From Chitinophagales bacterium (GTDB lineage Bacteria > Bacteroidota > Bacteroidia > Chitinophagales > UBA10324), in the NCBI GenBank assembly GCA_025056305.1, contig JANWWJ010000043.1:1-64000 (forward strand): 64,000 bases of DNA, read 5' to 3'. The position numbers and the translations under genes were made by a program. Below the pieces are notes generated by a model that had not been told where the DNA came from, did not search any database, and was given only the letters and a program-made list of their open reading frames with translations. Positions 1-64,000 of this stretch are shown here, piece by piece (the first letter of the stretch is position 1; each line of letters begins with the position of its first letter).

Positions 1-602
1 GTAAGCACCTGATGTTCCCAATGCCGGTGACGGCGCAGCGCCCACGGGGTCAACGGAAGGTCCTTGAAGTAATCAATGTGGGTCCAGGGGTCGCGAAAAT
101 CAGCAAGCCACGGTAAACCAGTTTGCTTCTTCAGGTGTAATGCGATGAGGTGAACCGAATGCGGCGGTCCGGTGGAAGCAATGGCATCAACGGCATGCTG
201 CTTCAGCCAGCGGTTAAGAAAACGAACCGAGGGACGTATCCACCAGCAACGAGCATCGGGAATGAACAGGTTTGCCCGGATCCACAACGATAATTGCTGC
301 ACGCCTGTAGGCCGCTTTTCATCTGCCAAAAAGCCAGAAAACAGAGGTTGATCTGTCGGCTGGCCGATCAGCCGTTTGTACCATGCATAAGGTTCACGAA
401 TCGGCTGGCGAAGCACCGTGAGCCATGGCGGCACCTCGGCTTCCAACGTAAAATCGAGAATGGGATAATCGGCATTTGATGCTGTGTACACAACCGGTTC
501 CCAACCGAATTCAGGCAAATACTTGCACATTTTAAGCCACCGCTGCACACCGGCACCCCCACAGGGGGGCCAATAATAGGATAGAACGATGACGCGCTTC
601 AT
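1..602 (-). CDS. Glycosyltransferase, GT4-like N-terminal part (cut by window edge)
   Basis: This reading frame starts at an ATG at 602 and runs leftwards out of the window, so only about 200 N-terminal residues are visible. The protein opens MKRVIVLSYYWPPCGGAGVQ, the glycine-rich first strand/loop of GT-B fold glycosyltransferases with a GT4-like N-terminal domain. Further on it reads STGPPHSVHLIALHLKK and then LADFRDPWT, a combination typical of bacterial GT4-like enzymes that build cell-surface polysaccharides. By family knowledge it would move a sugar from a nucleotide donor onto a lipid- or glycan-linked acceptor at the cytoplasmic face of the inner membrane. Donor and acceptor cannot be told because the C-terminal donor domain is missing. 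It is transcribed divergently from the aminopeptidase gene, with about 90 bases between the two starts. Confidence 0.8.
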   Translation of the reverse strand, partial: MKRVIVLSYYWPPCGGAGVQRWLKMCKYLPEFGWEPVVYTASNADYPILDFTLEAEVPPWLTVLRQPIREPYAWYKRLIGQPTDQPLFSGFLADEKRPTGVQQLSLWIRANLFIPDARCWWIRPSVRFLNRWLKQHAVDAIASTGPPHSVHLIALHLKKQTGLPWLADFRDPWTHIDYFKDLPLTPWALRRHRHWEHQVL

Positions 603-693
603 TCAAAGCTGGCAAAGTTAACCGCAGCATGCGGCAGGCTTGCGAAAGCGGTATCTTGGCGCTTTCACCATTCTTGGGACGACTTTAACGCTT

Positions 694-1995
694 ATGCGAT
701 ACACATTGAATCATGCTGAACTGTTTACAGCCAACCGTCAACGGCTGAAGACCTTACTACCACCCAATGCCCTGGTTCTGTTGCTCAGCAACGATGTTTA
801 TCCACGCAGTGCCGACGGTCATTATCCTTTTCGTCAAGACCCCGATTTGTTTTATCTGACCGGTATCGATCAGGAAGACACTTATTTGCTCTTGTATCCC
901 GACTGCCCCCGCGAAGATTTGCGGGAGGTTTTGTTCTTAAGACGCACCAGCGAGACCATAGCCATCTGGGAAGGTCCCCGGCTCACTCAGAGTGAAGCAT
1001 GTGCCCGCAGTGGCATTAAGACCATCAAGTGGAATGATGAGTTTGATTCTATCGTCAACATCGTGATGTGTTATGCAGAACAAGTTTTTTTAAACTTAAA
1101 TGAACACGATCGGCTGGTCAACGAAGTGCCTTACCGGAGTTTGCGGTTTGCCCGAGCCTTGCAGGACCGTTTTCCATTGCATCAGTACCGCCGTCTGGCA
1201 CCGCTGATGCACCAGTTGCGCAGCATTAAAATGCCTCAAGAGCTGGAGCTGATTAAGAAAGCGATTGCCATCACTGAAAAAGCCTTTCGCCGGGTGCTGC
1301 AGTTTATTCGTCCAGGAGTAATGGAATATGAAATTGAAGCAGAGATCACCCATGAATTTTTGCGCAACGGCGCTTCAGGGCATGCCTACCAACCCATTAT
1401 CGCAAGTGGGAAAAACGCCTGCATCCTGCATTACATCAACAATAACCAGCCCTGCCGCGACGGCGAACTGGTGCTTATGGATTTTGGTGCCGAATACGCC
1501 AATTATGTTGCCGACTTATCGCGCACCGTACCGGTCAACGGACGCTTCACACCCCGGCAGCGCGAAGTGTACGATGCCGTTTTGCGCGTTATGCGGCAGG
1601 CAAAAAATCTGTTGCGGCCTGGCACGAATTTGCACGAATACAATACCAAATTAGTAGGGCAAATCATGGAAGAAGAGCTCCTTAAATTGGGCTTGCTCAA
1701 GACGGAAGAAGTGAAAAATCAGGATCCAGAAAATCCTGCATATAAAAAATACTTCATGCATGGAACATCGCATTATTTAGGCCTGGACGTTCACGATGTC
1801 GGCTCCCGGTTTGCGACCATACAACCCGGCATGGTTTTTACTTGTGAGCCGGGTATTTACATTCCGGAAGAAGGCTTTGGAATCCGGCTGGAAAACAACA
1901 TTTTGGTTACAGAAGATGAGCCGGTGGATTTGATGGCCGGCATTCCTATAGAGGCCGAAGAAATAGAAGCATTGATGGCCGCTCGCCCTTCATGA
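694..1995 (+). CDS. pepP: Xaa-Pro aminopeptidase (aminopeptidase P, M24B)
   Basis: A 433-residue metallopeptidase that removes the N-terminal residue from peptides with proline in second position. The first ~130 residues match the AMP_N domain (DPDLFYLTGIDQEDTYLLLY) and the rest is the pita-bread M24 fold. The metal ligands of the family are present in order: Asp in LMDFGAEYANYVADLSRT (two Asp), His in HGTSHYLGLDVHD, Glu in TCEPGIYIPEEG and Glu in IRLENNILVTE. The frame stays open upstream to a TTG at 640, but the ATG at 694 (MRYTLNHAELFTANR) fits the family start. The enzyme has no signal peptide and should be cytoplasmic. It stands alone, followed by the tRNA pair. Confidence 0.9.
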   Translation: MRYTLNHAELFTANRQRLKTLLPPNALVLLLSNDVYPRSADGHYPFRQDPDLFYLTGIDQEDTYLLLYPDCPREDLREVLFLRRTSETIAIWEGPRLTQSEACARSGIKTIKWNDEFDSIVNIVMCYAEQVFLNLNEHDRLVNEVPYRSLRFARALQDRFPLHQYRRLAPLMHQLRSIKMPQELELIKKAIAITEKAFRRVLQFIRPGVMEYEIEAEITHEFLRNGASGHAYQPIIASGKNACILHYINNNQPCRDGELVLMDFGAEYANYVADLSRTVPVNGRFTPRQREVYDAVLRVMRQAKNLLRPGTNLHEYNTKLVGQIMEEELLKLGLLKTEEVKNQDPENPAYKKYFMHGTSHYLGLDVHDVGSRFATIQPGMVFTCEPGIYIPEEGFGIRLENNILVTEDEPVDLMAGIPIEAEEIEALMAARPS

Positions 1996-2024
1996 AAGTC
2001 CAAGTGCTTCCGTTTGTTTCGTGC

Positions 2025-2055
2025 TTGTCCATAGCAGCCCAATAGAGTAGATTTG
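2025..2055 (+). promoter_or_regulatory. Bacteroidota-type promoter for the tRNA-Ile/tRNA-Ala pair
   Basis: TTG at 2025-2027 and TAGATTTG at 2048-2055 are separated by 20 bases, matching the Bacteroidota -33/-7 arrangement (TTTG, about 17-23 bases, TAnnTTTG). Transcription would begin around 2060, about 25 bases before the mature 5' end of tRNA-Ile. This is one of the best two-element matches in the window. Confidence 0.6.
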
Positions 2056-2060
2056 CAGCC

Positions 2061-2081
2061 GTTTTTGCGTCCGGCAAAAAC
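2061..2081 (+). other. Perfect 8-bp hairpin in the tRNA leader
   Basis: GTTTTTGC (2061-2068) and GCAAAAAC (2074-2081) are perfect reverse complements around a five-base loop. The hairpin sits between the predicted start of transcription and the first base of tRNA-Ile (2087). It would be the very 5' end of the precursor and may shape 5' processing by RNase P. The role is inference. Confidence 0.45.
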
Positions 2082-2086
2082 AGCAT

Positions 2087-2160
2087 AGGCTCGTAGCTCA
2101 GTTGGTTAGAGCGCTACACTGATAATGTAGAGGTCGGCAGTTCAACTCTGCCCGGGCCTA
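2087..2160 (+). tRNA. tRNA-Ile (GAT)
   Basis: A 74-base cloverleaf. The acceptor stem AGGCTCG pairs with CGGGCCT (one G-U), followed by discriminator A at 2160. The D arm begins TAGCTCAG, the anticodon stem CTACA/TGTAG encloses the loop CTGATAA with anticodon GAT, and the T arm is GGCAG-TTCAACT-CTGCC. The 3' CCA is not encoded (the DNA continues CGC). It is followed 19 bases later by tRNA-Ala, the pair normally found in the 16S-23S spacer, but no rRNA flanks it here. Confidence 0.95.
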
Positions 2161-2179
2161 CGCACATACAGCTGCCATC

Positions 2180-2256
2180 GGGGGTGTAGCTCAGCTGGCT
2201 AGAGCACCTGCTTTGCAAGCAGGGGGTCATCGGTTCGATTCCGATCACCTCCACCA
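2180..2256 (+). tRNA. tRNA-Ala (TGC)
   Basis: A standard cloverleaf. The acceptor stem GGGGGTG pairs with CACCTCC and contains the G3-U70 wobble pair that marks alanine tRNAs. The anticodon stem CCTGC/GCAGG holds the loop TTTGCAA (anticodon TGC), and the T arm is ATCGG-TTCGATT-CCGAT. Discriminator A at 2253 is followed by CCA at 2254-2256, so unlike its neighbour this tRNA has an encoded CCA. It is co-transcribed with tRNA-Ile from the promoter at 2025-2055. Confidence 0.95.
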
Positions 2257-2262
2257 TAAAAA

Positions 2263-2291
2263 GACAAAAAGGCCTAATTGAAATTTTTGTC
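2263..2291 (+). terminator. Possible hairpin terminator after tRNA-Ala
   Basis: GACAAAAA (2263-2270) and TTTTTGTC (2284-2291) form a perfect 8-bp stem around a 13-base loop, seven bases after the encoded CCA. The 3' arm supplies a short T-run, but there is no T-tract beyond it, so it may be a weak terminator or a 3' processing structure. Confidence 0.4.
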
Positions 2292-2366
2292 GCCATTGAT
2301 GTACAAAAGCAAGTGTCGAAAGCTTTAACCAAAAGCCCATCTTTCCATCAGATTTGCCAATGAAAC

Positions 2367-2969
2367 GTGCCCCGCAAAGAGTTGAAATACTATAATCCCA
2401 GCCAAAACCTGGATCATAAGCTGGTATCGGCCTTGGCGCGAGTAGCTGAAGTGTTCAAGGTGCTCTTGCTGAAAGCGGGGGGAAAATACAAGCTCAGCAC
2501 ACTACAAGTAGAAATAATGCTTTTTTTAATGCAACATCCGCCAACTCTGCGGACGGTAAGTCAGTTAGCCCGTGAGTTCAATATCAGCAAAGCGACCATG
2601 AGCATTGCCCTGCGATCGTTGTTAGCCAAGCGCCTGGTCACCAAGGCGGAAACGCCAGATTTGCGCAGCTTCCGGATCTATCTCACGCCACGAGGATTTA
2701 ACCTGGCCACACGTCTGCTTCAATTTCGGCAACCCATCTTGAGGGCCATCCACAAGATGGACCGCGAAAAGAAAGACACGATGCTGGAGCAATTGCTGCA
2801 GCTGTTGTATGCTTTGCAGCAAGCAGGCGTAATCAGCCCCATGCGTATGTGTTTGAGTTGTGCCCATTTTGCTCGAACCTCCGGTGGGATGGCCTACTGC
2901 ATGCTGTTGCAGAAAGCTTTAGAGCCAGCCGCCCTCCGCATCGATTGCCCTGAACATCGGGCTGCTTAA
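2367..2969 (+). CDS. MarR-like winged-helix regulator with C-terminal four-cysteine motif
   Basis: A 200-residue protein that starts at GTG; the ATG at 2360 lies in a different frame that stops at once. Residues ~20-140 form a MarR-type winged helix: LSTLQVEIMLFLMQHPP, then the helix-turn-helix VSQLAREFNISKATMSIALRSLLAKRLV and the wing TKAETPDLRSFRIYLTPRG. The C-terminal ~40 residues carry Cys-x2-Cys-x12-Cys-x15-Cys (CLSC...YC...DCPEH). I recognise this tail from a subset of MarR-like proteins, where it may bind a metal or iron-sulfur cluster (inference). The protein is therefore probably a metal-, redox- or ligand-responsive regulator. Its targets are unknown: no divergent partner gene is adjacent, and the next gene begins 67 bases downstream on the same strand. 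Confidence 0.75.
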   Translation: MPRKELKYYNPSQNLDHKLVSALARVAEVFKVLLLKAGGKYKLSTLQVEIMLFLMQHPPTLRTVSQLAREFNISKATMSIALRSLLAKRLVTKAETPDLRSFRIYLTPRGFNLATRLLQFRQPILRAIHKMDREKKDTMLEQLLQLLYALQQAGVISPMRMCLSCAHFARTSGGMAYCMLLQKALEPAALRIDCPEHRAA

Positions 2970-3036
2970 ACGTGGTGAGTTGGGTTTGTCTTGGAGCATT
3001 GTCCGGTGACCATCGTATGAAAGCAAGCAGTTGATC

Positions 3037-4086
3037 ATGGTACGCAAAGCATTTCGTGCACCAGGCTTTCGCTCATGGATCGCCATCGTTGCCTTGTTGC
3101 TGGCCGGTGAGACAGCGGCATCAGGGCAGAGTTTTCCCAAAAAAGGGCGTGTTGTGTGTCTGGGCTTCTACAATGTGGAAAACCTCTTTGATACGATCGA
3201 TAATCCTCTAACTCAAGATGAAGAGTTCACGCCAGCGGGTGAGGCGCGTTGGACAGCCCAGCGCATGAGTCAGAAATCGCGCAACATTGCCCGGGTCATT
3301 GCAGCCTTAAACGAGGGAAAAGGCCCAGATGTATTGGGACTTTCCGAAGTGGAAAATGATTTTGTGCTGAGGTATTTGCTTCAGCAAGACGAGCTTAAAA
3401 AAAGTGGGTTGAGCTACATCCATTTTGATTCCCCGGACATGCGGGGCATCGATGTCTGTTTGTTGTACCGGCCAAAAGTCTTTCGTCCTATAGCACAGCG
3501 GTTATTGCGCGTTGATGTCCAAAAGTGGGACAACCGCCCTACGCGGGATATTTTGTGGGTCAAGGGCCTGATGTTCAACCGCGACACTTTACATGTTTTT
3601 GTAAATCATTGGCCATCACGACGTGGTGGAAGAGAGCTTACCGAGCCGAAACGGCTTGCAGCGGCCAAGGTCTTACATCGAGTTGTCGACAGCCTTCTGG
3701 GCCAAAATCCCGACGCCCTGATTGTAGTCATGGGCGATTTCAACGATAATCCCGGAGATGCAAGCCTGAGCCTGCTGGAACAAGGGTTGCAAAACGGTGG
3801 GCTCATCAATTGCATGAACCGTTTCGACTGGAAGCGAGGGGAAGGTACAGAGTACTATCAGGGTTTATGGTACCGCTTCATCCAGATTTTGGTTTCGCCA
3901 GGCCTCAAACGTTATAGCTACGAGGGATCGGGTGCCAATGCCTGTTCCGGCATTCACATCTTCCGCCCTAATTGGATTATGAAACAAGATGCCTCGGGCC
4001 ACTGGATCCCCAAGCGCAGTATTGATGAAGATGGCAGTATAGGTTTCAGCGACCACCTGCCGGTTTACCTGCTGCTGCGCTGGTAA
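3037..4086 (+). CDS. Exported endonuclease/exonuclease/phosphatase-family protein
   Basis: A 349-residue protein with an N-terminal signal peptide (hydrophobic stretch WIAIVALLLAGETAASGQ) and an EEP fold like DNase I and inositol phosphatases. The family motifs are present in order: FYNVENLFDTIDNP, GLSEVEND (catalytic Glu), NHWPSRRGG (His), GDFNDNP (Asp/Asn) and the terminal SDHLPVYLLL (Asp-His). It should be exported to the periplasm or beyond and hydrolyse phosphodiester or phosphomonoester bonds; the substrate cannot be read from sequence. The frame also opens at TTG 3031, but the ATG at 3037 is the better start. It lies alone between the MarR-like gene and korA. Confidence 0.85.
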   Translation: MVRKAFRAPGFRSWIAIVALLLAGETAASGQSFPKKGRVVCLGFYNVENLFDTIDNPLTQDEEFTPAGEARWTAQRMSQKSRNIARVIAALNEGKGPDVLGLSEVENDFVLRYLLQQDELKKSGLSYIHFDSPDMRGIDVCLLYRPKVFRPIAQRLLRVDVQKWDNRPTRDILWVKGLMFNRDTLHVFVNHWPSRRGGRELTEPKRLAAAKVLHRVVDSLLGQNPDALIVVMGDFNDNPGDASLSLLEQGLQNGGLINCMNRFDWKRGEGTEYYQGLWYRFIQILVSPGLKRYSYEGSGANACSGIHIFRPNWIMKQDASGHWIPKRSIDEDGSIGFSDHLPVYLLLRW

Positions 4087-4100
4087 CTGCTCGGTCAGGA

Positions 4101-4135
4101 TTGGTTAGAAACTGTCGGCGCACAACGTACCTTTG
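4101..4135 (+). promoter_or_regulatory. Candidate promoter for korAB
   Basis: TTG at 4101-4103 and TACCTTTG at 4128-4135 are 24 bases apart. The -7-like box matches TAnnTTTG exactly, but the spacing is slightly longer than usual. The start codon of korA lies 26 bases downstream of the box. Confidence 0.45.
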
Positions 4136-4161
4136 CTTTAGCTTGATCAATAAACTCATCT

Positions 4162-6003
4162 ATGGCAAAACGAACTATAGAACGGCTGCAAGAGGTCGTC
4201 ATCAAGTTTGCTGGCGACTCAGGTGATGGCATGCAGCTTACCGGTGGTCAGTTTACCAACACGGCTGCTCTGGTGGGCAATGATTTGGGCACGTTCCCTG
4301 ATTTTCCAGCCGAAATTCGAGCCCCTCAAGGCACGTTAGCTGGCGTGTCGGGCTTTCAAATCAATTTCGGCAGTAAAGAAATTTTTACTCCTGGCGACCA
4401 GTGCGATGTATTGGTGGCCATGAACGCTGCGGCACTAAAGGTGAACCTCAACACCTTGCGCAAAGGGGGAACCATCATCGTAAACACTTCGGGATTTGAT
4501 GCTAAAAATTTAAAGCTGGCCGGATATGCTTCCAACCCGCTGGATGATGGCTCTCTTGAAGGTTACAACCTGATCCGCATTGACATCACGAAGCTGACGC
4601 GCGAAGCCACTGCCGACATAACCGATCTGGGGTTAAAGGAAAAAGACAGGTGCAAAAACATGTTCGTGCTTGGCTTTTTGTTTTGGATGTTTGACCGGCC
4701 GATGGATTATACGTTACAAGCTTTACAAAACAAGTTTGCCAAAAACCCCTCTGTGCTTGAGGCCAATGTGCGTGCCCTGAAAGCGGGATACAACTATGGT
4801 GATACGACGGAAACATTTACCACCCGCTATCGGGTAGAAAAAGCGCCCATGGCACCTGGCGAATACCGAAACATCATGGGTAACCAGGCTTTGGCTTTGG
4901 GTTTGGTAGCGGCTGCACAAAAGAGTGGTTTGAAACTTTTTCTCGGCTCCTACCCCATCACCCCTGCCTCTGATATTCTGCACGAGTTGGCGCGGTATAA
5001 AAATTTCGGTGTCATCACCTTCCAAGCCGAAGATGAAATTGCCGGCATTTGCTCAGCCATAGGGGCCGCTTTCGGTGGCAACATTGGCGTAACCACCACC
5101 TCAGGTCCGGGCATGGCATTAAAAACCGAAGCGATTGGTTTAGCTGTGATGTTGGAGCTGCCTTTGGTAATTTGCAACATTCAGCGCGGAGGCCCCTCTA
5201 CCGGCCTGCCTACCAAAACTGAACAGGCCGATTTATTGCAAGCCCTCTATGGCCGAAACGGTGAGTGCCCCCTTCCGGTGCTTGCTGCTTGTTCTCCGGC
5301 CGACTGCTTTGACACCGTTTATGAGGCCGTACGCATTGCCTTAAACCACATGACCCCCGTCATTTTCCTCAGCGACGGGTACTTGGCTAACGGATCGGAG
5401 CCGTGGCGATTTCCTACCGCCGACCAGCTTCCGGAAATTAAGGTTGTTTTCGCCGAGCCACGCACAAACGGTACCCCTTTCCTACCCTATCAGCGTGATG
5501 AACGGCTGGTGCGCCCGTGGGCCCGTCCGGGCACTAAGGGCTTGGAACACCGCATTGGCGGCTTGGAAAAAGAAGACATTACGGGCAACATCAGCTATGA
5601 ACCGGAAAACCACGAGCACATGGTCAAAGTGCGGGAAGCTAAAGTGGAGCGTATCGCCGATTTCATTCCGCTGCAAACCACTGAAGGGCCTGAACAAGGG
5701 GAAGCGCTTATCGTGGGCTGGGGTGGCACTTATGGAGCCATTAAAGCTGCCGTGCAGGACCTCAACGAGCAAGGCTATCGCATCGCCCAAACCCATTTGC
5801 GTTACCTCAAACCCTTCCCCAAAAACCTCGGTGAAATCTTACACCGCTATCCAAAAGTCATCGTGCCTGAAATCAACAACGGTCAGCTGATCAAAGTGCT
5901 TCGCGACAAATATTTGGTTCCAGCCGTAGGCATCAACAAGATTCAGGGCATACCGTTTACCAAAGCGGAATTGGTGCAACGCATCAAGGAATTAGTGAAC
6001 TAA
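4162..6003 (+). CDS. korA: 2-oxoacid:ferredoxin oxidoreductase, fused gamma-alpha subunit (KorA)
   Basis: A 613-residue subunit of the enzyme that oxidatively decarboxylates 2-oxoglutarate or a similar 2-oxoacid to the acyl-CoA, passing electrons to ferredoxin. The N-terminal ~200 residues are the gamma domain (KFAGDSGDGMQLTGGQF). From ~residue 230 comes the alpha pyrimidine-binding domain (GNQALALGLVAAAQ, GSYPITPASDILHEL, FQAEDEIAGICSAIGAAFGG, TTTSGPGMALKTEAIGLAV), followed by a C-terminal transketolase-like domain. This gamma-alpha fusion plus a separate beta subunit is the usual architecture in Bacteroidota, where KorAB can replace or supplement the 2-oxoglutarate dehydrogenase complex in the TCA cycle. 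korB follows after 33 bases in one operon. The assignment to 2-oxoglutarate over pyruvate rests on architecture and is the less certain part. Confidence 0.88.
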   Translation: MAKRTIERLQEVVIKFAGDSGDGMQLTGGQFTNTAALVGNDLGTFPDFPAEIRAPQGTLAGVSGFQINFGSKEIFTPGDQCDVLVAMNAAALKVNLNTLRKGGTIIVNTSGFDAKNLKLAGYASNPLDDGSLEGYNLIRIDITKLTREATADITDLGLKEKDRCKNMFVLGFLFWMFDRPMDYTLQALQNKFAKNPSVLEANVRALKAGYNYGDTTETFTTRYRVEKAPMAPGEYRNIMGNQALALGLVAAAQKSGLKLFLGSYPITPASDILHELARYKNFGVITFQAEDEIAGICSAIGAAFGGNIGVTTTSGPGMALKTEAIGLAVMLELPLVICNIQRGGPSTGLPTKTEQADLLQALYGRNGECPLPVLAACSPADCFDTVYEAVRIALNHMTPVIFLSDGYLANGSEPWRFPTADQLPEIKVVFAEPRTNGTPFLPYQRDERLVRPWARPGTKGLEHRIGGLEKEDITGNISYEPENHEHMVKVREAKVERIADFIPLQTTEGPEQGEALIVGWGGTYGAIKAAVQDLNEQGYRIAQTHLRYLKPFPKNLGEILHRYPKVIVPEINNGQLIKVLRDKYLVPAVGINKIQGIPFTKAELVQRIKELVN

Positions 6004-6036
6004 GTTTAAGGGTTAATCACTTGATAACTTTTGCTC

Positions 6037-7071
6037 ATGGAAGAAGTCCTCAAGGAACAAACCGTCAAGCTAACACCGAAAGATTTTCAAACTGACCAAG
6101 ACGTTCGGTGGTGTCCGGGTTGCGGCGATTATTCCATTTTAAAGCAGGTCCACACCATTTTGCCTCAGCTGGGCATACCACGCGAGCAAATTGTATTTGT
6201 GAGCGGTATCGGCTGTTCTTCTCGTTTTCCTTATTACACGGAAACCTATGGCCTGCATGGCATTCACGGTCGTGCCACAGCTATTGCAGCAGGGTTAAAA
6301 GCCACGCGGCCTGATCTCAGTGTGTGGGTAGTGACTGGCGATGGTGATGCCTTATCCATAGGCGGCAACCACTTAATCCACCTTTTGCGTCGCAATTTTG
6401 ATATAAATGTTTTGATGTTTAATAATGAAATCTATGGACTGACGAAGGGGCAGTACAGTCCAACATCGCCAGAGGGCATGGTTGCTAAAAGCACGCCGTA
6501 CGGCTCCATCGACCATCCCTTCAACCCCATTGCTTTGGCTTTAGGTGCCGATGCTACATTTGTGGCCCGCAGCATGGACCGAGACCCAGCGCACCTCCAA
6601 CAAATGTTGTTGCGCTGCTACCATCACCGCGGCACTGCTTTTTTGGAAATTCTTCAGAACTGCAACATTTATAACGACGGTGCCTTTGAGCTGTTTACTG
6701 AAAAGGCCACCAAAAAGGAACACACGGTATTTCTGGAACACGGCAAACCTCTGGTGTTTGGCGAGCAACAAGATAAAGGCATACGGCTCGACGGCTTCAC
6801 CCCCCGCGTAGTCAGCTTAAAAGAGTTTTCTAAAGAGGATTTAATGATCCATGACGAAACGGACATCAATAAAGCCATGATCTTATCGCGGCTGTATGAG
6901 ATGAATGACGGCGAGCATGTGTATCCGAAGCCTTTCGGCGTTTTTTACATGCGCCAGCGGCCCACTTACGAAGATGCTTTGCAACAGCAAATAGAGCAAG
7001 TAATCGCTAAGCTCGGCCCGCCCGATCTTAACAAGCTGCTGCGTGGCCGCGAGACTTGGGTCGTTGAATAA
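6037..7071 (+). CDS. korB: 2-oxoacid:ferredoxin oxidoreductase, beta subunit (KorB)
   Basis: A 344-residue partner of KorA that carries thiamine diphosphate and a [4Fe-4S] cluster. The cluster cysteines are visible as WCPGCGDYS near residue 30, GIGCSSRFP, and NCNIYND near 210. The thiamine diphosphate motif is GDGDALSIGGNHLI followed by FNNEIYGLTKGQ. The ATG at 6037 (MEEVLKEQTVKLTPKDF) is preferred over the TTG at 6031. The C-terminus LLRGRETWVVE is typical of the family. The gene ends 12 bases before the end of the convergent GH3-family gene, so transcripts from the two strands probably overlap at their 3' ends. Confidence 0.9.
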   Translation: MEEVLKEQTVKLTPKDFQTDQDVRWCPGCGDYSILKQVHTILPQLGIPREQIVFVSGIGCSSRFPYYTETYGLHGIHGRATAIAAGLKATRPDLSVWVVTGDGDALSIGGNHLIHLLRRNFDINVLMFNNEIYGLTKGQYSPTSPEGMVAKSTPYGSIDHPFNPIALALGADATFVARSMDRDPAHLQQMLLRCYHHRGTAFLEILQNCNIYNDGAFELFTEKATKKEHTVFLEHGKPLVFGEQQDKGIRLDGFTPRVVSLKEFSKEDLMIHDETDINKAMILSRLYEMNDGEHVYPKPFGVFYMRQRPTYEDALQQQIEQVIAKLGPPDLNKLLRGRETWVVE

Positions 7072-7083
7072 AGGGCAGGGCTT

Positions 7084-8631
7084 TTAAGCATAACCGCGCT
7101 CCTGTAGCCAGTGTTGCCATTCTTCCAGTTGGCTCCCGCGCAACACACGAGGGAACTTATGCTGCCCACCGAGTTTGCCTTTCATGGCCAGCCATTCAAT
7201 GAAAACCGAATTGGGCAGCAAGCGCACCAGCACGGCTTTAAGTGCGGCCGTCCGCTCTGTGGCGTAGTCATCGTTTAATTCGCAAAGCCGGCGATCCAGT
7301 ACCTGAGCTACCTGATCGGCATCTGCGGGTTTGTCGGTGCCAATCCACCATTGATGGGCAAACAGGCCTTGGTAAGGAATGCCGGCAACGGTAAACTCCC
7401 GCACATCAATACCAAAGACTTCTTCAACGGTCTGGATAGCCATGTTCATATTATCTACCGACAGATGTTCGCCGGTAAGGCTGATGTAGTGTTTGGTGCG
7501 TCCGGTGATTTTGATCTCAGAGCGACTGAGGTCTGTAAACTCAATCACATCACCAATAAGATAACGCCACGCACCGGCACATGTGGACAGAAGCAGCGCA
7601 TATGGCTTTCCTTGTTCCACCTCACCTATATGAAGGGCTTGTGCCGTGGGTAAAAGATTGCCTTCTGCATCAAAATTTTTTTCATCAAAAGGGACAAACT
7701 CATAATAGATGCCGTTGGCCAACAGCAGCTCCATACCCGACGGGTTGGGGTGGCTGTCAAAAGCAATGAATCCTTCTGAGGCCAGGTAAGAATTCTGGGT
7801 TATGATGGGCCGGCCCAGCAGTCGTTCAAAACCTTTGCGGTAGGGTTCAAACGACACGCCGCTGTGCACGTATACCTCCAGGTTCGGCCAGATTTCATGT
7901 ATGTGCTGAACCTGATGCATGGAAATGATTCGTTCCAGCAAAATCTGGACCCATGCCGGAATGCCCACAACGATGCTGACATCCCACTGAGGCGCCCGCC
8001 GCGCAATCTCATTCAGTTTTCGATCCCAGTTGCGTTCGCGGGCAATTTTAAGGCCGGGCTTGTAAAAAACATGAAACCATAGGGGGATTTTCGAAGCGCT
8101 GATCCCGCTCAGATCGCCCTCGTAGTAATGGCCGCGCCGGCTCAACGAGGTGCTGCCCCCAATCATGAGAATTTTTTTTTCATATACCGATGCCGGCAGG
8201 TTATAGCTGGCCGACGAAAGAATTTGCTTGATGCTGCCTCGTTTGATGGCGCGAATCATCTCGTTGGTTAAAGGAATGCGTTTGCTCGATGCTTCCGAGG
8301 TGCCGCTGCTTAAAGCGAAGTAGCGCACCTTACCCGGCCAGCACACGTCGCGTTCACCAGCCAACGTCTTGTGCCACCATTTCCGAAAGATGGTGTTATA
8401 ATCATAAATAGGAATCTGGTTGCGAAAGGCTTCCTGAAGATTAGGGCTTCGAAGAATGTCGGCAAATCGGTAATGCAAGCCAAACTGTGTATAGGCGGCC
8501 TTGCGAAGCAAGCTTTTCAACTGCCGCTGCTGCCGTTCGGCAGGGGTTTGCACTACCAGTTTTTCTCGGCTTTCGCGGATCAGGGAATGCACTGCAATGG
8601 TGCGTTTGATCAACTGCCCTAACAGCGGCAT
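7084..8631 (-). CDS. GH3-family acyl-acid amido synthetase-like protein
   Basis: A 515-residue member of the GH3 family, named after plant auxin-amide synthetases and common but mostly uncharacterised in Bacteroidota. These are ANL-superfamily enzymes that adenylate a carboxylic acid and transfer it to an amine or thiol. The ATP-phosphate loop is seen as FALSSGTSEASSKRIPLT near residue 110, and the later motif YRYLIGDVIEFTD has the form AWRYLIGDVI. The hinge/C-terminal domain begins near KITGRTKHYISLTGEHLS. The natural substrate in bacteria is unknown. The gene is monocistronic and divergent from the sigma factor gene; a box TATCTTTA lies on the minus strand at 8656-8649, 17 bases upstream of the ATG. 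Confidence 0.82.
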   Translation of the reverse strand: MPLLGQLIKRTIAVHSLIRESREKLVVQTPAERQQRQLKSLLRKAAYTQFGLHYRFADILRSPNLQEAFRNQIPIYDYNTIFRKWWHKTLAGERDVCWPGKVRYFALSSGTSEASSKRIPLTNEMIRAIKRGSIKQILSSASYNLPASVYEKKILMIGGSTSLSRRGHYYEGDLSGISASKIPLWFHVFYKPGLKIARERNWDRKLNEIARRAPQWDVSIVVGIPAWVQILLERIISMHQVQHIHEIWPNLEVYVHSGVSFEPYRKGFERLLGRPIITQNSYLASEGFIAFDSHPNPSGMELLLANGIYYEFVPFDEKNFDAEGNLLPTAQALHIGEVEQGKPYALLLSTCAGAWRYLIGDVIEFTDLSRSEIKITGRTKHYISLTGEHLSVDNMNMAIQTVEEVFGIDVREFTVAGIPYQGLFAHQWWIGTDKPADADQVAQVLDRRLCELNDDYATERTAALKAVLVRLLPNSVFIEWLAMKGKLGGQHKFPRVLRGSQLEEWQHWLQERGYA

Positions 8632-8750
8632 GGTTTGGCCTGATGCGCTAAAGATAGTTAGCTGGTCTGTAGCCTATGAAGGCATGTGAGCAGCCAGAAA
8701 AAACCCATTTTTGCAGGCAGTCGTTTTTGATGCCTGCTTTACACGCAGCC

Positions 8751-9278
8751 ATGAGCGAAGAAGAGCTTATTCATCGTCTTTATCAAAGAGATGAAGAAGC
8801 CCTAAAGTATTTATACGACCATTACTCGGCAGCGCTTTTCGGTATGCTTTTGCGCATTGTCAAAGATGAAGAACTGGCGCAAGAGTTACTTCAGGAGAGC
8901 TTTCTACGCATCTGGAATCAATTTGATCAATACGACAAGACAAAAGGCCGTCTGTTCACATGGATGATTCATTTGACGCGAAATCTTGCCATAGATGCCA
9001 CACGTTCCCGCGCCTACCGAAACCGGCAGCACAACTTGCCTTGGGATAATGTCATGAGTTTTGTGGAGCGTTATTGCCGGCACCAACCCAATCCGGATCA
9101 GATTGGGCTGCGGGAACTGGTGAATCAGCTTGAGGAACCCTACAGGCAGATTGTGGACCTGGCCTACTTCGGTGGGTACACACAGGCACAGATTGCCGAA
9201 CGACTCAATTTGCCTTTGGGAACGGTAAAAACCCGGTTACGAACCGCCATCATGAAACTAAGAGCGTTTTTCAAGTGA
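8751..9278 (+). CDS. ECF RNA polymerase sigma factor (SigK-like)
   Basis: A 175-residue extracytoplasmic-function sigma factor. Region 2 is LYQRDEEALKYLYDHYSAALFGMLLRIVKDEELAQELLQESFLR with the region 2.3-2.4 block GRLFTWMIHLTRNLAIDATRS. Region 4 is LEEPYRQIVDLAYFGGYTQAQIAERLNLPLGTVKTRLRTAIMKLR, with a clear helix-turn-helix. The ATG at 8751 (MSEEELIHRL) is chosen because it sits at the family's usual distance from region 2; in-frame ATGs at 8676 and 8730 would add residues with no match. The last codons overlap the anti-sigma gene by four bases, so the pair is translationally coupled. It would direct RNA polymerase to a stress or envelope regulon when released by that partner. Confidence 0.9.
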   Translation: MSEEELIHRLYQRDEEALKYLYDHYSAALFGMLLRIVKDEELAQELLQESFLRIWNQFDQYDKTKGRLFTWMIHLTRNLAIDATRSRAYRNRQHNLPWDNVMSFVERYCRHQPNPDQIGLRELVNQLEEPYRQIVDLAYFGGYTQAQIAERLNLPLGTVKTRLRTAIMKLRAFFK

Positions 9279-10057
9279 ATGCACGAGAACTCATCGAGTC
9301 CGGTTTGCTGGAATGCTATTGCTTAGGCCTGCTTTCCAATGAGGAAATGCAGGAAATTGAAGCAATGGCCCGCCAACATCAGGAGGTGCGTGACGAGCTG
9401 CAACGTATTCAGCATACGCTGGAAACCTATGTTCGGCTGCACGAGACGCCCCCACCGCCTTCGGTGAAACAACGGCTGCTGGCGCGGCTGGGTCGCAAGC
9501 AGCCATCTTCAGCTATCCCCATACAAGATCGTGTGCCACGCCTCTTTAAAGCAGCCGCCGCCCTAGCCCTGATGGTGTTTGCCGCTGCCCTCATGGCCCT
9601 GCTGGTTCAAACCAACCGCTTACAACAGCAATTAAGTCAGCTGCGCCAGCACCTGCAGGAATTGGAAGCTAAGAACCAAGCCCTGCACGAGCTGGCCCTG
9701 AGTCAAAGTGAGCAACTGCTTGTGCTCAGCGATCCCCATACGACCAAAGTAGAATTGAGAGGCAAAAGCGAAAAAGCCGACTACTTTGCCGTGGTGTATT
9801 GGAATCGAATAACCCATATCGTTTTTCTTGATGTAAAAAACATGCCTTTGTTGCCTGCCGATAAGCAATATCAGTTGTGGTTTTTGACTAAAGAACAACA
9901 AGCTGTAGATGCCGGCGTTTTTGAACCGATCGGTGGGTTGATGCGCATGAAAGACGTACCAGAAGCGCAAGCTTTCGCCGTAACCATTGAACCGCGGGGC
10001 GGAAGTGTGCAGCCTACTCTGGATCAGATGGTCGTATTTGGTCAGGTACCGAGCTAA
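9275..10057 (+). CDS. Membrane anti-sigma factor, RskA-type
   Basis: A 260-residue protein starting at a GTG inside the GTGA overlap with the sigma gene. The N-terminal ~80 residues form the cytoplasmic anti-sigma helix bundle (LESGLLECYCLGLLSNEEMQEIEAM in outline). A single transmembrane segment follows at ~90-112 (AAAALALMVFAAALMALLV), then a coiled coil (LQQQLSQLRQHLQELEAKNQAL in parts), and then a periplasmic RskA-like domain ending VTIEPRGGSVQPT. It should hold the sigma factor at the inner membrane until a periplasmic signal leads to its release or proteolysis. The signal cannot be inferred from the neighbours, which are housekeeping genes. Confidence 0.88.
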   Translation: MNARELIESGLLECYCLGLLSNEEMQEIEAMARQHQEVRDELQRIQHTLETYVRLHETPPPPSVKQRLLARLGRKQPSSAIPIQDRVPRLFKAAAALALMVFAAALMALLVQTNRLQQQLSQLRQHLQELEAKNQALHELALSQSEQLLVLSDPHTTKVELRGKSEKADYFAVVYWNRITHIVFLDVKNMPLLPADKQYQLWFLTKEQQAVDAGVFEPIGGLMRMKDVPEAQAFAVTIEPRGGSVQPTLDQMVVFGQVPS

Positions 10058-10069
10058 GCTGTATCTTTT
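10037..10069 (+). promoter_or_regulatory. Candidate promoter for ligA
   Basis: TTTG at 10037-10040 and TATCTTTT at 10062-10069 are 21 bases apart, a good -33/-7 arrangement although the -7 box ends TT, not TG. It lies inside the 3' end of the anti-sigma gene and in the 35-base gap, 23 bases before the ligA ATG. Confidence 0.4.
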
Positions 10070-10092
10070 TTGCCCGCGCATCAATCCTTGTC

Positions 10093-12198
10093 ATGTACAC
10101 CGCTGAGCAGGAAGCCCAGCTCATTCGGCTGACAGAAACATTACTGAAGGATTTGTCTGATCCCGGACAAGCATCGCTGGCCCAACAACGTATCCTTCAG
10201 TTGCGCGACGTGATTCATTATCACGACTGGCGTTATTATATCCGTTCCGAAGCGGTCATCAGTGATGCCGACTACGACCGGCTGTTTGCTGCTTTGCGTG
10301 CCTTGGAAGAACGCTATCCGCAATTTGCTGACCCCGATTCGCCCACCCAGCGAATAGCTTCTACACTGACTAAGGAGTTTCCGGCGGTCACTCATCTGGT
10401 CCCCATGCTCAGTCTGGAGAATTCCTATAATGCCGGTGACCTGCGCAGCTGGGATCAACGGGTGCGGGAATTAACGCAGACGCCTGTGATCACCTATTGT
10501 GTAGAACCCAAGTTCGACGGAGCCAGCATCAGTCTTTTGTACGAAAACGACCGACTGGTTCGTGGAGCCACTCGCGGTGATGGTCAGCAAGGCGAAGATG
10601 TTACGCCAAACGTGCGCGTGCTGCGGTCTCTGCCGCTGCGCATTCCTCTGAGCCGCCATGGTATCCAGCGCATGGAGATCCGCGGAGAAGTCATCATTTC
10701 AAAAGAAGACTTTCGGCAATTGAATGAAGCACGAACAGCTCATGGCGAACCCCCTTTTGCCAATGCACGCAATGCAGCCAGTGGAGGCTTGCGGCAACAA
10801 GACCCCAGTTTGGTAGCCAAGCGGCGCATGCAAGCCGTAGTCTATCAAATCAGTTATGCCGCCGATGCGGCGGGAAATGAACTGATCGGCACAAAACTCA
10901 CATCGCATGCTTCCAACGTACAGCTGCTGCATGAGCTGGGTTTTAAAACACCTTATAACGACTTGCGCTGCTTCGAGGGCATTGATGCCGTGATTGACTA
11001 TTGCCAGCAAACAGAAGGCCGACGCGATGAGTTTCCTTATGAAATCGATGGGCTGGTAATAAAAGTGGATTCGCTGGTATTGCAGGAACGATGTGGTGCC
11101 ACTTCCCACCACCCCCGCTGGGCTATGGCATTCAAGTTTGCTGCCCGCCAGGCCATAACCACCCTTTTGCGGGTAGATTTTCAGGTAGGCCGCACCGGGG
11201 CCATCAGCCCTGTGGCGAAGCTGGAACCAGTGGCGCTGAGCGGGGTCACAATCTCCTCTATCAGTCTTTTTAACGAAGATTTTATCCGCGAAAAAGACCT
11301 GCGTATTGGCGATCGAGTGGTAATTGAACGTGCCGGTGATGTGATCCCTTACGTCGTGCAGGCTGTAACCAGCGCTCGAACCGGCAAGGAAAAGCCAATC
11401 ATTTTCCCCGAAAAATGCCCTTCCTGTCAAAGTCGCCTACACAAGGAAGCCGGTGAGGCTCATTGGCGATGCGTCAACACCCAATGTCCAGCGCAACTTT
11501 TTGAACGGATCAAACATTTTGCCAGCAAGGATGCCATGGATATTGCAGGTATGGGTCCCGCAACAATCGAAGAATTTATGCAAGAGGGTTGGCTGCATCG
11601 CATCAGCGATATCTACAAGTTGGATTACGAGAGAATCGCACAGCGTCCCGGCTGGCGCCAAAAATCGGTTTCCAACCTGAAAAACGCTATTGAAGCTTCC
11701 AAACAGCAGCCGCTCTATCGCCTCCTCTATGGGTTGGGTATCCGCTACGTGGGCGAAACCACCGCCCGTAAGTTGGCTGAGCAAGTTTCGGATTTAAGGG
11801 ATTTTTTTCATTGGACACCCGAGCAATTCCAACAGGTACAAGACATTGGACCCAAGGTGGCGGCAAGCCTTTATGATTTTTTTCAAGAACCCAAGAATCT
11901 GGAAGAACTTAATGAATTAGCACGCCTGGGAGTGGCCATACAACAGCAGCCTGCAGCGAAAACCTCGGGCAAGCTGGCCGGAAAAACATTTTTGTTTACC
12001 GGCACACTCAGCATGAAAAGAAAAGAAGCTGAAGAATTGGTAGAAAAGCATGGCGGAACGGTGCTGAGTTCAGTTACTTCAAAGCTGAACTATTTGGTTG
12101 TCGGTGAAAATCCCGGCAGCAAGTTGGAGCAAGCGCGAAAGCTCAAAACGGTTCACATCTTATGCGAAAAAGAATTTCTGGATCTGGTGGGCAAATAG
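10093..12198 (+). CDS. ligA: NAD-dependent DNA ligase LigA
   Basis: A 701-residue ligase that seals nicks in duplex DNA using NAD+, essential for joining Okazaki fragments and for repair. Domain Ia holds the NMN-binding residues YHDWRYYI...SDADYDRL. The adenylated lysine is Lys140 in VEPKFDGASISLLYE, followed by the OB fold. A four-cysteine zinc finger is seen as CPSCQSRL...WRCVNTQCP. Next come helix-hairpin-helix repeats (ASKDAMDIAGMGPATIEEF and later GLGIRYVGETTARKLAEQV), and a C-terminal BRCT domain from LAGKTFLFTGTLS to the end. The protein is slightly longer than the E. coli enzyme (671), which is usual in this phylum. Confidence 0.97.
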   Translation: MYTAEQEAQLIRLTETLLKDLSDPGQASLAQQRILQLRDVIHYHDWRYYIRSEAVISDADYDRLFAALRALEERYPQFADPDSPTQRIASTLTKEFPAVTHLVPMLSLENSYNAGDLRSWDQRVRELTQTPVITYCVEPKFDGASISLLYENDRLVRGATRGDGQQGEDVTPNVRVLRSLPLRIPLSRHGIQRMEIRGEVIISKEDFRQLNEARTAHGEPPFANARNAASGGLRQQDPSLVAKRRMQAVVYQISYAADAAGNELIGTKLTSHASNVQLLHELGFKTPYNDLRCFEGIDAVIDYCQQTEGRRDEFPYEIDGLVIKVDSLVLQERCGATSHHPRWAMAFKFAARQAITTLLRVDFQVGRTGAISPVAKLEPVALSGVTISSISLFNEDFIREKDLRIGDRVVIERAGDVIPYVVQAVTSARTGKEKPIIFPEKCPSCQSRLHKEAGEAHWRCVNTQCPAQLFERIKHFASKDAMDIAGMGPATIEEFMQEGWLHRISDIYKLDYERIAQRPGWRQKSVSNLKNAIEASKQQPLYRLLYGLGIRYVGETTARKLAEQVSDLRDFFHWTPEQFQQVQDIGPKVAASLYDFFQEPKNLEELNELARLGVAIQQQPAAKTSGKLAGKTFLFTGTLSMKRKEAEELVEKHGGTVLSSVTSKLNYLVVGENPGSKLEQARKLKTVHILCEKEFLDLVGK

Positions 12199-12235
12199 CC
12201 ACCTTCATGTTCATGGTCTCAAGGGTAAATTGCTG

Positions 12236-12243
12236 TAGATTTG
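12236..12243 (+). promoter_or_regulatory. TAnnTTTG box five bases before a start codon
   Basis: TAGATTTG ends five bases before the ATG at 12249. If it is the -7 element, transcription would begin within a few bases of the start codon. No convincing -33 TTG is seen. Confidence 0.4.
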
Positions 12244-12248
12244 TGTTG

Positions 12249-13040
12249 ATGACAAACCTTTATTTTTTGCTGAAGAGCGGAAAATGGGCGGGGGTTGCCG
12301 CTTGCCTGCTCAGCATGCAGGCACAGGCGCAAAGCACGGCCCTTGATTTTCAGGCCTACGATTGCGGGGGAACCTATCATCACTTATTCCAAGAATTAGA
12401 TCAGGGATATGTGGTAGTACTGGAATTTGCCATGATGAACTGCGCCCCATGTGTAACCGCAGGCAAGGGGATTGAAACCCTTGTTGCCCCATTTCAGAAC
12501 ACCCACCCAGGCCGTGTACATTTTTACACGTTTGGTTATGAAAACAGCATCGATTGCGATGATATGAACAACTGGCTTGCTGCCAACGGGATGAACCATC
12601 CGGTATTTGCAGGCGATGCCGTCCAAACCAACTATTATGGGGGCATGGGCATGCCTACCATTGTAGTGGTGGGCAATCCCAGCCATAAAGTGTATTACAA
12701 CCAAAAAGGCTATAGTCCCTCGCATGATAAGAACATAAAATCAGCCATTGAGCAAGCCCTTGCTGAATACACTGGAATAGGATCCGAGCCGCTGTTTGGC
12801 TTTTGGGCATATCCGAATCCGTTTAACACGCAGCTTAATGTAAGCGTAAGTGCAGGAAGCGGTATTACTCGTGTGGTGCTAAGCGATCTCACAGGCAAGG
12901 CTATCCTCACCCGTGAGGGCGTAGGCGGTGTGTCGTGGAGCTGGGATTTGTCGCAACTGCCGGAAGGCACCTACTTCCTCAGCTTCTTTGAAGGAAAAAA
13001 GCTGGTCGCTACGCGCAAATTCTCCAAGCGATACAAATAA
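12249..13040 (+). CDS. Thioredoxin-fold protein exported by type IX secretion
   Basis: A 263-residue protein with a signal peptide (MTNLYFLLKSGKW...LLSMQAQAQ), a thioredoxin-like domain and a C-terminal T9SS type A sorting domain. The redox motif is Cys-Ala-Pro-Cys in FAMMNCAPCVTAGKGIE, and the cis-Pro loop is GGMGMPTIVVVG. The sorting domain starts near FWAYPNPFNTQLNVSVSAG and ends with SQLPEGTYFLSFFEGKKLVATRKF. Family knowledge says it crosses the outer membrane through T9SS and is released or anchored at the cell surface. Its substrate is unknown. The frame extends upstream into ligA (to 12162), but the ATG at 12249 gives a proper signal peptide. The di-heme peroxidase gene follows after 19 bases. 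Confidence 0.85.
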   Translation: MTNLYFLLKSGKWAGVAACLLSMQAQAQSTALDFQAYDCGGTYHHLFQELDQGYVVVLEFAMMNCAPCVTAGKGIETLVAPFQNTHPGRVHFYTFGYENSIDCDDMNNWLAANGMNHPVFAGDAVQTNYYGGMGMPTIVVVGNPSHKVYYNQKGYSPSHDKNIKSAIEQALAEYTGIGSEPLFGFWAYPNPFNTQLNVSVSAGSGITRVVLSDLTGKAILTREGVGGVSWSWDLSQLPEGTYFLSFFEGKKLVATRKFSKRYK

Positions 13041-13047
13041 AGACCCA

Positions 13048-13057
13048 AAGGAAGGGG
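13048..13057 (+). promoter_or_regulatory. Strong Shine-Dalgarno-like site before the peroxidase gene
   Basis: AAGGAAGGGG lies three bases before the ATG at 13060. Purine-rich ribosome sites are rare in this window, where most starts lack one. This site settles the choice of 13060 over the upstream in-frame codons in the preceding gene. Confidence 0.5.
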
Positions 13058-13059
13058 TC

Positions 13060-14112
13060 ATGAGAAAAATTTGCATTTCTATTTTTTCTGTTTACGGAAT
13101 CCTGCTAATGGCCTGCTCCAAAGATTCACAATCGTTTGAGCCAACGCCATTGAATCTCTCCTATCCCTCTTGGGTTGAGCAGTATGTAGGAAAGCCACAC
13201 CTCCCTGCCGACAATCCCTTAACGGTTGAAGGCTTCGAGTTGGGGCGTCGGCTGTTTTACGATACGCGCCTATCAGCCGACGGAAGCATGTCGTGCGCGA
13301 GTTGCCACCAACAACAATATTCTTTTGATGATAATCGGGCTTTCAGCATTGGTGTTGACGGTACCGTTGGCAAGCGTAATGCCATGCCCCTCATCAACCT
13401 GGCATGGTCAAAATCTTTTTTTTGGGATGGCCGGCGGCCGTCATTAGAACTGCAAGCGCACGACCCGGTGGTCAGTCCTAGTGAGCTAAAAAACACATGG
13501 CCGCAAGTGGTTGCCCGCTTGCAGGCGGATCCCGAGATTGTCGAGCGTTTTTTCCGTGCTTTTGGAAGCCGAAGCATTGACAGCACGCTTATAGTAAAAG
13601 CTATTGCCCAATTTGAGCGAACGCTCATATCGTTTAATTCTCGATACGATCGTTATGTCTACCAAAACGATACCCTTGCCTTGACCGAGCAGGAGCGCCG
13701 TGGTTATCAAATTTTTCTGAACGAAGGGCTTTGCAACCACTGCCATACCGAACCGTTATTCACAGATCAGGCCTTTCGTAACAACGGCCTAGATGCCGTT
13801 CCCGCTGATGCCGGCCGCGGGGGCGTCACAGGCAATCCTGCTGATTTCGGTACGTTCAAGGTACCCACCTTGCGTAACATAGCCTTAACTGCCCCTTACA
13901 TGCACGACGGTCGCTTTCAAACCTTAGAAGAGGTTGTGCAGCATTACAGCGACGGTATCGTACCCCACTCACCCAACCTCGACGTGCACCTGCAGGGTGT
14001 AGGAACAGGGGTGGCCCTTACCGCTCAGCAGCAGGCCGACTTAGTAGCTTTTCTGCGCGCCTTGACTGATTCCACATTTATTTCCAATACCGCCTTTCAA
14101 AATCCGTATTAA
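13060..14112 (+). CDS. Di-heme cytochrome c peroxidase / MauG-family lipoprotein
   Basis: A 350-residue lipoprotein: the signal peptide ends in the lipobox LLMAC with Cys19 as the lipidated residue. Two c-type heme motifs are present, CASCH (GSMSCASCHQQQYSF) and CNHCH (GLCNHCHTEPLF), in the arrangement of bacterial di-heme peroxidases. Other family signatures are RNAMPLINLAWSKSFFWDG and, towards the C-terminus, TAPYMHDGRFQTLEEVVQHY with the likely distal heme ligand. It would reduce hydrogen peroxide, or oxidise another substrate as MauG does, in the periplasm or on the outer membrane. The close spacing to the T9SS thioredoxin-fold gene suggests a shared transcript and perhaps a redox link. 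Confidence 0.9.
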   Translation: MRKICISIFSVYGILLMACSKDSQSFEPTPLNLSYPSWVEQYVGKPHLPADNPLTVEGFELGRRLFYDTRLSADGSMSCASCHQQQYSFDDNRAFSIGVDGTVGKRNAMPLINLAWSKSFFWDGRRPSLELQAHDPVVSPSELKNTWPQVVARLQADPEIVERFFRAFGSRSIDSTLIVKAIAQFERTLISFNSRYDRYVYQNDTLALTEQERRGYQIFLNEGLCNHCHTEPLFTDQAFRNNGLDAVPADAGRGGVTGNPADFGTFKVPTLRNIALTAPYMHDGRFQTLEEVVQHYSDGIVPHSPNLDVHLQGVGTGVALTAQQQADLVAFLRALTDSTFISNTAFQNPY

Positions 14113-14135
14113 ATATGTGGTAAGTTGGCATATTT
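14111..14135 (+). terminator. Weak terminator-like inverted repeat after the peroxidase gene
   Basis: AAATATG (14111-14117) and CATATTT (14129-14135) flank an 11-base loop, directly after the stop codon, followed by CCTTTTT. The stem is short and AT-rich, so the call is tentative. Confidence 0.3.
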
Positions 14136-14171
14136 CCTTTTTCGCGCCAATTTTTTTTAATACGAGCCACC

Positions 14172-14828
14172 TTGGACTTCATTGCCATAGATTTCGAAAC
14201 AGCTAACGAAAGCAGCATCAGTGCCTGTGAAATTGGCATAGCCGTCGTCCGCAACAACCAGCTCTGTGAATCGAGGGGATGGTTGATTCGGCCGCCGGAA
14301 CTCCGCTTTCTTCCTCATTTCACAGAACTTCATGGCATCAATGCTGATCAAGTTCGCTTCGAGCGAAATTTCAAAGAGTTGTGGGACGATCTACAACACT
14401 ACCTGCAGGGTGAACTTTTAATAGCCCACAATGCATCGTTCGACCTGATTGTCTTGGCCAGTTTATTGCGCTACTACAGAATTTCTTTTTATCCGGTACA
14501 ATACTGCTGCAGCCTGCAATTGGCTCGAAAGGTTTGGGGCTCGCGCATAAGTGGGTTTTCCTTGAAATCATTGGCGCATACGCTGGGCATACCGCTAGAC
14601 CACCACCGAGCCGAATCAGATGCCAGAGCATGTGCTTTGATTACCCAGGCTGTTTTCAGGGAATTTCAATTAACTCATACCCAGGAAATAGAAAGCAGAC
14701 TGCACGTGATTCCCGGAGAGCTATCGGCCCACAGATTAACCTTTCCCACCTTCAAGTATGCACAACCACCCACCACCAACTTATCGGGTCACACGCAGCG
14801 AAAAAGGCAGCATTGGAAAAAACGATGA
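14172..14828 (+). CDS. DEDDh 3'-5' exonuclease, DNA polymerase III epsilon-like
   Basis: A 218-residue exonuclease of the DnaQ superfamily. The four acidic/histidine motifs are visible: DFETAN (Asp, Glu) at residues ~7-12, HNASFD (Asp) near 92, and HHRAESDARAC (His, Asp) near 146-154, giving the DEDDh signature. Family knowledge suggests a stand-alone 3'-5' exonuclease in repair or RNA/DNA trimming, not necessarily the replicase proofreader. There is no upstream ATG in frame; the start is probably the TTG at 14172 (MDFIAIDFETAN). It ends three bases before mnmH, so the two are probably co-transcribed. Confidence 0.85.
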   Translation: MDFIAIDFETANESSISACEIGIAVVRNNQLCESRGWLIRPPELRFLPHFTELHGINADQVRFERNFKELWDDLQHYLQGELLIAHNASFDLIVLASLLRYYRISFYPVQYCCSLQLARKVWGSRISGFSLKSLAHTLGIPLDHHRAESDARACALITQAVFREFQLTHTQEIESRLHVIPGELSAHRLTFPTFKYAQPPTTNLSGHTQRKRQHWKKR

Positions 14829-14831
14829 GGT

Positions 14832-15884
14832 ATGGAGCAGCTCGATGCCCGATCGTTCGTTGAGGCCAGCATGAGGCTGCCGGTAGTGGACGTGCGTTCA
14901 CCAGGGGAATACATAGAAGGCCATTTGCCGGGTGCCTTGAATGTTCCGCTACTTAACGATGAGCAACGGCGCATCATTGGTACTCTTTACCGAAATGAAG
15001 GAAGAGAGGCAGCCATGTTCCGGGCTCTGGACTTTTACGGACCTAGTATGCAACAAATTCTTCAGCATCTACAACGGCATGCCCCGAAAAAACAACTCTT
15101 GGTATATTGCTGGCGCGGAGGTCTTCGTAGCCGGGTGGTGGCCTGGATGTTGGAATTATTCGGCTATCGGGTCGCTACCCTTGCTGGGGGCTACAAAGCA
15201 TTGCGCAACCTGTTTCTTGAAACCATGTCCCAGCCTTTTCAGCTATGGCTTATTGGCGGCTACACCGGCAGCGGCAAAACCGAAGCCCTCAACCATCTGA
15301 AGCAACACGGCTTTCCCGTCATTGACCTAGAGCAACTGGCTTGTCATCGTGGGTCGGTCTTTGGAGGGTTCGGGCAGCCGTCACAACCTACGCAACAGCA
15401 GTTTGAAAACACTTTGAGCTTACAGCTCTTGAAAACAGCATCAAAGCAACCGATATGGCTGGAAGATGAAAGCCAGCGTATTGGCAACGTCAACGTGCCG
15501 CGCCCCCTCTGGCTGCAAATGCGACAAGCCAGAGTGTATTTCTTGGACATCCCTTTTGAAAAGAGACTGGACTATCTGATGGAACATTACGCCTATCTCA
15601 GTACCGACCAGTTGATCACGGGAACACAGCGAATCAGCCGGCGACTCGGTGGACAACGCACCCAGCAAATTCTCAATTTGATACAACATGGGAACCGTCG
15701 CGCTGCTTTTGCCTTATTGCTGCAGTACTACGACAAGCTCTATGATCTCTCATTGAGCAGCAGAGCTTCGAACTGCGTGATCCGGCTTCGGCTGGCCAAA
15801 CCTGCTGCGCGAGAGATTGTTGAAGCATTACTGCAAGCAACCGAAAAATCAACCGATTTCCGAACAACCCAAACCGTGGTTTGA
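14832..15884 (+). CDS. mnmH: tRNA 2-selenouridine synthase
   Basis: A 350-residue enzyme that replaces the sulfur of 2-thiouridine at the wobble position of certain tRNAs with selenium, using selenophosphate and a geranylated intermediate. The N-terminal rhodanese domain spans about residues 5-125 (VVDVRSPGEYIEGHLPGA) with the catalytic Cys93 in VYCWRGGLRS. A P-loop ATPase-like domain follows with GGYTGSGKT at 142-150. Both signature regions are intact. Its stop codon overlaps the start of selD by one base (TGATG), so the selenium donor and its user are made from one transcript. Confidence 0.93.
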   Translation: MEQLDARSFVEASMRLPVVDVRSPGEYIEGHLPGALNVPLLNDEQRRIIGTLYRNEGREAAMFRALDFYGPSMQQILQHLQRHAPKKQLLVYCWRGGLRSRVVAWMLELFGYRVATLAGGYKALRNLFLETMSQPFQLWLIGGYTGSGKTEALNHLKQHGFPVIDLEQLACHRGSVFGGFGQPSQPTQQQFENTLSLQLLKTASKQPIWLEDESQRIGNVNVPRPLWLQMRQARVYFLDIPFEKRLDYLMEHYAYLSTDQLITGTQRISRRLGGQRTQQILNLIQHGNRRAAFALLLQYYDKLYDLSLSSRASNCVIRLRLAKPAAREIVEALLQATEKSTDFRTTQTVV

Positions 15885-16924
15885 TGCATGAGCCGCCTGT
15901 GCGCCTGACCGATTTGGCTCGGGGAGCTGGCTGCGGTTGCAAGCTGGCACCGGCTGAGTTACATCAAATTTTAGCCGGAGTGGACATATCTGCTTCAGCT
16001 GATTTGATTGTAGGCATTTCCCAATTTGATGACGCTGCCGTTTATCGCCTCAATGACCGTCATTGGCTTGTAAGCACCGTTGATTTTTTTGCACCCATTG
16101 TCGATGATCCTTATCTGTTTGGGCGTATAGCCGCTGCTAACGCTTTGAGCGACGTTTACGCCATGGGGGGCCAGCCCCTATTGGCATTGAGTGTAATGGG
16201 GCTACCCACAGAAAAAGTGATGCCCGAAGTAGGGCAACGCATCTTGCGGGGCGCTTCAGACTGCTGCAAGGAAGCAAACGTGACCCTTGGGGGTGGGCAT
16301 ACCATTGAAGCCCCAGAGCCCTTCTTTGGACTCAGTGTGCAAGGTCTGGTTGAACCTGCACGCCTGAAGAGCAATTCAGGCGCCCGTGCCACTGACCTGC
16401 TTTATCTGACTAAGCCCATTGGCACAGGCTTGCTGACAACCGCTGTCAAACGTAAAAAGCTTGAACCCGAAGCACTCACTCCAGCACTTGAAAGTATGCA
16501 ACAGCTCAATTCCATAGGCCGTGTATTGAGTGCGTACGACTGGTTACATGCCATGACAGATGTTACGGGCTTTGGCTTGCTTGGTCATTTGGTGCAACTG
16601 TGCCTCGCTAGTGGTCTTGGAGCCGAAATAGTGTTTGATGCTGTTCCACTGCTTCCCGGTGTCAACACTTGTGCCTCTGCTGCAAACGCTCCCGACAACA
16701 CATTTCGGAACTGGAAGCATTACGGCTCCAAGGTAAGCGGTATTTCAGCCGAGAGCCTCATCGTTTTATGTGACCCGCAGACCAACGGAGGTTTATTACT
16801 CGCCGTTGATGCTGCTGCCGAAACACAACTTCATGACTTGCTGCGCAGCCATAAGCAGCAATTTTGGAACATCGGCAAGCTTGTGGCCCACCCGACAGGT
16901 TCTGCTCTGGTGTTCATACGCTGA
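15884..16924 (+). CDS. selD: Selenide, water dikinase (selenophosphate synthetase)
   Basis: A 346-residue enzyme that makes selenophosphate from selenide and ATP. The glycine-rich N-terminus GAGCGCK places Cys17 and Lys20 at the same positions as the catalytic residues of the E. coli enzyme, so this is a cysteine form and not a selenoprotein. The ATP-binding AIRS-like core is seen in GGGHTIEAPEPFFGLSVQG and HAMTDVTGFGLLGHL, and the C-terminal DPQTNGGLLLAV is typical. The start is the ATG at 15884, overlapping the mnmH stop. No selA, selB or selC lies nearby, so the visible use of selenium is tRNA modification. Confidence 0.95.
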   Translation: MHEPPVRLTDLARGAGCGCKLAPAELHQILAGVDISASADLIVGISQFDDAAVYRLNDRHWLVSTVDFFAPIVDDPYLFGRIAAANALSDVYAMGGQPLLALSVMGLPTEKVMPEVGQRILRGASDCCKEANVTLGGGHTIEAPEPFFGLSVQGLVEPARLKSNSGARATDLLYLTKPIGTGLLTTAVKRKKLEPEALTPALESMQQLNSIGRVLSAYDWLHAMTDVTGFGLLGHLVQLCLASGLGAEIVFDAVPLLPGVNTCASAANAPDNTFRNWKHYGSKVSGISAESLIVLCDPQTNGGLLLAVDAAAETQLHDLLRSHKQQFWNIGKLVAHPTGSALVFIR

Positions 16925-16951
16925 GCCACACGCCCGACCGAAGCCTTTATC

Positions 16952-16959
16952 TATTTTCG
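16952..16959 (+). promoter_or_regulatory. TAnnTTCG box upstream of gldA
   Basis: TATTTTCG lies in the 57-base gap between selD and gldA, 21 bases before the gldA start. It suggests that the gld operon has its own promoter; no clear -33 element is visible. Confidence 0.35.
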
Positions 16960-16980
16960 CCGATTCAACTCCCAACGACC

Positions 16981-17898
16981 TTGTCGGTTGCAGTAAATCA
17001 TGTAAGCAAGCGATATGGCAGTCAGTTTGCCGTCAACGACATCAGCTTTACGGTAAGCAAAGGAGAGGTGTTGGGATTTCTGGGCCCTAACGGAGCGGGC
17101 AAGACCACCACGATGCGCATCATCTGTGGCTATATGGCGCCCACCGCCGGCAGCGTCCACATCTGCGGCTATGAGGTAGGAACCCAAAGCCTGAAGGCAC
17201 GCCGCTGCATTGGCTATCTGCCTGAAAACAATCCATTGTACACCGATTTATATGTAACAGAATTTTTATCATTTGTTGCAGCCCTACACAGAGTGCCACA
17301 GGCACGTAAACGAATCGCCCAGATCATCGACTTGGTAGGCCTGGGTCCTGAGTGTAAAAAGAAAATAGGAGCCCTTTCCAAAGGGTATCGCCAGCGCGTG
17401 GGATTAGCCCAAGCGCTCATTCATGATCCAGAGGTACTGATTCTGGATGAACCTACCGTAGGTTTGGATCCCCTTCAACTCCAGGAAATCCGGCAGCTCA
17501 TCCGTGAGTTAGGACGCGAAAAAACCGTAATCCTGTCCACCCACATCATGCAGGAAGTAAAACTCCTGTGCAACCGCGTGATCATCATCAGTAAGGGACA
17601 AATCAAAGCCGACGGCAGGTTGGATGAGCTGGTGGGTACGGGTGACCGTGGGGTGCACCTCACCGTAACTTTTACCTATCCCCTTGCAGCAGACATGCTA
17701 ACATCGGTAGAGGGAGTCATGAACGTATCGCAAAAAGATGCATGTACAGTAATGATTCAATCGGCCTTTCCCAACCAGGCCCAATTGTTTGCTTTTGCCA
17801 TGCAACAACACAATCCTATTCGATCCATACAAGAAGCACAATTGGATCTGGAAGAAGTGTTCCGACAACTTACCAGCGAACCGCCACCCGCACTATGA
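16981..17898 (+). CDS. gldA: Gliding-motility ABC transporter ATPase GldA
   Basis: A 305-residue ABC ATPase. The Walker A motif is GPNGAGKT at residues 35-42, the signature is LSKGYRQRVGLAQALIHDP and Walker B is VLILDEPTVGLDP, with the switch His in VILSTHIMQE. It powers the GldF/GldG membrane part; in Flavobacterium johnsoniae GldAFG are required for gliding, and homologues also occur in non-gliding Bacteroidota. No ATG is available at the family start, so the TTG at 16981 (MSVAVNHVSKRYGSQ) is the likely start. The 3' end overlaps gldF by four bases (ATGA). Confidence 0.88.
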   Translation: MSVAVNHVSKRYGSQFAVNDISFTVSKGEVLGFLGPNGAGKTTTMRIICGYMAPTAGSVHICGYEVGTQSLKARRCIGYLPENNPLYTDLYVTEFLSFVAALHRVPQARKRIAQIIDLVGLGPECKKKIGALSKGYRQRVGLAQALIHDPEVLILDEPTVGLDPLQLQEIRQLIRELGREKTVILSTHIMQEVKLLCNRVIIISKGQIKADGRLDELVGTGDRGVHLTVTFTYPLAADMLTSVEGVMNVSQKDACTVMIQSAFPNQAQLFAFAMQQHNPIRSIQEAQLDLEEVFRQLTSEPPPAL

Positions 17899-18626
17899 TG
17901 GCCTTGTTTCGAAAAGAGCTGATTTCCTTTTACGGGTCAGCCATAGGCTATGTGGCTACTGCCGTCTTTTTAATCCTCATTGGTCTGGTTGTATGGGTCT
18001 TTCCCGGGAACTTGTTGGACTATGGGTACGCTTCCTTGGAAGTCTATTTTGACCAAATTCCCGTGGTGCTGCTGTTTCTGGTCCCTGCTGTTACCATGCG
18101 CTTGTTTGCCGAGGAGATTCGTTCCGGCACTTTGGAACTGTTGCTCACCCGGCCCCTGAACGAATGGAGCATAGTGATGGGAAAGTATTTGGCAGCACTT
18201 ACCGTAGTGCTGGTATCGTTGGCTCCGACCTTGTTGTATTACTATTCCATTGCCGAGCTGAGTGCGGTGCCGGGAGACGTAGATCACGGAGCCATCTTAG
18301 GATCCTATTTTGGTTTGATATTGCTGAGTGCTGTTTTTGCTGCCGTAGGACTTTTCGCTTCGGCCCTGACCGAAAACCAGATCATCGCATTTGTGCTGGC
18401 TGCCTTTCTGAACTTCTTGCTTTTTGCCGGCATGGATGCCGTCAGTTCGTTAATGTTGGGGCATGGTGCCCTGAGCGACTTGATCAGCCAGCTGGGCATC
18501 CAATACCACTATGCCTCAATGAGCCGGGGCGTAATCGACACGCGCGACGTATATTATTTCGTCGCCGTTACCTTTCTGTTTCTCTTTGCTACTGTAACCA
18601 GCTTACGTGTGCGACGAAATCGCTAA
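17895..18626 (+). CDS. gldF: Gliding-motility ABC transporter permease GldF
   Basis: A 243-residue inner-membrane protein of the ABC-2 permease type with about six hydrophobic segments (for example YVATAVFLILIGLVVWVF and YLAALTVVLVSLAPTLLYYY). The family signature region reads RLFAEEIRSGTLELLLTRPLNEWSIV. It is expected to pair with GldA and GldG. Its ATG overlaps the gldA stop, and gldG begins 11 bases after its own stop, so all three should be made together. Confidence 0.88.
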   Translation: MMALFRKELISFYGSAIGYVATAVFLILIGLVVWVFPGNLLDYGYASLEVYFDQIPVVLLFLVPAVTMRLFAEEIRSGTLELLLTRPLNEWSIVMGKYLAALTVVLVSLAPTLLYYYSIAELSAVPGDVDHGAILGSYFGLILLSAVFAAVGLFASALTENQIIAFVLAAFLNFLLFAGMDAVSSLMLGHGALSDLISQLGIQYHYASMSRGVIDTRDVYYFVAVTFLFLFATVTSLRVRRNR

Positions 18627-18637
18627 AGCTTGTCACG

Positions 18638-20359
18638 ATGTTGAGGTCGGCTGAGACAAACGGATTAAACCCACGCAGGCAAGCATGGCTAACCCTCCTG
18701 CTGGCTATCGGTATAATGGGCGCCTTGGCCGTAGTCAATCACTACTACTTTTTACGAATTGACCTCACTGCCGATAAACGCTATACGCTTACCGATTCTA
18801 CCCGTTACATGCTTCAGAACCTGGACGACGTTGTTTTTGTCCGTGTGTTTCTTGAGGGATCCTTCCCCGGTGGCTTCCGACGACTGGCCACAGCTACGCG
18901 TGAAATGTTGGATGAAATGAAGGTATATGCCGGCAGGCGCCTTCAATACGAATTCATCAATCCGTTAAAGGATAAAAACGAGCGTGAAATTCAGGAAACG
19001 GTAAAAGCCTTGGGAGAAAAAGGCCTGCAGCCGGCAAATGTGCAAATGCGGAGAGGCGATGAATACAGCCAACAGCTGGTAATCCCGGGAGCATTGGTTT
19101 ACTACAAGGGTCGTGAAGCTGCGGTCAACTTGCTGATCAGCCCGCGCGGCATGCCTACCGATCAATCCTTGCTGTTGTCGTTGTCGCGGCTGGAACATCA
19201 ATTTGGCAAGGCCATCCGGCAGCTGTCATTTCCCATTCGCCCGCGCCTTGCTTTCCTTACCGGCCATCAAGAAGTGGAAGAGTTTTTTTTGGTTGACTTG
19301 CTCGATGAAGTTTCTGCATTTTATGATTATGACTTTTTTGATTTAAGAAGCAGAGCATTCATTCCCCAGCGATATAAAGTAGCCATCATCGTCAAACCGC
19401 GCAGCAGTTTTGATGAAAAAGATAAATTCAAATTAGATCAATATCTAATGAATGGCGGCCGCATATTGTGGATGCTGGATGCCCTCACCGCCGATGTGGA
19501 CAGTGTGGTACGCAAGAGTTCCTTTCTGGCAACCGACTTGCCGCTCAATCTGGAAGATCAGTTATTTCGCTACGGTGTACGGCTCAACCCGAACCTGGTA
19601 CTCGACCTGCAATGCGCTGCAGTGCCTCTGATTGTCGCCCAGCAAAACAATCAGCCGCGCTTCGCGCGCTATCCCTGCTTTTACTTTCCAGTCAGCACCC
19701 CTAAGGGCACTCATCCCATCGTTCAACGGATTGACGCTGTGCGCCTGCGTTTCGCCTCATCGTTGGATACGTTGAATTTACCTCAAGTAAACACAACGGT
19801 ACTGTTGCATTCTTCAACCCGAAGTCGCCTTGTGTTTACCCCATGGTTGGTGGATTTCAGCACGCTACGACAGAGGCCCGATGTGCACCGATTTAACCGG
19901 GGCGATCAAATTTTTGCCGTGCTTCTGGAAGGCACCTTCCCTTCCCTATTTCGTAACCGGTTGACGGCAAGCTTTGAAGCGGTGCTGCGCGACTCACTGC
20001 AACAACCCTTTAAGCCCCACAGTGTGTCCACCGCAATGATCGTCATCGCTGATGGGGACATCGGCCTCAATGAATTTGACAGCCGCGGCTTTCCTTTAGA
20101 ACTTGGTTATGACCGCTTCAACAACCGCTACTTTGATAACAAAGATTTTTTGATCAACTGCATTGATTACCTAGCGGGATACCGCACTTTGCTAGACACC
20201 CGCAATAAGACCATTCAGCTGCGCCTGTTGGATTCCACAAAACTGAAAACGGAGCGCACGTGGTGGCAGCTGTTCAATGTCGGAGGGCCTTTAGCCATGC
20301 TGCTGACCGGTGGAACCCTCTTTATTTTGCTGCGCCGCTATCTGCACACACGACGATGA
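18638..20359 (+). CDS. gldG: Gliding-motility ABC transporter substrate-binding-like subunit GldG
   Basis: A 573-residue protein with one transmembrane segment near the N-terminus (AWLTLLLAIGIMGALAVVNHYYFL), a large periplasmic region, and a second transmembrane segment just before the C-terminus (GGPLAMLLTGGTLFILLRR). The opening RIDLTADKRYTLTDSTRYML is the hallmark of the GldG/ABC_transp_aux family, and DPLKDK-like text appears as FINPLKDKNEREIQE. It works with GldA and GldF. The 3' end overlaps the next gene by four bases. Confidence 0.9.
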   Translation: MLRSAETNGLNPRRQAWLTLLLAIGIMGALAVVNHYYFLRIDLTADKRYTLTDSTRYMLQNLDDVVFVRVFLEGSFPGGFRRLATATREMLDEMKVYAGRRLQYEFINPLKDKNEREIQETVKALGEKGLQPANVQMRRGDEYSQQLVIPGALVYYKGREAAVNLLISPRGMPTDQSLLLSLSRLEHQFGKAIRQLSFPIRPRLAFLTGHQEVEEFFLVDLLDEVSAFYDYDFFDLRSRAFIPQRYKVAIIVKPRSSFDEKDKFKLDQYLMNGGRILWMLDALTADVDSVVRKSSFLATDLPLNLEDQLFRYGVRLNPNLVLDLQCAAVPLIVAQQNNQPRFARYPCFYFPVSTPKGTHPIVQRIDAVRLRFASSLDTLNLPQVNTTVLLHSSTRSRLVFTPWLVDFSTLRQRPDVHRFNRGDQIFAVLLEGTFPSLFRNRLTASFEAVLRDSLQQPFKPHSVSTAMIVIADGDIGLNEFDSRGFPLELGYDRFNNRYFDNKDFLINCIDYLAGYRTLLDTRNKTIQLRLLDSTKLKTERTWWQLFNVGGPLAMLLTGGTLFILLRRYLHTRR

Positions 20360-21372
20360 AAGCCATACGCCTCTATCTGCTGCTGTTTCTTGTTCTGGTT
20401 GCTGCAGCGGGCATCGTCATTTGGCTGAAAGAACCGTGGAGCACCCTACCCAAAGACGAAACCGCTTTTGCGGTGGCCGATACGGCAGCCGTGTATCGCA
20501 TCGCCATCGCCGACATGCGTGGCCGTAAAGTGGTTTACCAACGGGCAGGCCACCGCTGGAAGGTGAATGACAAATATTACGTGCGAAAAGATTATATGGA
20601 TGTGTTGTTGTCTACCATTCACCGCGTGCGAATTCAGTACCCCGTTGCCGACGCAGCCCAGGCCACCGTGATTACGTCCATGACCAATCACAACAAAAAA
20701 GTGGAGATTTATGATCGTAAGGGGAGGTTGTTGAAATCCTACTATGTAGGAGGTCCTACCCTGGATAATCGGGGCACCTATATGTTGTTAGAAGGCTCGC
20801 GAAGGCCTTACGTGACCGTCATCCCCAACTTCATTGGCACACTGCAGTCGCGCTATTCTACGGACGAAGAAAAAGTTCGTGACACCAACATTTTTCGCTA
20901 TCGCCCCGGCGAGATTCGCCGCATCAAGCTCACCTACACCGGCAAACCAGACAGCTCATTTGCGCTCGAGGTCCTGGCAGCCGATTCCTTCGCTGTTTCC
21001 AACGGCCTGAATCAAATACTTGCTTCTGAAAATATGGATAAGAAAAAAATTTATGAATACCTGAATCTGTTTCGCCACCTTAATGTGGAAACGTATGCTA
21101 ACGAATTACCTAAAAAAGACTCGATCCTGCAAACCACACCCTATTGCGAGCTTGAGGTGCTCGATGGTGCCGGCAACACGCGCTCGCTTACGTGTTTTCG
21201 CATGCCCCGCACCCAGCATACCGTCATTCAGTACGATCGCGAAGGAAAGCCCGTGCTCTTCGATCCCGATCGATTTTATGTATTCATCGATCCCGATAAC
21301 GATTTTGCCATCATTCAAAAATTTCACTTCGGACCGGTGTTTCAACATTTCCAGCACTTCGTGCGCAAATAG
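20356..21372 (+). CDS. DUF4340-like membrane-anchored protein of the gld operon
   Basis: A 338-residue protein with an N-terminal membrane anchor (LYLLLFLVLVAAAGIVIWL) and a periplasmic body built of strand-rich repeats such as VEIYDRKGRLLKSYYVGG and YYVRKDYMDVLLSTI. It resembles DUF4340 proteins, which in other bacteria are encoded next to GldG-type ABC_transp_aux genes. It starts within the ATGA overlap at the end of gldG, so it is very probably a functional partner of the GldAFG complex. The molecular role is unknown. Confidence 0.7.
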   Translation: MKAIRLYLLLFLVLVAAAGIVIWLKEPWSTLPKDETAFAVADTAAVYRIAIADMRGRKVVYQRAGHRWKVNDKYYVRKDYMDVLLSTIHRVRIQYPVADAAQATVITSMTNHNKKVEIYDRKGRLLKSYYVGGPTLDNRGTYMLLEGSRRPYVTVIPNFIGTLQSRYSTDEEKVRDTNIFRYRPGEIRRIKLTYTGKPDSSFALEVLAADSFAVSNGLNQILASENMDKKKIYEYLNLFRHLNVETYANELPKKDSILQTTPYCELEVLDGAGNTRSLTCFRMPRTQHTVIQYDREGKPVLFDPDRFYVFIDPDNDFAIIQKFHFGPVFQHFQHFVRK

Positions 21373-21404
21373 GTGCACCTGAAATCGGCCGTGACGTCAT
21401 ACGT

Positions 21405-21412
21405 TATCTTCG
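21405..21412 (+). promoter_or_regulatory. TAnnTTCG box six bases before the gmk start
   Basis: TATCTTCG ends six bases before the ATG at 21419. If used as a -7 element, transcription would start at or next to the start codon. No -33 TTG is seen at the right distance. Confidence 0.35.
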
Positions 21413-21418
21413 CCAGTC

Positions 21419-21991
21419 ATGGGCAAACTTGTCATCATCACCGCCCCATCTGGTTCAGGAAAAACTACTGTTGCGCGTCATTTGCTGGCCCATTTCCCTC
21501 AATTGTACTTCAGCATTTCCGCTACCACCAGAGCACCTCGCGCTCATGAACAGCACGGCAGAGATTATTTTTTTGTCACTGAAGAACAATTCCGTCGGAT
21601 GATTGAGCAACAGGAATTTTTAGAATGGGAAGAAGTATATCCGGGTACTTGGTACGGCTCACTACAGAGCGAGTTGTTTAAAGGCTGGCATCAAGGTAAA
21701 GCGGTGCTGTACGACATTGATGTATTTGGAGCCCAACGTCTAAAAGAAAAATTCGGCTCAGCCGCTCTCACGTTGTTCATTCGCCCTCCTTCTGTGGCTA
21801 CGCTTAAAGAGCGTTTATTGAGCCGCGGTACTGAATCAGCAGAGCAGGTAGAGCGACGCTTGAGCAAAGCCGTAAGAGAATTGCAGCTCGAATCTGTTTT
21901 CGATCACGTGGTGGTCAATGAAGATCTCGCTCAAACCCTAAACCACGCCACAGATTTGGTGCACCAATTTCTCAGCAACAACAGTTGTTAG
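21419..21991 (+). CDS. gmk: Guanylate kinase
   Basis: A 190-residue cytoplasmic kinase that phosphorylates GMP to GDP with ATP, linking purine synthesis and salvage to GTP and dGTP supply. Walker A is APSGSGKT at residues 9-16. The GMP-binding region reads ISATTRAPRAHEQHGRDYFFVTEEQF and EWEEVYPGTWYGS, and the lid contains LLSRGTESAEQVERRL. Length and order match the family. It follows the gld operon after a 46-base gap. Confidence 0.96.
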   Translation: MGKLVIITAPSGSGKTTVARHLLAHFPQLYFSISATTRAPRAHEQHGRDYFFVTEEQFRRMIEQQEFLEWEEVYPGTWYGSLQSELFKGWHQGKAVLYDIDVFGAQRLKEKFGSAALTLFIRPPSVATLKERLLSRGTESAEQVERRLSKAVRELQLESVFDHVVVNEDLAQTLNHATDLVHQFLSNNSC

Positions 21992-22062
21992 CGTACCGGT
22001 GCCCTGATCTTATCACCGCAACCGTACGCGTCGAAGCTTTAATGTGAACAAAAAGAATTCGG

Positions 22063-22097
22063 TTGCCATACCGGATAGCATTCCTAACATAGTTTTG
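22063..22097 (+). promoter_or_regulatory. Candidate promoter for the PKD gene cluster
   Basis: TTG at 22063-22065 and TAGTTTTG at 22090-22097 are 24 bases apart; the second box matches TAnnTTTG exactly. The start codon lies 19 bases downstream. The spacing is slightly long. Confidence 0.4.
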
Positions 22098-22116
22098 AAA
22101 AAATAAGCGCAATCAG

Positions 22117-25100
22117 ATGGATTCATTCAAAATTACTTATAGCCCTGATCGGGCCTGGAAGCTAAGCGTGTCTGTCTTGACGTTATGGCTGATTGTTGGC
22201 ACCACACTGATGTATGCTCAACCACCACTGAAGTTATGGTCAAAAACCTACGGTGGCTCGCAAGCAGACAAGGCCTATGATGTGCAGGTTTTGAGTGACG
22301 GGGGCTATGTGCTTTGCGGCTCCTCTACCTCAGCTGATGGTCAGGTAGGGGCCAACTATGGCGGCAGCGATGCTTGGGTAGTGCGTACCGACGCAAACGG
22401 AAACCTCCTTTGGCAGAAAAACTATGGCGGCAGCGCTGACGACCTGTTCAAAGCCGTGCACGTAATGAATAACGGTGACTTTGTGTTTTGCGGCGCCACA
22501 GCCTCCGTCGACGGCGATGTGCCTACTACGAAAGGAGGCTTGGATTTCTGGATCGTTCGCACCGATCCCATGGGAAATCTCATCTGGTCTTACACCTATG
22601 GCGGCAGCGGCGATGAAGTAGCTAATGATTTAGCCCCAAGTGGGGATACAGCATTTATTGCCGTAGGCTTTACCTATAGCAATGATGGTGATGTCTATGA
22701 CTATAAAGCCGCCGGTGATGCCTGGCTTCTATACTTCGATTACAACGGGATGATGGTGAGCCAAAAAACCAAAGGCGGAAGTGCTTACGATGAGTTTTTG
22801 TCCATTAACAGTACAGCTAATGGCGGCTTTATCCTCTGCGGATTGAGCTATTCGAACGACGGCACGGTGTCGGGCAATCAAGGCGGCGCCGATGCCTGGA
22901 TTGCTCGCCTCAGTAAGCACGGCAACGAATTATGGAATTTTCTATATGGCACTTCGGCTGATGATTTAGGCCATTACATCGCGGAAAACGACATCGGACA
23001 TTTCATTCTCGCCGGATCTTCATCCTTGAATGGCAATCATGACTACTGGTATGTCTCTGTCGATGATCAAGGAAGTGTGCTGAATAGTGCTACCTATGGA
23101 GGAACAGATTTCGACCAAGGAGTTGCTTGCTTCACCCCCGAAACAAATTCAGTTATTTTATTTGGAACGTCGGCCTCCCCTTCGGATGCATTCAAAGATT
23201 GTGCGCTTGGTCAAGCGGATATCTGGATTTTAAAAACTATAGAAAACAGCCTGAGTTGGCAGATGTGTTTGGGTGGTAGTGGAAACGATTACGTGAGCGG
23301 CAGCTTACGCCATAGCCCTCAGTACCTGGTCCATGCGGGATACACCAATTCCATCGATCAAGATATTTCTGATCATAAAGGCGACTATGACTTTTGGCTG
23401 GTAAAGCTTGCCGATGGGTGCGATGTGCAGGCCAATTTTTCATACTCACCACTGGGCGGCGGTGTAATCCAGTTTGAAAATAGTTCTTATTCCGCCTATT
23501 CTTATCTGTGGCATTTCGGGGATGGAAACATCAGTACAGAGGAAGCGCCGACTCACAGCTATTCGGCTGCAGGTACTTATCAGGTTTGTCTGATCGCGAT
23601 AAGTGCCTGCACGGCCGATACCTTGTGCATGCCCATTACGGTTGTATGCGACAGCGCACTGGCAGGTTTTACGTATGTCACCAATAATCTTAAGGTATTG
23701 TTTACAGGTTCCGGCACCAATGTAGCAAGCTGGTCGTGGAACTTTGGTGATGGTAATGCGGCTACGGGAAATTCCGTAAGCCATACTTATGCAGCGCCGG
23801 GCACCTATTATGTCTGTGTAACGGGAAGCAACTTTTGCAGCTCCAACACATTTTGCCAGCTCATTACCGTTGATTGCCCTCCGGTTGTTGCCGGATTTTC
23901 GTGGTCGGCAAACAACCTCACCGTAACCTTTACCTCTACCTCGACCAATGCCAGCAAATGGAAATGGAAATTTGGAAATGGACAGAATTCAAGTCAGGAA
24001 AATCCTGTCGTGACCTACTCGGCCGCAGGTACTTATGAAGTCTGTCTGATTGCCGGCAACGACTGCTACAGCGATACGCTATGCCAGTTTGTTACCGTTA
24101 CTTGTGCTCTGCCAACTCCTGCTTTCTCCTATTCAGCTACTAACCTTACTGTTATTTTTAATAATGCAACCGCCAATGCAACCAGTTGGTTTTGGGAATT
24201 TGGCGATGGCAACAGCTCTACGTTGCAACACCCCCAGCATGCGTATGCTTCGGCAGGAACATATGAAGTGTGCCTGACTGCTTCAAACAGTTGCGGTTCA
24301 GCCACCACCTGCTCACTCATCACGATTACCTGCCCCTTGCCTCTGGTCTCTTTCAGCTATCAGGCCAACAACTTGCAAGTCGCTTTTCTGAACAATACCA
24401 CAGCAGCCGACACGTATCTATGGGATTTCGGTGACGGCACCACCTCAACAGCAGCCAATCCGCAGCATACCTATAGCTCGGAAGGAAGCTACCTCGTTTG
24501 CCTTACGGCCACCAACAGTTGTGGCAACAGTACCGCCTGTACAACGGTGACGATTTCCTGTCAGCAAGCAGTGGCCGCTTTTAATTATGTCACGAACAAT
24601 CTTTCGGTGACCTTTACCAACAATTCGGCCAATGCTACCGGTTATTTATGGACCTTTGGTGACGGCAACAGTTCTTCAGCGACAGCACCTACACACACGT
24701 ACGCCACCGCCGGCACTTACCAGGTTTGTCTTACTTCTTACAATGATTGCTCCCAATCCACCTCTTGCCAGAATGTCGCGGTAAGCTGCCCCCCATTTTC
24801 AGCCGCATTTACGTATGAAATCAATGAGCTAACAGTGCAATTTTTCGATCAAAGCGCCAACAGCATTTCTTGGCTCTGGAATTTTGGCGATGGCAACAGC
24901 TCCACACTGCAAAATCCCGTCCATATTTATGCCACACCGGGTATCTACTTAGTGTGTTTGACAGCCTCAGATGGCTGCACCGAACAGCAATGGTGCGATT
25001 CTGTGGTGATCATCGGCGTTACGGTTCCTACGATAAAGCCATTCATCAGCGTATATCCTCATCCATTTAGGGATTACACCATCATTACTGCCCAAAAGCT

Positions 25101-25275
25101 GCCGTCGCGTCTGATCTTGAAAAATGCTGCCGGAATTATTTTGCGTGATGTCGATTTTGTTGTGAGTGCTGATGGCCGTATCCTGTTGCAAAGCAAGGGT
25201 TTGCCTGCGGGATGGTATTTGCTGGAATGGCACGAAGGAGCTTCGGTTTGGCGCATTCCCGTGTTGGTTCAATAG
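22117..25275 (+). CDS. Giant secreted protein: 7 propeller-like repeats, 7 PKD domains, T9SS sorting domain
   Basis: A 1052-residue exported protein. After a signal peptide (cleavage near TLMYAQPPL) come seven repeats of ~50-60 residues with the pattern YGGSxxD...GGYVLCGSS...SxDGDV...DAWVVRTDxNGNLLWQ, covering about residues 40-435. The count fits a seven-bladed beta-propeller (inference). Then follow seven PKD domains, each with WxFGDGN or a variant (one reads FGNGQ), separated by ~80 residues and carrying a fixed set of cysteines (VCL, DTxC, ITVxC). The C-terminus (SVYPHPFRDYTII...LPAGWYLLEW) is a T9SS type A sorting domain. Expected location is the outer surface, with a role in adhesion, glycan binding or matrix formation; no catalytic motif is seen. 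It is the first of three tandem paralogues. Confidence 0.85.
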   Translation: MDSFKITYSPDRAWKLSVSVLTLWLIVGTTLMYAQPPLKLWSKTYGGSQADKAYDVQVLSDGGYVLCGSSTSADGQVGANYGGSDAWVVRTDANGNLLWQKNYGGSADDLFKAVHVMNNGDFVFCGATASVDGDVPTTKGGLDFWIVRTDPMGNLIWSYTYGGSGDEVANDLAPSGDTAFIAVGFTYSNDGDVYDYKAAGDAWLLYFDYNGMMVSQKTKGGSAYDEFLSINSTANGGFILCGLSYSNDGTVSGNQGGADAWIARLSKHGNELWNFLYGTSADDLGHYIAENDIGHFILAGSSSLNGNHDYWYVSVDDQGSVLNSATYGGTDFDQGVACFTPETNSVILFGTSASPSDAFKDCALGQADIWILKTIENSLSWQMCLGGSGNDYVSGSLRHSPQYLVHAGYTNSIDQDISDHKGDYDFWLVKLADGCDVQANFSYSPLGGGVIQFENSSYSAYSYLWHFGDGNISTEEAPTHSYSAAGTYQVCLIAISACTADTLCMPITVVCDSALAGFTYVTNNLKVLFTGSGTNVASWSWNFGDGNAATGNSVSHTYAAPGTYYVCVTGSNFCSSNTFCQLITVDCPPVVAGFSWSANNLTVTFTSTSTNASKWKWKFGNGQNSSQENPVVTYSAAGTYEVCLIAGNDCYSDTLCQFVTVTCALPTPAFSYSATNLTVIFNNATANATSWFWEFGDGNSSTLQHPQHAYASAGTYEVCLTASNSCGSATTCSLITITCPLPLVSFSYQANNLQVAFLNNTTAADTYLWDFGDGTTSTAANPQHTYSSEGSYLVCLTATNSCGNSTACTTVTISCQQAVAAFNYVTNNLSVTFTNNSANATGYLWTFGDGNSSSATAPTHTYATAGTYQVCLTSYNDCSQSTSCQNVAVSCPPFSAAFTYEINELTVQFFDQSANSISWLWNFGDGNSSTLQNPVHIYATPGIYLVCLTASDGCTEQQWCDSVVIIGVTVPTIKPFISVYPHPFRDYTIITAQKLPSRLILKNAAGIILRDVDFVVSADGRILLQSKGLPAGWYLLEWHEGASVWRIPVLVQ

Positions 25276-25296
25276 CTTGATGTGCGAAGCGGTATT

Positions 25297-25335
25297 GTGC
25301 GGGCGGCAGGTTCCTGCGGAACCTGCCGCCCGCAC
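25297..25335. repeat. Perfect 18-bp GC-rich inverted repeat with a three-base loop
   Basis: GTGCGGGCGGCAGGTTCC (25297-25314) and its exact reverse complement (25318-25335) flank the loop TGC. It lies 21 bases after the stop of the first PKD gene and before the second. There is no T-tract on either side, so it does not look like a normal intrinsic terminator. It could be a REP-like element, an RNA-stabilising hairpin or a transcription attenuator. The reading frame of the second PKD gene stays open through it, but I do not think it is translated. Confidence 0.8.
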
Positions 25336-25371
25336 CCTTATTCCAACACAACCACTCCTCTCTCCGGAGCT

Positions 25372-28300
25372 ATGCTTCAGATGTCGTTTCTTTGCTTCAT
25401 ACGCATGCATCTTCTGCATATCCATGTGTTACACCGCCGGAGCAGCTTTTGGATGCCTATGCTGCTCCTACCAGGGGTATGCATGGCCCAGTCCATACCG
25501 GGATTGCAATGGCAACAATGTCACAGTGCTTATCAGGCTCGTGCGGCTACTGTCGCAACAGCCCAGTCTTTTGTCGTTGTCCTTCAGCCCAATGACACGG
25601 CGCTGGCCCCTCATCTGCTTCTTGCAGCGTTTGACCAGCTTGGCACGCAGCTGTGGGAACAGACCCTGTTCAGCCCATCGGGCACACGACCTAAAGCCCA
25701 CAGCATCACTTCATTCAGCAACGGCTTTCTCATCAGCGGCAGCATAGACTCCGCTGGTCATCAGTACAGGGTACTGTGGTGTACCAACTCAAGTGGCCAG
25801 CTCCTTTGGTCTTACAAAGAATTCTTTGATGATTCGCTCGAAGTGCTGTACGGCAAAGCCATCGGCACCAAGGCAGGCCAAATTGCTTGGCTCACGGAGC
25901 GGCACGGCCCTTCCCTGCGCGACCTGCAATTAAGCTTGCTTTCAGCCACCGGCACCCTGCTCAGCACGCAGATTTTCGGAGGCAGCGACAACGAATACGC
26001 AGCAGACGTAGTAGAAAAAAGCGGCAGCGGTTTTTTCCTGTTGGCTACCACCAACTCCGCCGACCTACAGAATGCTCCTAAAAACGACAGCACCGATGTT
26101 TTGCTCATCAACCTTGATGCTGACGGAAACAAAATTTGGCAACGATGCTACGGAGGAACCAATTTTGACTATGCATCCAAAATCGTGCCTTGGGGGAAAA
26201 AGTATCTGCTTGCGGGTGCCAGCCGCAGCTCTGTAGGGGTCAACGGGCACCATGGCTCTAACGATTATTATGATGTATGGCTTGCACTGCTGGACACCGC
26301 TGGCAATTTGTTGTGGAATAATTCTTATGGCGGAAAACAAGATGAATTTCCCAGCGGCATTCATATCGTAAGCAAGAATGCAGCCGTCATTGGGGCCACT
26401 GCTTATTCCGCCAACGCACACGTGGGGGATCACATCGGAGCTACATGGTTTAGCGACTGTTGGACGTTTCAGGTGGACAGCTTAGGAAAATTCAAGTGGG
26501 GTAAAAGCATAGGCGGAACCTCCGACGATTTTTCAGTGTCGTTTTTCGGATTAGACTCATTAAGGTACGTCCATGTGGGTGGCAGCCTGTCGCGGTATGG
26601 GGATCTTTCCTCCTCATGCGCAAGTGCTCATCCGGTCCCTTCCGCAGGTGCGTGGATAGCCATGCTTAACGCTTCGTGCTCCTCCTTCGTCCAAGCTTTC
26701 TTTACACCCCAGTCTGATGAACTGACAGTCTCTTTCACGAACAACTCTAAGCATGCAACAAGCTATCATTGGTCCTTTGGCGATGGCTCGACCTCTACCC
26801 AGTCAAGTCCTCAGCAGGTGTATGCGTCGCCGGGTACCTATGAAGTCTGCCTCATTGCTTCGAACTTCTGCTCTTCCGATACGCTATGTCAGTACGTGAC
26901 CGTCTGCACGCCACCTCAGGCCACAGCTGATTTTGTCGTTACCGACACAGGGGTTCAGTTTTACGACCTGTCTCCTTTTTCGCAAAATCGGTGGTGGGAT
27001 TTCGGCGATGGATACACTGCGGTGGACAGCGCTCCCCTGCATACCTACCTTTTGGCCGATGACTATTGGGTAACTCTCATTGTAGCAAATGCCTGCGGCG
27101 AGACTGATACAACACAATTTTTGGTAGAGCTTTGCGCCTATACCGCACCATTCATAAATCACGTCACAAACGGATTATCCGTACAGTTTTCAGCTTATAC
27201 TTTTTTCAGTCCTCAAAGCTGGCATTGGGATTTTGGTGATGGGAATGTTTCCAATCATCCTACACCTCAGCATATATACATGCAACAAGGTGAATACACC
27301 GTTTGCGTTACGGTCTTCTATGATAGTTGCGACGCCATTATTTCTTGCCAAGAGATTTCGGTATGCCAGCCACCACAAGCCGCTTTTGCCGCAAATACAA
27401 ACGAACTGGAAATAGAATTTTCCGACCTCTCTGCGCATACCTCTTCCTGGCTCTGGCATTTTGGCGATGGCAATTCCTCCACCGCCCAAAACCCCACGCA
27501 TATTTACACAGCACCCGGTACGTACCAGGTTTGTCTCATCGCCGTCAACAATTGCGCTGCCGATACCTTCTGCCAATCTTTGACGGTGACTTGCACCGCG
27601 CCTCAGGCTCAATTTACCGCTACCCCTAATGAATTGCAGGTAGCTTTCTCTGACTTATCCCTCTATGCCGATGGTTGGCTCTGGGATTTTGGCGATAGCA
27701 ATTCCTCTACCGCCCAAAACCCCACGTATATTTACACAGCGCCCGGTACGTACCAGGTTTGTCTCATCGCCGTCAACAATTGCGCTGCCGATACCTTCTG
27801 TACCTTGATAGAAGTTTCTTGCCAAATTCCAGAAAGCAATTTCAGTACAGAGATAGTTGAGCTAACGGTAATTTTTACCCAAACAGCATCGCTTGCCAGC
27901 GAATGGTTTTGGGATTTTGGGGACGGCACCGTCTCCACTCAGCCCGATCCGACGCACACCTATGCATTACCCGGTACTTATACGGTTTGCCTTGTCGTAA
28001 AAAACACATGCGGAAGCGATACCTTCTGCACCACGCTTAATTTGAGCTGTCCTCCCCCAGCGGCTGTTTTTGATACGGCAACGAATTTTCTCACAGTTCA
28101 TTTGATAAATCTGTCTTCTGCAACTGAAATTTTGTGGTTGTTGGGCGACGGAACCACAAGCACCGAACACAATCTCACTCACACCTATACCTCAGCTGGT
28201 GAATACCAAATATGCCTGATCACGCAATCCGTATGTGGCAACGACACAGCCTGCATCATGGTTTCAGTTCAATGTCCTCCACTTGAAGCAGGTTTTTCAT

Positions 28301-28746
28301 ATGTCATTGTAAGCGACACAGTGTTTTTTACTAGCCTATCTCCAACGGCAACATCATGGTTTTGGAACTTTGGCGACGGCAGCACCAGCACAGAGGCTAA
28401 TCCAACACACGTTTTTGCTCAAGGCATTTATCAAATCTGCCTTACGGTGTCTGATGGATGCTCTCAAGCAAATGTTTGCGACACTCTTGTCATTGTTGCC
28501 GATGGCTTGTCTTTGCAACAGCGTCCCTACCTAGGCCCCAACCCTACGAAAAACTTTGTGTGGTTTAGCCTTTCAGAACCGGCTCTGCATGTTGTCATTG
28601 GAAGTCCTGGAAGCGTTGTCTCATCCGTTATGCGACCGATGGCCAGTGCATTCCGATTAGATCTTTCCGGGCTTCCTGCTGGTGTTTATCTGATCCAGAT
28701 CACGACACCTACAACGCTTCATGTATTCCCAATCATGAAGCAGTAG
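25372..28746 (+). CDS. Giant secreted protein: 7 propeller-like repeats, 8 PKD domains, T9SS sorting domain
   Basis: About 1124 residues if the ATG at 25372 is used. ATGs at 25381 and 25405 are also possible, and the frame opens at 25282 but that part spans the GC-rich hairpin. The signal sequence ends near PGVCMAQS. The N-terminal region has seven repeats, the first three degenerate and the last four with the IFGGSxxE / CYGGTNFD / SYGGKQDE / SIGGTSDD pattern. Eight PKD domains follow. The fourth and fifth share a 125-base segment at ~96% identity, and in the fifth the FGDG motif has become FGDS; the seventh reads LLGDG. The end (YLGPNPTKNFVWFSL...LPAGVYLIQI) is a T9SS type A sorting domain. 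Function is unknown; a surface adhesin or matrix component is the best inference. Confidence 0.83.
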   Translation: MLQMSFLCFIRMHLLHIHVLHRRSSFWMPMLLLPGVCMAQSIPGLQWQQCHSAYQARAATVATAQSFVVVLQPNDTALAPHLLLAAFDQLGTQLWEQTLFSPSGTRPKAHSITSFSNGFLISGSIDSAGHQYRVLWCTNSSGQLLWSYKEFFDDSLEVLYGKAIGTKAGQIAWLTERHGPSLRDLQLSLLSATGTLLSTQIFGGSDNEYAADVVEKSGSGFFLLATTNSADLQNAPKNDSTDVLLINLDADGNKIWQRCYGGTNFDYASKIVPWGKKYLLAGASRSSVGVNGHHGSNDYYDVWLALLDTAGNLLWNNSYGGKQDEFPSGIHIVSKNAAVIGATAYSANAHVGDHIGATWFSDCWTFQVDSLGKFKWGKSIGGTSDDFSVSFFGLDSLRYVHVGGSLSRYGDLSSSCASAHPVPSAGAWIAMLNASCSSFVQAFFTPQSDELTVSFTNNSKHATSYHWSFGDGSTSTQSSPQQVYASPGTYEVCLIASNFCSSDTLCQYVTVCTPPQATADFVVTDTGVQFYDLSPFSQNRWWDFGDGYTAVDSAPLHTYLLADDYWVTLIVANACGETDTTQFLVELCAYTAPFINHVTNGLSVQFSAYTFFSPQSWHWDFGDGNVSNHPTPQHIYMQQGEYTVCVTVFYDSCDAIISCQEISVCQPPQAAFAANTNELEIEFSDLSAHTSSWLWHFGDGNSSTAQNPTHIYTAPGTYQVCLIAVNNCAADTFCQSLTVTCTAPQAQFTATPNELQVAFSDLSLYADGWLWDFGDSNSSTAQNPTYIYTAPGTYQVCLIAVNNCAADTFCTLIEVSCQIPESNFSTEIVELTVIFTQTASLASEWFWDFGDGTVSTQPDPTHTYALPGTYTVCLVVKNTCGSDTFCTTLNLSCPPPAAVFDTATNFLTVHLINLSSATEILWLLGDGTTSTEHNLTHTYTSAGEYQICLITQSVCGNDTACIMVSVQCPPLEAGFSYVIVSDTVFFTSLSPTATSWFWNFGDGSTSTEANPTHVFAQGIYQICLTVSDGCSQANVCDTLVIVADGLSLQQRPYLGPNPTKNFVWFSLSEPALHVVIGSPGSVVSSVMRPMASAFRLDLSGLPAGVYLIQITTPTTLHVFPIMKQ
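27448..27572 (+). repeat. First copy of a recently duplicated PKD segment
   Basis: This 125-base segment encodes the second half of the fourth PKD domain, from WLWHFGDGNSS to AADTFC. It matches 27676-27800 with five differences by my alignment, offset 228 bases, whereas the first halves of the two domains have diverged. That pattern points to gene conversion or unequal exchange confined to part of the repeat. Confidence 0.85.
27676..27800 (+). repeat. Second copy of the duplicated PKD segment
   Basis: This is the partner of 27448-27572. Among the five differences, one changes the conserved FGDG glycine to serine (FGDS) and another changes a His to Tyr (PTHIY to PTYIY). The segment ends at the shared AADTFC; the sequence after it (TLIEVSC) differs from copy one. 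Confidence 0.85.
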
Positions 28747-28782
28747 TAAGGGCATAATCTGATTATTTACTTCTTGCCATAG

Positions 28783-31700
28783 ATGACTTATTATGGCTAT
28801 ATTTCCACCATATCTGGTCCCTTCAGAAAGAAGATGTGGTTGATCCTCCAGGGCAGCTTACGATGGATCAAAGGCATAGCAACATTGGCACTGTTCACAT
28901 CTGCGCGCTTCGCTCCTGCACAAACGCTTCCTGCCCTTGGCTCTACCTTTTGTCAACCGGCCTCTTCGGTGCGCACGCTGGCCCCATTTGGTGATGGCTA
29001 TTTTTTATCCGGTCGCATCAATCTCCAGTGTTCCGCCCCGACGTCTTCAACCATATCAAAACACAGCTACGATGGTAGCACGTGGTGGTCACATTCCTTG
29101 GCTCACCCTGTCAACGACCTGGTGGTGCTTTCCATAGCTCCTTGCAACGACGGCAATGTGTTGATCGCTGCCTACGAAAACATCCCCGGTGATACTTGCA
29201 GCTATGTGCTGCTGAAACTCTCAATGCAGGGCGATACCGTATGGTCTTATAAATTGTTCTACAGCCTGTCGGGTATTCCCCCTGCAGGACGCATCCTTGA
29301 GTTAAGCGACGGTAAGGTCCTATTCACTGCGGCAGCGCTTACCGACAATCAATGGGACGTTTGGCTGATTTGCTTTGATGCATTAGGAAATTTATTATGG
29401 AACAAGACTTTTGGGGGTACCGAAGACGATTACGCCACCGATGCCCTGGAAACCAGTGATGGCCTTTACATTGCCGCCACCACCGCTTCTGCCGATGGTG
29501 ATGTAACCGGTCAGCACGGCCTTACCGATGTTTGGATCATCCAAACTGATTTCAACGGAAACCTTCTTTGGCAAAAATGTTTTGGTGGAAGTGGCTATGA
29601 ACTATCCAAGACCATCACGCACCTGTCCGACAACAACGTGCTTCTCGCCTGCAGCAGTACTTCTAACGACGGCGACGTGTCGGGTCATCACGGCAGTACT
29701 TTTTGGTACGACTACTGGATCGTAAAAATATCCCCCGCCGGGGTATTGTTGTGGCAAAAAAGTTTGGGCGGTTCTCAGTATGATCAAGCCATCGCTGCCG
29801 CTCCGGTTAATGACACCACTGTTGTCGTGACGGGATCGTCTTATTCCACTGATGGCAACGTGCAAGATCACAACGGAAGTTCTTGGTACGCTGACTTCTG
29901 GATCGCTGCCCTCCACCTGAATGGTTCTTTGCTGTGGACCAAAAGTTACGGGGGTAGCAGCTATGACATCGCTAACGCCATGGCCGTCTTGCAACAAGGT
30001 TGGGTGATTGCCGGCGGCAGCACCCTCAGCACCGACGGCAACGTAGCTGCAAACTGTGTAATCGACTCGTGTTACCCAATGCCCGCAGCCTTCTTTGTGA
30101 AATTTCATACCTGGTGTTCTACGCCCCCTGTGAGCTTTTTTGCTTATACCTCGCAAGGTCCTTCGCTGATAAAATTTCTGAACGGCAGTCAAAACGCAAC
30201 CAACTATCTATGGCATTTTGGCGATGGTACCACGGGCACAGCCAAAAATCCGTTGCATCAATATAATATTAATCAAAATGTGTCTGTTTGCCTCCAAGCA
30301 AGCAATTCCTGCACCTACGATTACAGTTGCCAATTGGTAAGCACGTGCTCCCCTTTGCAACCTGATTTTTCGTATCAAACCTCCGGCCTCACAGTCACCT
30401 TTACACAAAATACCCCCTTGTTGGCATCAGCGCAATGGACACTTGGCGACGGTACTTCTTCCCTTGCCTTGCAGCCCATACATACCTATGCCGCCCCGGG
30501 CACTTACACGGTTACGTTCACGGCTTTTGACTCATGCGGAAAAAGCTACGCCATCAGCAAATCCGTGAACATTTGTGAAGCCATTCAAGCAGCCTTTACC
30601 TATGCCGCAAACAACAATCAGGTTTCCTTTCAGGACCTTTCGGCAGGAAATCCGAATACATGGTTTTGGAACTTTGGCGACGGCAACACCTCCACGCTGC
30701 AGCATCCCTTGCACACCTATACCTCATCGAATGCATTTACCGTTTGTCTGACTGCAGGCCACAGCAATTGTCCGGACTTCTCCTCCACCACTTGTCAGAC
30801 CGTAGGTACCTGCACCTCTTCCGCAAATGCCGATTTCTCTGTTTCTTCACACGATAATAAAATCACCTTTACCAACCAATCCTCAAATGCAGTCAGCTAT
30901 TGGTGGGACTTTGGTGACGGAACATTTTCCACCGACCCTAACCCTGTTCACTACTATCCCCCGGGATTGGGCATCTACAATGCCTGTTTGGTCGCCTACG
31001 ATAGTTGTGGTTCCGATACATTTTGCAAAAAAATCTATATGGGTTTAGGGCCCGTAACCGCAAACTTTCTGTACACCATTTTCGGCCTGAACGTGGTGTT
31101 TACCAACCTTTCTACCAATGCCGTCAGTTACCATTGGGATTTTGGCGATGGAAACACCTCCACGGCCATGCATCCCTTTCACTCCTACGCTACAGACGGT
31201 GTTTATACCGTCTGTCTCATTGCATGGGATGTTTTGGGCAATAGCGATACCCTATGCCAGAATGTATCAACTTGTTTAGACATAGAACCCGACTTCACTT
31301 ACACCCCAACCGACCTTACCGTTTCCTTCACCGACCTCACCAACGGTGCGGTGCAATGGCTGTGGGATTTTGGCGATGGTACCTATTCTTCCTTTCAGCA
31401 TCCCACCCATACCTATGCAGCTAATGGCAGCTATCAAGTCTGCCTGATTGCCACCAACGTCTGTGGCTTTTCCGACACCCTCTGCAAAACCCTCAAGGTT
31501 TGCAGTCAACTGGTTTCTCAATTTACCTTCACGACTGATTTTTTGAATGCCTCTTTTACAGACCAGACTCAGGGAAGCACTTCGTGGTTTTGGGCATTTG
31601 GCAACGGCAGTTACTCATTCTTAAAAAATCCTACCATCAGCTACAATGCCGCCGGCACATACCAGGTGTGCTTAACCACCAGCAACCTGTGCGGCAAATA

Positions 31701-33384
31701 TCACACTACCTGCCAGCAGGTTACCGTCTGTGCCCCTGTGGTCGCTGCCTTTTCCTATGCCACCAACGATCTCACGGTTAGTTTCACCAACCAATCAGCC
31801 GCCACCACGCAATGGCAGTGGGATTTTGGAGACGGAGCGACCAGCACGCTGCAAAATCCTACCCATACGTATGCAAGTAATGGTACCTATGTGGTGACTC
31901 TTGTTGCTACCAACATCTGTGGCTATGCCGATACATTACAAAAAACCATAACCGTCTGTGCGCCGCTATCGGCAACCTTTCATGAACAAGCCAACCTGCT
32001 CACCGTAACCTTTACCGCCAACGCTCCTACGGCCTCGGCCTTTGTTTGGTACCTCGGCGATGGCACCATTTCTTTTGCTCCTCAGCCCACCCATACTTAC
32101 GCCGCACCGGGCAATTATGCCGTATGCCTGGTAGTTTCTGACATTTGCAACAATGCCTACCAGTATTGCAAAACCATCACCGTATGCACAACCCTTAATG
32201 CCGCCTTCAGTGCCTCTTCGTTTTACCTTACTACATTCTTTACCGACCTGTCAGACCATCCGGTAAGCTGGTCCTGGAATTTTGGCGACGGCAACAGCTC
32301 CACCCTCAAAAACCCCATGCACACTTACGGTGCCAACGGTTCCTACACAGCGTGTCTGACAGCCACCGACGCCTGTGGCAAAACCGACACCGCATGTAAA
32401 GTGATTACGGTTTGTAGCCCCATAGTGGCCTCTTTTACTTATGAAGAAAACTTTTTAAATGTGAACTTCCATGCAACGACCAGTACTGCCGTCGCATGGC
32501 AGTGGAGCTTCGGGGATGGCACATCGGCTTCAGGGAGCAATCCATCACATACCTATAGTGAAAACGGTACATACGATGTATGTCTGATCGTTACCGACCT
32601 CTGCGGCCGCTCCGACACAGTTTGTAAACAGATTACCGTATGCGCACCGCTTGTTGCCGATTTTGATTGGCAGCAAACTCACCTGACCCTTTCTTTTTCA
32701 AATCTGACGCCCAATACCTTGCAGTGGCTGTGGAATTTCGGCGATGGTCACATCAGTATGGATGAAAATCCTGTTCATACCTACTCGGTCATGGACACCT
32801 ATCAGGTCTGTCTGATTGTATTCGACTTATGTGCCTCCGATACGATTTGTAAGCAAGTGGTGATTACGTGTCCTCCCTTCACTGCTGCCTTTACTTATGC
32901 CATCGATGATTTTACCGTCAGTTTCTGGGATCAAAGTGTTAACAGTATCGGATGGTTATGGGATTTCGGCGATGGCAACAGTTCCACCTTGCAAAATCCG
33001 GTGCATACCTACGCCGATACGGGTCATTACACCGTTTGCCTCATCAGCCGCGATAGTTGCTCAGCCGACACAGCATGTCAGTCGATTCAGATTGTCCTTT
33101 CAGGCCTTCTGCAAATGGATTTAGAAGCCGTGCTTGTGGTGTTTCCGAATCCGGCAAGCGAAACTTCTGTTTTGCACCTGAAACTTCCGCAAGCCCTAAC
33201 GGCTACCGTGCACGTGTATGATCTCCTGGGTCGGCCGCAGTTCAGTCATCGGTGGCTACAACCCTCTACGAAGCATTTGCTGGAAATACCGGTTGCGCAC
33301 TGGCCCGATGGAACATACGTGATTGAGATCAGGGCGGGTAGCATACGCATTAGAGATCGGCTCATCGTTCAGCGATCAGGCTAG
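28783..33384 (+). CDS. Giant secreted protein: 7 propeller-like repeats, 13 PKD domains, T9SS sorting domain
   Basis: A 1533-residue protein, the largest of the three paralogues. The signal region is IKGIATLALFTSARFAPAQT; the start may be the ATG at 28783 or the one at 28834 (MWLILQGSLRW). Seven N-terminal repeats follow, the last four with KTFGGTEDDYA, KCFGGSGYE, KSLGGSQYD and KSYGGSSYD openings. Thirteen PKD domains run from about residue 445 to 1440, most with W.FGDG and the VCL...C...DTxC...TVC cysteines; variants read LGDG or FGNG. The tail (VVFPNPASETSVLHLKL...WPDGTYVIEIRAG) is a T9SS sorting domain. Its stop overlaps the convergent glyS gene by nine bases. It should be a long rod on the cell surface; the ligand is unknown. 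Confidence 0.85.
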   Translation: MTYYGYISTISGPFRKKMWLILQGSLRWIKGIATLALFTSARFAPAQTLPALGSTFCQPASSVRTLAPFGDGYFLSGRINLQCSAPTSSTISKHSYDGSTWWSHSLAHPVNDLVVLSIAPCNDGNVLIAAYENIPGDTCSYVLLKLSMQGDTVWSYKLFYSLSGIPPAGRILELSDGKVLFTAAALTDNQWDVWLICFDALGNLLWNKTFGGTEDDYATDALETSDGLYIAATTASADGDVTGQHGLTDVWIIQTDFNGNLLWQKCFGGSGYELSKTITHLSDNNVLLACSSTSNDGDVSGHHGSTFWYDYWIVKISPAGVLLWQKSLGGSQYDQAIAAAPVNDTTVVVTGSSYSTDGNVQDHNGSSWYADFWIAALHLNGSLLWTKSYGGSSYDIANAMAVLQQGWVIAGGSTLSTDGNVAANCVIDSCYPMPAAFFVKFHTWCSTPPVSFFAYTSQGPSLIKFLNGSQNATNYLWHFGDGTTGTAKNPLHQYNINQNVSVCLQASNSCTYDYSCQLVSTCSPLQPDFSYQTSGLTVTFTQNTPLLASAQWTLGDGTSSLALQPIHTYAAPGTYTVTFTAFDSCGKSYAISKSVNICEAIQAAFTYAANNNQVSFQDLSAGNPNTWFWNFGDGNTSTLQHPLHTYTSSNAFTVCLTAGHSNCPDFSSTTCQTVGTCTSSANADFSVSSHDNKITFTNQSSNAVSYWWDFGDGTFSTDPNPVHYYPPGLGIYNACLVAYDSCGSDTFCKKIYMGLGPVTANFLYTIFGLNVVFTNLSTNAVSYHWDFGDGNTSTAMHPFHSYATDGVYTVCLIAWDVLGNSDTLCQNVSTCLDIEPDFTYTPTDLTVSFTDLTNGAVQWLWDFGDGTYSSFQHPTHTYAANGSYQVCLIATNVCGFSDTLCKTLKVCSQLVSQFTFTTDFLNASFTDQTQGSTSWFWAFGNGSYSFLKNPTISYNAAGTYQVCLTTSNLCGKYHTTCQQVTVCAPVVAAFSYATNDLTVSFTNQSAATTQWQWDFGDGATSTLQNPTHTYASNGTYVVTLVATNICGYADTLQKTITVCAPLSATFHEQANLLTVTFTANAPTASAFVWYLGDGTISFAPQPTHTYAAPGNYAVCLVVSDICNNAYQYCKTITVCTTLNAAFSASSFYLTTFFTDLSDHPVSWSWNFGDGNSSTLKNPMHTYGANGSYTACLTATDACGKTDTACKVITVCSPIVASFTYEENFLNVNFHATTSTAVAWQWSFGDGTSASGSNPSHTYSENGTYDVCLIVTDLCGRSDTVCKQITVCAPLVADFDWQQTHLTLSFSNLTPNTLQWLWNFGDGHISMDENPVHTYSVMDTYQVCLIVFDLCASDTICKQVVITCPPFTAAFTYAIDDFTVSFWDQSVNSIGWLWDFGDGNSSTLQNPVHTYADTGHYTVCLISRDSCSADTACQSIQIVLSGLLQMDLEAVLVVFPNPASETSVLHLKLPQALTATVHVYDLLGRPQFSHRWLQPSTKHLLEIPVAHWPDGTYVIEIRAGSIRIRDRLIVQRSG

Positions 33385-34923
33385 CCATTGCCGCCAATCC
33401 AACTTTTCCTGTACAATCTGCTCAACGGCACGTACCGGTATGCGATCCTGATGCATGGTATCGCGGTACCGTAGCGTGACGGTCTCATCCGAAATGGTTT
33501 GTTGATCGATGGTGATTGCAAAAGGCGTGCCTATGGCATCTTGCCGACGGTAACGCCTTCCTATGGTGTCTTTCTCTTCATAATGACAATGCACCATCAG
33601 CTTGAGCCGGTCGAAAATTTTCCGAGCTGCTTCAGGCAAACCATCACGGGCTACCAGCGGCAACACTGCGACCTTCACCGGTGCCAATATGGCAGGAAGC
33701 TTTAACACTACCCGAGTGGCTTGTTCTCCTTCCTCTGCCGTAGGCACCTCTTCTTCACAATATGCCGCGCTGAGAACCGCCAAAACCATGCGATCTAAAC
33801 CAATAGAAGTTTCCACCACATAAGGCACATAACTGTCCCCAAGATCTGGATCAAAATATTGCAATTTTTTCCCTGAGTACTTTTGATGATTGCTTAAGTC
33901 GTAATCGCCTCTCGAATGAATACCTTCGAGTTCTTTGTAACCGAAAGGAAACCGAAACTCAATGTCACAAGCGGCTTTGGCATAATGGGCTAGTTTGAGG
34001 TGATCCTTAAACCGATAGTACTCGTGGGAAAAGCCCAGACGACGGTGCCAAGCCATACGGCGTTGCTTCCATTCTTCGTACCAATACTGTTCGGTCCCGG
34101 GCCGTACAAAAAACTGCATCTCCATCTGCTCAAATTCCCGCATCCGAAAGATGAACTGCCGCGCCACTATTTCGTTTCGAAAGGCCTTACCGACCTGGGC
34201 TATGCCAAAAGGAATTTTCAAGCGCGACGTCTTCTGGACATTAAGAAAATTTACATATATACCTTGTGCCGTTTCGGGCCGCAGATACACGGTATCGCTT
34301 TCCCCCGACACGGCCCCGAGTTGCGTGGCAAACATCAGGTTAAACTGACGCACTTCCGTCCAGTTGCGCGTACCGCTTACCGGATCTACTATGCCGCAGT
34401 CGTCGATGAGTTGACGCAACGCTCCCCAATCATTGGCTTCCAAAGCCTCCTGCAACCGCTGCCGCACCGTGTTTAACTGCTGCTCTAATTCTTGAATGCG
34501 GGCGTTGGTCTTTCGAAAAAACGCTTCATCGAATCGTTCCCCAAAGCGCTTGCGTGCCCGCTCAATCTCCTTCTCCATCTTTTCTTCCAACCGCGTCAAA
34601 AAATCTTCCACCAGCGTATCGGCACGATAGCGCTTTTTGGAATCCCGGTTGTCAATAAGCGGATCTTGAAAGGCGTCCACATGTCCGCTGGCCTTCCAGA
34701 CCGTCGGATGCATGAAAATAGCAGCATCCAAGCCGACGATGTTTTCGTGTACATGGACCATGCTGCGCCACCAATAATCGCGGATATTGTTTTTTAATTC
34801 CACCCCATTGTGGCCATAGTCATACACCGCACCCAGGCCGTCGTAGATTTCACTGGAAGGAAATACAAATCCGTACTCCTTACAATGGGCCACCAGATCA
34901 CGGAACAAGTCGGGGGCTGCCAT
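33376..34923 (-). CDS. glyS: Glycyl-tRNA synthetase (class II, dimeric type)
   Basis: A 515-residue enzyme that charges tRNA-Gly with glycine. Class II motifs are visible: motif 1/early region YGFVFPSSEIYDGLGAVYDYGHNG, motif 2 in GKAFRNEIVARQFIFRMREFEQMEMQFF, and motif 3 in YVPYVVETSIGLDRMVLAVL. The C-terminal ~120 residues are the anticodon-binding domain (LPAILAPVKVAVLPLV...RYRRQDAIGTPFAITID). It is the single-chain, eukaryote/Bacteroidota-like form, not the two-subunit GlyQ/GlyS of E. coli. The ATG is at 34923, and a TATATTTG box lies 17 bases upstream. Confidence 0.95.
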   Translation of the reverse strand: MAAPDLFRDLVAHCKEYGFVFPSSEIYDGLGAVYDYGHNGVELKNNIRDYWWRSMVHVHENIVGLDAAIFMHPTVWKASGHVDAFQDPLIDNRDSKKRYRADTLVEDFLTRLEEKMEKEIERARKRFGERFDEAFFRKTNARIQELEQQLNTVRQRLQEALEANDWGALRQLIDDCGIVDPVSGTRNWTEVRQFNLMFATQLGAVSGESDTVYLRPETAQGIYVNFLNVQKTSRLKIPFGIAQVGKAFRNEIVARQFIFRMREFEQMEMQFFVRPGTEQYWYEEWKQRRMAWHRRLGFSHEYYRFKDHLKLAHYAKAACDIEFRFPFGYKELEGIHSRGDYDLSNHQKYSGKKLQYFDPDLGDSYVPYVVETSIGLDRMVLAVLSAAYCEEEVPTAEEGEQATRVVLKLPAILAPVKVAVLPLVARDGLPEAARKIFDRLKLMVHCHYEEKDTIGRRYRRQDAIGTPFAITIDQQTISDETVTLRYRDTMHQDRIPVRAVEQIVQEKLDWRQWLA

Positions 34924-34940
34924 TAGGTCAAATTAGCCCG

Positions 34941-34948
34941 CAAATATA
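34941..34948 (-). promoter_or_regulatory. TAnnTTTG box upstream of glyS
   Basis: On the minus strand the sequence reads TATATTTG, an exact match to the Bacteroidota -7 element, 17 bases before the glyS ATG. It is back to back with the box for the divergent DUF3109 gene at 34984-34991. Confidence 0.45.
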
Positions 34949-34983
34949 GCGAGCAATGTGAGGGCCGCTTGGTTGCTCTACCC

Positions 34984-34991
34984 TACTTTCG
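34984..34991 (+). promoter_or_regulatory. TAnnTTCG box five bases before the DUF3109 gene
   Basis: TACTTTCG ends five bases before the ATG at 34997, implying a transcript with almost no 5' leader. No good -33 element is visible. Confidence 0.4.
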
Positions 34992-34996
34992 CGGGC

Positions 34997-35671
34997 ATGA
35001 TTATCATTGATCGCACCATCATTTCCGATGAGGTCGTGGAAAAACCTTTTGCTTGCAACGTGCTTGCGTGTAAAGGGGCTTGCTGTGTCGAAGGCGACGG
35101 TGGTGCTCCCCTGACATGGGAGGAAGCTACCGTCTTGGAAAAACTTATCGATCTTATTATTCCTTATTTGTCAGATCCAGGCCGCAAGGCCATTCAGCGT
35201 TATGGCCCTTGGCGTTGGGACAGCAACGGACAGCTGGCCACCCCTTTACAAAACGGTAAAGACGCCTGCGCCTATGCCGTCACTGACAATGGCATAACGC
35301 GTTGCGCCATTCAATCCGCATGGCAGCAGGGGGCATGGCAAAACACACCTGAAGCAACTTTTTCCAAACCCTTGTCATGTCATCTGTATCCTGTGCGTAT
35401 AACCCAATACGAAAATTTTGACGCCGTCAATTACCACCAATGGGACCTATGCGCCCCGGCCTGTGCTGCAGGTCATCGTCAGGGCATACGTGTTTTTGAA
35501 TTTGTTCAAGAGGCCCTCATCCGTCGCTTCGGCCAACCGTGGTTTGAACAACTCAAAGCAGCCGCTGCATACATGAACTCTTCCAAGCCATCCGGCTGCT
35601 GTGCGCAAGATCGTGTTAACGGTCAGCAGTCTGCACCAAACTGCGCCGAGGTGCTGAGCCAGCAACCGTGA
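34997..35671 (+). CDS. DUF3109-family cysteine-rich protein
   Basis: A 224-residue cytoplasmic protein of the DUF3109 family, related to YkgJ-type metal-binding proteins. Cysteines cluster in ACNVLACKGACCVEGDGG near residues 20-33, then KDACAYAV, TRCAIQ, LSCHLYPVRI and LCAPACAAG, enough to bind zinc or an iron-sulfur cluster (inference). The function is unknown. The start is the ATG at 34997; the frame opens further upstream at 34958 without family match. Its 3' end overlaps the convergent membrane-protein gene by 56 bases, an unusually long overlap for this region. Confidence 0.82.
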   Translation: MIIIDRTIISDEVVEKPFACNVLACKGACCVEGDGGAPLTWEEATVLEKLIDLIIPYLSDPGRKAIQRYGPWRWDSNGQLATPLQNGKDACAYAVTDNGITRCAIQSAWQQGAWQNTPEATFSKPLSCHLYPVRITQYENFDAVNYHQWDLCAPACAAGHRQGIRVFEFVQEALIRRFGQPWFEQLKAAAAYMNSSKPSGCCAQDRVNGQQSAPNCAEVLSQQP

Positions 35672-36104
35672 CGAAGATAGCCAACGAAACAATTACCACG
35701 TTTTTAATAATATATTGTCCTATCATATTTGGAATCAGGAATGCCTTCCAAGTCAGTTTAGGTGCCAACAGCAAAGGTGCAAAGGTGGTCACCACATGCG
35801 GAATGAGGAGATACAATACCCAACGTTCTCGACCGGGAACCAAAAAAAGCACCCCGATCAGGCATTCGTACGCGCCAAATAAAAAAACGTACAGCTCCCA
35901 TGGAATAAACCATGCTGTATGTTCGTGAATGGTATGAATGACCCCAATGCTGGGACTTAATTCCATCATTTTCAGAGTACCAAACCAGAAAAACACTGCG
36001 AAAAAAGCGATCCGTGCCAAGGGCAAACTGATGCGATGCAGCCAGGAGAACAATTTATCTTCCTGCTGAATTCGAAAACGATTGATGTCTTTTAATATGC
36101 CCAT
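35616..36104 (-). CDS. Small DoxX-like membrane protein
   Basis: A 162-residue protein with about four transmembrane segments: LARIAFFAVFFWFGTLKMM, WELYVFLFGAYECLIGVLFLVP, VLYLLIPHVVTTFAPLLLAP and IIKNVVIVSLAIFVTVA. The FFWFGTLK and YECLIGVLFL signatures resemble the DoxX/DUF417 group of small quinone-associated or stress-related membrane proteins. Function is unknown. It lies 18 bases downstream of the alpha/beta hydrolase gene on the same strand, so the two probably form an operon, and its 3' end overlaps the convergent DUF3109 gene. Confidence 0.65.
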   Translation of the reverse strand: MGILKDINRFRIQQEDKLFSWLHRISLPLARIAFFAVFFWFGTLKMMELSPSIGVIHTIHEHTAWFIPWELYVFLFGAYECLIGVLFLVPGRERWVLYLLIPHVVTTFAPLLLAPKLTWKAFLIPNMIGQYIIKNVVIVSLAIFVTVAGSAPRRSLVQTADR

Positions 36105-36122
36105 AGCAGCAAGGTTGGCAGT

Positions 36123-37022
36123 TCACCTCCACGGCAGCAGCGGCACTGCCACGGGGGGCACTGATGCCGCCAGCGGCTCTGTGTTCAGGATAAAACGCAC
36201 CGACTGATCCACGACGTCTGCAAGCATTGCCGGCAGATGCTCTTCGGTCCATGGATGGCGTGCACCGAAGGTATGATCGGCATGTTGGAGAATTTCAACA
36301 CGTACGAATTTCGGATTGAAGGAACCAATCGCTTCGGCGTGTGAAACCGGCACGCTCTGGTCCTCGCGACCGTGAATAACCAACACCGGCTTATGAAGGC
36401 GCCCAACCGCAGTAGCTACGTCCAGTTCAGCTCGATAGCGCTGTAAGGTCTCCCAGTATTGATAATACATCGGCATCATTTGCCCGGTTCTTTGGTTGCG
36501 TTCGTAACGCACCCCTTGTTGTTTCCACACTTCCAGCTCCTGTGCAGAGAATAAAGTCCCAAATCCTTTCACTGCAGCCCACGTTACAACGCATCTGATC
36601 CGCGGTTCACGTTCTGCAAACAATAGAGCTAAAGCTCCACCCCGACTATGACCCACCACGGCAAAAGGAATTTGTTCCGCAACAGCTCCACTCCAGCTTT
36701 TTGCCTGTTTACACACAAAATGCATCACGGCCTCTGCATCGCTCAACTCCAACATGGGATTGTTTCGGCCAAAGGCATCCAAGTCAGCAAACTCTGTTGG
36801 CTGCTCTGGTGTGGTACCGTTGTGTGAGAAGTTGAACTTGACAAACATGCATCCTGCCTGCTGGAACGCACGTGCTACCAGATGAAAGGGGCCCCAGTCT
36901 TTAAATCCCTTAAATCCATGGAAAAACAATACGATGGCCGACGGCGCGTGCGGCGGTGCGTACACATCAACAAGCAAAGGCCTGCCTGCAGCACCGGAAA
37001 TTCGAACGTTGTGCAATACCAT
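36123..37022 (-). CDS. Alpha/beta hydrolase (dienelactone hydrolase/peptidase-like)
   Basis: A 299-residue serine hydrolase without signal peptide. The oxyanion region is FFHGFKGFKDWG, the nucleophile is Ser126 in VVGHSRGGALALLF, the acid lies in IHGREDQSVP and the catalytic His in LQHADHTFGARHPW. The order and spacing match a full catalytic triad. The natural substrate is unknown; relatives cleave esters or small peptides. Divergent from the polyprenyl synthase gene, with the starts 83 bases apart, and followed closely by the small membrane protein. Confidence 0.85.
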   Translation of the reverse strand: MVLHNVRISGAAGRPLLVDVYAPPHAPSAIVLFFHGFKGFKDWGPFHLVARAFQQAGCMFVKFNFSHNGTTPEQPTEFADLDAFGRNNPMLELSDAEAVMHFVCKQAKSWSGAVAEQIPFAVVGHSRGGALALLFAEREPRIRCVVTWAAVKGFGTLFSAQELEVWKQQGVRYERNQRTGQMMPMYYQYWETLQRYRAELDVATAVGRLHKPVLVIHGREDQSVPVSHAEAIGSFNPKFVRVEILQHADHTFGARHPWTEEHLPAMLADVVDQSVRFILNTEPLAASVPPVAVPLLPWR

Positions 37023-37090
37023 TCGGCCGCAAAGCTAACCCTTACACAAGCATCGCCACGTCATGGTCTTTAGTACCGGCGTTTTTCATC

Positions 37091-37098
37091 TATTTTCA
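37091..37098 (+). promoter_or_regulatory. TAnnTTCA box seven bases before the polyprenyl synthase gene
   Basis: TATTTTCA ends seven bases before the ATG at 37106. The position again implies a very short or absent leader. The last base departs from TAnnTTTG. Confidence 0.35.
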
Positions 37099-37105
37099 CC
37101 AACAC

Positions 37106-38077
37106 ATGATCACATTAGAAGCGCTGCGCGCCCCCATAGCTGCAGAGCTCCGGCAGTTCAACCAGCGTTTTCGCGATGCCATGCGAAGCTCCGTTCCCTT
37201 GCTGGACGCCATCACCAGCTACATCGTCAAAACGAAAGGCAAACAGGTGCGTCCTATGTTTGTGCTGCTCTCGGCACGCACGGCCGGCAACATCACCGAG
37301 GCCACCTATCATGCCGCCGCTCTGATAGAGTTGCTTCACACAGCTACCCTTGTTCACGACGATGTCGTGGACGACGCTTCCCTGCGAAGGGGTTTTTTTT
37401 CGATCAATGCCCTATGGAAAAACAAGGCTGCCGTCTTGGTAGGTGATTATCTGCTGGCGCGCGGATTGCTGCTCAGCATCGAACATCAACAATACCAGCT
37501 GTTGCAACTGGTAAGTGAGGCAGTACGTGAAATGAGCGAAGGTGAATTGCTGCAAATGGAAAAAGCCCGAAACCTTTCCCTCAGTGAATCGGATTATTAC
37601 CAGATCATCAGCAAAAAGACAGCGTCTTTGATCGCGGCTGCCTGCGCCAGTGGGGCTGCCTCGGCCAATGCTGCTGATGAGGCCGTATTACAAATGAAGC
37701 ATTTTGGCTATGCCGCCGGCATGGCTTTTCAAATGAAAGACGACTTGCTGGACTTTACCGCTGCCAAGAGTGGAAAACAAGCCGGAGCCGACTTACGAGA
37801 AAAAAAAATTACGCTGCCCTTGCTTATTGCTCTACAGAGAGCTTCCCCATCGCAACGCCGACGTATTAAAATAATTGTGCATGAATATCCTAATGATAAA
37901 AATGCCTTGGGGGAACTTATGCAACTCTTCTCCGGGCTTGGTGCTATAGAATACACCCAAAACAAAATGGAAGAATTTCGAAAACAGGCCCTTCTTCATT
38001 TAAACTATTTTCCCCCTTCCCCTTTCCGGGAAGCCTTGGCAGGTTTGGTTGATTTTACCATTCATCGCAATTATTGA
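37106..38077 (+). CDS. Polyprenyl diphosphate synthase
   Basis: A 323-residue trans-prenyltransferase that lengthens farnesyl-type diphosphates with isopentenyl diphosphate, making the chain for menaquinone or undecaprenyl carriers. The first aspartate-rich motif is HDDVVDDASLRRG (Asp85, Asp86, Asp89) and the second is FQMKDDLLDFTA; the KGKQVRP substrate-binding stretch is at ~44-50. It is probably the octaprenyl/heptaprenyl type used for menaquinone tails, but chain length cannot be read with certainty. The ATG at 37106 is chosen over upstream in-frame codons inside the divergent promoter region. Confidence 0.92.
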   Translation: MITLEALRAPIAAELRQFNQRFRDAMRSSVPLLDAITSYIVKTKGKQVRPMFVLLSARTAGNITEATYHAAALIELLHTATLVHDDVVDDASLRRGFFSINALWKNKAAVLVGDYLLARGLLLSIEHQQYQLLQLVSEAVREMSEGELLQMEKARNLSLSESDYYQIISKKTASLIAAACASGAASANAADEAVLQMKHFGYAAGMAFQMKDDLLDFTAAKSGKQAGADLREKKITLPLLIALQRASPSQRRRIKIIVHEYPNDKNALGELMQLFSGLGAIEYTQNKMEEFRKQALLHLNYFPPSPFREALAGLVDFTIHRNY

Positions 38078-38147
38078 GGCCCAGGCATCAGGCGGCCCAA
38101 CTAAGTTTTCCACAGCTTGCGCGAGCCAATACTTGCGTAACCATTCC

Positions 38148-38164
38148 TTAACATTACGTTAATA
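38148..38164 (+). promoter_or_regulatory. 11-base-period direct repeat upstream of the TonB receptor gene
   Basis: TTAACA (38148-38153) and TTAATA (38159-38164) are separated by five bases, an 11-base period. A matching pair occurs upstream of the beta-helix gene (41073-41089). Such direct repeats are typical binding sites for OmpR/PhoB-type response regulators. The identity of the regulator is inference. Confidence 0.4.
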
Positions 38165-38200
38165 CGTTGGTCAAAGCTTAACTAGTGCTTTGCGACGGAC

Positions 38201-41035
38201 ATGAACTACTTGCCAAGTTCTTTTCGACTCATCAGCCTTTTTGTATTTCTGTTTTTCCAACAAGCCCAAGCCCAATTTGGACATATCACCGGCATTGTCA
38301 CAGATGGCCAATTGAATGAGGTCCTGACAGGTGCTACCGTGTTTTTGGAGAACGACCGCAGCCGTGGTGCCATAACTGATGTGGATGGCCTTTTTACCAT
38401 CCGAAATGTTCCCGTTGGCATGCACAACCTCGTCGTTCAATATGTTTCATACCAAACTAAAGTTATCGAACAAGTTTACGTTGCTGAAGAAAAAACAACT
38501 GAGGTTCAGGTGGTTCTGCTTCCGATGGCGAAAGATCTGGAAGAGGTGGTGGTACGTTCAGAATTGAAAAAAGAATCGATCAATGCCTTATTGATCTTAC
38601 AGAAAAATTCTACATTGGTTCAGGATGGTATCTCCAGCGATCTAATCCGCCGCTCACCTGATAAAAACGCTGCCGAAGCCATGAAGCGGGTCAGCGGCGT
38701 TTCCTTGGCTGAGAGCAAATTCGCCATCATTCGTGGCCTCAGCGATCGTTACAACCTCGCTTTAATTAATGGAACTCCTTTGCCCAGTACCGAAGCCGAT
38801 CGCAAAAACTTCACCTTCGATCTGATTCCTTCCAACCTGATCGACAACATCATTGTGTACAAGACCGCCCAACCCGATTTACCTGGAGATTTTGCCGGTG
38901 GTGTCATACAGGTGAACACCCGCGATATTCCTGATCGGAAATTTTTCAACCTTTCCCTATCCAGCGGCTTTAATTCGATATCCACGTTCCGCCCATGGTA
39001 TGACTACCAAGGAGGCAAACTGGATTTCCTGGGGCTCGACGATGGCTCGCGTGCTCTGCCTTCTGACTTTCCTCCCACTGAAATTGTTCAGCAAGCCTTA
39101 ACTGAAGACATCATTGCATATTCCCAAATGTTGCCTAATAATTGGGCATTGTTTCGTCACCCATCTATGATGCCTAACTACAGCGGTCAATTTTCGGCCG
39201 GCATGGGCAATCCACAGTTCGGCGGCATCATATCGATAACCTACAATCGCTCCCAACGCTTTAATCAAAATATCCGACAGGATTTCGATTTCTTAGAAAC
39301 CAACCCAAAGTTCCGCTATCTGGATTCGGCATATGCTACAAGTGTACTGGCAGGGGCCTTATTCAACATTGGCTGGCGAATCTCTGCAATGGATAAGATC
39401 ACATTCAAAAATTCATATACCATCAACTCCAGCGATCTTACCACGGTACGCGGAGGCCAAAATATCGAGCAACAGTTCGATGTTCGCAACTACGCATACG
39501 AGTTTGTCTCCAATCAGCTTTACAACTCACAACTTTTGGGAGAACATGCTTTGTTCAAGTCGCGCTTAAGAATACAGTGGTACGGCGCTTACAGCCTGAC
39601 GCGGAGAGATCAGCCCGACTTCCGCAAGCTGTATTACAACCGCAACAGCGGTTCCGCCGATCCGTTTCTGGCCTACATTCCGGTTGGGTCTGCCTCGCCA
39701 AATCTGGCCGGCAAGTTCTATGCTTATCTCCAAGAAGACGCTTATTCCGGTGAGGTAAAACTTACCTACCACTTTAATGTGCAGGAACGCAAGAATGCGC
39801 TACGAACAGGCCTTTTTTATCAGCATCGAAACCGTGTCTTCGATGCTCGGGTGTTAGGTTATACCATAACGAATTTTATTAAATTTTATACCGAAAATGA
39901 AGATCCCAATGCCATTCTCAGCTCTGCCCCCGGCGATTTGTTCCAATCAAATCACATCGGCGAAGCTGGCTTCAGCATCGATGAAATAACCAACCCCTCT
40001 GATCACTACGAAGGGCAAAGCAACCTGACGGCCACCTACCTCATGATGGACCAGCAAGCATTGCCGTGGTTGCGGTTAATTTACGGTGCCCGTTTGGAAT
40101 TTTTTCACCAGCGTTTGCAGTCATTTGATTATACCAACCGCCCGGTCGACGTTAATACCTATTCGCGCGACATCGGCAATCTGCCCTTTGATCTGTTGCC
40201 CTCCATCAATGCCATCTTCAAGGTTACGGAAAATGCCAACCTGCGTGCTGCCTTTTCGAAAACTGCCGTACGTCCTGAATTCCGTGAACTGGCACCCTTT
40301 TCCTTTTACGATTTCAGCACCACTTCGGTCATCATAGGTAATGACACATTGGCGCGCAGCAACATTTACAACTACGACCTTCGCTTTGAGGTCTTTCCCG
40401 GTTCAGGGCAAGTTTTTTCCATAGGTGCTTTTTATAAAAAGTTTCATGAGCCCATAGAACAAACGATTGACTTCATTAGCAGCGGGGGCTACATCCGCTC
40501 CTACCGCAATGTGACGTCGGCGCGCAATTACGGCATGGAGGTGGATGCCCGCAAACAGCTCAGTTTCCTCAGCCACTGGTGGCACCAAATGGAAAACATC
40601 GTGCTTCAGCTCAACGCTGCATGGATACGATCTGTTGCCGATGTATCGCTCATTGCAAACGCTGCCGATAGCACCCGCAGCCTCCAGGGGCAATCGCCCT
40701 ACATCATTAACCTGGGCATTTCCTACATGGAGCCCACGAGCGAAACCAGTGTCACTTTATTGTTCAATCAAATCGGCCGACGCATCATGTTTGTCGGATC
40801 GAGTGAGTACATGGACATTTACGAACACAGCCGCCCCCTTGTAGATCTTCAGCTTTCCCGACGCATCATTACCCATGGTACCCTTCGGCTCAACATTCAT
40901 GACCTGCTGGCTCGTGACGGCATCCTGTATCAAGACGTAAACGATGACGGCCGGTTCCGTCCGGATGACGACAAAGAAATTGTTCGTTCCAAAACAGGAA
41001 CCGTAATTTCTTTGGGCTTTTCCTACAGCTTTTAA
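38201..41035 (+). CDS. TonB-dependent outer-membrane receptor with carboxypeptidase-regulatory-like domain
   Basis: A 944-residue outer-membrane protein. A signal peptide (LISLFVFLFFQQAQAQ) is followed by a carboxypeptidase-regulatory-like domain at ~27-112 (ITGIVTDGQLNEVLTGATVFL...DVDGLFTI). A plug domain follows at ~115-270 (RRSPDKNAAEAMKRVSGVSLAE, FAIIRGLSDRYNLALINGTPLPS, DFAGGVIQVNTRD), then a beta-barrel ending in the terminal phenylalanine FSYSF. It would import a large or scarce nutrient using TonB/ExbBD energy. There is no SusD partner; instead a T9SS-exported beta-helix protein follows 111 bases downstream and shares an upstream direct repeat. The substrate is unknown. Confidence 0.9.
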   Translation: MNYLPSSFRLISLFVFLFFQQAQAQFGHITGIVTDGQLNEVLTGATVFLENDRSRGAITDVDGLFTIRNVPVGMHNLVVQYVSYQTKVIEQVYVAEEKTTEVQVVLLPMAKDLEEVVVRSELKKESINALLILQKNSTLVQDGISSDLIRRSPDKNAAEAMKRVSGVSLAESKFAIIRGLSDRYNLALINGTPLPSTEADRKNFTFDLIPSNLIDNIIVYKTAQPDLPGDFAGGVIQVNTRDIPDRKFFNLSLSSGFNSISTFRPWYDYQGGKLDFLGLDDGSRALPSDFPPTEIVQQALTEDIIAYSQMLPNNWALFRHPSMMPNYSGQFSAGMGNPQFGGIISITYNRSQRFNQNIRQDFDFLETNPKFRYLDSAYATSVLAGALFNIGWRISAMDKITFKNSYTINSSDLTTVRGGQNIEQQFDVRNYAYEFVSNQLYNSQLLGEHALFKSRLRIQWYGAYSLTRRDQPDFRKLYYNRNSGSADPFLAYIPVGSASPNLAGKFYAYLQEDAYSGEVKLTYHFNVQERKNALRTGLFYQHRNRVFDARVLGYTITNFIKFYTENEDPNAILSSAPGDLFQSNHIGEAGFSIDEITNPSDHYEGQSNLTATYLMMDQQALPWLRLIYGARLEFFHQRLQSFDYTNRPVDVNTYSRDIGNLPFDLLPSINAIFKVTENANLRAAFSKTAVRPEFRELAPFSFYDFSTTSVIIGNDTLARSNIYNYDLRFEVFPGSGQVFSIGAFYKKFHEPIEQTIDFISSGGYIRSYRNVTSARNYGMEVDARKQLSFLSHWWHQMENIVLQLNAAWIRSVADVSLIANAADSTRSLQGQSPYIINLGISYMEPTSETSVTLLFNQIGRRIMFVGSSEYMDIYEHSRPLVDLQLSRRIITHGTLRLNIHDLLARDGILYQDVNDDGRFRPDDDKEIVRSKTGTVISLGFSYSF

Positions 41036-41072
41036 TAAGCCCTTAACTATTTGCAAATATTCAGCTTACAAT

Positions 41073-41089
41073 TTAACAAAGGTCTAACA
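41073..41089 (+). promoter_or_regulatory. 11-base-period direct repeat upstream of the beta-helix gene
   Basis: TTAACA (41073-41078) and CTAACA (41084-41089) repeat with an 11-base period, like the pair at 38148-38164. The site is 57 bases before the start codon, a position consistent with activation by a response regulator. Confidence 0.4.
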
Positions 41090-41145
41090 TTAAAGAAAGA
41101 TAAGGTTTACCTGAAAAATTTTGCTTTGGGTCAAAATACTGTCAC

Positions 41146-42744
41146 ATGAAAAAATTTTTTACTCTTTCAGCCTTGCTGGTGGCCTTTGTGCAAAGCCGTG
41201 CAGACGAGGTCATTTCCGGTTATATCACCCAAAACACCACCTTGACCAACGACAAAATCTGGCTGCTTCAGGGTTTTGTCTATGTAACCAACGGCGCCAC
41301 GCTTACCATTGAACCCGGCACCATCATAAAAGGCGATAAAGCCACTAAAGGTGCTCTCATCATCACGCGAGGGGCCAAACTCATTGCTAATGGCACTGCT
41401 CAGCAGCCTATCGTTTTCACCTCCAACGGACCGGTAGGATTCCGCAACTACGGTGATTGGGGCGGCATTATCTTATTGGGTCGCGCTTCTATTAACCAGC
41501 CCGGTGGAGAAGCCGTCATCGAAGGTGGTGTTGAAGACGGTCAAGGCAACGGTACCTATGGCGGTGGTCTTAATCCCGACGATAACGACAACAGCGGCAT
41601 CCTTCGGTACGTGCGCATCGAATTCTGCGGCATCGCTTTTCAGCCCAACAGTGAAATCAACGGCCTGACTTGCGGCGGCGTGGGGCGTGGCACTACTCTC
41701 GAATACATTCAGGTCAGCTTCTGCGGCGACGATGCCTTTGAATTCTTTGGCGGAACGGTCAACGCAAAATACCTGATTTCCTACCGCACCTTAGACGATG
41801 ACTTCGACACCGACAATGGTTACCGCGGCCTCATTCAATTTGCCTATGCCCTGCGTGACCCTGCCATCGCCGACGTCAGCGGCTCCAACGGCTTTGAATC
41901 CGACAACGACCCCACCGGTTCGCCCAACACCCCGTTTACTCAAACCGTTTTCAGCAACATAACTATTGCAGGCCCGCGTGCTACTTCCTCTACTTCCATC
42001 AATGGCAGTTACCGACGCGCCGCCCACCTGCGCCGCAATACCCGAACCAGCATTTACAACTCCGTCTTGATGGGCTTTCCTACAGGTATCATGATTGACG
42101 GCAGTGCCTGCGAAGCCAATGCCACCAACGACATCCTTCAGGTGCGCAACACTGTAATCAGCGGCTGCACCAACAATTTCGAAGTCGCCTCAGGCAGCAC
42201 TTTTGACATCAGCGGTTGGTTTAATAATGCCTCATATAATAACAAAACCTATTCTTCCAACACTGCGCTTGGATTAAAAGACCCCTTTAACTTGACCAAC
42301 CCCAACCCTTTGCCGTCCGACACCAGCCTGCTGCTCTCCGGTGCCGACTTTACCCATGCAGCTCTCAGCGATCCTTTCTTCACGCAAGTGACCTACCGCG
42401 GAGCCTTTGGCACCGTAAACTGGACCGAAGGCTGGGCTGAATGGAATCCTAATAACGTACCCTACACCGGCATTTCGGAGTCAGCCACATTTACCAATCT
42501 GAGGATCTTCCCCAACCCGGCTGCGCACTCAGCTGTGATTCAGTTCTCGCTGGCCACGCAGCTGCCGGTACACATCTTCATCACCGATTTGAGTGGCCGC
42601 CACATTACCGACGTGATTCATGAGACCATGGCTGGCGGCTCGCATCAAGCCATTATTGATTTGAGCCAATGGGCTCGAGGCAGCTACCTGGTAAAACTTA
42701 AAGCCGGTAATTCCTCCGCTATCCATAGGCTGAACGTGCTTTAG
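41146..42744 (+). CDS. T9SS-exported right-handed beta-helix protein
   Basis: A 532-residue exported protein. The signal peptide is MKKFFTLSALLVAFVQSRAD. The body, about residues 25-440, is rich in short strands of the parallel beta-helix kind (GATLTIEPGTIIKGDKATKG, GAKLIANGTAQQPIVFTS, NYGDWGGIILLG, YIQVSFCGDDAFEFFGG). A T9SS type A sorting domain closes the chain (LRIFPNPAAHSAVIQFSL...ARGSYLVKLKAG). No polysaccharide-lyase active site can be assigned. Proteins of this build often accompany a TonB receptor in Bacteroidota, which suggests that it captures or presents the substrate of the receptor upstream (inference). A strong terminator follows. Confidence 0.82.
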   Translation: MKKFFTLSALLVAFVQSRADEVISGYITQNTTLTNDKIWLLQGFVYVTNGATLTIEPGTIIKGDKATKGALIITRGAKLIANGTAQQPIVFTSNGPVGFRNYGDWGGIILLGRASINQPGGEAVIEGGVEDGQGNGTYGGGLNPDDNDNSGILRYVRIEFCGIAFQPNSEINGLTCGGVGRGTTLEYIQVSFCGDDAFEFFGGTVNAKYLISYRTLDDDFDTDNGYRGLIQFAYALRDPAIADVSGSNGFESDNDPTGSPNTPFTQTVFSNITIAGPRATSSTSINGSYRRAAHLRRNTRTSIYNSVLMGFPTGIMIDGSACEANATNDILQVRNTVISGCTNNFEVASGSTFDISGWFNNASYNNKTYSSNTALGLKDPFNLTNPNPLPSDTSLLLSGADFTHAALSDPFFTQVTYRGAFGTVNWTEGWAEWNPNNVPYTGISESATFTNLRIFPNPAAHSAVIQFSLATQLPVHIFITDLSGRHITDVIHETMAGGSHQAIIDLSQWARGSYLVKLKAGNSSAIHRLNVL

Positions 42745-42765
42745 AATTATTCAGCTGTGCTGTGC

Positions 42766-42800
42766 GAAAAAGGCGCCGCAGGGCGCCTTTTTCGTTTTTT
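42766..42800 (+). terminator. Strong intrinsic terminator
   Basis: GAAAAAGGCGCC (42766-42777) and GGCGCCTTTTTC (42782-42793) form a perfect 12-bp stem with the loop GCAG, followed by GTTTTTT. The A-run/T-run flanks make it potentially active on both strands. It lies 21 bases after the stop of the beta-helix gene and is the clearest terminator in the window. Confidence 0.9.
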
Positions 42801-43129
42801 CATGAGACCACAGCAGCGAGAGGAAGAAAGTTTGGTTCGCTCACCATCAGCCGCTGCTTCGCTTGGGGTGGATCACGGGCGTTTTACCGCCGAATATACG
42901 TGCACGGAACCCGCTTAAAAGATCTTGGCTTTTGATGCTGCGTTAAACGACAGTACGTAACTCATCAGAAAATCGCAACATCGATCCAAGCTATATGCTC
43001 GGTTGATTACGATTTATTATGAATCACATAATTAAATTCACTAAAACAACCGTAACCATCGGTTAGAAACACCTCCCGCTCAGTTGTTCTCCCCTCACCT
43101 CTGCTTTCGGCAGATGACACGCTTTCTTT
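42801..43129. other. Non-coding gap with no recognised feature
   Basis: About 330 bases between the terminator and the 3' end of the alpha-oxoamine synthase gene. I see no plausible reading frame, tRNA, rRNA or known small-RNA signature on either strand. The middle part (around 43010-43045) is AT-rich. Both flanking genes end here, so it is probably a convergent 3' spacer, although an uncharacterised RNA cannot be excluded. Confidence 0.5.
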
Positions 43130-44371
43130 CTAAACAGCTACAAGTTTCTGCGACAGGTAATACCCCTCCTTTAATTTGACGGCTACTTCACTGAAACATT
43201 GTAAGGTCTGATCAATATCTTCATCCGTATGAACGGCTGTGGGGATCAGGCGCAGCAACATGACCCCTTTGGGTACCACCGGATAGACGACAATAGATAG
43301 GAAAATATTGTAATTCTCACGGATATCTATGATCAGGTTTGCAGCTTCTGAAGCATTACCGCTCAGATAAACGGGAGTGACCGGTGAGTTGGTTTTGCCG
43401 ATGTTGAAACCCCGTTCGCGCAGACCTTGCTGCAAGCGTCGCACGTTGTACCAAAGCTTCTCACGCAGCTCGGGATGCTTCTTCAATAATTCCAATCGTT
43501 TCAAGTTGCCAATCACAATGGGCATGGGAAGCGATTTGGCAAAGATTTGCGATCGGCTGTTGTAGCGCAGGTAATTGATCACCGCCTCGTCGCCAGCAAT
43601 GAAGGCACCGATGCTGGCCATACTCTTGGCGAACGTAGAGAAGTACAAGTCGATGCCCTCTTGAACGCCCTGCTCTTCACCGGTTCCGGCACCTGTTTTC
43701 CCCATCGTGCCAAAACCATGGGCATCATCCACCAAAAGACGGAACGGATATTTTTCTTTGAGGGCCACGATTTCCCGCAGCTTGCCTTGGTCGCCGGCCA
43801 TGCCGAAAACTCCTTCGGTAATCACCAGGATGGCTCCCTTGGTGCCTTTAACCAACTCTACGGCGCGCTGCAGTTGCTTTTCGCAACTCTCCACGTCGTT
43901 GTGAGCAAAGACAAAACGGCGCCCCATATGCATGCGCAACGCATCGATGATGCACGCATGCGATTCGGCGTCGTAAACGATTACGTCGTGCCGATCTACC
44001 AGGCAGTCAATTGCAGACATGATGCCTTGATAACCATAATTCATGAGCATGGCATCAGCCTTACCTACAAAAGCAGCCAACTCACGCTCCAATTGTTCGT
44101 GCTGATCGGTGTTGCCGCTCATCATCCGTGCACCCATCGGATAAGCCAGACCCCACTGTGCCGCAGCTTCGGCATCCACCTTCCGTACCTCGGGATGGTT
44201 GGCCAAACCCAAATAATTATTCAGGCTCCAAACGATTCGCTCCTTACCGCGAAAAAGCATCCGGTTACCGATTTCTCCTTCCAACTTGGGAAACGAAAAA
44301 TAGCCGTGTGCGATTTTGCTGTACTGCCCAATGGGACCGGGTTTCTCCAGAATTTTTTCAAATAAGTCCAT
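43130..44371 (-). CDS. Alpha-oxoamine synthase, serine palmitoyltransferase-like PLP enzyme
   Basis: A 413-residue fold-type I PLP enzyme of the family that condenses an amino acid with an acyl thioester (serine palmitoyltransferase, AONS, KBL). The core motifs are NNYLGLANHPEV, GARMMSGNTDQHEQLE, DAESHACIIDALR, LLVDDAHGFGTMG (PLP Asp) and STFAKSMASIGAF with the Schiff-base Lys249. Bacteroidota use such enzymes to start sphingolipid synthesis (serine plus palmitoyl-CoA) or sulfonolipid synthesis (cysteate plus acyl thioester). The usual G-T-F-S-K-S active-site stretch is S-T-F-A-K-S here. I cannot tell the two apart, and the gene stands alone without lipid genes nearby. It is divergent from bamD. 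Confidence 0.8.
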   Translation of the reverse strand: MDLFEKILEKPGPIGQYSKIAHGYFSFPKLEGEIGNRMLFRGKERIVWSLNNYLGLANHPEVRKVDAEAAAQWGLAYPMGARMMSGNTDQHEQLERELAAFVGKADAMLMNYGYQGIMSAIDCLVDRHDVIVYDAESHACIIDALRMHMGRRFVFAHNDVESCEKQLQRAVELVKGTKGAILVITEGVFGMAGDQGKLREIVALKEKYPFRLLVDDAHGFGTMGKTGAGTGEEQGVQEGIDLYFSTFAKSMASIGAFIAGDEAVINYLRYNSRSQIFAKSLPMPIVIGNLKRLELLKKHPELREKLWYNVRRLQQGLRERGFNIGKTNSPVTPVYLSGNASEAANLIIDIRENYNIFLSIVVYPVVPKGVMLLRLIPTAVHTDEDIDQTLQCFSEVAVKLKEGYYLSQKLVAV

Positions 44372-44438
44372 TGTCGAAACTGTTGAAGAACGCCGCGGCT
44401 AAGGTAATACCCCAATCTGGCATTTGTGACCTCCGGCA

Positions 44439-44466
44439 TTTGGTAAGCGATGCTGCCCTAATTTTG
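44439..44466 (+). promoter_or_regulatory. Candidate promoter of the bamD-rpoZ-coaBC-porD-recN cluster
   Basis: TTTG (44439-44442) and TAATTTTG (44459-44466) are 16 bases apart, and the second box ends seven bases before the bamD ATG at 44474. The match to TAnnTTTG is exact. The close placement again points to a very short leader. Confidence 0.5.
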
Positions 44467-44473
44467 CACACCC

Positions 44474-45289
44474 ATGCGTGGTTTATGGCATCTTGTCATT
44501 TGGGGCATGTTCGCAGCCACCGGTTGCTCAACCCCGCAGCAGGCGCGAAAAGCCGATGACCCCAAGGCTCGGTTGCAGCTGGCCAAAAAATACTTCGAAC
44601 AGAAAAAGTATTATCGGGCATTACCCCTTTTTGATGAGCTGATGACTTATTTCCGTGGCACCCCCGAAATGGAAGATTTACTTTACCGTTTGGCATGGTG
44701 TCATTACCATACCGGCGAATTTTTGGTGGCAGCATATCACTTTAAAAATTACGCCACCACTTATGCAGACAACGCCCGGGCTGAGGAATGTTTGTTCATG
44801 CATGCCCGCTGTTATTATGAAATTGCTCCTCCCATGCGCCTGGATCAGCGCTATACCTACGATTGCATGGACGCTATTCAAATCTTTGCCAACAATTATC
44901 CCCAGAGCCCTCGCATGGCCGAAGCCAATGCCATGATGGACGACCTGATCGCGCGCTTGCAGAATAAAGCTTTTTTTAATGCGTATTTATATTATCGGAT
45001 GGAACGTTACAAAGCTGCCGCAACTGCTTTTGATAATATGCTGCATGACTACCCCGACGCACCACAAGCCGAACAAGTCCACTTCTTGATTCTCAAATCC
45101 TGGTATTTATATGCCTTGAACAGCATCCCCTCCAAACAAACCGAGCGTTACCAGCAGGTCACTCGCCTCTATACGCAATTCCGCAGCCGTTATCCCCAGA
45201 GTGCTTACCTCAAAGAAGCAACGCAACTTTACGAAACCAGCTTACAACAATTACAAAAACTTCAGCAACATGAGCATGCTCAAAACTGA
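44474..45289 (+). CDS. bamD: Outer-membrane assembly lipoprotein BamD
   Basis: A 271-residue lipoprotein with the signal/lipobox FAATGC (Cys18), followed by five or so TPR-like helical repeats: LAKKYFEQKKYYRALPLFDELM, YRLAWCHYHTGEFLVAAYHFKNY, EECLFMHARCYYEI and RMERYKAAATAFDNML. This matches BamD of the BAM complex, which inserts beta-barrel proteins into the outer membrane together with BamA. The 3' end overlaps the rpoZ start by 20 bases, and the cluster order bamD-rpoZ-coaBC-porD-recN is one I recognise from other Bacteroidota. Confidence 0.88.
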   Translation: MRGLWHLVIWGMFAATGCSTPQQARKADDPKARLQLAKKYFEQKKYYRALPLFDELMTYFRGTPEMEDLLYRLAWCHYHTGEFLVAAYHFKNYATTYADNARAEECLFMHARCYYEIAPPMRLDQRYTYDCMDAIQIFANNYPQSPRMAEANAMMDDLIARLQNKAFFNAYLYYRMERYKAAATAFDNMLHDYPDAPQAEQVHFLILKSWYLYALNSIPSKQTERYQQVTRLYTQFRSRYPQSAYLKEATQLYETSLQQLQKLQQHEHAQN

Positions 45290-45674
45290 CAACACCACGC
45301 AAGGGTACCTACAGCCCCGCAACCTTACCGATCTTCAGGCGAAGACAGGCAATTTGTACGAGGCCATCGTCATAATTGCCAAGCGAGCGAATCAGATCGC
45401 CAATAACTTGCGCGAAGAATTGCACAGTAAGCTCGAGGAATTCACCTCGGTTACTGACAATCTGGAAGAAATTCACGAAAACCGGGAACAAATCGAAATT
45501 GCCAAGGCTTACGAGCGATTACCCAATCCCACCCTTCTATCCACGCAGGAATTTTTGGAAGGAAAAGTTTACTTCCGAAACCCTGCCAAAGACAGCGAAC
45601 CTGACCTGACAACCATCTTTCAATCTCTTCCTAAAAACGGTAGCGGCGACAATGCCGGCCGCCGAAAAAGCTGA
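45270..45674 (+). CDS. rpoZ: RNA polymerase omega subunit (Bacteroidota type, Rpb6-like)
   Basis: A 134-residue protein whose core NLYEAIVIIAKRANQIANNLREELHSKLEEF is the omega/Rpb6 signature. Bacteroidota omega subunits are longer and more divergent than the proteobacterial ones, which this fits. It promotes assembly of the beta' subunit in RNA polymerase. The ATG at 45270 (MSMLKTDNTTQG) lies inside the end of bamD, and this overlap implies translational coupling; an ATG at 45276 is an alternative start. Confidence 0.85.
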   Translation: MSMLKTDNTTQGYLQPRNLTDLQAKTGNLYEAIVIIAKRANQIANNLREELHSKLEEFTSVTDNLEEIHENREQIEIAKAYERLPNPTLLSTQEFLEGKVYFRNPAKDSEPDLTTIFQSLPKNGSGDNAGRRKS

Positions 45675-45697
45675 GCGCTTCAAGCATTGCGCAGCCC

Positions 45698-46930
45698 ATG
45701 GTTCAGGGCAAAAAAGTCATTGTCGGAGTTACCGGTAGTATTGCTGCCTATAAAAGCGCATTTTTAGTCCGTGCCCTGATCCGTAAAGGTGCCCACGTGC
45801 GTGTAGTAATGACGCCGGCAGCGGAACAGTTTATACCCCCAATAACGCTAGCCACCTTGTCGCGCCACCCGGTGCTGCGTGACCTTGCCGATGCTTCAGG
45901 ACAAACCTGGAACAATCACATCGAGCTGGCCCGGTGGGCCGATGTGTTGGTTATTGCTCCGCTGTCGGCCAATACCTTAGCCAAATTGGCTCATGGGCTG
46001 TGTGACAACCTGCTTACAGCCGTTTACCTCTCCGCCCGTTGCCCTGTAGTGCTTGCTCCGGCTATGGATGAAGACATGTGGCTGCATGCCGCTACACAAG
46101 CCAACGTAACGACACTGTTGCAGCGAAACCATCACATTGTACCCGTAGAGCACGGCGAGCTGGCCAGCGGTTTAGTGGGCATGGGACGAATGGCAGAACC
46201 TGAAAATATCGTGGCTTTTCTCGAAGACTTATTTCAAAAAAAAACTCAACCATCTCCCCTGGATGGACTTGCGGCCCTCGTAACAGCAGGTCCCACCTTT
46301 GAGCCTATTGACCCGGTTCGCTTTATTGGCAATTACTCTACGGGAAAGATGGGCATAGCCTTGGCTGAAGCTTTGCTGGAGCACGGAGCTCACGTCACCC
46401 TAATCCTTGGTCCCTCGGTCGAACCTGTGCCTGCCTCAAACCAACTTAAAGTGATCAGGGTGCATACCGCTGATGAAATGTACCAACAAACGCTGCGCTT
46501 TTTCCCCCAGGCTAAAATTACCATCATGGCCGCAGCCGTGGCCGACTACACGCCAGCCCAACCCGCTGCTTCAAAACTTAAAAAACTTGAACATGAATCC
46601 ATGACCTTGACCCTTCGACCTACAACTGACATTCTGCACGAATTGGGTCAGCTCAAGCAGCCAGGGCAGGTATTGGTAGGATTTGCTTTGGAAACCGACT
46701 ATGAATTTGACAATGCCCTACAAAAGCTGTATAAAAAAAATTTGGATTTTATTGTCCTGAACTCCTTGCGGGATCCAGGGGCAGGCTTTGGCCACGACAC
46801 GAACCGTATTACCATCATTGATCGAAACGGCCAATCCCTGGCCTTTCCCCTAAAAACAAAACGAGAAGCCGCACAAGACATTGTTAACTTTGTCGCCACC
46901 TTGCTGAAGTCGTCGGCGGCTTCTGAATAA
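45698..46930 (+). CDS. coaBC: Bifunctional phosphopantothenoylcysteine decarboxylase / phosphopantothenate-cysteine ligase
   Basis: A 410-residue enzyme for two steps of coenzyme A synthesis. The N-terminal flavoprotein (CoaC, ~1-185) has VTGSIAAYKSAFLVRALI, the His in NHIELARWAD and PAMDEDMW (the family PxMNxxMW motif with Asp for Asn). The substrate clamp reads ASGLVGMGRMAEP: the position of the cysteine in the E. coli enzyme (ACG) is a serine here. The C-terminal CoaB domain has VTAGPTFEPIDPVRFIGNYSTGKMG and AAAVADYTPAQPAASKLKK. The stop overlaps the next ATG by one base. Confidence 0.93.
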   Translation: MVQGKKVIVGVTGSIAAYKSAFLVRALIRKGAHVRVVMTPAAEQFIPPITLATLSRHPVLRDLADASGQTWNNHIELARWADVLVIAPLSANTLAKLAHGLCDNLLTAVYLSARCPVVLAPAMDEDMWLHAATQANVTTLLQRNHHIVPVEHGELASGLVGMGRMAEPENIVAFLEDLFQKKTQPSPLDGLAALVTAGPTFEPIDPVRFIGNYSTGKMGIALAEALLEHGAHVTLILGPSVEPVPASNQLKVIRVHTADEMYQQTLRFFPQAKITIMAAAVADYTPAQPAASKLKKLEHESMTLTLRPTTDILHELGQLKQPGQVLVGFALETDYEFDNALQKLYKKNLDFIVLNSLRDPGAGFGHDTNRITIIDRNGQSLAFPLKTKREAAQDIVNFVATLLKSSAASE

Positions 46931-47832
46931 TGAAACCCTACGTGCTCTGCATTGCGCTGCTGCTTGCCCTTACAGCTAAGGCGCAAGAATTGAACTGTAC
47001 CGTAAAAGTTTTAGCTCCCAACCTGCAGGCCACCGATCCCAAGGTCTTTGAAACGCTCGAACAAAGCATTACCGAATTTTTGAATAACCGCCGCTGGACG
47101 AACGACAACTTCCTGCCTAAAGAACGTATTGACTGCAGTATGCTTATCAGCATTACGCAGGAACTTGCCTCTGACCGATTTGCCGCACAGGTAACCATTC
47201 AGAGCTCCCGGCCCGTGTTTTACTCCTCCTACAACTCCCCGTTGCTGTACATCGTTGACAAAGACATACAGTTTCAATACGCTCAATACCAGCCCTTGGA
47301 GTACATAGAAAACCAGTTTACCAGTGCGCTGATTGCCTTTTTGGCCTACTATGCTTACGTCATCATCGGTCTTGACTACGACACATTTTCACCCAAAGGG
47401 GGTACTCCATACTTCCAGCGTGCGGCAAACATCGTAGCCATGGCTCAAAGCGCAAACGCAGCCGGTCCCGGCTGGAAATCATTCGAAGGCACGCGTAACC
47501 GGTTCTGGCTGATCAATAATTTAACCAATCCTAAGTTGGATTATATTCATGATATGTTATATAAGTATCACCGCCAAGGCTTGGATCAAATGTATGAACA
47601 TACCGATAAGGGCCGCAAAGCCATTATAGAGGCACTTACCCAATTTGCCAAAATCCGCGACGACGAACCCACGGCCATGTTTACCCAGGTGTTCTGTCAA
47701 ACCAAAAGCGAAGAGCTCATCAATATCTTCAGCAAAGCCCCACCTCAGGAAAAAAGCCAGGCCGTACAGTTGCTCAATACGCTGGACCCGGCCAATGCAC
47801 AGCGTTATCAACAAATTCTAAAAGCCAACTGA
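46930..47832 (+). CDS. porD: DUF4835 protein, probable T9SS component PorD
   Basis: A 300-residue exported protein with a signal peptide (YVLCIALLLALTAKAQ) and the DUF4835 pattern ELNCTVKVLAPNLQATDPKVF, FLNNRRWTNDNFLPKERIDC and SYNSPLLYIVDKD. Current annotations call this family PorD of the type IX secretion system; my recall of that name is moderately sure, and the precise role is unclear. It is conserved between coaBC and recN in many Bacteroidota. Here it starts inside the stop of coaBC (TAATG). Its presence fits the many T9SS cargo proteins in this window. Confidence 0.8.
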   Translation: MKPYVLCIALLLALTAKAQELNCTVKVLAPNLQATDPKVFETLEQSITEFLNNRRWTNDNFLPKERIDCSMLISITQELASDRFAAQVTIQSSRPVFYSSYNSPLLYIVDKDIQFQYAQYQPLEYIENQFTSALIAFLAYYAYVIIGLDYDTFSPKGGTPYFQRAANIVAMAQSANAAGPGWKSFEGTRNRFWLINNLTNPKLDYIHDMLYKYHRQGLDQMYEHTDKGRKAIIEALTQFAKIRDDEPTAMFTQVFCQTKSEELINIFSKAPPQEKSQAVQLLNTLDPANAQRYQQILKAN

Positions 47833-47873
47833 AGCGCTGGCTTCTATTTCAGTGCACCGCTTTATTTTGTCTT

Positions 47874-49532
47874 GTGCTTTTACGGCTGGCCGTTTCCAAC
47901 TACGTCATCATTGATGCGCTGGAGTTGCAGTTTTCCGAAGGGCTGAATGTCATCACCGGCGAAACGGGTGCCGGAAAATCCATCGTGGTCGAAGCCTTAA
48001 TGCTGGTTTTGGGTGAGCGTGCTGATACTACAGTACTTCGTGAGGCCCACCGAAAGTGCGTGATAGAAGCTGAGTTCACACGCCTTCCGGAAGAAGCTGA
48101 GGCGTTGCTGCAACAAGCCGATGTTGACCACAGCGACCCTCTGTTGCTTCGTCGCGAAATTTTGCCCTATGGCAAGTCCCGCTTCTTCGTCAATGACACG
48201 CCGGTACCCGCCGCTCTGTTGCGTCAACTTAAGGACCTGCTGGTTGACTTGCACCATCAGCACGACAGCATTGAGGTGGCTCAGCAACCCTTTCAGCTGG
48301 CTGTATTGGATTCTTTAGCAGCTCAGGAAGCTGAAGTACACCATTACCGCCACTGCTTTGGGCAATATCGTCGCGACATGCAACGGCTGGAACAGTTAAA
48401 TCAACAGCAAGCGAATGCCGATTTGGACTACCTCGCTTTCCAGCTGGAAGAACTGAATGCTGCTGCCTTAACCGAGGGCGAACAGGAAAAATTGGAGCAG
48501 GAGCAACAGCAATTATTGCACGCCGAACAGATCATAGAAACATTGCAACAAGCGCTCCATCACCTCAGCGATGCCGAAGACAATCTGTTGTCGCGTTTGT
48601 ATGCGTTGCGTCAACAGCTGCGTTCTCTCACCTCATCACTTTCCGAAACCAAACAGTTGCTGGAACGTTTAGATAGCGTTCATCAGGAATTAAATGATAT
48701 TGCCGGTGAATTCAGTCGGTTGCTGCGCACCATCCAACCCGACCCTCAACGACTTCAAGAAATCTCTGACAGGCTCGATGTGATCTACCGGTTACAAAAA
48801 AAGCATCGGGTGCAAACCGTTGGCGAACTACTGCACTGCAAGCAGCAACTGCAGCAACAGATAACCCAGCTTCAAGATCGGGATAAAGAGCGTGAGTTGC
48901 TGGCTGCCGCCCTCAGGCAACAGCAGCAACAACTGTTACAATTAGCTGATACCATCTCCCGCCGACGTGCGCAGCAAATACCGACCCTGTTGCACCAAAT
49001 CAACACACTGTTGGTCGATGTAGGAATGCCGCATGCCCGCATTGACGTTCGTCATCAGCGGCTGCCTTCAGGCCAATTCAACAGTTATGGTATAGATCAG
49101 GTGCAGTTCCTGTTTGCTCCCAACCAGGGCAGCGTCTTCCAAGAGATCGGGCGCATCGCTTCCGGTGGCGAGCTTTCCCGATTGATGCTCTGTTTTAAGT
49201 CGTTGGTTGCTGCCGAAACCAAATTGCCTACGCTCATTTTCGATGAAATAGATTCCGGCATATCAGGAGAAACAGCGATGAAAGTGGCGCGTCTGCTACG
49301 TCGTTTGGCCGACAAGCATCAGGTGATCTGCATCACGCACCTTCCCCAATTGGCAGCGCGGGGTGAAAGTCATTTTCAAGTCAGCAAGAAAGAAGTCAAT
49401 GGGCGCACCCAAGCTTTTGTGCGACCGTTGAATAAAGAGGAAAAAATTGAGACAATCGCCCGCATGATTTCTGGTCATCGGGTTACGGCTGCTGCTCTGG
49501 CTAGTGCCCGGGAATTATTAGAAAACTATTAA
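47874..49532 (+). CDS. recN: DNA repair ATPase RecN
   Basis: A 552-residue SMC-like ATPase that acts in double-strand-break repair. Walker A is GETGAGKS at residues 29-36. A long central coiled coil is rich in Gln, Leu and Glu (for example EQEKLEQEQQQLLHAEQIIETL in part). The C-terminal ATPase half carries GEIASGGELSRLML-type text as IASGGELSRLMLCFKSL and Walker B LIFDEIDSGISGETA, followed by ITHLPQLAARGESHF. The start is the GTG at 47874 (reading MLLRLAVSNYVIIDAL). It is the last gene of the bamD cluster and its stop overlaps the convergent arylsulfotransferase gene by four bases. Confidence 0.95.
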   Translation: MLLRLAVSNYVIIDALELQFSEGLNVITGETGAGKSIVVEALMLVLGERADTTVLREAHRKCVIEAEFTRLPEEAEALLQQADVDHSDPLLLRREILPYGKSRFFVNDTPVPAALLRQLKDLLVDLHHQHDSIEVAQQPFQLAVLDSLAAQEAEVHHYRHCFGQYRRDMQRLEQLNQQQANADLDYLAFQLEELNAAALTEGEQEKLEQEQQQLLHAEQIIETLQQALHHLSDAEDNLLSRLYALRQQLRSLTSSLSETKQLLERLDSVHQELNDIAGEFSRLLRTIQPDPQRLQEISDRLDVIYRLQKKHRVQTVGELLHCKQQLQQQITQLQDRDKERELLAAALRQQQQQLLQLADTISRRRAQQIPTLLHQINTLLVDVGMPHARIDVRHQRLPSGQFNSYGIDQVQFLFAPNQGSVFQEIGRIASGGELSRLMLCFKSLVAAETKLPTLIFDEIDSGISGETAMKVARLLRRLADKHQVICITHLPQLAARGESHFQVSKKEVNGRTQAFVRPLNKEEKIETIARMISGHRVTAAALASARELLENY

Positions 49533-51607
49533 TGCTTTACGACCATGGTCCGCAAAGTCCTGCTACCCCGGGCCTCCATGTGATAGAGACCGTCGGCTAA
49601 GTTGCGAACATCCAGCCTCAACTTGCCACCGCTGAAGCCCTCGGCCTTGCAGACAACTCTGCCCGCCCCATCTTTCAGCATGATTTGCCAGTCGCTGTCG
49701 CCGGGAAGCTCAAGTACCAGTTCTTCCCCAACAGGGTTGGGATAGACCTTTATATCTTCCTCTGCCGAAGCAATCACCGTGGCTATATCACCTGTGGTCG
49801 TAAAGTTTTGCACAGGCGTTTCATCAGAGGAGTAGTTGTTGGCACAGGCAGCCATAATCGTGAACTCGTATTCCGTTATGGGCTTTAAACCCTGAAGCAA
49901 AAAAGATGTGTTGGGAGTAACCACCACTGTCCAGTCAAGAGTTCCTACTTCACGATAGCTGAGGGTGTAACTGACCACATTGTTTACGGGCAACCAGCTG
50001 ATCTGAGCCGTGGTATCGGTAATGTCTGAAACAGCAATGCCGGCCACGGCAACGGGAGCACAAGGTTTCCATTTGAATTTTCTGCATCGATACGATACAA
50101 GGCTTTTATTGTTTTGTAAGGCCAATTCCCATACCACCTGACCATCCGGTGTCACTTCATAAAAGTTCGATTGATTGCTGCTGTAATCCCATCCGCCATT
50201 GATGACGGTATTACCGTTTTCTAACCTTTGGCAGCTACCCATAGCAAACCAAAAGCCATCGTTGTTGTTGTAAGTTTTAGGCTGGAAGTACCAAACCAAC
50301 TCAGCGGTCATGCTGTCGAGATTGAGGCGATATTCTTTAGCACGTGAGCGGGGAGGGAAAAAACCGTTACCGTTGTCCCAAAGAGTAATGTGACCGTTGG
50401 GCAAGATGCGGGCATCGTGCTGGAAGTTGAATGCCTCAGAGCCGTTGATGAAGGTGAACTGGTTGTTGACGCCGCCTAACCTCCAAATGAATTCACCCGT
50501 TTCATAGTCGGTAAGCGTGACCTGATTTAGATGGCGGTGTGAACACAACACGTCGCCATCAGGGGTCAGCTCAATGGAATTGGTGTGAATTATGTCCACA
50601 TAGCTGGCATCTAAGTTTTGATTGGTTTCGGTAGGTATGATGTGATCAAATCCCCGCCATTCCCAGATCACGTTTTTGTCGGCATCAAATTCCTGAACCA
50701 GTGTGGTCATCACGCTCGCATCGTCGGGGTATGAGGGATCGTAAACGGAAAGGTCCACAATATTGTACTCGGCAACGACCATCCATGCATGACCGTTGGG
50801 GTAAATGGTGAATTCATGAGTGTCAAAATCATAACCATTTCCGGGCACGTATGTATCAACGACATTCATGTTGGAATCGCGAACTTGCCATTGTGCCACT
50901 TTGTCGTTAAAGTGAGATAAGTAACCGTTCGGATTGAGCGAGAAGTCAAATGCATACGGAAGTTTTTCACTTCCAAACAAAGAGTCCCCGTTATTGGAGA
51001 TGATGTAATAACCATCCCATTTGCTGTTACCGAAAATGCCGGCACTCCATGCATCATACATAAACACCCCTTCACTTGGTGTGGTGTTTTTCTTAATAAC
51101 AAATTGACCCGTTACATCGCCGCGTGTATCCGCCATGGGTTCAATGGAGCGATAATAATTGTAGTAATACTGCTGTTCTTTCAACCGCGCTTCACGAGCA
51201 GCACGACGCATAGCTGCTTCCTCCTCCGGCGTGTAATACCGACGCGTCTGGAAGCTAAAGGTTCTTCCTTCCAAAACTTGTCCTTCTTTAGTTCGCACAC
51301 CCGAGTGGACCGTAACTGTTACTTCTTCTTCATAAGCATAGCGACGAATGGGATACAACAGAATGGTTTTTCCGTCGCTGGAAAGCACTACTCGGAAGTC
51401 GTGATTACCGCTTTTGCTTCCACTTATCGAAAAGAGTTCGTTGCGCAACGAGGAGGAATCTATCAAAACCCCTGGTTTCAGAATGATGTGTTTGGTCACC
51501 GGTTGCAGTACCGAGCCTGGCCGGGGTGACACATAGGGATATTGAGCATGCGCAGGTAAAGCCGAAAGGCCGGCTATCCACAGAAAAGGCAGAAAGCGCA
51601 ACATCAT
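49529..51607 (-). CDS. Arylsulfotransferase-like T9SS cargo with Fn3 domain
   Basis: A 692-residue secreted protein with signal peptide (LPFLWIAGLSALPAHAQ). Residues ~25-125 form an Ig-like domain with an aggregation-prone Tyr-rich linker (EQQYYYNYYRS). The middle (~160-500) is an arylsulfotransferase-like propeller: GVFMYDAWSAG, LPYAFDFSLNPNGYLSHF, HEFTIYPNGHAWMVVAEYNI, IIHTNSIELTPDGDVLCSHRHLNQ, FQHDARILPNGHITLWDNGN. A fibronectin type III domain (~515-605) and a T9SS type A sorting domain (IKVYPNPVGEELVLEL to the end) follow. Family enzymes move sulfate between phenols in the periplasm; activity here is unproven. It is convergent with recN. Confidence 0.83.
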   Translation of the reverse strand: MMLRFLPFLWIAGLSALPAHAQYPYVSPRPGSVLQPVTKHIILKPGVLIDSSSLRNELFSISGSKSGNHDFRVVLSSDGKTILLYPIRRYAYEEEVTVTVHSGVRTKEGQVLEGRTFSFQTRRYYTPEEEAAMRRAAREARLKEQQYYYNYYRSIEPMADTRGDVTGQFVIKKNTTPSEGVFMYDAWSAGIFGNSKWDGYYIISNNGDSLFGSEKLPYAFDFSLNPNGYLSHFNDKVAQWQVRDSNMNVVDTYVPGNGYDFDTHEFTIYPNGHAWMVVAEYNIVDLSVYDPSYPDDASVMTTLVQEFDADKNVIWEWRGFDHIIPTETNQNLDASYVDIIHTNSIELTPDGDVLCSHRHLNQVTLTDYETGEFIWRLGGVNNQFTFINGSEAFNFQHDARILPNGHITLWDNGNGFFPPRSRAKEYRLNLDSMTAELVWYFQPKTYNNNDGFWFAMGSCQRLENGNTVINGGWDYSSNQSNFYEVTPDGQVVWELALQNNKSLVSYRCRKFKWKPCAPVAVAGIAVSDITDTTAQISWLPVNNVVSYTLSYREVGTLDWTVVVTPNTSFLLQGLKPITEYEFTIMAACANNYSSDETPVQNFTTTGDIATVIASAEEDIKVYPNPVGEELVLELPGDSDWQIMLKDGAGRVVCKAEGFSGGKLRLDVRNLADGLYHMEARGSRTLRTMVVKH

Positions 51608-51635
51608 GACACGGAAAGTTTAGAAAAAAAAGACA

Positions 51636-51677
51636 TGGCAATGATTCTGCAAATTACCTGTTTTTATGCCATTGCCA
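51636..51677. repeat. 8-bp inverted repeat between the arylsulfotransferase-like gene and fabI
   Basis: TGGCAATG (51636-51643) and CATTGCCA (51670-51677) are perfect reverse complements 26 bases apart in the divergent intergenic region. It could be a regulator site for either gene. The evidence is only the symmetry. Confidence 0.3.
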
Positions 51678-51737
51678 AAAGCTAAATTTCAGACAAACTG
51701 TTTCCAACCTTGAGGGCACATCCTTCATTACGGCTCG

Positions 51738-51745
51738 TACATTTG
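51738..51745 (+). promoter_or_regulatory. TAnnTTTG box upstream of fabI
   Basis: TACATTTG is an exact match to the -7 element, 19 bases before the fabI ATG. The nearest upstream TTG (51710-51712) is 25 bases away, longer than usual. Confidence 0.4.
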
Positions 51746-51764
51746 TCGCCAAAGCTCAAATGCA

Positions 51765-52583
51765 ATGGCTTATCAACTACTTCGAGGGAAAAAAGGAATC
51801 ATTTCGGGTGCCTTGGACGAAAACTCCATCGCATGGCACGTCGCGTTACGCTGCCATGAAGAGGGTGCTTCGCTCACCCTTACCAATGCTCCCATTGCCT
51901 TACGCATGGGTAAAATCCATGAACTGGCCGAGAAGGTACAGGCAGAAGTCATCCCTGCCGACGCCACCAAATCGGATGACTGGAAAAATCTTTTTACCCG
52001 AGCCAAGGAAATACACGGTGGAGGGGTGGACTTTGTATTGCACAGCATAGGCATGTCGCCGAATGTCCGGAAAAACAAGCCCTATACCGACCTTGACTAC
52101 GATTTCTATTTCAAGACGCTGGATATTTCTGCTGCTTCCTTTCACAAAATGATTCAAACGGCCTATCACTTGGACGCCATCAACGAATGGGGCAGTATCG
52201 TGGGCTTGAGCTACATCGCTGCTCAACGTGTTTTTCCCAACTACAACGACATGGCCGATGCCAAGGCACTTTTAGAATCTATCGCCCGCTGCTGGGGCTA
52301 TCATTACGGAATAAAGAAAAAGGTGCGGGTCAACACAGTGTCGCAATCACCAACGCCCACAACAGCCGGCACCGGTGTAGCTGGCTTCGATGTTTTTTAT
52401 CGTTATGCCGAATTCATGTCACCCCTGGGTAATGCCACAGCCGATGATTGTGCCAACTGGTGCGTGCTGTTGTTTTCTGACCTGAGCCGTAAGGTGACCA
52501 TGCAAAACCTCTACCACGACGGCGGCTATTCCTGTGTCGGAGTCAGTGAAAAATTAATGGAACTTTTTAGCCGCAATGCCTGA
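51765..52583 (+). CDS. fabI: Enoyl-[acyl-carrier-protein] reductase FabI
   Basis: A 272-residue short-chain-dehydrogenase-type enzyme that reduces the enoyl-ACP double bond with NADH in the last step of each fatty-acid elongation cycle. The cofactor loop reads ISGALDENSIAWHVA, the FabI-typical HSIGMSPN follows, and the catalytic Tyr-x6-Lys is NYNDMADAK. The C-terminal LYHDGGYSCVG is usual. The start ATG at 51765 (MAYQLLRGKKGIISG) is preceded by an out-of-frame ATG five bases upstream. It is the target of triclosan-like inhibitors in other bacteria. Confidence 0.95.
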   Translation: MAYQLLRGKKGIISGALDENSIAWHVALRCHEEGASLTLTNAPIALRMGKIHELAEKVQAEVIPADATKSDDWKNLFTRAKEIHGGGVDFVLHSIGMSPNVRKNKPYTDLDYDFYFKTLDISAASFHKMIQTAYHLDAINEWGSIVGLSYIAAQRVFPNYNDMADAKALLESIARCWGYHYGIKKKVRVNTVSQSPTPTTAGTGVAGFDVFYRYAEFMSPLGNATADDCANWCVLLFSDLSRKVTMQNLYHDGGYSCVGVSEKLMELFSRNA

Positions 52584-52622
52584 AGGCGAGGCTAGTTAAA
52601 GGCTTTTTACGAATGAAGAGAA

Positions 52623-55157
52623 TTATATATCCACGCGCTCTTCGGCCTTAGCCTGCCGAACCTCTACCCGCAGCTTTTCGGAGCTGGCCGGATCCGTATC
52701 CACCAACAGCGTGTCACCCCTCTTCAACGATGCATTTAACAGCTCTTCAGCCAATAGGTCCTCTACATATTTCTGAATGGCCCGCTGCAAAGGCCGCGCT
52801 CCGTATTTGACATCGTAGCCTTTGTCTGCAATAAAATTCCGTGCTGCTTCGGTAAGCTCCAGCTGATACCCCAGACCGGCTATACGCTTTTTCAGCTCAC
52901 GCAGCATCAAGTCAATGATTTGGAAGATGTGCTCACGGGTTAAGGAATTGAAGATGATTACGTCATCTACCCGGTTAAGGAATTCGGGTGAGAAAGTACG
53001 TTTCAGGGCATTTTCAATCACGGTGCGCGTGTGCAGGTCTTCCTGATCTTGGCGCGCCTGCGTGGAAAAGCCTATGCCCTGACCGAAGTCTTTGAGTTGT
53101 CGCGCCCCGATGTTTGAGGTCATGATAATGAGCGTGTTTTTGAAATCCACCTTCCGACCCAAACCATCGGTGAGCTGCCCGTCGTCCAACACCTGCAATA
53201 AGATGTTGTAAACATCAGGATGCGCTTTTTCTATTTCATCGAGCAACACCACTGAGTAGGGCTTGCGGCGAACCCGCTCCGTAAGCTGACCTCCTTCCTC
53301 ATAACCCACATAGCCCGGAGGCGCACCGATGAGCCGCGATACGGAGAATTTCTCCATGTATTCGCTCATATCGATGCGAATCAAGGCATCTTCTGTATCA
53401 AACAAGTAGCGCGCAAGCACCTTAGCCAGCTCTGTTTTACCCACGCCTGTTGGTCCTAAGAAGATGAAGGATCCAATGGGCTTGCGCGGATCTTTCAGTC
53501 CGGCACGGTTGCGCTGAATGGCTTTGGTGATCTTGGCCACAGCCTCATCTTGCCCGATAATGCTGCCCCGCAGCTCGTCAGCCATGCGCAGCAAACGGGC
53601 GCTTTCACTTTCGGCCACCCGCTTGACCGGAATGCCCGTCATCATGGCTACAACTTCTGCGATATCATCGGCCGTCACCGGGTAGCGTTTGACACGCGAC
53701 TCTTCTTCCCATTCTATCTTGGCGCGCTCCAGTTCTTCCAACAGCTTCTTCTCGGTGTCGCGCAGGCGGGCGGCTTCCTCATAACGTTGGCTTTTGACCA
53801 CCCGGTTCTTTTCTTGCTTGATCTCTTCAATCCGTTTTTCCAAATCCACAATGCGCTGCGGTACATGAATGTTTTTCAAATGCACTTTTGCCCCTACTTC
53901 ATCCAATACATCAATGGCTTTATCGGGCAGCAACCGATCGGTGATGTAGCGCGACGACAACTTCACACATGCTTCGATAGCCTCATCGGTATAAGTTACA
54001 TTGTGGAATTCTTCATATTTACTCTTGATGTTATTCAAGATCACAATGGTTTCTTCCGGTGACGGGGGATCAATCAGCACTTTTTGAAAGCGGCGGTCCA
54101 GCGCCCCATCCTTTTCGATATACTGGCGGTATTCATCCAGCGTAGAGGCGCCGATACACTGCAGTTCGCCCCGCGACAGGGCCGGCTTAAAGATGTTGGA
54201 AGCATCCAGTGATCCGGTAGCACCTCCGGCACCCACGATGGTGTGGATTTCATCAATGAACAGGATGACGTCGCGGTTTTTTTCCAGCTCATTCATGATG
54301 GCCTTCATGCGCTCTTCAAACTGACCGCGGTATTTGGTACCGGCCACCAATGCGGCCAGGTCCAGCATCACAATCCGCTTGTCAAACAGCACCCTCGATA
54401 CCTTCCGCTGGTGGATGCGCATGGCTAACCCCTCAACGATAGCCGTCTTACCTACCCCTGGTTCCCCGATGAGTACCGGATTATTCTTTTTCCGCCGCGA
54501 CAGAATTTGAGAGACCCGCTCAATCTCCATCTCGCGGCCGACAATCGGGTCGAGCTGACCTTCTTCAGCCTGCCGCGTAATGTCACGACCGAAGTTGTCT
54601 AAAACCGGCGTGCGGCTTTTGGTTGAAGAGCTCTTCCGCGTCGCAGAGCTGCTGCGTACCTTTTCTTCCTCGTATTCTTCCTCTTCGTGCGGCTCGTTGG
54701 AAGCCTGGGCACGCAATTCCTGTTTTTGATACTCCAGTTCCGCTTTGAAACTGTCGTAGTCAACTGAAAACCGATGGAGTAACTCGGCCATGGCCGAGTC
54801 TTTGTTTTTCAGGATGGATAAGACCAAATGTTCGGTGCCAGCCATGTCGGATTGCAGCACCTTGGCTTCCAGCACACTGAGTTTGAGAATTTTTTCGGCT
54901 TGCTTGGTGAGCTGCAGGTTGGTGTTGCGCACATCTCGGCTTTGCGGATGCCCACGCAATGATTCTTCAATGGCTTTGCGAAGCTGTACCAGGTCTACGT
55001 CGAGTGCTTTCAACACGCGAACCGCCATGTTTACTCCATCACGGATCAGCCCCAGCAGCAGGTGTTCGGTGCCGATAAAATCGTGGCGTAGCCGCAGCGC
55101 CTCCTCGCGGCTGTAGCTGATCGCCTCCTTGACCTTCGGAGAAAACTTTGCTTCCAT
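52623..55157 (-). CDS. clpC: AAA+ ATPase ClpC
   Basis: An 844-residue Hsp100 unfoldase that feeds substrates to ClpP. The N-terminal double Clp-N domain is residues ~1-150 ([42 protein letters not shown]). The first AAA+ module has Walker [14 protein letters not shown] and Walker [19 protein letters not shown]-type insert ([19 protein letters not shown]) marks ClpC over ClpA/ClpB. The second module has [14 protein letters not shown] and [14 protein letters not shown]. An acidic low-complexity linker ([12 protein letters not shown]) follows the N-domain. A good promoter lies 50 bases upstream. Confidence 0.95.
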
Positions 55158-55206
55158 GCCTTTAAACCTGAATCAAAGACCCCGCCAAATTCGGTTGACG
55201 CTTCGC

Positions 55207-55239
55207 CGAAATTAAGGTGAGATGAAGGTATTTACAAAA
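55207..55239 (-). promoter_or_regulatory. Bacteroidota-type promoter of clpC
   Basis: On the minus strand TTTTG (55239-55235) and TAATTTCG (55214-55207) are 20 bases apart, a clean -33/-7 pair. Transcription should begin near 55200, giving a leader of about 45 bases before the ATG at 55157. Confidence 0.55.
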
Positions 55240-55338
55240 TGACCTGTCAATGCATTTGGTTTTCAACAACGCTACGTCATTATGTCCGATGCAGCTTATC
55301 CCTGTGCGTATCTCATGCAAGTTAAATGGAGAATAGCG

Positions 55339-55346
55339 TATTTTGC
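55339..55346 (+). promoter_or_regulatory. TAnnTTGC box upstream of the STAS gene
   Basis: TATTTTGC lies 13 bases before the ATG at 55360. It resembles a shifted TAnnTTTG element and supports starting the STAS protein at 55360 over the upstream in-frame codon at 55282. Confidence 0.35.
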
Positions 55347-55359
55347 GGCAACTTCCCTT

Positions 55360-55740
55360 ATGCGCTACAGCGTCGAAAAAGAAGACAAGTACTGCCTGTT
55401 GCGGCTGGAGGACGAAAAACTCAATTCCCAAAATGCCCCCATGCTCAAGTCCGAAATGATCTTGCTGAATACTGAAGGATACAAGAACATCATTTTGGAT
55501 TTAAGCCCGGTGAAGTATGTGGACAGCAGTGGTTTGAGTGCTATTCTTATTTGCGATCGGCTTTGCCGAAACTCCGGAGGTGTTTTCGTCCTTGCCGGCG
55601 CTGGCGAGCAGGTGCGTCGCCTGTTGCAGATTTCGCAGCTGGATCAAGTGATTCATCTGCTGAATACCTCCGACGAGTCTAAGGATTTTGTACTGATGCA
55701 TGAATTGGAAAACGAACTGCGCGAGCCGGATCAGGCATGA
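55360..55740 (+). CDS. STAS-domain protein (anti-sigma factor antagonist-like)
   Basis: A 126-residue protein made almost entirely of a STAS domain. The key loop is LDLSPVKYVDSSGLSAIL with DSSGL at residues 55-59; the serine there is the phosphorylation site in SpoIIAA-type antagonists. By family knowledge it would switch a partner by cycles of phosphorylation, but no anti-sigma kinase gene is nearby. It overlaps the RNase Z gene by four bases (ATGA), an association I recognise from other Bacteroidota. Confidence 0.85.
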   Translation: MRYSVEKEDKYCLLRLEDEKLNSQNAPMLKSEMILLNTEGYKNIILDLSPVKYVDSSGLSAILICDRLCRNSGGVFVLAGAGEQVRRLLQISQLDQVIHLLNTSDESKDFVLMHELENELREPDQA

Positions 55741-56669
55741 CCTTTGAAGTCCTTATTCTGGGGAGCAATTCCTCCATTCCCGTTCACGGCCGCCACCCCA
55801 CGGCCCAAATTGTGCACCACGATGAGCAATACTTCTTGGTGGACTGCGGCGAAGGCACACAGATGCGCATGGCTGCATTCAAAGTAAAGCGCAGTAAAAT
55901 TCAGCACATCTTTATCTCTCACTTACATGGCGACCATTATTTTGGCTTAATAGGCTTGCTTACCTCTTACCATTTGTTGCAACGCCAAACTCCGCTCCAC
56001 ATCTACAGTCCACCCGGCCTCGAGGAAATCATCAATTTACAGTTCCGCTATTCCGACACCCGACTCGTTTTTCCATTACACTTTCATGTTTTTTCCGGCC
56101 AAACGATGGAGACCCTATATGAATCCGATACGCTGACCATAAGCACATTGCCCATGCAACACCGCATCCCCTGCTGTGGTTTTTTGTTTCGGGAGAAAAA
56201 AGGGTTAAAGCGTCTCAAGCCCGGTGTGGCCGAGCGTTATCGCTTACCAACTCCAATGATTGCTCAACTGCGTCAGGGAAAAAATGTTTGGTGGAACGAT
56301 ATCGAACTCAAAAGCGAGGAAGTAACTACCGAGCCACCCCCGCCGGCAACCTACGCTTTCTTTAGCGATACCCGTTACGATGAACGACTGGCCGAACCTA
56401 TTGCTGGCATTGATCTGCTGTATCATGAAGCCACTTTTCTTAGTGGGTTGGAAGAACGCGCAGCCCTAACCCACCACAGTACAGCCGCACAGGCGGCACT
56501 TTTGGCCCAAAAAGCGGGTGTTAAGCATTTGTTGCTCGGACATTTTGGATCCCGATATCCTGAGCTAGAACCCTTGTTGAACGAGGCAAAAGCCATATTT
56601 CCTCATGTACAGCTTGCTTTAGAGGGCCATCGCTATGCCGTGCGCCAGCCTGCCCCTTCCTTGGTCTGA
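55737..56669 (+). CDS. rnz: Ribonuclease Z
   Basis: A 310-residue metallo-beta-lactamase-fold nuclease that trims the 3' trailer of tRNA precursors. The zinc ligands start with HLHGDH (His62, His64, Asp66, His67) in the stretch SHLHGDHYFGLIGLL, and the tRNA-contacting region and the C-terminal LLLGHFGSRY are family-typical. Because tRNA-Ile in this window lacks an encoded CCA, this enzyme is expected to process its 3' end. It ends six bases before the convergent pruA gene. Confidence 0.93.
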   Translation: MTFEVLILGSNSSIPVHGRHPTAQIVHHDEQYFLVDCGEGTQMRMAAFKVKRSKIQHIFISHLHGDHYFGLIGLLTSYHLLQRQTPLHIYSPPGLEEIINLQFRYSDTRLVFPLHFHVFSGQTMETLYESDTLTISTLPMQHRIPCCGFLFREKKGLKRLKPGVAERYRLPTPMIAQLRQGKNVWWNDIELKSEEVTTEPPPPATYAFFSDTRYDERLAEPIAGIDLLYHEATFLSGLEERAALTHHSTAAQAALLAQKAGVKHLLLGHFGSRYPELEPLLNEAKAIFPHVQLALEGHRYAVRQPAPSLV

Positions 56670-56674
56670 AAAGC

Positions 56675-58300
56675 TCAGGCCTCCATGAAGGGGTAGCGGT
56701 AGTCGCGCGGGGGTACAAACGTCTCTTTAATCGCACGGGGCGAAACCCAACGAAGTAGGTTGATGGCACTTCCTGCTTTATCGTTGGTGCCGGAAGCCCG
56801 CGAGCCACCAAAAGGTTGCTGGGCCACAATAGCTCCTGTGGGCTTGTCGTTGATGTAAAAATTTCCGGCAGCGTGGCGCAACTGCTCGGTAGCCAATCGG
56901 ATGGCTGCACGGTCTTGTGCAAAAACCGAACCCGTAAGGCCGTAGGGCGATGTGCGATCCACCAACGTTAAGACTTCTTCATATCTATTTTCATCATATA
57001 CGAAAATGGTTAATATAGGTCCAAACAATTCCTCGCACATAGTCACGTAATGGGGATCGTCCACGCGCAAGATGGTAGGCGCGATAAAATAGCCGACCGA
57101 CCGGTCGGAGGTACCTCCGGTCACTACCTCAATGCCGTCAGCCTTAGCCCGCTCAATATATCCGACCAGTTTGTCGTAAGCCGCCTGGTCGATAACGGCA
57201 TTGAAGAAGTTGCGAAAATCTTCCGGGCTGCCTATGGCAAAGGAATTCACTTGTTCTTGCAACAAGAGTTTGACGCGCGGCCATAGGTTAGAAGGAATGT
57301 AGGCGCGCGAGGCGGCAGAACACTTTTGTCCTTGGTATTCAAAAGCACCTCGGCTCAAGGCCGTCACCAGCGCCAGCGGATCGGCACTGGCATGTGCCAC
57401 CACAAAATCTTTCCCGCCGGTTTCCCCTACGATTCGGGGGTATGACTTATAGGTGCTGATATTGGCGCCAATGGTCCTCCACATGCTTTGAAATACGGCC
57501 GTGGATCCGGTGAAATGGATACCGGCAAAATCGGGATGCGCAAAGCAAATCTTGGCCGTCTCAGCACCATCGGTATAGATCAAGTTGATGACGCCATCGG
57601 GCAGGCCTGCCTCACGCAGTACTTGCATAATCACCCATGCCGAATAGATCTGCGTGTTGGCCGGTTTCCATACGACTGTGTTTCCCATCATGGCGGGAGC
57701 CGACGGTAGGTTACCCGCTATCGAGGTAAAGTTGAACGGCGTAATGGCTACCACAAACCCTTCGAGCGGGCGTTGTTCCGTGCGGTTCCAAACGCCCTGA
57801 ACTGAAATCGGCTGCTGCTGATAGATCTCCCATGCAAAATAGGCATTGAAGCGCCAGAAGTCGCCCAGCTCACAGGCAGCATCGATCTCGGCCTGAAACA
57901 CATTTTTGGACTGGCACAGCATGGTGGCGGCGTTGATCAGCGCTCGGTACGGGCCGGTGAGTAGTTCGGCTGCCTTTAAAAAAATGGCCAAACGGTCTTC
58001 CCACCCGAAATGTTCCCATTGCTTTTTGGCTGCTAGGGCTGCTGTTATGGCCTGCTCGATATGTGTGGTATTACCTTTATGATAGAATCCTAATGTATGA
58101 TGGATTTCATGGGGCGGATGTATGGCCTGCAGATGACCGGTACGTATTTCTCGGCCTCCGATAAACATGGGTATGTCCCACTGCTGCTGCTTCAGCTGTC
58201 GTAACATTTGTTGCAACTGCTGGCGTTCGGGTGATCCGGGAAGGTATTGGAGCACCGGCTCATTGACCGGCCGGGGCACCTGGAAAAAACCTGCGCTCAT
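56675..58300 (-). CDS. pruA: 1-pyrroline-5-carboxylate dehydrogenase
   Basis: A 541-residue aldehyde dehydrogenase that oxidises glutamate semialdehyde/P5C to glutamate with NAD+, the second step of proline catabolism. The N-terminus (PVNEPVLQYLPGSPERQQL) is the P5CDH-type arm. The catalytic Glu lies in VGETGGKDFVVAH and the catalytic Cys in YQGQKCSAASRAYIP. The C-terminus FGGSRASGTNDKAGS is family-typical. No putA/prodh gene is adjacent, so the first step is encoded elsewhere. A TATCTTTG box lies on the minus strand 70 bases upstream. Confidence 0.94.
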   Translation of the reverse strand: MSAGFFQVPRPVNEPVLQYLPGSPERQQLQQMLRQLKQQQWDIPMFIGGREIRTGHLQAIHPPHEIHHTLGFYHKGNTTHIEQAITAALAAKKQWEHFGWEDRLAIFLKAAELLTGPYRALINAATMLCQSKNVFQAEIDAACELGDFWRFNAYFAWEIYQQQPISVQGVWNRTEQRPLEGFVVAITPFNFTSIAGNLPSAPAMMGNTVVWKPANTQIYSAWVIMQVLREAGLPDGVINLIYTDGAETAKICFAHPDFAGIHFTGSTAVFQSMWRTIGANISTYKSYPRIVGETGGKDFVVAHASADPLALVTALSRGAFEYQGQKCSAASRAYIPSNLWPRVKLLLQEQVNSFAIGSPEDFRNFFNAVIDQAAYDKLVGYIERAKADGIEVVTGGTSDRSVGYFIAPTILRVDDPHYVTMCEELFGPILTIFVYDENRYEEVLTLVDRTSPYGLTGSVFAQDRAAIRLATEQLRHAAGNFYINDKPTGAIVAQQPFGGSRASGTNDKAGSAINLLRWVSPRAIKETFVPPRDYRYPFMEA

Positions 58301-58370
58301 TTAAAAAAATTTTATGCGTACACGAGGGTGATGACTCTTAGTGGGCAATGGGTTGAGAAAAAATTTTCCG

Positions 58371-58378
58371 CAAAGATA
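58371..58378 (-). promoter_or_regulatory. TAnnTTTG box upstream of pruA
   Basis: The minus strand reads TATCTTTG, an exact match, 70 bases before the pruA ATG. No paired -33 TTG at normal spacing is evident. Confidence 0.35.
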
Positions 58379-58407
58379 GACGTTACTAAAGGTGGCTGTT
58401 GAAAACT

Positions 58408-58429
58408 CTGCCAGGGTCAACTCTGGCAG
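58408..58429. repeat. 7-bp inverted repeat between pruA and ftsK
   Basis: CTGCCAG (58408-58414) and CTGGCAG (58423-58429) flank an eight-base spacer that itself continues a partial direct repeat of CAACTCTG-like text. It lies in the divergent region and may be an operator; this is based on symmetry only. Confidence 0.3.
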
Positions 58430-58471
58430 GCTTTGTCGGCCAATAACTTTACCCGCTGAGCATCTCCGCTT

Positions 58472-60955
58472 ATGTCGCGCCAACGTACTGAAGCCGATGA
58501 AATGCCGACGGCGGCAAGTCAGGGTAAAAGTGCGCGCTCCCCACAACGCAAACGAAAAGACAAAAAGGCACAGCTGCACCTTTGGTCTGCACTTACCTCA
58601 CCCCGAACACAAAGACTCGTCGGCTTGTCGTTGCTGCTGCTAAGCAGCTTTTTGTTGTTGGCTTTCGGTTCCTACCTGTTCACTTGGCAGGAAGATCAAG
58701 ACAAGGTGTTTCGGTTCCGTTGGCACGAATTTCTGCTGGGAACCTTTCCCGTGGCCAATCATTTGGGCCGGCTCGGCGCCTATATATCCCATCTTTTCTT
58801 TTACAATGGCTTTGGCATCAGTAGCTTTTTGTTCATCCTGCTCACAGCAAGTGTGGGAATCAATCTTGTTTTACAGAAAAAAATTTTTAATACATTCAAG
58901 CTGGCGGTTCTGTCGTTGTTTGGCCTGTTGTTTTTACCCACGGCAATCTCTTTCCTTGCGGGTCTTACTGCCTTTGCATGGGCCGGAGCCGTCGGCCACT
59001 GGCTTTCCAACTGGCTCACCGGCTTTTTGGGCGAAGCAGGGACTGCCTTGCTGCTGGTATTTGCCTTATTGGTGTTGGCCATAGCCACTGCCAACCGATG
59101 GTGGAAGCTGCCCGAGCGGAAAATGGAATCAGCTGATTCAGTTCAGCCAGCACTTAAATCAGAACAACCACAGGTAGATGCTGTGCAGGAAAAGCCTGAG
59201 CTGGAGATGATTCTGATGGAGCGCCCTCATGAAGAAGGTCTCAGCCAGCCTATTCATACCCCCAAGCCTATTGAGGAAGACTTATCCGGCGGCGCCGAGC
59301 AAAGATTGAATAAGACCATACCGGATTTGTCTGTATCACCCTCAGAAACCCCGAGCACGGCTCAAGCTCATCAGGTAGAACTTACCATTGTAGAAACAGT
59401 AGAGGAAACTTTATGCGACACCGAAACCGAGCCACAAGGCGACTACGATCCCACCCTGGACCTCAGCAATTATGAATTTCCCCCCCTGGATTTGTTGGAA
59501 CAATACGGCAACGACAAACCTCGTGTCGATGCCGAAGAGCTCATGCAAAACAAGGATCAGATCGTCACCACCTTACGCAACTATGGCATAGAAATCCAAA
59601 GCATCAAGGCAACGGTGGGTCCTACGGTTACCTTGTACGAAATCGTACCGGCACCCGGTATTCGTATTTCCAAGATCAAAAATTTGGAAGATGACATTGC
59701 CTTGAGTCTTGCTGCCCTGGGGATCCGCATCATAGCACCCATACCGGGAAAGGGAACCATCGGCATTGAGGTACCCAATGCCCATAAGGAAATCGTTTCT
59801 ATGCGCACCCTCCTGGCATCGGAAAAATTTCAGCACAGCAACATGGAATTGCCTATAGCCCTGGGCAAAACCATCGGTAACGAAATCTTTCTCGCCGACC
59901 TGGCACGCATGCCACACCTGCTCATGGCCGGTGCTACCGGTCAGGGAAAGTCGGTAGGCATCAATGCTATACTGGTTTCTTTGTTATTCAAGAAGCATCC
60001 CTCGCAGGTAAAGTTTGTACTCATTGATCCAAAAAAAGTAGAACTCTCGCTTTATGCCGCTCTCGAACGGCACTACTTGGCCAAACTGCCAAATGAGGAC
60101 GATGCCATCATCATGGACACGCGAAAGGTGGTTAACACGCTTAAAGCCTTAACCATAGAAATGGAACAGCGTTATGATCTGCTGAAGGAAGCGCAGTGTC
60201 GTAACGTCAAAGAATACAATGCCAAGTTCGTGCGCCGCCAGCTCAAGCCACATCAGGGGCATCGCTACCTCCCCTATATTGTTTTGGTAATTGATGAATT
60301 TGCCGATCTGATCATGACGGCAGGCAAGGAGATTGAGACCCCCATGACGCGGCTGGCGCAATTGGCCCGTGCCATAGGGATCCACCTGATCATTGCCACC
60401 CAACGCCCTTCGGTAAACATCATCACCGGTACCATTAAGGCCAACTTTCCTGCCCGCATTGCCTTCAAGGTTACCTCCAAAGTTGACAGTCGTACCATTT
60501 TAGATCAGGGAGGAGCTGAGCAATTGGTGGGTCGCGGCGACATGCTCTTGTCGTTGGGAAGCGACCTTTTGCGTCTGCAATGTGGTTATGTGGATACCGC
60601 CGAAGTAGAGCGCATCTGTGCGCACATTGCGCGGCAGCGCGGATACCCGCAGGCGCATCTGTTGCCGGAAGTTAAAGAAGAGCGGCCCGATGAACTGGAA
60701 GGGACTGACCCTTCGCAGCGAGATGAATTGTTTGAAGAAGCAGCCCGCCTGGTCGTGCAGTACCAGCAAGGTTCGACATCGCTTATCCAACGCCGGCTGA
60801 AGTTAGGTTACAACCGCGCGGGCCGACTGATGGATCAATTGGAAGCCGCCGGCATTGTGGGTCCCAATCAGGGCAGCAAAGCTCGCGAAGTGCTTATACA
60901 TTCCGAAGCGGAACTGGAACAATATTTGAACTCCCTGGCCGCAGGTAAAGGCTAA
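58472..60955 (+). CDS. ftsK: DNA translocase FtsK/SpoIIIE
   Basis: An 827-residue motor that pumps DNA at the division septum and helps resolve chromosome dimers. The N-terminus is basic, then about four transmembrane segments occupy residues ~50-215 (LSLLLLSSFLLLAFGSYLF, GISSFLFILLTASVGINLVL, LAVLSLFGLLFLPTAISFLAGL, ALLLVFALLVLAIATA). A Pro/Glu-rich linker follows to ~330, then the alpha/beta RecA-like motor with Walker A GATGQGKSVG at ~486 and Walker B IVLVIDEFADLI. The C-terminal gamma winged helix (QGSTSLIQRRLKLGYNRAGRL) reads polarity sequences. lolA follows 39 bases downstream, as in other Bacteroidota. Confidence 0.95.
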   Translation: MSRQRTEADEMPTAASQGKSARSPQRKRKDKKAQLHLWSALTSPRTQRLVGLSLLLLSSFLLLAFGSYLFTWQEDQDKVFRFRWHEFLLGTFPVANHLGRLGAYISHLFFYNGFGISSFLFILLTASVGINLVLQKKIFNTFKLAVLSLFGLLFLPTAISFLAGLTAFAWAGAVGHWLSNWLTGFLGEAGTALLLVFALLVLAIATANRWWKLPERKMESADSVQPALKSEQPQVDAVQEKPELEMILMERPHEEGLSQPIHTPKPIEEDLSGGAEQRLNKTIPDLSVSPSETPSTAQAHQVELTIVETVEETLCDTETEPQGDYDPTLDLSNYEFPPLDLLEQYGNDKPRVDAEELMQNKDQIVTTLRNYGIEIQSIKATVGPTVTLYEIVPAPGIRISKIKNLEDDIALSLAALGIRIIAPIPGKGTIGIEVPNAHKEIVSMRTLLASEKFQHSNMELPIALGKTIGNEIFLADLARMPHLLMAGATGQGKSVGINAILVSLLFKKHPSQVKFVLIDPKKVELSLYAALERHYLAKLPNEDDAIIMDTRKVVNTLKALTIEMEQRYDLLKEAQCRNVKEYNAKFVRRQLKPHQGHRYLPYIVLVIDEFADLIMTAGKEIETPMTRLAQLARAIGIHLIIATQRPSVNIITGTIKANFPARIAFKVTSKVDSRTILDQGGAEQLVGRGDMLLSLGSDLLRLQCGYVDTAEVERICAHIARQRGYPQAHLLPEVKEERPDELEGTDPSQRDELFEEAARLVVQYQQGSTSLIQRRLKLGYNRAGRLMDQLEAAGIVGPNQGSKAREVLIHSEAELEQYLNSLAAGKG

Positions 60956-60994
60956 TTAGTGAACTTTGCCAGCAGAGAGCATTGAGCAGTTTTT

Positions 60995-61645
60995 ATGAAG
61001 ACATGGACCAGGGGTGCCCTTTGCGGTGTGTTGCTCTTCTCATGTAGTGCGGCAGCGCAGCAAAACGACCCTCGCGCCACGCAAATCCTCAACAGCGTCA
61101 GCGCCACATACAAAGAACTTAAATCAGCGCAGGCTGACTTTTCAATCCGCATTGAAAGCCCTCATTCCAAAACGCCGGATGTACAGACCGGCACCTTATT
61201 CATCAAAGGAAACAAGTACAAACTCTCGTTAAAAAATCAGGAAGTAATCAGCGACAACGTCACCGTTTGGACCTATCTCAAAGAAGCCAACGAAGTGCAG
61301 GTCAGTCATTATGAACCGGACGAAAACACCATTACACCCATTCAGTTGTTTACCTTATATGAAAAAGACTTTTTATATGCTTTCACCGAAGAGAAGCAAA
61401 TGCAGGGAAAAACCATCCAGTATATTGAGTTGACGCCTTTGGATAAGTCCAAACCTTATTTTAAGGTACGGTTGGGCATAGATAAAGCAACTCGCACGGT
61501 TCAAAGTGCCGTGGTATTCGACAAAAACGGAAATCGCTATCACTTCGAAATCCGCAATTTCGTTGCGAACCCTGCATTGGCCGATTCCTTTTTCCAGTTT
61601 GACCCCCGCGCCTATCCAGGGATCGAAATCGTCGATCTGCGCTGA
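60995..61645 (+). CDS. lolA: Outer-membrane lipoprotein carrier protein LolA
   Basis: A 216-residue periplasmic chaperone that carries lipoproteins from the inner to the outer membrane. A signal peptide (ALCGVLLFSCSAAAQQ) precedes the LolA fold: LNSVSATYKELKSAQADFSI, GTLFIKGNKYKLSLKNQEVISD, TVWTYLKEANEVQVSHYEP and the C-terminal FFQFDPRAYPGIEIVDLR. A cysteine sits before the signal cleavage region, but family context argues for a soluble protein. It supports the lipoproteins found here (BamD, the di-heme peroxidase, the 63 kb protein). Confidence 0.9.
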   Translation: MKTWTRGALCGVLLFSCSAAAQQNDPRATQILNSVSATYKELKSAQADFSIRIESPHSKTPDVQTGTLFIKGNKYKLSLKNQEVISDNVTVWTYLKEANEVQVSHYEPDENTITPIQLFTLYEKDFLYAFTEEKQMQGKTIQYIELTPLDKSKPYFKVRLGIDKATRTVQSAVVFDKNGNRYHFEIRNFVANPALADSFFQFDPRAYPGIEIVDLR

Positions 61646-61714
61646 ACCTATCCACTCCTGAGGTTCACCGCGCCCTTACTATCTTGCGCTGCATAACATT
61701 TTGACAGCAAGGCA

Positions 61715-63103
61715 ATGAATTATGATTTGATCGTCATTGGCAGCGGTCCCGGCGGCTATGTGGCTGCAATTCGAGCGGCGCAGTTAGGCTTACGTACCGC
61801 CATTGTAGAAAAAGAATCGCTGGGCGGAGTGTGTCTGAACTGGGGATGCATTCCAACAAAGGCTCTGCTCAAGAGCGCGCAGGTATATCAATACCTAAAG
61901 CACGCCGAAGATTTCGGCATACCACTCAAACCACCGCCACCCGACTTTGCTGCCATGATTCGCCGAAGCCGAAATGTGGCCGATAACATGAGCAAAGGCG
62001 TGCAGTTTCTTATGAAAAAAAACAAGATTGAAGTAATCAGCGGCTTCGGACGAGTGCGGCCGGGCAACAAGGTGGAAGTAACGGCTGCCGATGGAAAAAA
62101 AAGCAACCTTTCCGCACCTCACATCATCGTCGCTACCGGGGGTCGCTCTAAAGAACTACCACACCTCAAGCAGGATGGAAAAAAGATCATCGGCTATCGT
62201 GAAGCCATGAGCCTTTCGCGTCAACCGGCCAGTATGGTCATCGTCGGTGCAGGAGCGATTGGCGTTGAATTTGCTTATTTCTACAACAGCATTGGTACCA
62301 AGGTCACCTTAGTAGAGTTTATGCCTCGCATCGTACCTGCTGAAGACGAAGAGATATCCAAAGAGCTGGAGCGCAGTTTTCGTAAGCAGGGCATACAAGT
62401 GCTCACCAACACAACGGTAGAAAAGGTAGACACCTCCGGTAAAGGCTGCGATGTCACGCTTAAGACTGAAAAAGGCTCGGAAAAAATTTCGTGTGAAGTG
62501 GTACTTTCCGCTATTGGCATTGCCACCAACATCGAAGGCATAGGTTTGGAAGAAACCGGGATCAAAACCGAAAAAGGGAAGGTGATTGTGGACGAGTATT
62601 ACCGCACCAACGTTGCCGGATACTATGCCATTGGTGACATTGTCAACGGCCCTGCCTTAGCGCACGTGGCCTCCGCCGAAGGGATCATCTGTGTTGAGAA
62701 AATAGCCGGAAAGAACCCTGCCCCTCTGGATTACAACAACATCCCAGCCTGCACGTATTGTATGCCGGAGGTGGCATCGGTAGGTTATACAGAGCTAGCT
62801 GCCCGTCAGGCCGGTTATGATGTCGTCGTAGGTAAATTTCCCTTCTCCGCCAGCGGAAAGGCCAAAGCAGCCGGACATGCCGAAGGTTTCGTAAAAGTGG
62901 TTTTTGATGCCCGCTACGGCGAATTTTTGGGCGCTCATCTGATTGGCTACAACGTTACTGAAATGATCGCCGAATGCGTAGTAGCCCGCAAGCTGGAAAC
63001 CACTGGCCATGAGCTGATTAAGAGCGTACATCCACATCCGACCATGAGCGAAGCCATTCTGGAAGCTACCGCCGCTGCTTTCGGTGAAGTCATTCATTTG
63101 TAG
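61715..63103 (+). CDS. lpdA: Dihydrolipoyl dehydrogenase
   Basis: A 462-residue FAD flavoprotein that re-oxidises the lipoyl group of 2-oxoacid dehydrogenase complexes or the glycine cleavage system with NAD+. The FAD motif is VIGSGPGGYVAAI, the redox-active disulfide is Cys40/Cys45 in GGVCLNWGCIPTKALL, the NAD motif is VIVGAGAIGVEFAYFY, and the C-terminal His-Glu pair is HPHPTMSEAILEA. It is not next to any E1 or E2 gene. The 3' end overlaps the convergent lipoprotein gene by 14 bases. A TATCTTGC-like box precedes it around 61680. Confidence 0.96.
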   Translation: MNYDLIVIGSGPGGYVAAIRAAQLGLRTAIVEKESLGGVCLNWGCIPTKALLKSAQVYQYLKHAEDFGIPLKPPPPDFAAMIRRSRNVADNMSKGVQFLMKKNKIEVISGFGRVRPGNKVEVTAADGKKSNLSAPHIIVATGGRSKELPHLKQDGKKIIGYREAMSLSRQPASMVIVGAGAIGVEFAYFYNSIGTKVTLVEFMPRIVPAEDEEISKELERSFRKQGIQVLTNTTVEKVDTSGKGCDVTLKTEKGSEKISCEVVLSAIGIATNIEGIGLEETGIKTEKGKVIVDEYYRTNVAGYYAIGDIVNGPALAHVASAEGIICVEKIAGKNPAPLDYNNIPACTYCMPEVASVGYTELAARQAGYDVVVGKFPFSASGKAKAAGHAEGFVKVVFDARYGEFLGAHLIGYNVTEMIAECVVARKLETTGHELIKSVHPHPTMSEAILEATAAAFGEVIHL

Positions 63104-63848
63104 CGGTGTGGCCGGCAGCCATATTTTCTTGCAAAGCCGATCGGCCTTGCACTGCACAGCCTTCATAGGCAATACCGTTGACTAACGCAGTTACCCGAAA
63201 TGGATATATAGCTTTTTTGTATAATGTATTTTTCGAAACAATAGTAACCCGCAATGACCTTTGCGATGCAAAATTGTTGGATTCATAAATCCAGCGATCT
63301 GGCTGTTGCGCCGGCGGAAAATATTCAAAAACATCATGCACACCCCAATGCCGATCGAGGAAGCGAAGGGTTTGTTGCGCCTCGCTGATCTGTAATTGCC
63401 AGTTGGGGCCTTCGGCTAAAAAATCGTACGGAATGCACCATGCCGGTTCGCGCAACACACTACAGGAGTTTACGGTGTGGAGGACAAACAAACTATCGGA
63501 CTGTCCCATGTGGCTTTTGCTGATGCGCTGCCATTTTCCGGTCGCCTCGACTTGATAAAAAACAGAGGCATCGGCCGCTTGCGCCGACATGTGCTTGAGG
63601 GGAAATACACCGGCGGTGTCGCGTACCCAATAGGGATGAAAAGGCTTTTCGCATGCATAAAACCATAATGAATCATTGGCATAAAGCATCGTGCCGCGAA
63701 GCGTCTCTGTACCGGCAAAGCCAAAAGAATTTTCGTTTTGCAACGCAGGGCTGCGGTTCACTATCTCTTGGTTTTGCCGATGGCGGCAACTTACGAACAC
63801 CACGTGACAGCCCACCAGCAAGCCGAAAACCACGAGCGGCTGCAACAT
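63090..63848 (-). CDS. Putative lipoprotein, NlpE/COG3650-like
   Basis: A 252-residue protein with an N-terminal signal and a lipobox LLVGC (Cys14), so probably lipidated; a second Cys at 21 is an alternative. The segment TLRGTMLYANDSLWFYACE and the C-terminal SLRVTIVSKNTLYKKA, then YPFRVTALVNGIAYEGCAV, resemble small envelope lipoproteins of the NlpE/COG3650 type, where the last motif reads Y-x-G-C. I am not sure of the family. No function can be stated. It lies directly downstream of, and on the same strand as, the T9SS type B cargo gene at the window edge. Confidence 0.6.
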   Translation of the reverse strand: MLQPLVVFGLLVGCHVVFVSCRHRQNQEIVNRSPALQNENSFGFAGTETLRGTMLYANDSLWFYACEKPFHPYWVRDTAGVFPLKHMSAQAADASVFYQVEATGKWQRISKSHMGQSDSLFVLHTVNSCSVLREPAWCIPYDFLAEGPNWQLQISEAQQTLRFLDRHWGVHDVFEYFPPAQQPDRWIYESNNFASQRSLRVTIVSKNTLYKKAIYPFRVTALVNGIAYEGCAVQGRSALQENMAAGHTATNE

Positions 63849-63851
63849 GAA

Positions 63852-64000
63852 TTATCGCAGCAACAATACATTACCCCGACGTTCAAAGGTCATTCCGTCG
63901 AGGAATCTAGCCCTGATGTGATATACATAAGTGCCTATTTCTTCGGGTTTTCCTTTGTACGTTCCGTCCCAACCCGTCGCAACATCATTGCTGACAAACA
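63852..64000 (-). CDS. C-terminal end of a T9SS type B cargo protein (cut by window edge)
   Basis: The last 48 codons of a gene that enters from the right edge. The residues read FVSNDVATGWDGTYKGKPEE, then IGTYVYHIRARFLDGMTFER and RGNVLLLR before the TAA. This is the gliding-motility-associated C-terminal (type B) sorting domain: WDGTYKGKPEEIGTYVY is its hallmark. The rest of the protein is outside the window. Type B cargo differ from the type A cargo elsewhere here in the system components they need, by family knowledge. Confidence 0.88.
   Translation of the reverse strand, partial: FVSNDVATGWDGTYKGKPEEIGTYVYHIRARFLDGMTFERRGNVLLLR

Follow-up and report, generated by a model that had tools for sequence, protein, structure and literature searches.

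Predicted Pho boxes before a TonB-dependent receptor gene and a neighbouring beta-helix gene in a Bacteroidota genome

Two neighbouring genes in a 2.41-Mb Bacteroidota genome, encoding a TonB-dependent receptor and a secreted beta-helix protein, are each preceded by four direct repeats with an 11-base period, and both arrays lie within a stretch of 64,000 nucleotides that we refer to as the window. The arrays form a genuine regulatory element, well conserved and of a kind already known, and comparison of promoter sequences makes it highly likely that they are Pho boxes, that is, predicted tandem sites for a PhoB-type regulator at two activated promoters. The two genes, which would serve nutrient capture at the cell surface, are very probably switched on jointly at phosphate exhaustion, since their four-repeat switch also precedes phosphate-uptake genes of relatives. 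An original prediction, made from a single pair of repeats before each gene, had proposed an OmpR/PhoB-type regulator and a nutrient such as phosphate as the signal, and is supported in the main.

Two four-repeat arrays in one promoter geometry

The two promoters and their genes comprise the following features, given as positions in the window.

38137..38142, + strand: repeat 1 of the receptor array, GTAACC, placed by a gapless fit to eight orthologous promoters
38148..38153, + strand: repeat 2 of the receptor array, TTAACA, the first half of the originally predicted pair
38159..38164, + strand: repeat 3 of the receptor array, TTAATA, the second half of that pair
38170..38175, + strand: repeat 4 of the receptor array, GTCAAA, degenerate
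38189..38193, + strand: TTTGC, putative -7 element of the receptor promoter, 13 bases past repeat 4
38201..41035, + strand: TonB-dependent receptor, 944 aa, with a CarboxypepD_reg-like domain (Pfam PF13715, PF07715, PF00593)
41073..41078, + strand: repeat 1 of the beta-helix array, TTAACA
41084..41089, + strand: repeat 2 of the beta-helix array, CTAACA
41095..41100, + strand: repeat 3 of the beta-helix array, GAAAGA, degenerate
41106..41111, + strand: repeat 4 of the beta-helix array, TTTACC, degenerate
41125..41129, + strand: TTTGG, putative -7 element of the beta-helix promoter, 13 bases past repeat 4
41146..42744, + strand: secreted beta-helix protein, 532 aa, all-beta in its structural model, with a type IX secretion tail (PF18962)

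The pairs from which the prediction started, TTAACA-TTACG-TTAATA at 38148-38164 and TTAACA-AAGGT-CTAACA at 41073-41089, are present letter for letter. They had been described as alike in sequence, period and position before the start codon; sequence and period agree, while the position does so only loosely, with 36 bases to the ATG at 38201 versus 56 to the ATG at 41146. Within the full arrays the pair corresponds to repeats 2-3 before the receptor and repeats 1-2 before the beta-helix gene, an offset of exactly one repeat, and the register of both arrays with the -7 element is exact (38137-38193 and 41073-41129).

This geometry was read from 15 promoters, namely 13 of relatives and both own, all of which share, without gaps, a template of four TTAACA-like hexamers with an 11-base period followed after exactly 13 bases by TTTGC or TTTGG (15/15). 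The relatives' set consisted of eight receptor promoters and five beta-helix promoters (G008, G005, G006, G009 and G004), the latter from loci in which the gene follows the receptor and its promoter lay within the fetched DNA. These 13 arrays were picked by eye from their repeats; the 13-base gap to TTTGC was noticed later and holds in 13/13. The major base reached a mean frequency of 0.88 in the hexamer cores and 0.92 in TTTGC versus 0.53 in the spacers. The putative element TTTGC is consistent with TAnnTTTG, which PMC7366714 quotes as the -7 consensus for the primary sigma factor of Bacteroidota, and the part of that paper used here describes the -33 motif of Flavobacterium johnsoniae as not identified. 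Both arrays thereby contain two or more tandem direct repeats with an 11-base period, as Pho boxes do.

Both repeats are genuine and beyond chance. In their own intergenic stretches, the two-repeat word arose in 0.06% and 0.10% of 5,000 dinucleotide shuffles, and never in both. We derived a gapless weight matrix from the 13 promoters of relatives, with the own genome held out; it scored the receptor site at 47.0 bits and the beta-helix site at 22.1 bits, ranks 1 and 2 in the window on both strands, compared with 12.6 bits for the best of 60 dinucleotide shuffles. A profile based on the sequences of these 13 promoters alone was also run against 15 of the family's 16 genomes, with E-values that are only approximate according to the tool. 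In the own genome, the receptor promoter was the best match (E 2.4e-8) and the beta-helix promoter the second (E 0.072), the latter array being weak at repeats 3-4; a further match (C19:41032, E 4.34) lies immediately upstream of the beta-helix array.

Sites before phosphate genes of relatives and across the class

Among relatives, a template site precedes the porin gene in 7/7 porin-pst loci whose promoter lay within the fetched DNA (G014, 42.2 bits; G210, 28.1; G059, 27.9; G011, 26.3; G002, 22.5; G015, 21.9, with its porin gene cut off by the contig end; and G013, 13.0), a count that leaves out G010, where the promoter lies past the contig end. The pstS operon of G001 has a site as well (18.5 bits), and all of these promoters were outside the training set. 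One stretch of G014 combines a beta-helix homolog, a receptor, a Porin_O_P-like gene (Pfam 20.8 bits, slightly below the cut-off of 20.9), PstS, PstC, PstA, PstB and PhoU. Matches of the held-out profile, with neighbouring genes named by BLASTP and Pfam, lay before the gene preceding pstS in G014 (E 4.3e-6), a receptor paralog in G008 (E 2.7e-5) and a beta-helix homolog in G001 (E 8.3e-5). The best match in G002 was directly upstream of phoB-phoR (E 2.3e-4), and another, G007:C394:10273 (E 1.2e-5), lies so near a contig end that its gene escaped identification. Relatives thus carry sites upstream of pst or phoB genes (porin-pst loci, the G001 pstS operon and some phoB genes), as expected for a Pho box.

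This comparison lends support to both parts of the original prediction, the OmpR/PhoB-type regulator and phosphate: the four-repeat promoter of relatives precedes porin-pst loci, a pstS operon and phoB, and frequent neighbours of the receptor/beta-helix pair are phoB, phoR, pst or a PhoD phosphatase. In G005 and G006, for example, a PhoD-like phosphatase gene is found directly 3' of the beta-helix gene (L050:2057-3439 and L052:6238-7590).

We then scanned 20 beta-helix loci, picked from listed places for spread over families of the class, with the matrix rebuilt from all 15 promoters. A receptor homolog adjoins the beta-helix gene in 17/20 of these loci, and a PhoB of at least 49% identity is present in 8/20. 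Overall, 16 positions reached at least 16 bits, whereas 10 block shuffles gave 0.1 such positions on average and never more than 1. Upstream of receptors adjacent to the beta-helix gene, sites were present in 13/17 cases at 8 bits and in 10/17 at 16 bits; two further receptors away from that gene had none upstream. Beta-helix genes themselves carried a site in 7/20 cases at 8 bits and in only 1/20 at 16 bits, phoB genes in 3/8 at 8 bits and in only 2/8 at 12 bits, and both of the two porin genes in these loci were preceded by one. No site stood directly before the three PstS genes (0/3), because they sit inside operons. Among other open reading frames of at least 250 aa, 3/118 had a site at 8 bits and 0/118 at 12 bits.

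Relatives of the receptor were found at E <= 1e-50 in 9/16 family genomes, the own included, and relatives of the beta-helix protein (E <= 1e-30) in 290 of the 395 genomes sampled from the class. The structural model of the latter is all-beta (mean pLDDT 90.3). A sequence comparison with the PDB returned no match, and Foldseek against the PDB gave only weak matches with TM-scores of about 0.2; right-handed beta-helix proteins are frequent among them, which fits the fold class and gives no function. Seven genomes (G018, G057, G065, G102, G135, G196 and G224) encode two beta-helix domains in a single open frame, some 1260-1290 residues long. Separately, G013 has a receiver-only response regulator near its pst cluster (L116:4274-4651), and other genomes have short PhoB-like fragments next to pst or receptor genes.

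Phosphate genes of the source genome and alternative readings

The source genome has its own PhoB/PhoR pair, in a canonical operon on contig C44 that encodes PstS, permease and ATPase components, PhoU, PhoB and PhoR; the best NCBIfam model of this regulator is PhoB (217 bits, below the cut-off of 296). The original prediction had suggested looking for the motif at pstS, and here it did not hold: a search of the own pst operon promoter (L028) for a template site found none, which is the main counterpoint to the Pho-box reading. Operons of the same type in G008, G005, G009 and G012 likewise gave no template site and that of G006 scored 10.3 bits, so that 0/6 of this type reach 12 bits. The pstS promoter of G012 does contain TTAACA-N5-TTAACA, which the gapless matrix overlooked. 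The template-free pst operons of G005 (L060) and G009 (L058) share a different, partly inverted conserved element in their pstS promoters, GTTAYCAAAT...ATTTCRTAA.

Elsewhere in the genome, the profile matched before a TonB receptor at C19:116130 (E 0.13). The CarboxypepD-type TonB receptor at C19:113630-116166 (L029, L182) follows TTAAGC-TTAACA-TTAACA-GTAATA with an 11-base period (21.6 bits) and without TTTGC at the template position; by eye, a TTAACR-N5-TTAAY pair precedes 5/7 of its orthologs. Several other candidates were rejected. The match at C44:43812 (profile E 0.47), before the open reading frame preceding exbD, had no matrix support at its own locus or in the corresponding stretches of four relatives. 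TTAACA-N5-TTAAAA at C19:67177 (L031), a one-mismatch pair before genes for a 126-aa product, MbnP and a MauG-like di-haem protein, does not fit the template; a MauG-like/PhoX pair is listed as phosphate-induced in F. johnsoniae in the part of PMC8115612 used here. The pair before a receptor at C15:163493 is wrongly spaced from its -7-like element and scored below 8 bits, and C41:179064 and several more pair sites fall within open reading frames.

The absence of a site at the own canonical pst operon would suit another reading, in which the arrays bind a different OmpR-family regulator that answers another signal. The genome encodes five Trans_reg_C regulators, among which a diverged PhoB-like protein at C25:17137 is an example of such a candidate. 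It belongs to a second receptor/beta-helix set (C25:12000-28552, L055), made up of a divergent TonB receptor, a beta-helix paralog with fn3 and SprB domains, the PhoB-like response regulator and an SBBP-repeat T9SS protein; the regulator sits between the beta-helix paralog and the T9SS protein with the receptor paralog alongside, and the receptor and beta-helix paralogs both carry weak four-repeat template sites (11.7 and 11.8 bits). In other families, however, the regulator adjacent to the pair is closer to canonical PhoB (50-59% identity) than to the C25 protein, whose own best NCBIfam match is a Bacteroides-type PhoB model (193 bits, below the cut-off of 270), and the template is found before porin-pst operons and phoB. 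We therefore consider a different regulator improbable. In favour of the Pho-box reading, an alignment of PhoB-type proteins that includes the two candidates of the own genome shows RT(I/V)DVH in the recognition region of 14/14.

It is very improbable that the repeats have no specific regulator and are instead a conserved piece of the core promoter or arose by chance from AT-rich sequence. TTAA-rich stretches are common, and the bare two-repeat word is unenriched, with 19 matches at up to one mismatch in the 2.41-Mb genome versus 36 for a reversed control, and 39 matches at up to three mismatches in the window versus 50.7 expected. The original prediction had named a frequency equal to chance as grounds for rejection, and the bare word, being unenriched genome-wide, falls on that side. 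Yet the 11-base period and the 13-base spacing are fixed in all 15 promoters, none of the 118 other long open reading frames is preceded by a site of at least 12 bits and shuffles yield almost no sites, so that a chance or core-promoter origin is already disfavoured by the shuffle and class-wide tests.

Proposed mechanism and comparison with known systems

If the arrays are Pho boxes, scarce phosphate would be the signal in this organism on which PhoR phosphorylates PhoB, and PhoB would be the protein that binds the four 11-base repeats, head to tail and immediately upstream of the -7 element. At Bacteroidota promoters, with at best a weak -33 element, bound PhoB may recruit RNA polymerase and so would activate rather than repress. 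Both gene products would then be made together, the two promoters answering jointly; the TonB receptor could act as importer in the outer membrane and the secreted beta-helix protein as its partner at the surface, with a cargo that is probably a phosphorus-containing compound.

We lean towards a broader reading, in which this is a class-wide Bacteroidota PhoB promoter type and the receptor/beta-helix pair a widespread, uncharacterised system that captures a phosphorus compound during phosphate starvation. On this reading PhoB, bound to four tandem 11-base half-sites whose distance from the -7 element is fixed at 13 bases, would replace a weak or missing -33 contact. The arrays would provide a concrete, testable sequence template for phosphate-controlled promoters of Bacteroidota, a phylum for which the literature searched says little about Pho boxes, and would tie a very common, uncharacterised gene pair to phosphorus acquisition. 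Genome scans based on the template might delimit the Pho regulons of uncultured Bacteroidota.

Known systems are compared here on the basis of the relevant sections of the papers cited. Like the Pho box of PhoB/PhoP, the arrays consist of tandem direct repeats with an 11-base period, and the Pho box likewise lies before pst and phoB (PMC4415409). They differ from it in their letters, TTAACA/TTAATA rather than CTGTCAT (Escherichia coli) or GTTCACC (Streptomyces), and in having four repeats, the last of them separated by 13 bases from the -7 element of a Bacteroidota promoter. The PhoP consensus of Bacillus subtilis is TTAACA-like and is the closest Pho-box consensus. The cyanobacterial SphR box (CTTAACCT, 8-base repeats with a 3-base linker) agrees with the arrays in period and has an almost identical repeat; it comprises at least three repeats, and its phylum and promoter are different (PMC1906773).

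Within the phylum, the DAP-seq motif of Riemerella anatipestifer PhoP is similar in its core letters and includes a TonB-receptor promoter among its bound targets; its most conserved letters are TTTAACA, and gel shifts were obtained before phoPR and a TonB receptor, whereas the section consulted gives no four-repeat or fixed-spacing architecture (PMC9603813). The window has TTTAACA at 41072-41078 and CTTAACA at 38147-38153, the Riemerella letters being taken from the paper's text rather than its logo. A phoPR double mutant of Riemerella showed 8-fold higher pstS, a result at odds with simple activation in Riemerella, and its authors doubt a role in phosphate (PMC5399024). Besides the Riemerella motif, no Bacteroidota Pho box was named in our literature search, which left aside subscription journals and preprints. 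For Bacteroides fragilis, a gel shift of the pstC promoter with PhoB is described, in a paper where a word search returned no motif (PMC3547664).

In F. johnsoniae, Fjoh_0543-0546, neighbours by locus tag, encode PhoR, PhoB, a TonB receptor and a pectin-lyase-fold "hypothetical lipoprotein FII", and the last two are strongly induced by phosphate depletion, with 8.02 for the receptor (Fjoh_0545) and 9.91 for the pectin-lyase-fold protein (Fjoh_0546, IPR011050) in the fold-change column (PMC8115612). The second protein is called a lipoprotein there, whereas ours has a type IX tail. Likened by description, the gene pair reported here resembles that of the F. johnsoniae phoBR operon, in which a receptor and a pectin-lyase-fold surface protein stand beside phoBR (PMC8115612).
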